Of a stretch of DNA of 32,955 nt, positions 1-32,955 are shown in pieces. Made by a program: the position numbers and the translations under genes. The notes under the pieces are model-generated. The model made no database searches, had not been told where the DNA came from, and was given only the letters and a program-made list of their open reading frames with translations. Origin of the DNA: Sulfurovum sp. Lineage in GTDB: Bacteria > Campylobacterota > Campylobacteria > Campylobacterales > Sulfurovaceae. Numbering within the stretch: the first letter of the stretch is position 1; each line of letters starts with the position of its first letter. The DNA lies in the NCBI GenBank assembly GCA_011391015.1, contig JAABRH010000012.1, positions 1-32,955 of the forward strand, written 5' to 3'.

Positions 1-91
1 GAAAGTGTAAAGAAAAATATAAGGCAGTGCTGCTTATTTAGCATAGGGATGCTCCTGTTTCAAATAAAAAATTATAGCGATTATTCTACGA

Positions 92-107
92 ATTTGGATA
101 TAATCGC
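92..107 (+). promoter_or_regulatory. Candidate promoter core upstream of obgE
   Basis: A perfect TATAAT lies at 99-104 within ATTTGGATATAATCGC, about 65 bp before the obgE start. No -35 hexamer is evident, as expected for Campylobacterota housekeeping promoters. The same 16-bp core recurs with one mismatch upstream of pyrH at 29581-29596. Bases 1-91 hold no gene I can support. A small inverted repeat (AGCAT, loop AGGG, ATGCT) lies near 39-52, but it has no T-tract and is too weak to call a terminator. Confidence 0.6.
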
Positions 108-169
108 ATATTCGTACTTCTATGGTCTCAAACAATAGAGTTTTGTTGCATAGAATTTAAAGGTTATTC

Positions 170-1285
170 ATGTTTATAGATAGTGTTGAGCTGATAGTAA
201 GCTCAGGAAAAGGCGGTCCTGGATCAATATCTTTTTGGACGGAAAAGTTTGTTACCCAAGGTGGTCCCGATGGGGGTGACGGCGGTCGTGGAGGGTCTGT
301 TTTTTTTAAAGTGGACAATAATACCGATACGCTCTCAAGTTTTCGAGGGCGCAATCAGATCAAAGCAGAAAATGGTCGTCCGGGTGAAGGACGCAAGTGT
401 TACGGGCGTAAAGGTCAAGATGTCACCATCACTGTACCTCCCGGAACAACAGTCATCGATGTGGAAACAGGAGAAGAGCTTTTTGACCTTCTTTCTGAAG
501 GGGAAGAGGTACTTTTTCTTGAAGGCGGAAAGGGCGGTTTGGGAAATATGCATTTTAAAAGTGCAAGCAACCAAAAACCTACTTATGCACAGCCAGGGCT
601 TCCAGGTATTACAAAAAAGATCAGACTGGAGATGAAACTCATTGCCGATGTGGGATTGGTAGGGTATCCGAATGTGGGAAAATCAACATTGATTTCCACA
701 CTCTCCAATGCAAAACCCGAGATTGCCAATTATGAATTTACCACACTCACACCAAAGCTCGGTGTGGTGCATATGGGTGATTATGACTCGTATATGATGG
801 CAGATATCCCCGGTATCATCGAGGGTGCAAGTGACGGTAGAGGGTTGGGTTTAGAGTTTTTAAAGCATATTGAAAGAACTAAAACTTTGCTTTTGATGGT
901 AGATGCAGCCAATTATCGTGAGATGAAATATCAATATGAAACACTGCTTGTGGAGTTGCAGCGCTACTCTATAGAACTGGCAACACGCAAACATGCGATA
1001 GCGGTCACAAAGATTGATTCACTCTCAACTGAAGAGGTGAATACATTAGTAGAAACTTTTTTAGGTGATATCGGCTTGGAAGCCAACGATACGCTTCAAA
1101 AATACAAGTCAAATACGCAGTATGTGAGTTATGGATTTAAAACAGATTTTGGCGTCAAATTGCCACAGGACAAACCATTTTTCGTTCTGCCTATCTCTTC
1201 GGTAGCACATTTAAATACTGAAGCGTTGCGTTATGCAATGGGTGATTTTATCAAAAATGTTGAAGAAGAAAACGAAGCCAACTAG
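170..1285 (+). CDS. obgE: Obg-family GTPase ObgE/CgtA
   Basis: This is a 371-aa ribosome-associated GTPase, involved in family members in late 50S subunit assembly and growth/stress control. Residues 1-155 form the glycine-rich Obg fold, with the signature [14 protein letters not shown] at 31-44. The GTPase domain follows: G1 GYPNVGKS at 165-172, G2 region around the TTLTP at 191-195, and G3 DIPG at 212-215. The G4 motif reads TKID at 280-283, so Thr replaces the usual Asn of NKxD. The ATG start sits after an AAAGG-like ribosome site. In many bacteria obgE follows rplU-rpmA; neither gene is visible in the 169 bp upstream, which carry a promoter instead. proB starts 9 bp downstream, suggesting co-transcription. 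Confidence 0.97.
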
Positions 1286-1294
1286 GTAGGGTGT

Positions 1295-2056
1295 ATGAAA
1301 AGAGTTGTGATTAAAGTGGGTTCTCATGTGTTAACGCAAAACGGTGCTATTGCAAAAACACGTATGTTGGCATTAGTTGAGCTGATTTCAGATCTTAAAA
1401 CCAATCAGTATGAAGTGATTTTGGTGAGCTCAGGAGCGGTATCGGCAGGCTATACACAGTTGCCCTTAGACAGAAGCGTTGTGGCAAACAAACAGGCACT
1501 TGCTGCCATCGGACAGCCTTATTTACTTAAAATGTATCAGGAAAAGTTCTCAACATTTGGATTGCTTTGTTCTCAGGTACTTTTGAGTGCGGATGTGTTT
1601 GATTCTAGAAAGCAAACTGATCATGCCAAAAATGCCATTGATACACTTTTAGCCAACAATGTAGTACCGATTATCAATGAAAATGATACGGTAAGCATTG
1701 AAGAGTTGGTTTTTGGAGACAATGACAGACTCTCAGCTCATGTGGCACACTATTTTGATGCAGAGTTACTCGTGATACTTTCAGATATAGATGCTTTTTA
1801 TGATAAAGACCCCAACAAATATGATGATGCCAAACGAAGAGCCATTGTTAGTGTCTTGCATGAAGAGGAACTCAATGCTGATCATACGCCCAACAATGAA
1901 TTTGCCACGGGAGGCATCGTAACGAAGCTTCAGGCTGCTGATTTTTTAATGAAACAGCATAGAGCGATGTTTTTGGCCAGCGGTTTTGATCTTAGGGATG
2001 TAAAATCGTTTTTGCTGAAGGCAGAGCATCTAGGCGGAACGCTTTTTCAAGCCTAA
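1295..2056 (+). CDS. proB: Glutamate 5-kinase, short form without PUA domain
   Basis: The 253-aa product would catalyse the ATP-dependent phosphorylation of L-glutamate, the first step of proline synthesis, in the cytoplasm. It is an amino-acid-kinase fold: the N-terminal KVGSHVLT at 7-14 binds phosphate, an SSGAV loop follows near residues 45-50, the central NENDTVS and FGDNDRLSA segments bind substrate, and FATGGIVTK lies near the C terminus. E. coli ProB is about 367 aa because it carries a C-terminal PUA domain. Here the protein ends after the kinase domain, a form found in several phyla. proA and proC, the next steps, lie 14-15 kb downstream rather than adjacent. Confidence 0.95.
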
Positions 2057-2087
2057 TACCACCAAATGTGTATCAAAGGGGTAAACA

Positions 2088-3002
2088 ATGAAATACAGAA
2101 TCGTTTATATGGGTACACCCGAGTATGCAAAAGAGATTCTTCACACCTTGATTGCTTCGCAAGATATGGAAGTTTGTTTGGTACTGACGCAACCTGACCG
2201 TCCTGTGGGACGTAAAAAATTTTTGACGCCGCCTCCTGTCAAAAGTTTAGCCTTGGAGTATGGCATCACAGTACTTCAACCCAATCGTCTCAGCGATGAA
2301 GGTATTGAAAAGACTGTCAAAGAGAGTAGGCCTGATTTTATTGTCGTTGCTGCATTTGGGCAAATCTTGCCTAAATCAATACTCGCTATTGCCCCTTGTA
2401 TCAACCTTCACGCTTCTTTGTTGCCTGAGTATCGTGGGGCTTCACCTGTACAACAGGCTTTGCTTCATGGTGACAGTCAAACAGGTGTGACTTCTATGCT
2501 GATGGAAGAGGGGTTAGATACGGGTCCTATGCTTGAAAAGCTAACGTTTGAGATTCCTTCAGATATGAAACTGGGTGCACTAATGGCACAGTTAACCCAA
2601 GATGCGTGTACACTCACTTTAAGTACACTCAGACAGTACCATGATATTAAACCGACGATACAAGATGAGACACAAGCAAGCGTGTGTAAGAAGATCAAAA
2701 AGAGTGACGGTGAAGTTGATTTTGGCAGTGCCGAAGAGATCTATAATAAATACCGTGCATTTGAAGGCTGGCCAGGTATTTTTACTACTGAGGGAACAAA
2801 ACTTGATGGACTTTCTTTGGTTGATAGTGATTCTTATAACCGGAGATGTCAGATTCTTGCTTTTAGTGGCGAGAGTGTTGTTGTTGGCTGCCTTAAAGGA
2901 TCTTTGCAGATTGAAACACTGCAGCCTATGTCAAAAAAGCCTATGTCAGCCAAAGCATACTGTGTGGGAAGGGGGTTGAAGGTTGGAGATCTTATCTTTT
3001 GA
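2088..3002 (+). CDS. fmt: Methionyl-tRNA formyltransferase
   Basis: The 304-aa enzyme transfers a formyl group from 10-formyl-tetrahydrofolate to methionyl-initiator-tRNA. The N-terminal formyltransferase domain has the expected catalytic set Asn106, His108 (in CINLHASLLPEYRG) and Asp144 (in EEGLDTGPML), at the same numbering as the E. coli enzyme. The C-terminal OB-like domain begins around residue 205 and includes the segment YRAFEGWPG, which in the family contacts tRNA. An AAGGGG ribosome site precedes the ATG. The 3' end overlaps the birA start by 20 bp, so the two are probably translationally coupled. The pairing fmt-birA-parA-parB is a familiar Campylobacterota order. Confidence 0.97.
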   Translation: MKYRIVYMGTPEYAKEILHTLIASQDMEVCLVLTQPDRPVGRKKFLTPPPVKSLALEYGITVLQPNRLSDEGIEKTVKESRPDFIVVAAFGQILPKSILAIAPCINLHASLLPEYRGASPVQQALLHGDSQTGVTSMLMEEGLDTGPMLEKLTFEIPSDMKLGALMAQLTQDACTLTLSTLRQYHDIKPTIQDETQASVCKKIKKSDGEVDFGSAEEIYNKYRAFEGWPGIFTTEGTKLDGLSLVDSDSYNRRCQILAFSGESVVVGCLKGSLQIETLQPMSKKPMSAKAYCVGRGLKVGDLIF

Positions 3003-3618
3003 TACCCTTGCTTCTACTCAGCAATATCTTTGCGAGCAGATAGAGCAAAAAAAATTGCATCCACCCATTGCAGTGATTGCTGCAGAGCAATACTCGGGTA
3101 TTGGAAGCCGTAACAATACTTGGTTGGGTGGAGAGGGTAATTTTTTTGCTTCGGTTGCCTTGGATATCAAGAAACTCCCTTCTGATTTGCCTCTTGCTTC
3201 AGCTTCTATCTATTTTTCTTTCATTATGAAACAGGCATTACTTGAATGTAATGAAAACATCTGGCTTAAATGGCCCAATGATTTTTATCTGCATGACAAA
3301 AAAGTGGGCGGAACCATTACGAAAAAAATAAATCATACTTTGGTATGTGGAATCGGTATTAATTTAAAAAATACACAAAATGGCTATAGTGCCTTAGAGG
3401 GCATACCTTCACCCAAAATACTGCTTGATAGTTATCTTTTCAGGCTTGAAAAATTTCCAACATGGAAGCATATTTTTAGTGAGTATGAGATAGAATTTGA
3501 GCTTAGCAGAAAGTTTTCAGTTCATATTGAAAACTATCAAACGAGCCTGAGGGACGCACTCTTGTGCGGGGATGGCTCTTTAATTCTTGGGGGTAAAAAG
3601 GTGTTTAGTTTACGATGA
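2983..3618 (+). CDS. birA: Biotin--protein ligase, minimal (no HTH)
   Basis: The 211-aa enzyme activates biotin with ATP and attaches it to the biotin carboxyl carrier protein of acetyl-CoA carboxylase. The glycine-rich biotinyl-AMP loop appears as GIGSRNNTW at 39-47, followed by GNFFAS, the KWPND motif at 96-100, KVGG at 107-110 and GIGINLKN at 123-130. Bifunctional BirA repressors carry an N-terminal helix-turn-helix of about 60 residues. This protein starts directly at the catalytic domain, so it should not repress transcription. The start is TTG inside the end of fmt, with a GGGAAGGGGG ribosome site seven bases upstream. Its stop codon overlaps the parA ATG (ATGA). Confidence 0.93.
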   Translation: MEILSFDTLASTQQYLCEQIEQKKLHPPIAVIAAEQYSGIGSRNNTWLGGEGNFFASVALDIKKLPSDLPLASASIYFSFIMKQALLECNENIWLKWPNDFYLHDKKVGGTITKKINHTLVCGIGINLKNTQNGYSALEGIPSPKILLDSYLFRLEKFPTWKHIFSEYEIEFELSRKFSVHIENYQTSLRDALLCGDGSLILGGKKVFSLR

Positions 3619-4400
3619 GTGAAGTGATTAGTATAGCCAACCAAAAGGGTGGTGTAGGAAAGACAACAACAGCAGTAAACTTGGCAGCCTCTTTGGCAGA
3701 AAAAGGAAAAAAAGTCCTTCTTCTGGACATTGATCCCCAATCCAATGCAACAACAAGTTTGGGTTTTAGCCGCAGTGATTATGAGTTCAATATCTACCAT
3801 GTGCTTATTGGGAGTAAAAAACTTTCAGAAGTTATTCTTAAAACCGATATTAAAAATCTAAAATTAGCCCCTTCAAATATTGGTTTGGTGGGTATAGAAA
3901 AAGAGTTTTACAATCCAAACAAAAAAAACAGAGAGCTGATACTCAAAGACAAAATCAAAGAGCTTTCTTCAGATTTTGATTTTATTATCATCGATTCGCC
4001 TCCGGCTCTGGGCCCTATCACGATCAATGCCTTGAGTGCATCAGACTCTGTGATTATTCCGATTCAGTGTGAATTTTTTGCCTTAGAAGGTTTAGCTCAA
4101 TTGCTCAATACAGTCAGTCTTTTGAAAAAAACCATTAACCCTAAACTCAAAATAAAAGGTTTTTTGCCTACGATGTATTCGTCTCAAAACAACCTTTCAA
4201 AACAAGTTTTGGCAGATTTGAGCCATCATTTCAAAGATAAGCTTTTTCATATGAAAAAAGGCAAAGAGTGCATCGTTGTCCCACGTAATGTCAAGATAGC
4301 AGAGAGCCCGAGTTTTGGCAAACCTGTGACACAGTATGCAACAGATTCGAAAGGTTCGATTGCTTACAGGGATTTGGCAACTGTGATTGTAAGAGGGTAA
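3615..4400 (+). CDS. parA: Chromosome-partitioning ATPase ParA/Soj
   Basis: The 261-aa protein is a P-loop ATPase of the MinD/ParA family that binds DNA non-specifically when ATP-bound and helps move the origin region together with ParB. The deviant Walker A KGGVGKT sits at 11-17, with the signature lysine at 11. The switch LLLDIDPQSNATTSLG follows, and the Walker B/A'' region reads FIIIDSPPALG near 121-131. Length is typical for a chromosomal Soj type with no N-terminal DNA-binding domain. The gene overlaps birA by 4 bp and is separated from parB by 3 bp, so birA, parA and parB are one transcription unit. Confidence 0.97.
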   Translation: MSEVISIANQKGGVGKTTTAVNLAASLAEKGKKVLLLDIDPQSNATTSLGFSRSDYEFNIYHVLIGSKKLSEVILKTDIKNLKLAPSNIGLVGIEKEFYNPNKKNRELILKDKIKELSSDFDFIIIDSPPALGPITINALSASDSVIIPIQCEFFALEGLAQLLNTVSLLKKTINPKLKIKGFLPTMYSSQNNLSKQVLADLSHHFKDKLFHMKKGKECIVVPRNVKIAESPSFGKPVTQYATDSKGSIAYRDLATVIVRG

Positions 4401-4403
4401 GCG

Positions 4404-5276
4404 ATGGCATTGGGCAGAGGATTAGGAGAGATACTTTCCGAGGTAGAAGAAGCATACGAAAAAGATTTGAGCGATATTAACAGTTTTGAACTTGAAGCGC
4501 GTGGTGCAAGAGTAGAAGAGTTGGCAGTAGGCAGCATCTCCGCAAACCCTTTTCAGCCACGTAAACACTTTGATGAGCAGGCACTTAAAGAGTTGAGCCA
4601 GTCTATCGTAGAACATGGACTGCTACAGCCAATCGTTGTCATAGAAAAAGAAAACGGGTACCTGCTGATAGCCGGAGAGCGACGGCTTAGGGCACATAAA
4701 CTTGCAGGTTTGAGTCATATCAAAGCGATTATTGCCGATGTGGAGATGGATGAAGCGCGGTTGCGTGAACTCGCGCTCATAGAAAACATACAAAGAGAAA
4801 ATCTTAACGCTATCGAACTTGCAAATTCGTATGCTGAACTGATTGAGGTTCACAATATTACACATGATGAACTCTCCACGATAGTTCATAAAAGCCGTTC
4901 ACAAATAACCAATACCATGCGTCTGCTTAGTTTATCGTCCTACGCACAGGAACAGCTTATTGAGGGAAAAATCTCTCAAGGGCATGCAAAGATTTTAGTA
5001 GGACTTGATGAAAAGAAACAGAAAATTATTATTGATAGTATCGTGGGTCAAAAACTGAGTGTACGCGATACTGAACAGATGGTAAAAAATCATAAAAGCA
5101 CGATTTTGGAACCCTTACCCAAGATTCCTGTTGTTCATTTAATGGAAAAATATTCCAAAACTATGGAAGAATCTTTTCCTTTTACATACAAACTGAAACA
5201 AAAAAGTATTGAAATCAGTTTTGATTCCGAAAAAGAGGTTGAGGCATTTATTGCATATTTTGCTACAAAAAATTAA
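4404..5276 (+). CDS. parB: Chromosome-partitioning protein ParB/Spo0J
   Basis: The 290-aa centromere-binding partner of ParA should load at parS and spread as a CTP-dependent clamp. The N-terminal LGRGLGEIL is the usual ParA-stimulating patch. The N domain contains NPFQPRKHFDE at 48-58 and the C/GERR motif IAGERRLRAHKLAG at 89-102, which binds CTP. ENIQREN at 127-133 precedes the helix-turn-helix at about 150-178 (ITHDELSTIVHKSRSQITN), followed by a C-terminal dimerisation region. I found no good parS palindrome near the gene. The 124 bp after the stop contain the promoter of the ATP synthase operon. Confidence 0.97.
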   Translation: MALGRGLGEILSEVEEAYEKDLSDINSFELEARGARVEELAVGSISANPFQPRKHFDEQALKELSQSIVEHGLLQPIVVIEKENGYLLIAGERRLRAHKLAGLSHIKAIIADVEMDEARLRELALIENIQRENLNAIELANSYAELIEVHNITHDELSTIVHKSRSQITNTMRLLSLSSYAQEQLIEGKISQGHAKILVGLDEKKQKIIIDSIVGQKLSVRDTEQMVKNHKSTILEPLPKIPVVHLMEKYSKTMEESFPFTYKLKQKSIEISFDSEKEVEAFIAYFATKN

Positions 5277-5365
5277 GAACTCAATAATATCTTTTATCTT
5301 TTAGGCATACCCTTTTTTCTTTTGAACAATATCTACAAGTTTTAATCATACCCTCATAACAAAGA

Positions 5366-5374
5366 TGATAAAAT
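5366..5374 (+). promoter_or_regulatory. Candidate extended -10 promoter of the ATP synthase operon
   Basis: The stretch 5277-5400 separates parB from atpF'. It is AT-rich and holds TGATAAAAT at 5366-5374, an extended -10 element (TG, one base, TAAAAT) ending 26 bp before the preferred atpF' start. No -35 box is visible. The ribosome site ACGAGGAG lies between this element and the ATG. I see no hairpin terminator for the parAB unit, so read-through from parB is also possible. Confidence 0.5.
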
Positions 5375-5400
5375 ATTGCGAAATTACACGAGGAGTTTTA

Positions 5401-5823
5401 ATGCTTGACATACATTTACCATTGATGTTGTTCGTTCTGGCTTTGTTTTTAACCCTACTTGTTCTTTTAAATACAATGCTATTTCAGCCTTTGGTTCGAT
5501 TTATGGATGACAGGGATCATTCAATAGCAAAAGATTTAGAAGCTGCAAAAGGGATTAGTGGCAACAGCAACGAGCTAAATGCAAAGGCAGATGACATTAT
5601 TAGTGCTGCTAAAAATGAAGCTGCAGGAATCAGACAAAAAGCAATGAATGATGAAAAAACATTAGCCGCTGCTAAAATTGAAACCAAACAAAATGAATTG
5701 GAAGTCGAGTATAATACGTTTCTAGACAGACTAAACTCCGACAAAGAGAACCTCAAAAATTCCCTTCTTTCTCAAATGCCTCTTTTCAAAGAGAGCCTTA
5801 AAGCTAAATTTAGCAAATTTTAG
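5401..5823 (+). CDS. atpF': F1Fo ATP synthase subunit b'
   Basis: The 140-aa protein is one of two b-type stator subunits linking the membrane sector to F1. A single N-terminal membrane span runs from about 8 to 27, followed by FQPLVRFMDDRD, the typical turn into the long charged coiled coil that fills the rest of the protein. The start at 5401 is preferred over an upstream in-frame ATG at 5365 because GAGGAG lies just before 5401 and because the -10 element would overlap a start at 5365. A second b gene follows 12 bp downstream, so the stator is expected to be a b/b' heterodimer, as in phototrophs and Campylobacterota. Confidence 0.92.
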   Translation: MLDIHLPLMLFVLALFLTLLVLLNTMLFQPLVRFMDDRDHSIAKDLEAAKGISGNSNELNAKADDIISAAKNEAAGIRQKAMNDEKTLAAAKIETKQNELEVEYNTFLDRLNSDKENLKNSLLSQMPLFKESLKAKFSKF

Positions 5824-5835
5824 GAAAGGATTGAT

Positions 5836-6381
5836 ATGAAAAAAATAGTAGTGACAGCTTTGATTATCGTACCTGCTTTGCTTTTGGCAAGCAGTGTAGA
5901 TGCAGAATCTAGTCGTTATTTTGCTCAAACAGGCAGAGAGACAGATTTTTGGCCCAGAGTAGTGAACTTTACTATCTTTGCAGCCTTGCTTTATTATTTG
6001 GTTGCCAACCCGATTAAAAGTTTTTTTAAGGGTAGAAGTCAAGATATTGCAACTCGCTTGAGTGAAATCGAAGAGAAACTTCAGGCAGCAAAAGAAGAGA
6101 AAAAAGAAGCACAAAACCGTTTAGAAAAAAGCGAAGAAAGAGCAAAAAAAATTATTGCAGATGCGAAAGCAGAAGCAGTACTCTTGGCTGAAAAAATTGC
6201 GAGTGCGAACCAAAATGAATTGGCACTTCTGGATAAACAGTTTCAAGATAAAATCGCATTTGAAGAGAGAAAAGCAGCAAGAGAGATGATTGATAAGGTA
6301 TTGAGTGAAAATATTACCAATGACGATATCATGCTTGATGAGACTAAAGTTGTTGAAATAATTTCCAAAAAGGTGGCCTAA
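5836..6381 (+). CDS. atpF: F1Fo ATP synthase subunit b with a signal-peptide-like leader
   Basis: The 181-aa protein is the second b-type stator subunit. It begins with a basic-hydrophobic leader (MKKIVV then about 15 apolar residues, ending near LLASSVDA at 16-23) that looks like a cleavable signal peptide. A second hydrophobic segment at about 40-58 is the expected b-subunit membrane anchor, followed by a long charged coiled coil rich in Lys, Glu and Ala. Whether the leader is removed or kept as an extra helix cannot be told from sequence. An AGGAAAGG ribosome site precedes the ATG, and the stop overlaps the atpH start. Confidence 0.93.
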   Translation: MKKIVVTALIIVPALLLASSVDAESSRYFAQTGRETDFWPRVVNFTIFAALLYYLVANPIKSFFKGRSQDIATRLSEIEEKLQAAKEEKKEAQNRLEKSEERAKKIIADAKAEAVLLAEKIASANQNELALLDKQFQDKIAFEERKAAREMIDKVLSENITNDDIMLDETKVVEIISKKVA

Positions 6382-6908
6382 TGGAAGAATTAATTGCTAA
6401 AAGATATGCAAAGGCTCTTACTTCTGTCGTTACAGATCTTTCAGGTATACTCGAAGTACTTAACACACTTGCTGAAGCGTTGGAAAGTGCTGAAATAAAA
6501 TCAGCTCTCTTTTCTCCCATGGTATCGGGTGAGAAAAAGACAGAGATGATTTTGGCTGCATTGGGGCAAAACGCAGATAGCTCACTGGTCAATTTTATTA
6601 AGATTTTAGGTGAAAACAACAGACTTGATTTGATACCTGCTATTGCAAAAGTATTGAACGCAGAGCAGCAACGTATTTCAAATCAGTATGAAGGAGTAGT
6701 AAGAAGCACGTCATCATTGGATGAAGCATCATTGAATACCCTTGAAGAGACATTGAAAAAATATACAGGCGCAAGCATAAAACTAAAACAAGAACAATCC
6801 GACATTGAGGGTTTACGGGTTTTGGTTGATGATTTGGGTATAGAGGTAAACTTCTCTAAACAGAGAGTTAAAGAACAATTGATCGATTTCATTAAGAAAT
6901 CTTTATAG
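6381..6908 (+). CDS. atpH: F1 ATP synthase subunit delta
   Basis: The 175-aa protein caps the F1 head and joins it to the b/b' stalk. The N-terminal helical domain starts with IAKRYAKAL, typical of delta/OSCP. The C-terminal segment around 135-172 (IEGLRVLVDDLGIEVNFS, then KEQLIDFIKK) matches the family pattern of a conserved G-x-x-V-x-V-x-D strand followed by an end helix that contacts the b subunits. The length is normal for bacteria. The start codon overlaps the last base of atpF, and 24 bp with a strong AAAGGAG separate it from atpA. Confidence 0.95.
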   Translation: MEELIAKRYAKALTSVVTDLSGILEVLNTLAEALESAEIKSALFSPMVSGEKKTEMILAALGQNADSSLVNFIKILGENNRLDLIPAIAKVLNAEQQRISNQYEGVVRSTSSLDEASLNTLEETLKKYTGASIKLKQEQSDIEGLRVLVDDLGIEVNFSKQRVKEQLIDFIKKSL

Positions 6909-6932
6909 TTATCTAATCAGAAAGGAGTATCA

Positions 6933-8447
6933 GTGGCAGTAAAATTGCAAGCAGATGAGATAAGTTCAATCATCAAAGAGAGAATTGAGAATTTTGAAAT
7001 TGATGTTGACATCAATGAAATAGGAAAAGTAGTAGGTATCGCAGACGGTGTTTCAACCATTTATGGTCTTAACAATGTTATGGCTGGAGAAGTTGTAGTC
7101 TTTGAAAATGGTGCCAGAGGACTCGTGTTAAACCTAGAAGAAGCCAATGTCGGTGTTGTTATTCTTGGTTCAAGTACAGGAATCAGAGAAGGTATGACAG
7201 TGAAAAGAGCTGGCGATCTTCTTAAAGTGCCAGTAGGTGACGCATTGATGGGTAGAGTAGTCAACTCATTAGGTGAGCCTATAGACGGTAAAGGTGCAGT
7301 TACAGCGACAGAGCATAGATTTGTTGAGGAAAAAGCACCAGGTATCATGGCTAGAAAATCAGTCCATGAGCCGCTACAAACGGGTATCAAAGCAATTGAT
7401 GCACTTGTACCGGTTGGTAGAGGTCAAAGAGAGCTGATTATCGGTGACAGACAAACAGGTAAAACAACATTGGCGATAGACACGATTATCAACCAAAAAG
7501 GTCAAGATGTTGTATGTATCTACGTTGCAATTGGTCAAAAACAATCAACGGTTGCTGCTACGGTTAAAAAACTAGAAGAGCATGGTGCTATGGATTACAC
7601 TATCGTTGTTAATGCAGGTGCATCGGATGCATCAGCGTTACAGTTCCTTGCACCATATACTGGTGTAACGATGGCTGAGTACTTCAGAGACAACGGTAGA
7701 CATGCGGTTATTTTCTATGATGATCTTTCAAAACATGCGGTTGCATACAGAGAGATGTCACTTATTCTCAGAAGACCTCCGGGTAGAGAAGCATATCCAG
7801 GTGATGTTTTCTATCTTCACTCAAGACTTTTGGAAAGAGCTGCAAAACTTTCTGATGAGTTGGGCGCAGGGTCCATTACTGCTTTCCCAATCATTGAGAC
7901 ACAAGCAGGCGATGTTGCTGCTTATATTCCAACAAACGTTATTTCTATTACAGATGGTCAGATTTTCTTGGAGACAGACTTGTTTAACTCTGGTATCAGA
8001 CCAGCGATTAACGTAGGACTTTCTGTTTCTCGTGTTGGTGGAGCTGCTCAGATTAAAGCAACGAAACAAGTCTCTGGAACATTGAGACTTGACTTGGCTT
8101 CATTTAGAGAGCTTCAAGCTTTTGCACAGTTTGCATCAGATTTGGATGATTATACAAGAGGTCAGCTTGAGCGTGGACAAAGAATGGTAGAGGTACTTAA
8201 ACAAGGACCTTACTCTCCTGTAGCGATTGAAAAACAAGTTGCAATCATTTTTGCAGGTGCAAATGGATTTTTGGATGACATTGCAGTATCCTCTGTAACA
8301 AAATTCGAAGCAGAACTTATACCATTTATGGAAGCAAAATATACCAATATTCTGCATGCTATTAGAAATGAGAAAAAAATCTCTGACGAAACGGATGGAG
8401 AATTACGTAAAGCTATAGAAGACTTTAAAGCTTCATTTGCTGGATAA
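6933..8447 (+). CDS. atpA: F1 ATP synthase subunit alpha
   Basis: The 504-aa alpha subunit forms the non-catalytic nucleotide sites of the F1 hexamer. The N-terminal beta-barrel domain spans about 25-93. The P-loop GDRQTGKT lies at 171-178. The alpha/beta signature appears around [24 protein letters not shown], here split by the conserved Pro, Asp and Ser. The start is GTG with AAAGGAG five bases upstream. Length and motifs are standard and I see no defect. The atpG gene follows after 12 bp. Confidence 0.98.
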
Positions 8448-8459
8448 GAAAGGCTAATT

Positions 8460-9347
8460 ATGGCTAATTTAAAAGAGATCAAGCGTAAAATTGGAAGTGT
8501 TAAAAACACACAAAAGACTACCAAAGCGATGAAGCTTGTCTCTTCTGCAAAATTAAAAAGAACAGAAGAGCTTGCAAAAAGATCTAGAGTTTATGCTGCA
8601 AAATTGACTGAGCTTTTAAATGAAATTGCTCAGAAAATGCATCAAAACAATGTAGGTGGTTTGGATACTATTTATTTTAGAGATGTAGTCAATCCAAAAG
8701 TGGTAGATATTGTATTTATTACTGCAGACAAAGGTCTTTGTGGTGGTTTTAATGCACAAACAATCAAAAGAGTCAATCAATTGATTGCCACTTATAAAGC
8801 ACAAGATGTGAAAATACGTCTCAGAGCGGTTGGACGAAAAGGTATTGATTATTATAAGTTTAACAATATTGATCTCAACGACCAAGTGATTGGGCTTTCT
8901 GCTGCTCCTAATTTTGAGCAGGCTGCAGCATTTATATCAGATATCTCTGCTGCGTATGCAAGAGGTGAGACGGATAAGATTGTATTGGTACACAACGGCT
9001 ATGTGAGTATGATTGCACAAGAGATACGAGAAGATCAGGTTTTACCGATTGATGCATCAAAACTTGCACTCAATACAGTTTCGACTTCTGAACTTGAAGT
9101 GGAGCCAGATGATGATGACACTCTGCTTGAAGCATTGGTGAAACGTTATGTTGAGTATACAATGTATTACTCACTGATTGATTCACTTGCTGCAGAACAT
9201 TCAGCACGTATGCAAGCCATGGATGCAGCAACAACAAACGCAAAACAGATGGTTAAAGATCTTACTGTAAAGTATAACAAAGCAAGACAAGAATCCATTA
9301 CTACTGAACTCATTGAGATTATCAGTGGTGTGGAGTCGATGAAGTAA
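8460..9347 (+). CDS. atpG: F1 ATP synthase subunit gamma
   Basis: The 295-aa protein is the rotating central shaft. Both ends carry the coiled-coil helices that fill the alpha3beta3 cavity: the N-terminal LKEIKRKIGSVKNTQKTTKAM and the C-terminal MQAMDAATTNAKQM region with QESITTELIEIISG. The middle Rossmann-like domain contains ITADKGLCGGFNA near 80-92. The length is normal. Downstream is a 73-nt non-coding spacer with two small hairpins before atpD, the largest gap within the ATP synthase genes. Confidence 0.97.
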   Translation: MANLKEIKRKIGSVKNTQKTTKAMKLVSSAKLKRTEELAKRSRVYAAKLTELLNEIAQKMHQNNVGGLDTIYFRDVVNPKVVDIVFITADKGLCGGFNAQTIKRVNQLIATYKAQDVKIRLRAVGRKGIDYYKFNNIDLNDQVIGLSAAPNFEQAAAFISDISAAYARGETDKIVLVHNGYVSMIAQEIREDQVLPIDASKLALNTVSTSELEVEPDDDDTLLEALVKRYVEYTMYYSLIDSLAAEHSARMQAMDAATTNAKQMVKDLTVKYNKARQESITTELIEIISGVESMK

Positions 9348-9357
9348 AAACGCGATT

Positions 9358-9401
9358 GAGCGATGAGCGCTCTGCTGAAGAGTAACAAAAGGGACTTTGT
9401 T
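9358..9401 (+). other. Two small hairpins in the atpG-atpD spacer
   Basis: In the 73-nt gap between atpG and atpD, GAGCG (9358-9362) pairs with CGCTC (9368-9372) over a 5-nt loop, and AACAAA (9384-9389) pairs with TTTGTT (9396-9401) over a 6-nt loop. Neither is followed by a T-tract, so they are not convincing terminators. They could influence mRNA processing or stability; that role is inference. Confidence 0.35.
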
Positions 9402-9420
9402 CCTTGTGTTAGATAATTAA

Positions 9421-10836
<1,416 letters not shown>

Positions 10837-10857
10837 CCGAGCCTTTAAAGGATGAGT

Positions 10858-11244
10858 ATGGAACTTATGAAGCTAGAAATAGTCACACCGAACGGTGTGA
10901 TTTTTGACGCTGAAGTAAAACAGGTAACGCTACCAGGGTCTGAAGGTGAGTTTGGTGTTTTACCCAAACATGCTACTTTGGTATCGTTGCTTGACACGGG
11001 TGTCATTGTGATCAACAAAGCAGACGGAAGTGAACTGGCAGTAGCCATTAATTCCGGATATGTTAAGGTTGACGAAGAAAAAACAACGTGTATCGTTGAT
11101 GGTGCGGTTTCCCTATCCGGTGAAGATGGTGATATTGCTGCGGCACTTGAAGAAGCTAAGAAACTTATCAAAAGTACAGAGGCCTCCTCTTCAGCTATTG
11201 CAGCTGCGGTAAGTAAAGTTGAGCAGATCGGAAAGAGTTACTAA
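10858..11244 (+). CDS. atpC: F1 ATP synthase subunit epsilon
   Basis: The 128-aa protein has the N-terminal beta-sandwich with the epsilon pattern LEIVTPNGVIFD and GEFGVLPKHA, the latter contacting the c-ring and gamma, followed by a C-terminal Ala-rich helical hairpin that in the family regulates ATPase activity. ATG codons occur at 10852 and 10858. The AAAGGA site ends at 10851, which favours 10858 by spacing. This is the last ATP synthase gene here. The atpB (a) and atpE (c) genes are absent from the window, a split known in Campylobacterota. The tolQ start follows directly after the stop. Confidence 0.95.
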   Translation: MELMKLEIVTPNGVIFDAEVKQVTLPGSEGEFGVLPKHATLVSLLDTGVIVINKADGSELAVAINSGYVKVDEEKTTCIVDGAVSLSGEDGDIAAALEEAKKLIKSTEASSSAIAAAVSKVEQIGKSY

Positions 11245-11245
11245 A

Positions 11246-11821
11246 GTGGGCTCTCTCATTACCTATTTTATAGAAAGCAGTGCAATTACTATTTTTGTAC
11301 TGCTTTTGTTGTCAGGATATTTTATCACTACTTTTTGGATATTTTTTGACAGATATCATATTTTAAATTCAAGAATCAGCACTGAAGCTACATCACTAAA
11401 AGCACTTTATACAGGCCAGTCAAAATCAGTGGCGCGGACTTCACTTATTTTTACTTATCTGTCTCGTGTAACTATACCCAATAAAGCAATATTGGAAGCA
11501 GCCTCTTCAGATGCCATCCGTGTTTCAACCAAAGGGCTTACAATGTTGTCCATTATAGCCTCTACTTCTCCTTTTATCGGACTTTTTGGAACAGTAATCG
11601 GCATACTTGAAACATTTACAAAACTGGGTACTCAGTCCAGTGCTTCTTTAAGTGTTGTTGCTCCAGCGATTTCTGAAGCGTTGATAGCGACAGCTGCGGG
11701 GATTGCTGTAGCCACATTTGCGTACACCTTTAACTTGATACTAAAACGTAAAGCCTATGAGCTTTCTTCACTGCTAGCTTCACAGTCAGAAGTGATTTTG
11801 TCGCAAGTATCAGAGGATTAA
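11246..11821 (+). CDS. tolQ: TolQ/ExbB-type proton channel subunit
   Basis: The 191-aa inner-membrane protein belongs to the MotA/TolQ/ExbB family that uses proton flow to energise envelope proteins. Three hydrophobic spans are visible at about 12-33, 101-122 and 145-166. The hallmark segment between spans two and three is present: TSPFIGLFGTVIGIL at 107-121 and AISEALIATAAGIAVA at 141-156. I choose the GTG at 11246, two bases after the atpC stop and preceded by GGAAAGAG. A TTG at 11219 in the same frame would overlap atpC. Position before tolR, tolA, tolB and pal supports TolQ rather than ExbB. Confidence 0.9.
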   Translation: MGSLITYFIESSAITIFVLLLLSGYFITTFWIFFDRYHILNSRISTEATSLKALYTGQSKSVARTSLIFTYLSRVTIPNKAILEAASSDAIRVSTKGLTMLSIIASTSPFIGLFGTVIGILETFTKLGTQSSASLSVVAPAISEALIATAAGIAVATFAYTFNLILKRKAYELSSLLASQSEVILSQVSED

Positions 11822-12208
11822 ATGTCTAGCTGGGATGAAGAACCGGATTTGAACATCACGCCTTTGGTGGATGTTATGTTGGTGTTAATGGCGATACTGA
11901 TGGTGACTGCACCTACGGTTACCTTTCAGGAGGAATTGACATTGCCGGACGGCTCTAAAAGCGTTCAGGTATCCAATATGAAAACCTTAACTATTCGGAT
12001 GGATAAAAACAAAACCATTTATCTCAATAAAGATACTTATGCTTTAGATACTTTTGCAGATGATTTTGTCAATCAATCTGTAAAATACGATAAAAACTCA
12101 GAAGTCTACATACGCGCTGATGAAAATTTGGAATATAAAAATGTGATGTACCTTCTTAAGAGTGTGAAAGCTGCCGGTTTTAAAAAGGTATCGCTTATAA
12201 CCCAATGA
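11822..12208 (+). CDS. tolR: TolR/ExbD-type energy-transducing subunit
   Basis: The 128-aa protein has one N-terminal membrane span (about 15-32) preceded by DLNITPLVDVMLVL. Asp17 in this stretch is the proton-carrying acidic residue of the family. The remainder is the periplasmic domain, ending in VMYLLKSVKAAGFKKVSLIT, the usual ExbD/TolR C-terminal pattern. It starts immediately after the tolQ stop and its last codons overlap the tolA start by 4 bp, so tolQRA are tightly coupled. Confidence 0.93.
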   Translation: MSSWDEEPDLNITPLVDVMLVLMAILMVTAPTVTFQEELTLPDGSKSVQVSNMKTLTIRMDKNKTIYLNKDTYALDTFADDFVNQSVKYDKNSEVYIRADENLEYKNVMYLLKSVKAAGFKKVSLITQ

Positions 12209-13104
12209 CATATAGGTCTTCTACACTTATTTCTGGAGCAATGGCTTTTGGTATTTATATTGCCATGATACTCTTGTTGCTTTTTTATTTTAATACGCGT
12301 GACACCCAAAAATCAGTCCATTTTGTGAAAAAAAATGAACATCGTATCTCTGTGGCTTCTAGTGCACCAAGCGCAGCGCCTCAAAAAAAGACACAAAAAG
12401 CTGTTAAGGCAAAATCTGAGAAAAAGAAGGTTGAAAAACCAAAACCTAAGCCAAAACCTAAGCCTAAACCAAAGCCAAAGCCAAAACCTGTTGAAAAGCC
12501 TATAGAAAAACCAGTGGAAAAACCAAAACCTACTGAAAAGCCGGTAGAAAAACCTAAACCAAAGCCAAAACCAAAACCTGTTGAAAAAAAAGAAGTAAAG
12601 AAAGAAGTTAAAAAAGTAGAAGATCACAATGACACAAAACCAAAAAAGGAAACAAAACCAAAAGATTTATTTGCCAATGTAACTTCCCAGAAAAAATCAG
12701 TTGAACCAAAACCGATGCTAAAGGCAAATAATTCAACCGTAAAACCGAAAAAAAATAATGTCATTAAAGTATCGGATAGACCAAGTGCGAGTGATATGGT
12801 GTCTGATTCGCTCAAAAATGAGAAAAACAGTGATAGCGGCATAGAAAACGCTTACCTGGCAAGAATAGAAGAGAAGCTAAAAGGGTGGCCTGCACAGAGC
12901 GAATATGCAGGAGAAACGGCTCAGGTTTCCATTGTTGTTGATCCCAGCGGGCATTTTGAATTTAAAATTGTTTCGGCATCGGGAAATATTGAGTTTAATG
13001 AAGGACTTGAAGCCTATCTGAAACAACTTCAACGTATTGGTTTTGGCAGACATAAAGGTGACAGGGCCTATGATCTTGATGTAGAATTTATAGCAAAAGA
13101 CTAA
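12205..13104 (+). CDS. tolA: TolA/TonB-like periplasm-spanning protein
   Basis: This 299-aa protein has one N-terminal membrane anchor (about 9-28), a long extended spacer and a C-terminal TonB/TolA-type domain at about 215-297 that begins ENAYLARIEEKLKGWP and contains VSIVVDPSGHFE. The spacer carries (Lys-Pro)n with interspersed VEKP units at 78-125, then a Lys-rich stretch. Lys-Pro repeats are more usual in TonB, whereas classical TolA uses an Ala-rich helix. The neighbours tolQR and tolB-pal argue for the TolA role of linking the proton channel to TolB/Pal at the division site. A 150-bp gap with a promoter separates it from tolB. Confidence 0.85.
   Translation: MTYRSSTLISGAMAFGIYIAMILLLLFYFNTRDTQKSVHFVKKNEHRISVASSAPSAAPQKKTQKAVKAKSEKKKVEKPKPKPKPKPKPKPKPKPVEKPIEKPVEKPKPTEKPVEKPKPKPKPKPVEKKEVKKEVKKVEDHNDTKPKKETKPKDLFANVTSQKKSVEPKPMLKANNSTVKPKKNNVIKVSDRPSASDMVSDSLKNEKNSDSGIENAYLARIEEKLKGWPAQSEYAGETAQVSIVVDPSGHFEFKIVSASGNIEFNEGLEAYLKQLQRIGFGRHKGDRAYDLDVEFIAKD
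12436..12579 (+). repeat. Lys-Pro coding repeat with 90-nt internal duplication
   Basis: Degenerate hexanucleotides encoding Lys-Pro fill the spacer of tolA. Within it, 12463-12497 and 12553-12587 are 35-bp copies that differ at a single position (G at 12480, A at 12570), exactly 90 nt (30 codons) apart. This points to an in-frame duplication followed by some divergence between the copies. Confidence 0.85.
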
Positions 13105-13214
13105 GGCATTTTATGCGATTTGAGTAATGTGCTGTTTTTGAACTTTCATATTATCAATTTTAATGAATTGTTTTGAGTTTTGTTATAGTTTTAATATGTC
13201 TTTTAACACTACGC

Positions 13215-13223
13215 TGATACAAT
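13215..13223 (+). promoter_or_regulatory. Candidate extended -10 promoter for tolB-pal-cpoB
   Basis: The 150 bp between tolA and tolB are AT-rich and non-coding. TGATACAAT at 13215-13223 is an extended -10 (TG, A, TACAAT) 31 bp before the tolB start. No -35 element or hairpin terminator is evident. It would let tolB, pal and cpoB be expressed apart from the upstream ATP synthase and tolQRA genes. Confidence 0.45.
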
Positions 13224-13254
13224 ACGTCATTATACTTATCGATAAGGAATCAAA

Positions 13255-14508
13255 GTGCAATATGTGTTTGTAGTTTTGTTGGCAATGAACCTTTTTACAT
13301 CAACGCTTTTTGCTGTGGATGCAAGGTTAAAAATAGAAAAAGATGTTGAACAGCGTGTTCGTATTGCTTTGGTTGACGGTTCAATGGACCAAAGCAGCAA
13401 GGTTTTTAATATTTTTCTTTCAGATCTTAAAATCAGCGGACATTTTTTGGCAGATACCGTACATCATCAAGGTGATATTTCTTCAAATATGCTTCCTCCT
13501 ACACTTAAAAGTCAAGAGTATGTACTGCGCTACAGTCTCAATCAGCAATCAGGTTCCCAACTGGATGTACGTCTATTGAAAGGTTCGGATGGATCACAAC
13601 TTTTCAAAAAAAGTTATAGTATCCCCACAACAGATAAAATGCCTTTTCTCATACACAAGGCTATTTCTGACATCAACGATATGATGCAGTACCCCGATAT
13701 TTCATGGATCACACGTTATGTTGTGTATGCAGTCTATTCTTCACCCGGGCTCAGTGAAATCCGCTTGGCTGATTATACCTTCAACTATAAGAAAACGATT
13801 ATTAGAGGCGGGCTAAACTTATTCCCAAAATGGGCAGATAAGGATCAGCGTTCTTTGTATTATACGTCTTATAAAGGTACTGTACCTGCACTGTATAAGT
13901 TGAATATCTATAACGGTTCAAAAGAAGAAATCGTCAGTTCAGACGGTATGCTTGTTTGTTCGGATGTCAATAGTAATGGAACAAAACTTTTGCTGACGAT
14001 GGCACCTGAGGGTCAAGCCGATATTTATGAGTATAATCTTGGTTCACGATCAAAAACAAGAGTGACGGATTTTAAAGGCATCGATGTCAACGGTAAATAT
14101 GTAGATGATGAGAACAGTATTGTATTTATCTCAAATAGACTGGGGTATGCCAATGTATTTAAAAAGTCTATTCACTCACCGGCAACCTCGCAGGTGGTGT
14201 ACCATGGACGAAACAATAATGCTTGTGATGCACATGGGGGTAAAATCGTCTATTCAAGCAGAGAGAGCAATAATGCCTTTGGTGGCAATACGTTTAACTT
14301 GTATCTCACATCTTCAGGAAGTTCAGACACAAGACCTCTGACTACAACAGGTACAAACCAATTCCCGCGTTTTTCTTCTGATGGCTCTACGGTACTCTTT
14401 TTGAAGCAAAGTGGCCGTAGCTCATCGATAGGATATATCAATTTAACCAGTCAACAAAGTTTGCTTTTTCCGTTTAACGACAGAAAAATACAATCTATTG
14501 ATTGGTAA
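13255..14508 (+). CDS. tolB: Tol-Pal system periplasmic protein TolB
   Basis: The 417-aa protein has an N-terminal signal peptide (about 1-20, ending LFAVDA), a small alpha/beta domain to about residue 150, and a C-terminal beta-propeller. Propeller blades show TolB-type repeats with Ser/Asn-rich turns: FPKWADKDQRSLYYTS, DVNSNGTKLLLTMA, FISNRLGYANVF and FPRFSSDGSTVLFL. TolB moves between Pal in the outer membrane and TolA. The start is GTG after ATAAGGA. Sequence divergence from E. coli TolB is large, as expected for this phylum, but order and fold agree. pal follows after 20 bp. Confidence 0.92.
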   Translation: MQYVFVVLLAMNLFTSTLFAVDARLKIEKDVEQRVRIALVDGSMDQSSKVFNIFLSDLKISGHFLADTVHHQGDISSNMLPPTLKSQEYVLRYSLNQQSGSQLDVRLLKGSDGSQLFKKSYSIPTTDKMPFLIHKAISDINDMMQYPDISWITRYVVYAVYSSPGLSEIRLADYTFNYKKTIIRGGLNLFPKWADKDQRSLYYTSYKGTVPALYKLNIYNGSKEEIVSSDGMLVCSDVNSNGTKLLLTMAPEGQADIYEYNLGSRSKTRVTDFKGIDVNGKYVDDENSIVFISNRLGYANVFKKSIHSPATSQVVYHGRNNNACDAHGGKIVYSSRESNNAFGGNTFNLYLTSSGSSDTRPLTTTGTNQFPRFSSDGSTVLFLKQSGRSSSIGYINLTSQQSLLFPFNDRKIQSIDW

Positions 14509-14528
14509 TCTAATTTAAAGGATAAAAA

Positions 14529-15053
14529 ATGACACAAAAATTACTTATTGCAGGAACCGTACTTTCACTCTTGTTGAGTGGTTGTGGACAAAATGCACCA
14601 GAACTTGATGGTAAAAACAACATTACGGATGGCTCAGACATTGGAGGCGATACGGTAAGTATCGATGAAAATGGTGCTGGATACGGTAGTGGCGGATCTA
14701 TGGGAAATTATAACAGCAGCAGCGATGGCTTTAGAAGTGTTTATTTTGGATTTGGAGATTACACAATTGCTCCAAATATGGAAAGCAACATGAATACTAA
14801 CGTCAAAGTAGGTTCTTCTGCATCAGCTAAAATCAAAATAGAAGGTAACTGTGATGAGTTTGGTACGGATGAGTACAATTATGCTCTAGGACTTAAACGT
14901 GCTAAAGCAGTGAAAGACAGTTTGGCTGCACAGGGTGTAAGTTCTAGCAAAATGGTATTGGTGAGTTTTGGTGAAAGCAGTCCTGTGTGTAATGAGCCGA
15001 GTGATACGTGTTATGATAGAAACAGAAGAGTTGATCTCCGTCTCGTTAAGTAA
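14529..15053 (+). CDS. pal: Peptidoglycan-associated lipoprotein Pal
   Basis: The 174-aa lipoprotein has a type II signal peptide with the lipobox LLSGC, giving Cys19 as the lipidated residue. A Gly/Ser/Asn-rich linker spans about 20-70. The C-terminal OmpA-like domain at about 72-174 binds peptidoglycan: KIEGNCDEFGTDEYN around 103-117 is the diaminopimelate-binding region, and RNRRVDLRLVK ends the domain. An AAAGGA site precedes the ATG. Four Cys are present in the mature protein besides or including the lipid Cys, and the pair near SPVCNEPSDTC could form a disulfide, as in other Campylobacterota Pal proteins (inference). Confidence 0.96.
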   Translation: MTQKLLIAGTVLSLLLSGCGQNAPELDGKNNITDGSDIGGDTVSIDENGAGYGSGGSMGNYNSSSDGFRSVYFGFGDYTIAPNMESNMNTNVKVGSSASAKIKIEGNCDEFGTDEYNYALGLKRAKAVKDSLAAQGVSSSKMVLVSFGESSPVCNEPSDTCYDRNRRVDLRLVK

Positions 15054-15061
15054 GGTTTGTT

Positions 15062-15877
15062 ATGAGAGCTAAGTTTGTCATTCGCAGTACATGGATTGCT
15101 CTTGTGGGTACAGGGCTCCTGTGTGCTGAGCCTTCGGTATACGGATTTGGTACTGATGAATCAAGTGACACTGATACGTATTCTGTTCAAGGATCCTCCA
15201 ACTCCATTGCTTCCTTGAAGCAACAGATTGCACAGCAAAATGAGAGAATAGATGGGCTTACGACAATTATTGAAGGTTTGAATGCTTCTATCAATGAATT
15301 GCAGCTTGCAAAAAATGATACGGCTTCGGGTAGTTCAAGTGCAGATACTGATGTTTTACTGAAAAAATTGGCTGGGATGATAGATGAAATTAATCAAAAT
15401 TATGTCAGTAAGCAAGAGTTACAGCGTTCTTTAGGCAAAACCCAATCAGCTCCAGTTCGTGAAAAACCTATGACGATGTCTGGACAGAGCAGCGAAGAGG
15501 GACTGGATAGCCAAAGCAGTGCAACACTCTACAATGAAGGGGTGAGGTTTTTTGTTAAAAAGCAGTATGCAGAGGCACAAAAACGTTTTATGCTTGCAGA
15601 TTCTAAGGGTTACAAGCCTGCCGCGTCCAATTATTATCTAGGTGAAATAGCTTATTATACGAACAAGTATGAAGATGCCATTTTTTATTTTAAAAAAAGT
15701 GCCGGATTGTATGATAAGGCCAGCTATATAGATACTTTGCTTCTTCACACTGCGATCTCTTTGGAAAAAACCGGAGACAAGGGACAAGCAAAGATTTTTT
15801 ATGAGAATATCGTTGAAAACTATGCAGGTAAAAAAACTGCGGATATTGCAAAACAGAAGCTTAGTAAACTAAAATAA
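15062..15877 (+). CDS. cpoB: Tol-Pal accessory protein CpoB/YbgF
   Basis: The 271-aa exported protein has a signal peptide (about 1-22), a coiled coil at about 45-90 (IASLKQQIAQQNERIDGL and onwards) and C-terminal tetratricopeptide repeats from about 155 (YNEGVRFFVKKQYAEAQKRF, NYYLGEIAYYTNKYEDAIFYF). That order is the CpoB/YbgF architecture. In E. coli this protein coordinates Tol energy with peptidoglycan synthesis during constriction. It follows pal by 8 bp. The last repeat ends QKLSKLK, the usual terminus of the family. Confidence 0.9.
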   Translation: MRAKFVIRSTWIALVGTGLLCAEPSVYGFGTDESSDTDTYSVQGSSNSIASLKQQIAQQNERIDGLTTIIEGLNASINELQLAKNDTASGSSSADTDVLLKKLAGMIDEINQNYVSKQELQRSLGKTQSAPVREKPMTMSGQSSEEGLDSQSSATLYNEGVRFFVKKQYAEAQKRFMLADSKGYKPAASNYYLGEIAYYTNKYEDAIFYFKKSAGLYDKASYIDTLLLHTAISLEKTGDKGQAKIFYENIVENYAGKKTADIAKQKLSKLK

Positions 15878-15889
15878 AGACAATATGAT

Positions 15890-16477
15890 ATGTTTAAAAT
15901 CATATTTTTATACATATTATTTTGTTTGTCTCTCTTAGCAACGGATCGTGATTACAATACTGAATTTGCTACACTGCCCCTTAAAGGTATAGAAACGGTT
16001 CCTATAGGAAAAACTGTATTTAAGCTGCTTAAAAAAACTGGTGAACAGATTGTTGATCTGAGCGGTCAAAATTTTATTCTTATCTCTGTCAGAGAACCCG
16101 GAAGCGATGGTCGTTTTTATGCAGTCGATAAAGATGGCACCGTATGGTGGAGCGGAGCTATCACCTCGGGTACGCCTGATTTTAGAAGTCCTTCGGGCAT
16201 TTTTTCCATATTTCAAAAAAAGCGTTATCATATGTCGACCGTATTCCCCGATGAAAGCGGTGTGAATAATATGAACTATATGATGAAATTCACTCCAAGG
16301 GGACATGCTTTGCATGAAGGCAGTGTGGAATGGATGTCACATGGGTGTATCCATATTGACCCAAAAGATGTTCCAGTGATTTATCGTTGGGCGAAATATG
16401 GCACAAAAGTTGTCGTTACAAGACATAAATATATGCCGTTTGCACGTGAAGATCTGCTCAAAATATATGGTAATTGA
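15890..16477 (+). CDS. L,D-transpeptidase (YkuD-type) domain protein
   Basis: The 195-aa exported protein (signal peptide about 1-17) contains the YkuD catalytic signature SHGCIH at 150-155, with Cys153 as the nucleophile, and an upstream His at 142 (ALHEG). The domain spans about 60-178. Family members form 3-3 cross-links in peptidoglycan, attach lipoproteins, or trim stem peptides. In helical Campylobacterota related proteins help set cell shape. It follows cpoB by 12 bp on the same strand, so it is probably expressed with the Tol-Pal genes. The final His in the motif is less usual than Arg or Val. The gene ends 9 bp before the convergent proC. Confidence 0.88.
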   Translation: MFKIIFLYILFCLSLLATDRDYNTEFATLPLKGIETVPIGKTVFKLLKKTGEQIVDLSGQNFILISVREPGSDGRFYAVDKDGTVWWSGAITSGTPDFRSPSGIFSIFQKKRYHMSTVFPDESGVNNMNYMMKFTPRGHALHEGSVEWMSHGCIHIDPKDVPVIYRWAKYGTKVVVTRHKYMPFAREDLLKIYGN

Positions 16478-16486
16478 CGATAGTCT

Positions 16487-17248
16487 TTAAAGTTCTTTTG
16501 CTCTTTGGTAGGCTTTTTCAATGGCATTGATGCATGATGCCCGTACATTACCGTCTTCAAGTGCACTATACCCAGCGGCCGTTGTTCCGCCTGGACTCAT
16601 GACTGCATCTTTAAGCAAAGAAGGGTGTATGGTTTGAATGATGCTGCCAAACCCATCAAATAACCCTTGCATAGCAATCATGGCATCTGCTCTTTTAAGC
16701 CCCTGTTTTACTGCACCATCAACCAAAGCCTCAGCTATAAGTGCAAGATATGCAGGTCCTGAACCTGCTAGCGCCGTTGCAATATCGATCTCTTTTTCGG
16801 AGTGAAGCCAGAGTGTACTGCCTATGGCACCCAACAGTCTCTCGGATTCTTCTTTAAATGCACTGTCGCCGGTGAGTGTGGTGATAGACTTGCCTACACT
16901 TGCAGCAAGATTTGGCATCGCTCTTACGATAGCGTGTGAGTTGAAATGGTTTTTGAGTTTGTTGAGCGAAGTGCCTGCAAGGACGGAGAAAACGACTCTC
17001 GCTGTTCCTGAAAGCCTCTGTGCTACTTCTTCGACGTTGGCAGGCTTGACACACAAGAGTATTGTTTTATTTGTCATATCAAAAGCATCAAGGAGATGCT
17101 TTTGAATGGAAACTCCAAGTGCAAGTTCAAATGCTTCAAGTTTTTTCATATCTCTTCCGACAACTTCAATAGTGTAGCTACTTTTGAGACCTTGGGCAAT
17201 GCTCAGTGCCATATTGCCATTGCCTATAAATGTGATTGTTTCCATCAT
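16487..17248 (-). CDS. proC: Pyrroline-5-carboxylate reductase
   Basis: The 253-aa enzyme reduces 1-pyrroline-5-carboxylate to proline with NAD(P)H. The N-terminal Rossmann motif reads FIGNGNMALSIAQGL at 6-20, and the C-terminal helical dimer domain includes ALAGSGPAYLALIAEAL and the signature MSPGGTTAAGYSALE, which binds substrate. Two consecutive ATG codons open the gene; either could be used. It is the only clear minus-strand gene in the window and is divergent from proA, sharing a promoter region of about 90 bp. Confidence 0.96.
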   Translation of the reverse strand: MMETITFIGNGNMALSIAQGLKSSYTIEVVGRDMKKLEAFELALGVSIQKHLLDAFDMTNKTILLCVKPANVEEVAQRLSGTARVVFSVLAGTSLNKLKNHFNSHAIVRAMPNLAASVGKSITTLTGDSAFKEESERLLGAIGSTLWLHSEKEIDIATALAGSGPAYLALIAEALVDGAVKQGLKRADAMIAMQGLFDGFGSIIQTIHPSLLKDAVMSPGGTTAAGYSALEDGNVRASCINAIEKAYQRAKEL

Positions 17249-17275
17249 TGACTCTCTTGTGTATTGGTAGATTGC

Positions 17276-17284
17276 ATTATAGCA
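17276..17284 (-). promoter_or_regulatory. Candidate extended -10 promoter of proC
   Basis: Read on the minus strand, 17284-17276 is TGCTATAAT, a perfect extended -10 about 28 bp before the proC ATG. It lies back to back with the plus-strand element of proA at 17300-17308, so RNA polymerases at the two sites would compete or share a regulator. Confidence 0.55.
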
Positions 17285-17299
17285 TTATTAGTATAACTT

Positions 17300-17308
17300 T
17301 GTTAAAAT
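17300..17308 (+). promoter_or_regulatory. Candidate extended -10 promoter of proA
   Basis: TGTTAAAAT at 17300-17308 is an extended -10 (TG, T, TAAAAT) 31 bp before the preferred proA start. It overlaps an upstream in-frame ATG (17307), which argues that the upstream ATG is not used. Confidence 0.45.
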
Positions 17309-17339
17309 GGGTGCATTTAATAACAGAGGTATGATCGGT

Positions 17340-18572
17340 ATGGAATCATTTTTAGCAACAGCAAAAGCATCAAGCAGCATCGTCTCAACGCTTAGCGGTG
17401 CACAAAAAAATAGAATACTTAAAGAGATGGCAGCAGCATTAAGGGCTAATCTAACGGTGCTGCTTGATGCAAATCGGCTCGATATGGCTGCAGCAGAATC
17501 AAATAAGCTAGCCTCTTCGCTCAAAGACAGACTTTTTTTAGATGAAAGTAGAATCGAAGCGATGGCAAAAGCGATAGAAGAGATTGCTGGTCTGAAGGAG
17601 CCTGTAGGTCGCATACTTGATGGCTGGTATGCTGATGCGGGATTTAAGATAGAAAAAGTTTCTGTACCGATTGGTGTCATAGGGGTGATTTACGAATCAC
17701 GTCCAAATGTGACTGCCGATGTGGGTGCATTGTGTTTTAAGAGCGGCAATATTGCTATACTTAAAGGTGGAAAAGAAGCGGAACACTCCAATCAGGCTAT
17801 AGCAAAAGTGCTTCAATCTGTATTGATTGCCAATGGGTTGCCTAAAGAGGTTATCGCATTGCTGCCTGATAGTTCCAGAGAAGGTGTGACACAGCTTATA
17901 ATACAAGATGCCTATGTTGATCTTATCGTGCCGCGTGGTGGAGAGGCGCTTATCAAATATGTCTGTGCCAATGCTACGGTGCCCGTAGTAAAACATGATA
18001 AAGGACTGTGCCATACTTATATCGATAGGGATGCAGATTTAAACAAAGCACTTTCTATTGCAGTCAATGCAAAGTGCCGACGAACGGGAATCTGTGGAGC
18101 GATGGAGACACTTTTAGTGGATGCAGTGATTGCCGAAGCAATCCTCCCGGTACTCAAACAGGCTTATGATGCACAGGGTACACAACTGCGGGGATGTGAA
18201 CGGACGCAAAAGGTCATTGATGTTGCAGCTGCAAGTGAAGAAGATTATGCGACTGAATACTTGGACAATATATTGAGTATTAAGGTTGTTGAGGGGGTAG
18301 AAGAAGCTATTGCGCATATACAGAGGTATGGGTCTGGGCATTCTGAAGCGATTATTACCGAAAATTGCACCACCGCAGAATATTTTTTAAATGTTATTGA
18401 TGCTGCCTGTGTGTATCTCAATGCCAGTACACAGTTTACCGATGGGGGAGAATTTGGATTTGGCGCAGAAGTGGGCATCAGTACCAACAAACTCCATGCC
18501 AGAGGTCCTATGGGAGTGAGTGAACTCACAACCTATAAATATAAAATATACGGACACGGTGAAACAAGATAA
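17340..18572 (+). CDS. proA: Gamma-glutamyl phosphate reductase
   Basis: The 410-aa enzyme makes glutamate-5-semialdehyde from gamma-glutamyl phosphate, the second step of proline synthesis. It has the aldehyde-dehydrogenase fold with PIGVIGVIYESRPNVTAD near 110-127, GNIAILKGGKEA in the cofactor domain, and the catalytic Cys at about 252 in RRTGICGAMETLL. The usual family motif is CNAxE; here CGAME has Gly in place of Asn. The start at 17340 is preferred because AGAGGT lies nine bases upstream; ATGs at 17331 and 17307 are in frame but badly placed relative to the ribosome site and promoter. Confidence 0.95.
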   Translation: MESFLATAKASSSIVSTLSGAQKNRILKEMAAALRANLTVLLDANRLDMAAAESNKLASSLKDRLFLDESRIEAMAKAIEEIAGLKEPVGRILDGWYADAGFKIEKVSVPIGVIGVIYESRPNVTADVGALCFKSGNIAILKGGKEAEHSNQAIAKVLQSVLIANGLPKEVIALLPDSSREGVTQLIIQDAYVDLIVPRGGEALIKYVCANATVPVVKHDKGLCHTYIDRDADLNKALSIAVNAKCRRTGICGAMETLLVDAVIAEAILPVLKQAYDAQGTQLRGCERTQKVIDVAAASEEDYATEYLDNILSIKVVEGVEEAIAHIQRYGSGHSEAIITENCTTAEYFLNVIDAACVYLNASTQFTDGGEFGFGAEVGISTNKLHARGPMGVSELTTYKYKIYGHGETR

Positions 18573-18594
18573 GCCTGACTAAAGCTTCATTGGC

Positions 18595-18600
18595 TAGAAT
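18595..18600 (+). promoter_or_regulatory. Candidate -10 element upstream of slyD
   Basis: TAGAAT at 18595-18600, in a TGGCTAGAAT context, lies 29 bp before the slyD start in the 57-bp gap after proA. It is one base off TATAAT, and no -35 box is visible. The ribosome site ACGAGG follows. Confidence 0.35.
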
Positions 18601-18629
18601 AAGAAAAATTTACAAACGAGGATAAAACA

Positions 18630-19145
18630 ATGGTCATTACAAATGAAAACTGTGTAGTAGGCATAGAATACGAACTAAAAGAAGCAGGTACAACAGAGGT
18701 TGTAGATAGCAACAAAGGTGGTGCGCCATTGGAGTTTATTATCGGGAAAGGTCAAATCATTCCTGGTCTTGAAAAAGCATTGGTTGGTATGAGTAAAGGT
18801 GAAAGCGGAGACATCATGGTCAAGGCAGCAGATGCGTATGGTGATGTAAATCCTGAAGCGATGCAAATACTTCCTATCGATCAGTTTGCAGGTGTTGATC
18901 TTGTTGAGGGTATGACACTGTATGGTCAAGGTGAAGATGGGCAAACGGTACAGGTGATTGTAAAATCATTTGATGACAATGAAGTGAATGTAGATTTTAA
19001 TCACCCAATGGCGGGTAAAGACCTTATGTTTTCTATCACGGTTCTGAGTGCCAGAGAAGCGACTGCAGATGAGATCTCTTCTGGTGTCGTTGGCGGACCT
19101 GCAACATCTGGCGGTAGCTGCGGTACAGGTTGTGGCTGCCACTAA
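18630..19145 (+). CDS. slyD: FKBP-type prolyl isomerase SlyD
   Basis: The 171-aa cytoplasmic chaperone/prolyl isomerase has an FKBP half (VVGIEYELKEAG, PLEFIIGKGQIIPGLEKAL) interrupted at about 70-125 by the insert-in-flap domain that gives SlyD its chaperone activity, then the closing strand NHPMAGKDLMFSITVL. The C-terminal tail SGGSCGTGCGCH is a short Cys/His-rich metal-binding segment, much shorter than in E. coli SlyD. Tails of this type bind nickel and support [NiFe]-hydrogenase maturation, a pathway common in Campylobacterota; the link here is inference. A strong terminator closes the gene. Confidence 0.93.
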   Translation: MVITNENCVVGIEYELKEAGTTEVVDSNKGGAPLEFIIGKGQIIPGLEKALVGMSKGESGDIMVKAADAYGDVNPEAMQILPIDQFAGVDLVEGMTLYGQGEDGQTVQVIVKSFDDNEVNVDFNHPMAGKDLMFSITVLSAREATADEISSGVVGGPATSGGSCGTGCGCH

Positions 19146-19160
19146 TTCCTGAACTTGTAT

Positions 19161-19191
19161 GTGTCGGTTTCTTGGAAACCGACACTTTTTT
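19161..19191 (+). terminator. Strong intrinsic terminator after slyD
   Basis: A perfect 11-bp stem, GTGTCGGTTTC (19161-19171) and GAAACCGACAC (19175-19185), closes on the 3-nt loop TTG and is followed directly by six T residues (19186-19191). It is the only textbook rho-independent terminator I see in the window, and it isolates the next gene from slyD transcription. Confidence 0.92.
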
Positions 19192-19267
19192 CTCCTTTCT
19201 ATTTTACTCTTTCTCATCCATCCTAACTTTTTTACTTTAGGTAAATGCTTTGTTTTGTATGATTTTT

Positions 19268-19276
19268 TGCTATGAT
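19268..19276 (+). promoter_or_regulatory. Candidate extended -10 promoter of the kinase-like gene
   Basis: TGCTATGAT at 19268-19276 fits an extended -10 and lies 27 bp before the 19304 start. A TATACT at 19282-19287 is an alternative but is very close to the ribosome site GAAGG at 19293-19297. With the terminator just upstream, this gene should have its own promoter. Confidence 0.4.
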
Positions 19277-19303
19277 AATTTTATACTTATGTGAAGGTGT
19301 GTC

Positions 19304-20614
19304 ATGAATCAGACAGAACAGTCTTTTGATATCAATACAATATTAACCACGCTTTTTGCTACACTTGATGGTATAAGACGGGAAAAAAATATTGAACTCA
19401 TTTATGATATGCAGGCAACGATACCCAGAGAATTAAGAGGGGATGCCAAGGGTTTGTTGGACATACTAAATACGCTGCTCACTTTTGTTTTGCAGCAGAC
19501 AGAAAAAAGGGAAATCGTACTTTCTTTAGGTGCGCCAGAAGATTTCCTTTATGAAGAATTTATGTCATTTTCTCTACATGATACCGGTATTGCCAAAGAT
19601 AAAATCTTATCATTTTTTGAGACGGATTTTGCGCATAATCTGTCGATGCTTGGCGGAAAGATCATCCAAAATACAGTAGAGAAGATACAGATAGAGATAC
19701 CTTTTAAAATCAATGAACTGGGGTATAGGCGCCACTACAGACTGCCACATGTCGGGATGTTGCACAAAAAAGTTTTGGTGATTTGCGAGAGTAAGCAGGT
19801 AGAGCGTACACTAGCGCATATGCTCCGCTATTTTTTATATGAGGTTGATGAAGGGCTTGAAGTATATAGAGACAAAGGCAGTAATTTGGCTAAGTATGAC
19901 ATCGCGATCATAGATCAAAGTCTCAGCACCGATGCGGTGAATGATATCGTGATTGAAGTGCAAAAAAAAGTGCCTTTAAAATGTGTCATTCTTTTGGATT
20001 CTCATTTGGCACAACCCTCATCGATGTCCTGTGTGAGTACACACCTCATTAAACCTGTCACACAGGAGAGTATTTATACGTTAATTTTGTCACTCTATCA
20101 GGAGCAAATTGATCAAACTGCTATCAAATCAAATGAGACCTCACATATAGTAGATATAGAAAAACACCTCCAAACCGAAAAAGAAAATATAGTTCAAACT
20201 ATTACAATACCGAACCCCCTTGGTTTTACTTCAGGGTTTCAAAAGAGTGTGCAGCCCAAAAAAGAGCTTGTGCTGGCTATTTTAAATAAAGAAGAAGGGA
20301 TAAAATACACACAAAAAATGGGCTTAGACTACAAAAATGAGCTCAAAGTCTTTTTGGATATTTTTGACAAGTCGGATTTGTATTTTAGACAAATTGTCAA
20401 TGAAAAAGCGATAAACAAGATCAAACAGTTTTGTATTGATCTGGAGAAACATGCTAAAATCATCGGTGCAGAGAGTATGTTGAAGTTTGCCGAAACGGTG
20501 AGTCTGATTTTTGTCTATAACAAACTCGATATGCTTGTGATCTACCCCGGTAAATTTCATCTTGAACTAAAAAAACTGGTTGAAGAGATCAAAAAAGAAC
20601 TGCATATAAAATAA
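19304..20614 (+). CDS. Degenerate hybrid-sensor-kinase-like protein (pseudo-HATPase, receiver-like, Hpt-like)
   Basis: I do not recognise this 436-aa protein as a named family. Residues 1-130 align by eye with the HATPase part of hybrid kinases (FDINTIL, then IPRELRGDAKGLLDILNTLL, LHDTGIA, MLGGKI), yet the N-box Asn is Phe61 and the ATP-lid/G2 segment is missing. Residues 153-265 resemble a receiver: KVLVICES, YDIAIIDQS with Asp204 at the phospho-acceptor position, and LIKPV with Lys250; the paired acidic residues read Cys-Glu. A linker follows, then a helical Hpt-like end at about 330-435 (HAKIIGAESMLKFAE) with no His at the phospho-site. No signal peptide or membrane span is seen. An in-frame TGA at 19292-19294 just before the start shows that the missing dimerisation domain is not simply an unrecognised 5' extension. 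Confidence 0.7.
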   Translation: MNQTEQSFDINTILTTLFATLDGIRREKNIELIYDMQATIPRELRGDAKGLLDILNTLLTFVLQQTEKREIVLSLGAPEDFLYEEFMSFSLHDTGIAKDKILSFFETDFAHNLSMLGGKIIQNTVEKIQIEIPFKINELGYRRHYRLPHVGMLHKKVLVICESKQVERTLAHMLRYFLYEVDEGLEVYRDKGSNLAKYDIAIIDQSLSTDAVNDIVIEVQKKVPLKCVILLDSHLAQPSSMSCVSTHLIKPVTQESIYTLILSLYQEQIDQTAIKSNETSHIVDIEKHLQTEKENIVQTITIPNPLGFTSGFQKSVQPKKELVLAILNKEEGIKYTQKMGLDYKNELKVFLDIFDKSDLYFRQIVNEKAINKIKQFCIDLEKHAKIIGAESMLKFAETVSLIFVYNKLDMLVIYPGKFHLELKKLVEEIKKELHIK

Positions 20615-20664
20615 ACGCTTATTCTTACCACTTGGGGGCGTTTGAATGAAGTGTAAACTAAACA

Positions 20665-20673
20665 TGGTAAAAT
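20665..20673 (+). promoter_or_regulatory. Candidate extended -10 promoter of fabD
   Basis: TGGTAAAAT at 20665-20673 is an extended -10 located 34 bp before the fabD ATG, in the 93-bp gap after the kinase-like gene. The ribosome site AAAGGA lies between. A loose inverted repeat (AAACGC at 20613-20618, GCGTTT at 20638-20643, 19-nt loop) lies upstream but is a poor terminator. Confidence 0.45.
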
Positions 20674-20707
20674 ACCTCACAAAATTTACTACATCCAAAG
20701 GATACCC

Positions 20708-21646
20708 ATGTCAATCAAGTGTGCATTTATATTTCCAGGTCAGGGCTCTCAGGCCACTGGTATGGGAAAAGATTTTTTTGAAAATTCAACAATTGCAAAA
20801 GAGATGTTTGCACAGGCAAAAGAGAGAACGGGGATTGATTTTGAAACACTTTTGTTTACTGAAAACGAAGAGCTAGGCAAAACAGAGTTCACACAGCCAG
20901 CCATTTTGCTTGTTAGTAGCATTGCAAGCAGAGTGTTTGTTGAAAAAACAGGTATCACGCCGGTACTCACTTTAGGACATTCTCTGGGTGAGTTTTCTGC
21001 GCTTGTAGCGAGTGATGCATTGGATGCGATAGATGCGGTGGAGTTGGTCAATCTGAGAGGTCGCCTGATGGCTGATGCCTGCTCTAAACAAGAGGTTGGT
21101 ATGTTAGTGTGTCTTGGGCTTGATGATGCGATTGTTGAAGATACTTGCCAAAGTCAAAGAGAGAGCGGCAAGAGCGTGTGGGCGGTAAACTACAACAGTG
21201 ACGGTCAGATAGTCATCGCAGGGATAAAAAAAGATTTGGAAGCACTGGTTGATGTACTCAAAGAGGCAAAAGCAAAAAGAGCGATGCTTCTGAATATGTC
21301 GGTTGCAAGCCATTGTCCTCTTTTAGATAGTGCTACTGCACCTCTGGCTGTAAAACTAAAAGAGGTTATCAAAGATAATTTTATCGCTCCTGTGATTTCA
21401 AATGTAACCGCTAAACCGTACAGCAGCAAGGCCGAAGCTTTAGAGCTGCTTCCTAAACAGCTTGTGATGCCTGTGCTTTATAAGCAGTCTATTAAAAATA
21501 TAGATGATGAGGTGGACTGTTACATAGAGTTTGGACACGGCAAAGTATTAGCCGGACTCAATAAGTCAAGTGCAACAAAACCAACATTTAATGTGTTTGA
21601 TATGGCAAGCCTTGAGGCAACCATCCAAGCACTTAAAGAGCTATGA
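20708..21646 (+). CDS. fabD: Malonyl-CoA:ACP transacylase
   Basis: The 312-aa enzyme loads malonyl groups from CoA onto acyl carrier protein for fatty-acid synthesis. The N-terminal FPGQGSQATGMG at 9-20 and the nucleophile elbow GHSLGE at 90-95 (Ser92) are diagnostic, and the VASHCPLLDSA segment near 200 carries the catalytic His. LGHGKVL-type residues near the C terminus (FGHGKVLAGL) also match. Length is normal. The gene is separate from other fatty-acid genes here, and its stop overlaps the mtnN start region. Confidence 0.97.
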   Translation: MSIKCAFIFPGQGSQATGMGKDFFENSTIAKEMFAQAKERTGIDFETLLFTENEELGKTEFTQPAILLVSSIASRVFVEKTGITPVLTLGHSLGEFSALVASDALDAIDAVELVNLRGRLMADACSKQEVGMLVCLGLDDAIVEDTCQSQRESGKSVWAVNYNSDGQIVIAGIKKDLEALVDVLKEAKAKRAMLLNMSVASHCPLLDSATAPLAVKLKEVIKDNFIAPVISNVTAKPYSSKAEALELLPKQLVMPVLYKQSIKNIDDEVDCYIEFGHGKVLAGLNKSSATKPTFNVFDMASLEATIQALKEL

Positions 21647-22335
21647 TGGGTAAAATCGCAATATTAGGAGCTATGGTAGAGGAGATAGAGCCGATACTCG
21701 CAAAAGTAGAAAATCTAAATAAGATAACTTATGCGAACAATACTTTTTATGAAGCTACCTACAAAGGTAAAGAAGTTGTTATCGCTTACTCCAAAATAGG
21801 TAAAGTATTTTCAACGCTCACCGCAACATTGCTGATTGAAAAATTTGGATGTGAGACACTTCTGTTTAGTGGGGTTGCAGGCGGGATAAGCTCTGAGCTG
21901 TCTATAGGAGACCTGATCATCGCGGATGGACTGTGTCAGCATGACCTTGACATCACAGCCTTTGGTCATCCTTATGGATATGTGCCTGAAGGTGAAGTGT
22001 GCATACCGACAGATGTAAAGCTAAGAGAGATTGCCAAAGAGGCTGCAAAAGCCAAAGGGATGACTCTAAAAGAGGGAATTATCGCTACGGGTGATCAGTT
22101 TGTTGCCTGCAATGAAAAAAAAGGGTGGATAGAAGAGACTTTCAAAGCCGATGCTTTGGAGATGGAAGGAGCCAGTGTCGCAGTGGTCTGTCATGCATTG
22201 AATGTACCTTTTTTTATTTTACGTGCCATCTCAGACACGGCTGACATGGATGCAGGTTTTGATTTTGATACTTTTTTGGCAAGCAGTGCCAAAGTGAGTG
22301 CAGATTTTATCCTTGAGATGGTTGAGAGGGTATGA
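21646..22335 (+). CDS. mtnN: 5'-methylthioadenosine/S-adenosylhomocysteine nucleosidase (MTAN)
   Basis: The 229-aa enzyme cleaves the N-glycosidic bond of methylthioadenosine and S-adenosylhomocysteine. In Campylobacterota the same enzyme also acts on 6-amino-6-deoxyfutalosine in menaquinone synthesis. Seen here are GAMVEEIEP near the start (catalytic Glu), FSGVAGGI, ATGDQFVA, the nucleoside-binding ALEMEGASVA and RAISDTADMD, whose first Asp is the catalytic acid. Tandem ATGs occur at 21643 and 21646; GAG at 21638-21640 is better spaced from 21646. It overlaps or abuts fabD. Confidence 0.94.
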   Translation: MGKIAILGAMVEEIEPILAKVENLNKITYANNTFYEATYKGKEVVIAYSKIGKVFSTLTATLLIEKFGCETLLFSGVAGGISSELSIGDLIIADGLCQHDLDITAFGHPYGYVPEGEVCIPTDVKLREIAKEAAKAKGMTLKEGIIATGDQFVACNEKKGWIEETFKADALEMEGASVAVVCHALNVPFFILRAISDTADMDAGFDFDTFLASSAKVSADFILEMVERV

Positions 22336-22354
22336 TAGAAAACAAAGGTAATAC

Positions 22355-23137
22355 GTGGCGATAACGGTCAGTAAAAAACTCCTACGAATAGCAGGGAAAA
22401 CAAATGCAGATTTTAAACTCATAGGTGAGGGCGATAAGGTATTGGTCGGGCTTAGCGGTGGCAAGGATTCTCTTGCGTTGGTGCATGTGCTTAAACATAT
22501 GCAGCGTCATGCACCGTTTAAGTTTACCTTTGAAGCAGTCACCATCAATTATGGTATGCCCAATGAGCAATACAATGCATTGCATGAACATTGCATAGAG
22601 AATGAGATCATCCATCATGTGTTTGAGACCAATATCTTTGATGTCTCACAGGATGCGATTCGCCCAAACAGTTCATTTTGCAGTTATTTTTCGCGTATGA
22701 GAAGAGGTGCATTGTATAGTTATGCAGAGCAGGGCGGGTTCAACAAAGTTGCACTGGGACATCATTTTGATGATATGGCGGAGAGTTTTTTTATGAATAT
22801 GCTTTATAACGGTACGATGCGAACACTGGCTCCCATTTATAAAGCCGATAGAGGATTTCATCTCATACGACCACTCATTATGGTTAGAGAATCTCAAACG
22901 AGAGGTTTTGTAGAAGATAATGCGCTTGTGGCTATAGGAGATGAGGCGTGCCCCGCGATGCTCAAAGATGTCAAAGCCCCTTACGCAAGAGCAAAGACCA
23001 AAGAGTGGCTCAAAGGCATGGAGATGGAAAATAAAAATCTGTTCAAAATGTTGCAATCATCACTCAGCAATATCCACGATGATACGTTTTTGGACTCTTC
23101 ACGTTGGAGAAGAGATGATTTGGAGCAGATGTTATGA
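22355..23137 (+). CDS. ttcA: TtcA-like PP-loop tRNA thiolation protein
   Basis: The 260-aa protein is a PP-loop ATPase of the TtcA/TtuA group, which in E. coli makes 2-thiocytidine at position 32 of certain tRNAs. SGGKDS at 34-39 is the ATP pyrophosphatase loop, and HHFDDMAESFFMNMLYNG near 136-153 is the second family signature. TtcA normally has a CxxC motif plus a distal Cys holding a [4Fe-4S] cluster. Here the first reads Cys109-Ser-Tyr-Phe112, so the second Cys is absent, while the distal Cys199 (DEACP) remains. The substrate is therefore less certain. The start is GTG with AAAGG six bases upstream. Confidence 0.85.
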   Translation: MAITVSKKLLRIAGKTNADFKLIGEGDKVLVGLSGGKDSLALVHVLKHMQRHAPFKFTFEAVTINYGMPNEQYNALHEHCIENEIIHHVFETNIFDVSQDAIRPNSSFCSYFSRMRRGALYSYAEQGGFNKVALGHHFDDMAESFFMNMLYNGTMRTLAPIYKADRGFHLIRPLIMVRESQTRGFVEDNALVAIGDEACPAMLKDVKAPYARAKTKEWLKGMEMENKNLFKMLQSSLSNIHDDTFLDSSRWRRDDLEQML

Positions 23138-23514
23138 GGTTTTTTGTACTTTTTACTTTGTTTGGCGTGATGCTCTTTGCTAGAGATATTTTAGAAAGAA
23201 ATGATGGTGTCTCGAATGAAAATATCCATCCTTCTGCCTTTAAAGTAAAACTCATCAAACGATGCGAGGTCCTTGTGTTAAATGAAGTGCCTAACCGTAA
23301 ATCAAAAAAGATTTATACGCGTGTATGGACAGAAGAGTGTGTACAAAATTACGGCTGTTTGAGAGAAATAACCCAAAAAGAACTGGACCAGATGGATGAG
23401 GTCAAAAGAAACTATATGGCATGGAAATACCCCACATGGTGCAAGGTGGATGCAAAAGGCAAAATAGGATGGGTGCGTAAACAGTTTTTGTCTGATGAAC
23501 CTTGTAAGAAATAA
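23134..23514 (+). CDS. Small exported SH3-like protein, function unknown
   Basis: The 126-aa protein has a signal peptide at about 1-16 (MRFFVLFTLFGVMLFA) and a C-terminal stretch that resembles a bacterial SH3 domain: KRCEVLVLNEVPNRKSKKI near 42-60 takes the place of the usual first strands, and WCKVDAKGKIGWVRKQFL at 102-119 fits the closing strands. Five Cys (44, 69, 75, 103, 124) suggest disulfides in the periplasm. Such domains often bind peptidoglycan or peptides. It overlaps the ttcA stop by 4 bp (ATGA). No specific function can be assigned. Confidence 0.75.
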   Translation: MRFFVLFTLFGVMLFARDILERNDGVSNENIHPSAFKVKLIKRCEVLVLNEVPNRKSKKIYTRVWTEECVQNYGCLREITQKELDQMDEVKRNYMAWKYPTWCKVDAKGKIGWVRKQFLSDEPCKK

Positions 23515-23518
23515 CACC

Positions 23519-24472
23519 ATGAATCACTTTGTTGCTAGGGTGGAAGGACGCCTTGATAAAATACTCTCGATGCACCTTGATGCAAGTCGCAATCAGGTTG
23601 AAAAGCTTGTAAAAGAAGGGCTGGTATCTGTCAATGCGCAAGTAGTCATCAAGAGTAGTTTTAAAGTACATGAGGGTGATACGGTCTCTTATGTATTCAA
23701 AGAGGCTGAGAAAAAGGTTGCTCCCGAAATCGATTTTGATATTGAAATTTTGTATGAAGATGACCATCTTTTGGTGATCAACAAACCTTCGGGACTTGTC
23801 GTACATCCTGCGCCTTCAGTCAAAGAGCCTACGTTGGTTGATTGGCTTGTGCATAAAGGCATCTCACTCTCTACACTCAGCGGGGAAGAGCGTCATGGAA
23901 TTGTTCACCGTATAGACAAAGAGACCACAGGTGCGCTTGTCATCGCTAAAGACAATGAAACGCATGAAGCACTAAGTAGCCAGCTTCAGGACAAGAGTAT
24001 GGGGCGTTATTATCTGGCATTGATTGACCATCCTATGAGAGAAGATACGCAGGTAGACAAACCCATTGGACGCAATCCTAAAAACAGACTCATGATGGAT
24101 GTGGTTCAAGATGGCAGAACAGCAAAAACAGCTTTTGTTAAACTCGCTTTGGGAGCATGGGACACCGAGCTGATCGCTGCTAAACTCTTTACAGGAAGAA
24201 CCCATCAGATCCGTGTACATCTTAAGAGCTTGGGTCGGCATATTCTGGGGGATGACTTATATGGGTTTAAGAGCAAAAGAGATAAAATACCACGAGTTTA
24301 TTTGCATGCGTATCTTCTGTATCTGACACACCCAATCACGGGCAAAAAGATGGAATTTGTTGCCCCTGTTTTTGAGGATATGAAACAATTTTTATCCAAA
24401 TATTTTGCATTGGATGAGGTGAATGAAAAGATAAATCCCAAGACTTTGGGTTCACTTTTCATCCAAGAGTAG
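23519..24472 (+). CDS. rluD: RluD-family 23S rRNA pseudouridine synthase
   Basis: The 317-aa protein has an N-terminal S4 RNA-binding domain (RLDKILSMHL, SRNQVEKLVKEGLVSVN at about 11-39) and the RluA/RluD catalytic domain, with Asp133 in HRIDKETTGALVIAK as the catalytic residue and GRTHQIRVHL later. RluD-type enzymes modify helix 69 of 23S rRNA; assignment within the RluA/C/D group rests on the S4 domain plus overall similarity. An in-frame ATG at 23495 would add eight residues and overlap the previous gene. Neither start has a strong ribosome site, but the protein beginning MNHFVARVEG fits the family. Confidence 0.9.
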   Translation: MNHFVARVEGRLDKILSMHLDASRNQVEKLVKEGLVSVNAQVVIKSSFKVHEGDTVSYVFKEAEKKVAPEIDFDIEILYEDDHLLVINKPSGLVVHPAPSVKEPTLVDWLVHKGISLSTLSGEERHGIVHRIDKETTGALVIAKDNETHEALSSQLQDKSMGRYYLALIDHPMREDTQVDKPIGRNPKNRLMMDVVQDGRTAKTAFVKLALGAWDTELIAAKLFTGRTHQIRVHLKSLGRHILGDDLYGFKSKRDKIPRVYLHAYLLYLTHPITGKKMEFVAPVFEDMKQFLSKYFALDEVNEKINPKTLGSLFIQE

Positions 24473-24530
24473 CACCATTACAGCAGCCTAAGAAACGCAT
24501 CTAAACGCTACATTGACAAAAGCAGGAAAA

Positions 24531-25715
24531 ATGCCACACCTAAAAGTTATCCCTTTTGATACGACATTGTTAGAGCAAAAAGTGGCATCGAGCCAGACGA
24601 TGACTTTTGTGGCAAGGTCATCTAGCGGTAAAGAGTTGCTCATCGGCGTCGAACACGGTGGTGAAGAGTTTTTGTTGCAACTCAAGCCGGATAACCATGC
24701 GATGCTGCTCAAGTATGACAAGGTGACAAGACCCTTAAAAGTAGCGCTTCTTAAAGAGGCAATCGCTCTTGTGGCGCAAGAGTTGGATTTGCAGATACTT
24801 TCATCCAATATCGCAACAACCAATACCAAAACACCGCTTTCTTCAGAATATTTTAAAAAAATTGAATCCTTTGAAGGGATGGTGTACCCCAAAGAGAAGT
24901 TGTGCGTAGAAGTGGGATTTGGGAGCGGTCGGCATTTGTTGTTTCAGGCAAAAAAGAACCCTGACACACTCTATATAGGCATAGAGATCCATACACCCTC
25001 AGCCCAACAAGTGCTCAAACAGATAGAACTGCAGCAGCTTGATAATATCTGGGTGGTCAATTATGATGCACGGCTTTTTTTGGAAATGCTTCCGTCAAAC
25101 AGGTGTGAACAGATCTTTGTGCATTTCCCCGTGCCTTGGGATAAAAAACCCCACAGAAGAGTCATCAGTCCCAGTTTTTTGGATGAGTCCATGCGGGTAC
25201 TCAAAAAAGGCGGACGTTTGGAGCTTCGTACAGACAGTGACAGCTACTTTTGGTACGCGCTTGAGACATTTTTTGCTGTGCCAAAGGCAGAAGTAAGTGT
25301 GCACAAAAACGAAGCACTTGAAGTGACCAGCAAATATGAGGCACGATGGCTCAGACAGGAAAAAGATATCTATGAGGTGCATACCACTTCTTTGCAAGAC
25401 TCGGCTATTAAAGAAGAGACGATAGATTTTAATTTTAATGGGGTAGAATATACCCAAGGATTGGAAGAGCGTTTGCCTTTAAAAGCCTTGGTTTTTGAGG
25501 GATGTTTTGTACATTTTGAGCGTATCTATCAGATATCGCAGCAAAGTGTCTTGATCAAATGTGCTTTTGGGAGTTTTGATAGACCTGAGCACAAATATAT
25601 GGTTCTCAATCAAGTGGGTTGCAGGTATTTTGTCTCTTCCCCTATTAAAACTTCGGTCAATTTTCAAGCACATCAAGCAATGGTGGCGCAAATCATGTTA
25701 GCTAAAGGAGAGTAG
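24531..25715 (+). CDS. trmB: tRNA (guanine-N7)-methyltransferase, long form
   Basis: The 394-aa enzyme would methylate G46 of tRNA with S-adenosylmethionine. The SAM motif VEVGFGSGRH lies at about 126-135, and IFVHFPVPWDKKPHRRV at about 195-211 is the TrmB substrate-site signature, followed by RLELRTDSDSY. The core is about 190 residues. Roughly 115 residues precede it and about 100 follow it, making the protein much longer than E. coli TrmB (239 aa). Long TrmB proteins are known from Campylobacterota. The ATG at 24531 with AGGAAAA upstream is preferred over a TTG at 24513. ftsE begins 3 bp after the stop. Confidence 0.93.
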   Translation: MPHLKVIPFDTTLLEQKVASSQTMTFVARSSSGKELLIGVEHGGEEFLLQLKPDNHAMLLKYDKVTRPLKVALLKEAIALVAQELDLQILSSNIATTNTKTPLSSEYFKKIESFEGMVYPKEKLCVEVGFGSGRHLLFQAKKNPDTLYIGIEIHTPSAQQVLKQIELQQLDNIWVVNYDARLFLEMLPSNRCEQIFVHFPVPWDKKPHRRVISPSFLDESMRVLKKGGRLELRTDSDSYFWYALETFFAVPKAEVSVHKNEALEVTSKYEARWLRQEKDIYEVHTTSLQDSAIKEETIDFNFNGVEYTQGLEERLPLKALVFEGCFVHFERIYQISQQSVLIKCAFGSFDRPEHKYMVLNQVGCRYFVSSPIKTSVNFQAHQAMVAQIMLAKGE

Positions 25716-25718
25716 AGT

Positions 25719-26393
25719 ATGTCCAATGTGATTCACGCTTCACATCTTACATTGAGTTATGGCAGCGGCGATAAAGAAATCATCAAAGATGCGAGTTTCA
25801 CTATCAAAAAAGGTGAATTTGTTTTTATCACAGGGCCTAGCGGTTCGGGCAAATCTACACTGCTTAAATCTCTTTATGGCCAACTCCAAGCGACTGAGGG
25901 AAGTTTGGTCGTAGGCGGGCATGATCTTGCTACCATACGCAAAGGTAAACTGCAAGAGCTTCGGGCACATATGGGTATCATTTTTCAAGATTATAAACTC
26001 ATCAATGAATGGACGGTTGCCAAAAATGTGGTGCTTCCTTTAATGATTGCAGGGTATTCTACAGAGATTCAGGATACACAGGCACGAAGACTGCTCAAGC
26101 ATGTCAAGCTCTCAGAACACGCCGATAAATATCCTTTAGAACTCAGTGGCGGTGAACAACAGCGTGTGGGAGTTGCCAGGGCATTGGCAAAAAATCCTGT
26201 TGTGATTTTGGCAGATGAACCTACCGGAAACCTTGATGACTACTCTTCCAATGTGATTTGGGACTTGATGGAAAATGCGTGTCAGCAGCTTGAGACAACG
26301 GTGCTGGTCGTTACACACAAAATTCCGACTATTTTTTCGCTGCCGTATAGACATTTTATCATTGAAAGCAAGGGTGTGTATGAAGTTCATTAA
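25719..26393 (+). CDS. ftsE: Cell-division ABC transporter ATPase FtsE
   Basis: The 224-aa ATPase pairs with FtsX at the septum and drives activation of cell-wall hydrolases through an EnvC-type partner. Walker [10 protein letters not shown] is at 39-47, the Q-loop FQDYKLI at 89-95, the ABC signature LSGGEQQRV at 142-150 and Walker B VVILADEP at 161-168, followed by the switch His in VVTHK. Length and sequence are typical. The last 14 bp overlap the ftsX start, and trmB lies 3 bp upstream. Confidence 0.95.
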
Positions 26394-27195
26394 AAATCAT
26401 CTGATGTTTATTTTGCCATTGATGGCAATTTTGTTGGGTATTGAGTTTTTTCTGGTATTTGAGCGTACAACCGATACCTATGAAAAAGGACTTAAAGACG
26501 GATATTCGATGTTCGTGGTCACCAAAGAGCCTATGGAACTCTCTGCATTTCAGGCATTGAACGAGCATATCAGCGGTACGAAACTCATTAAGCGCGAAAA
26601 TATCGTAGCAGAGGTAACAAAAGGTGTGAGCCAAAGCACGAGCGAAGAGATTTTGGCTGCATTGCCTTATTTTTACAACCTTGGTTTGGATTCATATCTT
26701 CATACTTCCGAGCTTGAAAAAATCAAAAAAGATTTGCTCTCAAATGAAAATGTAAAAAAAGTTGAGACCTTCGGGAACAGCCATAACTCAAACTATAAAC
26801 TTTTCTCTTTTATTAAATTTACACTGAAGATTTTTATCATGTTTATGGCGGTTGTGAGTTTGTTCCTCATCATCAAACAGATGGAAATATGGAAATATGC
26901 CCACAAAGAACGTATGCAGGTCATGGAGATATTTGGTGCACCTTTGATGCTCAGATCAGGCGTGCTTTTTAAGGTTGCACTGATGGATGCCATTGTAGCA
27001 ACGATACTGGTTTCTGCGCTTTTTCTCTACATCAAGTTTTATTGGGCAACCCAGAGCGGCATCGATATCATGGTGCAAAATCAAGAGGTACTCTTTAAGA
27101 TTAGTGATATCGGACTTTTGTTGGCATCTGCGTTTCTTATCGTTATTTTTGCCGTTTACTCTGTCGTTTTTAGCAGCAAGGGAGTGCAGGAGTGA
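26380..27195 (+). CDS. ftsX: Cell-division membrane protein FtsX
   Basis: The 271-aa inner-membrane partner of FtsE has four hydrophobic spans at about 8-27, 145-166, 197-219 and 243-265, with the periplasmic loop of FtsX between spans one and two (about 30-140). IFGAPLMLRSGV near 184-195 corresponds to the cytoplasmic coupling region that contacts FtsE. The ATG at 26380 is chosen since it opens with [14 protein letters not shown] and overlaps ftsE by 14 bp; longer in-frame reading upstream runs inside ftsE. The stop overlaps the next gene by 4 bp. Confidence 0.92.
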   Translation: MKFIKNHLMFILPLMAILLGIEFFLVFERTTDTYEKGLKDGYSMFVVTKEPMELSAFQALNEHISGTKLIKRENIVAEVTKGVSQSTSEEILAALPYFYNLGLDSYLHTSELEKIKKDLLSNENVKKVETFGNSHNSNYKLFSFIKFTLKIFIMFMAVVSLFLIIKQMEIWKYAHKERMQVMEIFGAPLMLRSGVLFKVALMDAIVATILVSALFLYIKFYWATQSGIDIMVQNQEVLFKISDIGLLLASAFLIVIFAVYSVVFSSKGVQE

Positions 27196-28556
27196 AATCC
27201 TTCATTTTCCTTTGTGTTATGAGTGTGGGCTTGGTGTATGCCGCATCCACCACTGCAAAAATCAAAAAATCCGAACAGACCTTGTCAGCCGTGGAGACGC
27301 AGAAAAAGCAAGCCAGTACCTATTTGGGAAGGGTTGCAAGAGATATCAAGAAGGCTGAAAAAGATATTGAATATATTGAAAAAAAGATGGATGAACTTGA
27401 AGCAGATCATGAAGCGACGCAAAAAGAGTATGATATTCTCAAAAGTGAACTCGAAAAATCTGAAGAAGAATTGGCTCACACGAGCGGCGCATTGGAAGAA
27501 AAACGTCAGGCTTTTATCTCCTTGCTCTCTGAGCAGTTCTCTATTGTCTATGCACTGGAACAGTCGCATGAGCCAACCAGAATGTCTATAATGATGCAAG
27601 AGATTTACACCGCCTATAAAGAACACAATACCAAAATGCTTGAAACCCTTAAAGCAGACATTGGTACACTTAAAAAAGCAAAAGAAGACAAAACAGTTTT
27701 ACGTAATAAAACAAAAGTAGAGATTCAAACTATTGATAAAAAGAGAGAAGAGTATGCGCAAAAAAAGGCAGCAAAAGAGAAATTGCGTAAGAAACTCACC
27801 AAAGATGAAGAGACTTACAATGCCAAGCTTGAAAAGATAGTAGACAAGCAGAACTCTTTGCGTTCCACTTTGGCACAACTCAATATTTTGCAAGCGCAAG
27901 AAGTGGAAGAGGCAAAAAAAAGAGCCGCAGCAGAAAAAGAAGCGATGCGCCTTGAGAAGATAAGACAAAGAGAGATTCGTGAAGCCAAAGCCTTGGCACG
28001 TACCAACGCGAAGAAAGCCGAGGAGGCTTTGCGTAAAGCAAAAACCAAAGAAGATAAAGAAAAAGCACACGTCGCTGTAAAAGAGGCAGAGAAAGAGAAT
28101 ACAAAAGTCTATAAGGAGAGTGAAAAAGTCAAACAGGTCAACTCTTCCTATAAGGCCTCGGCAACCTACGCCTATCAAGGCGGAAAGACGATTTCACCTT
28201 TACCAGGTGCGCGTGTCATTAAGAAATTTGGTACCTATGTCGACCCGATTTATAAAATCAAGATTTTTAATGAATCGATTACGATGCAGCGCGCATCCAA
28301 TACAAAAGTACAAAATATTTTAAACGGAAAAGTGGTGTTTGCAGGTAAGAGCAGTATGTTGGGCAAAGTGGTTGTTGTATCACACAGTGACCGCATCCAC
28401 ACAGTATATGCAGGACTCTCCAAGATAGCTCCTACGATACACGTCGGCGCGAAGATTCAAAAAGGGTATGTGGTAGGAAAAGTCAATGAAAAACTAATTT
28501 TTCAGGCAACCAAAGATTCTAAACATATCGACCCGTTGAAGCTTATACAGATTTAA
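27192..28556 (+). CDS. EnvC-like coiled-coil protein with degenerate M23 (LytM) domain
   Basis: The 454-aa exported protein has a signal peptide (about 1-18), a long coiled coil to about 325 that is extremely rich in Lys, Glu and Ala, and a C-terminal LytM/M23 fold at about 330-454 (GARVIKKFGTY, GKVVFAGKSSMLGKVVVVSH). The zinc-ligand positions of active M23 peptidases are changed: the HxGID-type segment reads NESITM at 360-365 and the YxHL segment reads YAGL at 406-409. Like E. coli EnvC it should be an activator of other hydrolases, not a hydrolase. It starts with GTG, overlapping the ftsX stop by 4 bp, which fits an FtsEX-EnvC module. Confidence 0.9.
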   Translation: MKSFIFLCVMSVGLVYAASTTAKIKKSEQTLSAVETQKKQASTYLGRVARDIKKAEKDIEYIEKKMDELEADHEATQKEYDILKSELEKSEEELAHTSGALEEKRQAFISLLSEQFSIVYALEQSHEPTRMSIMMQEIYTAYKEHNTKMLETLKADIGTLKKAKEDKTVLRNKTKVEIQTIDKKREEYAQKKAAKEKLRKKLTKDEETYNAKLEKIVDKQNSLRSTLAQLNILQAQEVEEAKKRAAAEKEAMRLEKIRQREIREAKALARTNAKKAEEALRKAKTKEDKEKAHVAVKEAEKENTKVYKESEKVKQVNSSYKASATYAYQGGKTISPLPGARVIKKFGTYVDPIYKIKIFNESITMQRASNTKVQNILNGKVVFAGKSSMLGKVVVVSHSDRIHTVYAGLSKIAPTIHVGAKIQKGYVVGKVNEKLIFQATKDSKHIDPLKLIQI

Positions 28557-28571
28557 TCCAAAGAGGAAAGT

Positions 28572-29555
28572 ATGAAAAAAATACTATTGACAGTCATGTC
28601 TGCGGCAAGCTTCGGTTTTGCAGGAGGAAACATTGTTCCTGTTGATCCGATGTTCACAAAAGAGCCTGCTCGGACAACAGACGTTCCAACACTAGAACAG
28701 AATAGCACAGATGAACGTACCTATCTTCAAATCATGATGGGAAAACCTGTACAGCCTTTGAGTCACGATGAATTAATGGACAGGGTGTTATATACCAACA
28801 TTGTTGGCGCAGGGGTGATTGCTATCTGGGGTTCAGTGTTTTGGGATTATTTTACCATCGCACCGGTTGCAGGGGATGAGGGGTGGTTTGGTGCAGATAC
28901 CAAGTATGGAGGCGCTGATAAACTCGGGCATACCTACTCAACCTATCTCTGGTCATTAGGTTTTTCTTCTTTGTACGAATATTGGGGGATGAGCGAAGAA
29001 GAGTCGCTTATCTATGGTCCGCTTACTTCATGGGTTTTTCAGGGTATGATGGAAGTAGGCGACTCCTTTAGCGAATCGCAGGGCTTTTCTTATGAGGATT
29101 TGGTGATGAATACCCTTGGTGCGGGATTTTATTATGTTAGAGAGAAGTATCCAGCCGTAAAAGAAACACTTGATTTTCGTTTGGAATATGTACCGGACTT
29201 TACTTCAGAGGTGGATATTTTTACCCAATATAACTCGATGAAATACCTCATGGCACTTAAATTCAGTGGTTTTGATAGTATGAAAGATACGCCTATGAAG
29301 TATTTTGAATTACAGGTGGGGTATTACACAAGAGGGTATCAGGATCATGAATCCTATGAGGTGAAAGAACGAGTGGTGTATGCAGGTGTAGGTCTCAACG
29401 CTGCAGAAGTGCTCAAGACTCTAGGATGGAGAAAAACCAGTGAGGTTTTGCACTATTATCAGCTTCCTTACACGTATGTTCCATTTGGGTATGACTATGA
29501 TTCTGAGAGTTATGTGGCACCTTATTCAAGACCGTACCGAGGGTATCAAAAATAA
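28572..29555 (+). CDS. Exported protein of the DUF2279/YfiM type
   Basis: The 327-aa protein has a signal peptide (about 1-17) and a central domain at about 80-205 that matches my memory of the DUF2279 (YfiM) pattern: GGADKLGHTYSTY at 113-125, GDSFSESQGFSYEDLVMNTLG split by conserved Gly residues at 163-183, and a final YVREKYP. Aromatic and acidic residues dominate, and the C-terminal third has alternating strands (YFELQVGYYTRGY, RVVYAGVGLNAAEVL) that suggest an outer-membrane-associated beta structure. Function is unknown. It follows the EnvC-like gene by 15 bp with its own GAGG site, so it may be part of the same operon. Confidence 0.75.
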   Translation: MKKILLTVMSAASFGFAGGNIVPVDPMFTKEPARTTDVPTLEQNSTDERTYLQIMMGKPVQPLSHDELMDRVLYTNIVGAGVIAIWGSVFWDYFTIAPVAGDEGWFGADTKYGGADKLGHTYSTYLWSLGFSSLYEYWGMSEEESLIYGPLTSWVFQGMMEVGDSFSESQGFSYEDLVMNTLGAGFYYVREKYPAVKETLDFRLEYVPDFTSEVDIFTQYNSMKYLMALKFSGFDSMKDTPMKYFELQVGYYTRGYQDHESYEVKERVVYAGVGLNAAEVLKTLGWRKTSEVLHYYQLPYTYVPFGYDYDSESYVAPYSRPYRGYQK

Positions 29556-29564
29556 CAGGTTTAA

Positions 29565-30326
<762 letters not shown>

Positions 30327-30364
30327 TGTACATTGCATCACGTGAAATCAACTAAAGGATAAAT

Positions 30365-30571
30365 ATGAGAACAGAACAATTAACCGCCAAAGCACTGGAA
30401 AAAGTCGATTTTGACAAATATCTTCTTGCCAATGCGGTAGGAAAAAGAGCAGAAGCGATAGCCAATGGGGCTAAACCGTGTTTAGACATAGACACTTCGG
30501 GTATGAAATATGCTGAAATTGCACTCAGAGAGATTGCTGAAGGAAAAATTATTGTAAGTATTGAGGGTTAA
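30365..30571 (+). CDS. rpoZ: RNA polymerase omega subunit
   Basis: The 68-aa protein is the small omega subunit that helps assemble RNA polymerase and, in proteobacteria, forms part of a ppGpp site with beta'. It shows the family pattern with ANAVGKRAEAIANG at 23-36 and YAEIALREIAEGKI near 49-62. The length is normal for Campylobacterota. An AAAGGA site precedes the ATG, and the spoT gene starts 6 bp after its stop, an order shared with many proteobacteria (rpoZ-spoT). Confidence 0.95.
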   Translation: MRTEQLTAKALEKVDFDKYLLANAVGKRAEAIANGAKPCLDIDTSGMKYAEIALREIAEGKIIVSIEG

Positions 30572-30577
30572 AAAACC

Positions 30578-32731
30578 TTGAATGCTTTTCTGGATAAAGC
30601 TAAGAAGATAAGTACCATAGAGGAAGCAACAGCGCTTCTTTTGAGTGTCATTCCCGCTCCACTGCCTGCCACAAAATCTGCATTAGAACTTTCATTTAAA
30701 GCGCACGAAGGTCAAACACGTAAAAGTGGAGAGCCTTATGTCGTTCATCCTATACTTGTAGCAGCTATTACTGCACGTATCTCCAATGACGAAATGATGG
30801 TACAGGCTGCGCTGTTGCATGATGTGGTAGAAGATACAAGTTACAGCATTGAAGACTTGATCCCCGTTTTTGGGGATGATGTCGCACATATGGTTGAAGG
30901 ACTTACAAAGATTATCGAGATTCGTGATGAAGAGCTTATTCCTTCAGGATCAGATGAGAGACTGATAAACTCCGCACTATCATTTAGAAAAATGCTTATA
31001 GCGTCCATCAAAGATGTACGTGTACTGGTGATAAAACTGTGTGATAGACTACACAATATGCTGACACTGGGTGCGCTCAGCTATGAAAAACAAAAACGCA
31101 TCTCGGAAGAGACAATGGTGGTCTACGCTCCCATTGCGCATAGGCTTGGTATCTCCCAGCTTAAAAATCATCTGGAAGATTTAAGCTTTCGCTACATCTA
31201 CCCCGAAGATTACAAGCAGATAGATACCTATCTTCGCTCCAATACACAAAATTTACAGTTTAAACTTAATGCTTTTATCCAAAAGATTAAAGATATGATG
31301 CTAAAAGATGGTTTTAGCGAGGATAGTTTTGAAATCTTGGGCAGGGTAAAACACCACTACTCCATCTATCTTAAAATGCACCGTAAGGGTGTGAGTATAG
31401 AAGAGGTGCTTGATCTGCTTGCGATTCGTGTCATTGTCAATGAGCCTATAGAGTGTTACAGGGTTTTGGGGTTGATACATTTACATTTTACGCCCCTTAT
31501 CTCCAGATTTAAAGACTATATCGCTGTTCCCAAAGAGAATGGATACAAGACGATTCACACTACTTTGTTTGATGAAGAGGGAATTGTTGAAGCTCAAATA
31601 CGTACCGTAGAGATGCACAGGCTTGCAGAGTATGGTGTGGCGGCGCACTGGAAATATAAAGGCGGAGACAATGCGGTCAATTTGGGATGGCTGCAAAGTC
31701 TGCATTATCAAAATGAGTCCGTAGAAGAGTTTTATGAGCTTGCAAAATCAGATCTTTTTTCAGAAGATATTACGGTGTTTTCACCCAAGGGTGATTATTA
31801 TACCCTGCCCAAGGGTTCGGTTGCACTTGATTTTGCCTATGCGATTCACTCCGAAGTGGGGGCGACAGCTACAGAAGCGCTGATCAATAAGCAAAAAGCA
31901 TCACTCTTGAGCGTTTTGAAAAACGGAGATATAGTAAAAATCCTTAAAGATAAAGAGCCTCACCTGTACTGCTCATGGGCAGATACGGTGAAGACTTCGA
32001 AAGCACAAGAGGGGATACGCAGTGCGTGCAGATCTAGAATAAAAGAGGCGGATACCCTAAGTGCCTATAACATTTTGGGTGCACTTTTTTCTCAAAAAAG
32101 TACGGAGATGATTGACCTTATCAAGCATATTGAACTGCATGATACGATTTATAAGTTACCGACTACACTGGATTATTATAAAGAAGTGATACACCAAGTG
32201 GCGGATTATCTTGGTACCAAAGAGTTGCGTTTTTGGGAATTGCTCAAAAAAGGGTATAAAAAACCCACACTCAAAGAGCTTGAGCATTTTAGTTTTTTTA
32301 GCAATAAGCCACTTGATGGTGCAGAATTTGATTATTGCTGTCATCCCAAAGTAGGTGATCAGATCGTTGCATTTTACCAAGCGGGCAAGGCGGTTGTGCA
32401 TCATAAACTGTGCAAGAAAGCCTACAGTAAAATGCTTGAAGGCGAGGAGATGATTTATGTAACTTGGAGTGGTACGAAACTTACCAAATACCGTCTTACG
32501 ATAAGTCTTCAAAACAGAAAAGGCATTTTGGCCGATTTGCTGGCAAAACTTTCCGAACTTGATCTCAATCTTTTAAGTATTGAATTTGGCATTAAAAATT
32601 CTGAAGAAGCGGAGTTCTGTCAGATAGAAGCAGAGAGCAGCGAATCAAAAAAACAGCTGCTGGCTGAAAAAATTTCACAAAAATTTAAACTCATCGAAAT
32701 TATCAGTTTGGATGATGCATATAATAAATAA
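30578..32731 (+). CDS. spoT: Bifunctional (p)ppGpp synthetase/hydrolase (SpoT/Rel)
   Basis: The 717-aa long RSH enzyme makes and degrades the stringent-response alarmone. The hydrolase HD domain has His57 (VVHP), His81-Asp82 and Glu85-Asp86 (LLHDVVEDT), all intact. The synthetase domain (about 225-355) contains DLLAIRVIV with Asp279, [18 protein letters not shown] and EAQIRT with Glu340-region acidic residue. TGS follows at about 397-457, then helical and Cys-containing (CC 587-588, HxxxC near 609-612) regions and a C-terminal ACT domain from about 638. The start is TTG, with GAGGG ten bases upstream. As the probable only long RSH of the organism it should do both reactions. Confidence 0.95.
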
Positions 32732-32745
32732 TAAGGGAAGTAACC

Positions 32746-32955
32746 ATGGTGCAACAAGCATTAGAAGAGATCAGTAGAGGTACGGCGGAAATCATAGACA
32801 AAGAGCGTGTGGAAAAAGTGGTTGCACGCTATTATGATGACGGCACTACTTATACAGTAAAAGCAGGCTTTGATCCTACAGGTGCTGATTTGCATTTGGG
32901 GCATACGGTGCTTCTTCAAAAACTTAGTGTATTTCAAAAACATGGCGGGAGGGTA
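32746..32955 (+). CDS. tyrS: Tyrosyl-tRNA synthetase, 5' part
   Basis: The first 70 codons are present; the gene runs off the window. The class I signature is clear: [19 protein letters not shown] around 39-57, with HLGH at 50-53 as the HIGH motif and the GFDPTG loop typical of the TyrRS subtype common in proteobacteria. The remaining sequence ends KHGGRV, as expected before the tyrosine-binding region. AAGGGAAG precedes the ATG, 14 bp after the spoT stop, so spoT and tyrS are probably co-transcribed. Confidence 0.9.

Follow-up and report, generated by a model that had tools for sequence, protein, structure and literature searches.

The 32,955-nucleotide stretch of DNA analyzed here (hereafter the window: contig JAABRH010000012.1 of the Sulfurovum sp. 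assembly GCA_011391015.1, positions 1-32,955; genome label G000) encodes a soluble protein, denoted X436, that descends from a GacS/BarA-like tripartite hybrid kinase (CA-pseudoREC1-REC2-Hpt) and retains a HATPase-like, a receiver-like, and an Hpt-like fold, with the catalytic and phospho-accepting sites lost in all orthologs. Comparison of coding sequences indicates that the family evolves under purifying selection. We give roughly even chances to the explanation that this pseudo-phosphorelay protein functions as a phosphorylation-independent adaptor or scaffold.

X436 begins inside the CA domain and has no N-terminal membrane part. The initial annotation had described an intact frame of 436 codons, with a stop just upstream of a start that leaves out the dimerization (DHp) domain, and with a ribosome site of its own, all of which is borne out: the position of the start codon and a Shine-Dalgarno-like sequence are kept across the X436 orthologs, and the DHp region is present in none. 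The strong terminator that it had placed ahead of the gene is likewise there, ending the slyD transcript, but no sigma-70 promoter upstream of X436 passed a consensus scan of the plus strand, so that a promoter of its own is plausible at most. The conserved neighbors, slyD and fabD, suggest no signaling partner for X436.

Table 1 Features of X436 and its flanks; positions are those of the window.
Feature	Position	Strand	Details and basis
slyD-like FKBP peptidyl-prolyl isomerase	18630..19145	+	conserved neighbor 5' of X436
Intrinsic terminator behind slyD	19161..19185	+	11-bp stem and T-run
Possible extended -10 (TGCTATGAT) upstream of X436	19268..19276	+	by eye only
In-frame stop TGA	19292..19294	+	three codons 5' of the X436 ATG
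ORF X436	19304..20614	+	436 aa, 436 codons, ATG start; CA-psREC-Hpt-like pseudo-hybrid-kinase; family alignments
Pseudo-HATPase (CA), aa 6-137	19319..19714	+	ATP lid/G2 absent; fold, alignment, NCBIfam match
Phe61 at the N-box Asn position	19484..19486	+	F in 29/29 orthologs
Linker aa 140-148 (GYRRHYRLP)	19721..19747	+	among the most conserved stretches; YRLP common to long relatives
Pseudo-receiver, aa 152-268	19757..20107	+	
Asp204, phospho-acceptor position of the receiver	19913..19915	+	D14/E12/S3 among 29 orthologs
Variable low-confidence linker, aa 271-322	20114..20269	+	at the place of REC2 in relatives
Hpt-like helical bundle, aa 324-436	20273..20611	+	Ile378 = phospho-His position, Glu381 = H+3, Lys382 = H+4
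fabD	20708..21646	+	conserved flank 3' of X436

Near full-length homologs of X436 were detected in at least 32 of the 78 searched genomes of the genus, mostly at 42-52% identity, and 29 reading frames are complete (40-52% identity to the window protein). Beyond the genus, in 150 genomes compared at the family level and 299 at the order level, there is a single full-length copy (G082), the weaker matches being mostly longer hybrid-kinase-like proteins. Wherever the contig permits, the gene lies in the slyD-fabD interval, with proA usually present on the 5' side and mtn and ttcA on the 3' side. Literature searches on Sulfurovum two-component systems retrieved no title or abstract that describes X436. 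The slyD-fabD interval is variable: in many genomes, with or without X436, it harbors a gene for a restriction-endonuclease-like protein of about 165 aa (Mrr_cat; for example, L033:3934-4425, L165, and L164), and in other genomes, an ARMT1-like or a cupin/JmjC gene. A functional link between X436 and the Mrr-like gene was rejected because each is often present without the other. Two-domain forms of 280 aa (CA-psREC, no Hpt; L032:2797-3657, L033:4709-5536, L040, and L041) variously accompany X436, replace it, or are encoded elsewhere in the genome.

The amino-terminal domain is related to the catalytic domains of histidine kinases. The NCBIfam BarA profile matches aa 8-97 of X436 (E 1.2e-6), and the best sequence match in the PDB is RetS, found both with phmmer (aa 5-77, E 0.005) and with a profile built on the X436 family (aa 5-75); Pfam yielded no match for the X436 protein at E-values up to 10 and no consistent domain among 21 family members. 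The alignment with the canonical hybrid kinase L048 agrees with the initial annotation that Phe61 takes the place of the N-box Asn (INLMNNAVKFT in L048 vs NTLLTFVLQQT in X436) and that the ATP-lid/G2 segment is missing, the F-box/ATP-lid/G2 region being absent from every X436 row displayed in that alignment. X436 accordingly combines two of the defining properties of pseudo-histidine kinases, which are derivatives of histidine kinases devoid of one or more of their functions, namely, homology to histidine kinases, evident from its resemblance in both fold and sequence to CA domains and hybrid kinases, and loss of the phospho-His and/or ATP-binding residues, in this case the DHp domain, the N-box Asn in every ortholog, and the lid with G2.

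In the AlphaFold model of the full-length protein (21 sequences in the input, pLDDT 77.9), an alpha/beta HATPase-like domain is followed by a (beta-alpha)5 receiver-like domain, a disordered linker (aa 271-322), and a helical C-terminus. The top Foldseek match of the model is full-length ShkA (6qrj; E 1e-12 over 291 columns), followed by the catalytic (CA) domains of ETR1, RetS, and PhoQ. Among the five regions compared, mean entropy is the lowest in the linker between the first two domains (aa 138-151). The search of the PDB with the family profile matched response regulators to aa 154-267 (3-5e-4), which, together with the order of the elements in the model, identifies a receiver fold that is devoid of the catalytic pentad, that is, a pseudo-receiver: apart from the variation at the phospho-acceptor position, the beta1 acid position is mostly K/E/Q among the 29 orthologs, and the beta5 Lys (28/29) is the sole pentad residue kept. 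Conservation in X436 is also strong over the segment that corresponds to beta5-alpha5, LIKPVTQES (aa 248-256).

Folded alone, the C-terminal 113 aa attain pLDDT 94.4, and the best ten Foldseek matches of this bundle are all Hpt domains, with TM-scores up to 0.83 and weak E-values (best 0.069); a profile search of the bundle against PDB sequences retrieved no Hpt, so that the four-helix fold of this family (PF01627) is recovered by structure only. The phospho-His and the small H+4 residue are lacking, and the Pfam scan is negative. The His position is Ile in 28 of the 29 orthologs and hydrophobic in nearly all, H+3 is Glu in 29/29, and H+4 is Lys in 23, Arg in 5, and Gln in one. In Hpt domains, H+3 and H+4 are normally Lys and Gly. 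The H+4 residue of natural Hpt domains is G in 87% and S in 10%; the figures for some 10,000 Hpt sequences include 3 cases of Arg and one of Gln at this position, and Lys does not figure in the list (PMC6341664). Structure (for the HATPase and Hpt) and profile search (for the receiver) thus recover the folds in the order that the initial annotation had proposed, with the correction that the receiver retained is the degenerate first one (pseudo-REC1), the phospho-accepting REC2 of the parent architecture being absent; the pentad of the receiver and the His of the Hpt are lost as well, which goes beyond what had been claimed.

The ancestry of X436 can be traced through a chain of homology that leads to relatives of about 720 aa, in which Pfam recognizes HATPase_c and Response_reg, and from these to L048, with HisKA, HATPase, REC, and Hpt (the latter slightly below the cut-off). 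The closest longer relative in the same genome is a 723-aa membrane protein (L031; G000 contig 23, 55127-57295), which, like its homologs present in most genus genomes, has the order TM - degenerate DHp - CA - pseudoREC1 - REC2 - Hpt. Residue counts over 30 such proteins (homologs L129-L158) show a replaced DHp His in all (by E in 28), Y/H at the N-box Asn position in 28, and V/I/L/M instead of the Hpt His in all 30, with H+3/H+4 still K/R and G in 29, whereas the REC2 active-site residues are all kept in 30/30. In the phylogenetic tree, X436 and the 280-aa forms are split from all long proteins by a 100/100 branch. The simplest reading is that X436 originated once, from a long ancestor that would already have been kinase-dead, after which the DHp half and REC2 would have been lost. 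The Glu at H+3 and K/R/Q at H+4 of X436, as opposed to K/R-G in the REC2-bearing relatives, suggest that the canonical docking face of the Hpt was given up when its receiver disappeared. Three hybrid kinases from another family of the order (L081-L083) lack the DHp His (VGEKIRQP), with the N-box, G1, G2, REC2, and Hpt His intact.

With all catalytic sites gone, X436 could be a non-functional relic undergoing neutral decay, a very improbable alternative in our estimate. In the comparison with the sister genome G006, dN/dS of X436 is 0.18 over aa 1-223 and 0.21 over aa 221-436, against 0.04-0.09 for slyD, fabD, and mtn, and other close pairs give 0.05-0.30. Values so far from one in all comparable pairs rule out local decay in all lineages, as does, for a lesion of the window copy alone, the fact that the orthologs share the lesions and none has intact motifs; 29 complete frames at a conserved locus with a conserved start argue in the same direction. 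The conclusion of the initial annotation that the gene is selected rather than decaying therefore stands for the family, but calls for a caveat in the clade of the window, where several observations fit the relic. The gene is cleanly absent from the close relative G031 (93% in FabD), with slyD adjoining fabD; the frame is broken in G006 (L043, G006:C11) by an A run one base shorter (A8 to A7); and the window copy has a long terminal branch. The G006 frameshift is possibly an assembly error because proA is also broken on that contig. A frameshift near aa 38 is present in G012 as well. Given the absence from G031 and the frameshifted copy in G006, X436 is an accessory gene, and its patchy presence in the genus implies a role that is not essential. 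Within the gene, aa 41-130 (window 19424-19693) differ from G006 with dS of 1.07 and dN of 0.28, both above the rest, which may reflect recombination.

Among the functional alternatives, the one we take most seriously, while still considering it unlikely, is a ligand-sensing adaptor, in which a small molecule (for example, c-di-GMP) would be bound by the pseudo-receiver, or else by the CA pocket without its lid, and the rest of the protein would pass the resulting state to a partner, in the manner of the REC1 pseudo-receiver of Caulobacter ShkA. ShkA, the best structural match, has the same succession of CA and pseudo-receiver, c-di-GMP docks on its REC1 beta5-alpha5, and pseudo-receivers have been proposed to form a class of input domains (PMC7010744); the conservation of LIKPVTQES in X436 fits, but conserved beta5-alpha5 segments are also seen in ordinary receivers. 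We find it distinctly improbable that X436 is a decoy, whose His-less bundle would dock on receivers of response regulators or hybrid kinases and block phosphotransfer. The Hpt fold is kept, the dead kinase DivL can, according to PMC4211667, read a response regulator via its docking face, and in yeast Ypd1, large or charged residues at H+4 nearly abolish phosphotransfer and affect receiver binding only modestly (PMC6341664), so that docking by X436 could survive; against this, the invariant H+3 reversal to Glu and the H+4 residues that hardly occur in natural Hpt domains (PMC6341664) are peculiar to X436, the 720-aa relatives with a live REC2 having kept K/R and G. Slightly more doubtful still is a dedicated subunit of the membrane pseudokinase L031: this protein shares pseudoCA-pseudoREC1-Hpt with X436 and is widespread in the genus, but occurs without X436 in many genomes, shows no genetic linkage to it, and is ruled out as an obligate partner by two genomes, G004 (100% complete) and G023 (99%), that have X436 without a close 720-aa protein.

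We therefore return to the phosphorylation-independent adaptor or scaffold. After the loss of the membrane/DHp part and REC2 from the parent, X436 is predicted to have no site for productive ATP binding and none that could take up phosphate or hand it on, which leaves binding as the remaining output. The three folds would then offer surfaces to which other two-component proteins, the likely partners, could bind, and specificity would reside in the conserved linker with its YRLP motif, in the pseudo-receiver, and in the Hpt-like bundle as reshaped. What is bound may also be a small molecule rather than a protein. More tentatively, at somewhat under even confidence, we propose that X436 represents an entirely phosphorylation-independent protein, selected genus-wide, in which the CA, receiver, and Hpt modules are all kept as folds, every phospho-site is removed, and H+3 has changed from K to E and H+4 from G to K/R with the loss of the receiver partner.

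A single bacterial family contains a graded series, from a canonical hybrid kinase through a membrane pseudokinase with one live receiver to a soluble dead protein and the 280-aa forms. Such a series is natural material for learning which surfaces persist once catalysis is gone. The genus-wide pseudo-hybrid kinases of about 720 aa are arguably as interesting as X436 itself. With the GacS/BarA tripartite hybrid kinases, such as L048, X436 shares the CA - pseudoREC1 - ... - Hpt order, the YRLP linker, and the BarA match, but it lacks the sensor, membrane part, DHp, and REC2, and with the HisKA phospho-His, HATPase motifs, REC2 phospho-Asp, and Hpt His all lost, it is a derivative rather than a member of this group. 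The 720-aa proteins have a common ancestry with X436 and have lost the DHp His, N-box Asn, and Hpt His, but keep the TM segment, a degenerate DHp, G1/G2, an intact REC2, and the Hpt K/R-G, none of which is found in X436. DivL and RetS, histidine kinases turned to other or inhibitory roles, keep the DHp dimerization region, which X436 lacks entirely. Both are, like X436, regulators derived from histidine kinases (PMC4211667), and RetS is the closest in sequence to aa 5-77 within the PDB. RcsD has a dead HATPase, a receiver-like ABL, and an Hpt in the same order as X436, but it is membrane-bound and its Hpt His842 accepts phosphate (PMC7418988), whereas X436 is soluble, with a dead Hpt. ShkA of Caulobacter likewise has a CA domain with a pseudo-receiver behind it, but it is an active kinase that possesses REC2, and its pseudo-receiver binds c-di-GMP (PMC7010744). 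The match of X436 to ShkA is one of fold; a c-di-GMP site like that of ShkA (Y338 on beta5-alpha5, with the DDR linker motif) would be hypothetical in X436, from which the REC1-REC2 linker and REC2 are absent. Pseudo-receivers and pseudo-histidine kinases are known, with mechanisms that are poorly understood, and the His is missing from only about 0.9% of Hpt or HisKA domains (PMC12632262), which makes a protein that is conserved although every site has gone a good test case. Pseudo-receivers and pseudo-histidine kinases, like dead modules of the RcsD kind, have precedents in earlier work (PMC12632262, PMC7418988, PMC4211667); what sets X436 apart is that a conserved soluble protein of three folds has lost its sites completely, together with the graded series within one family.
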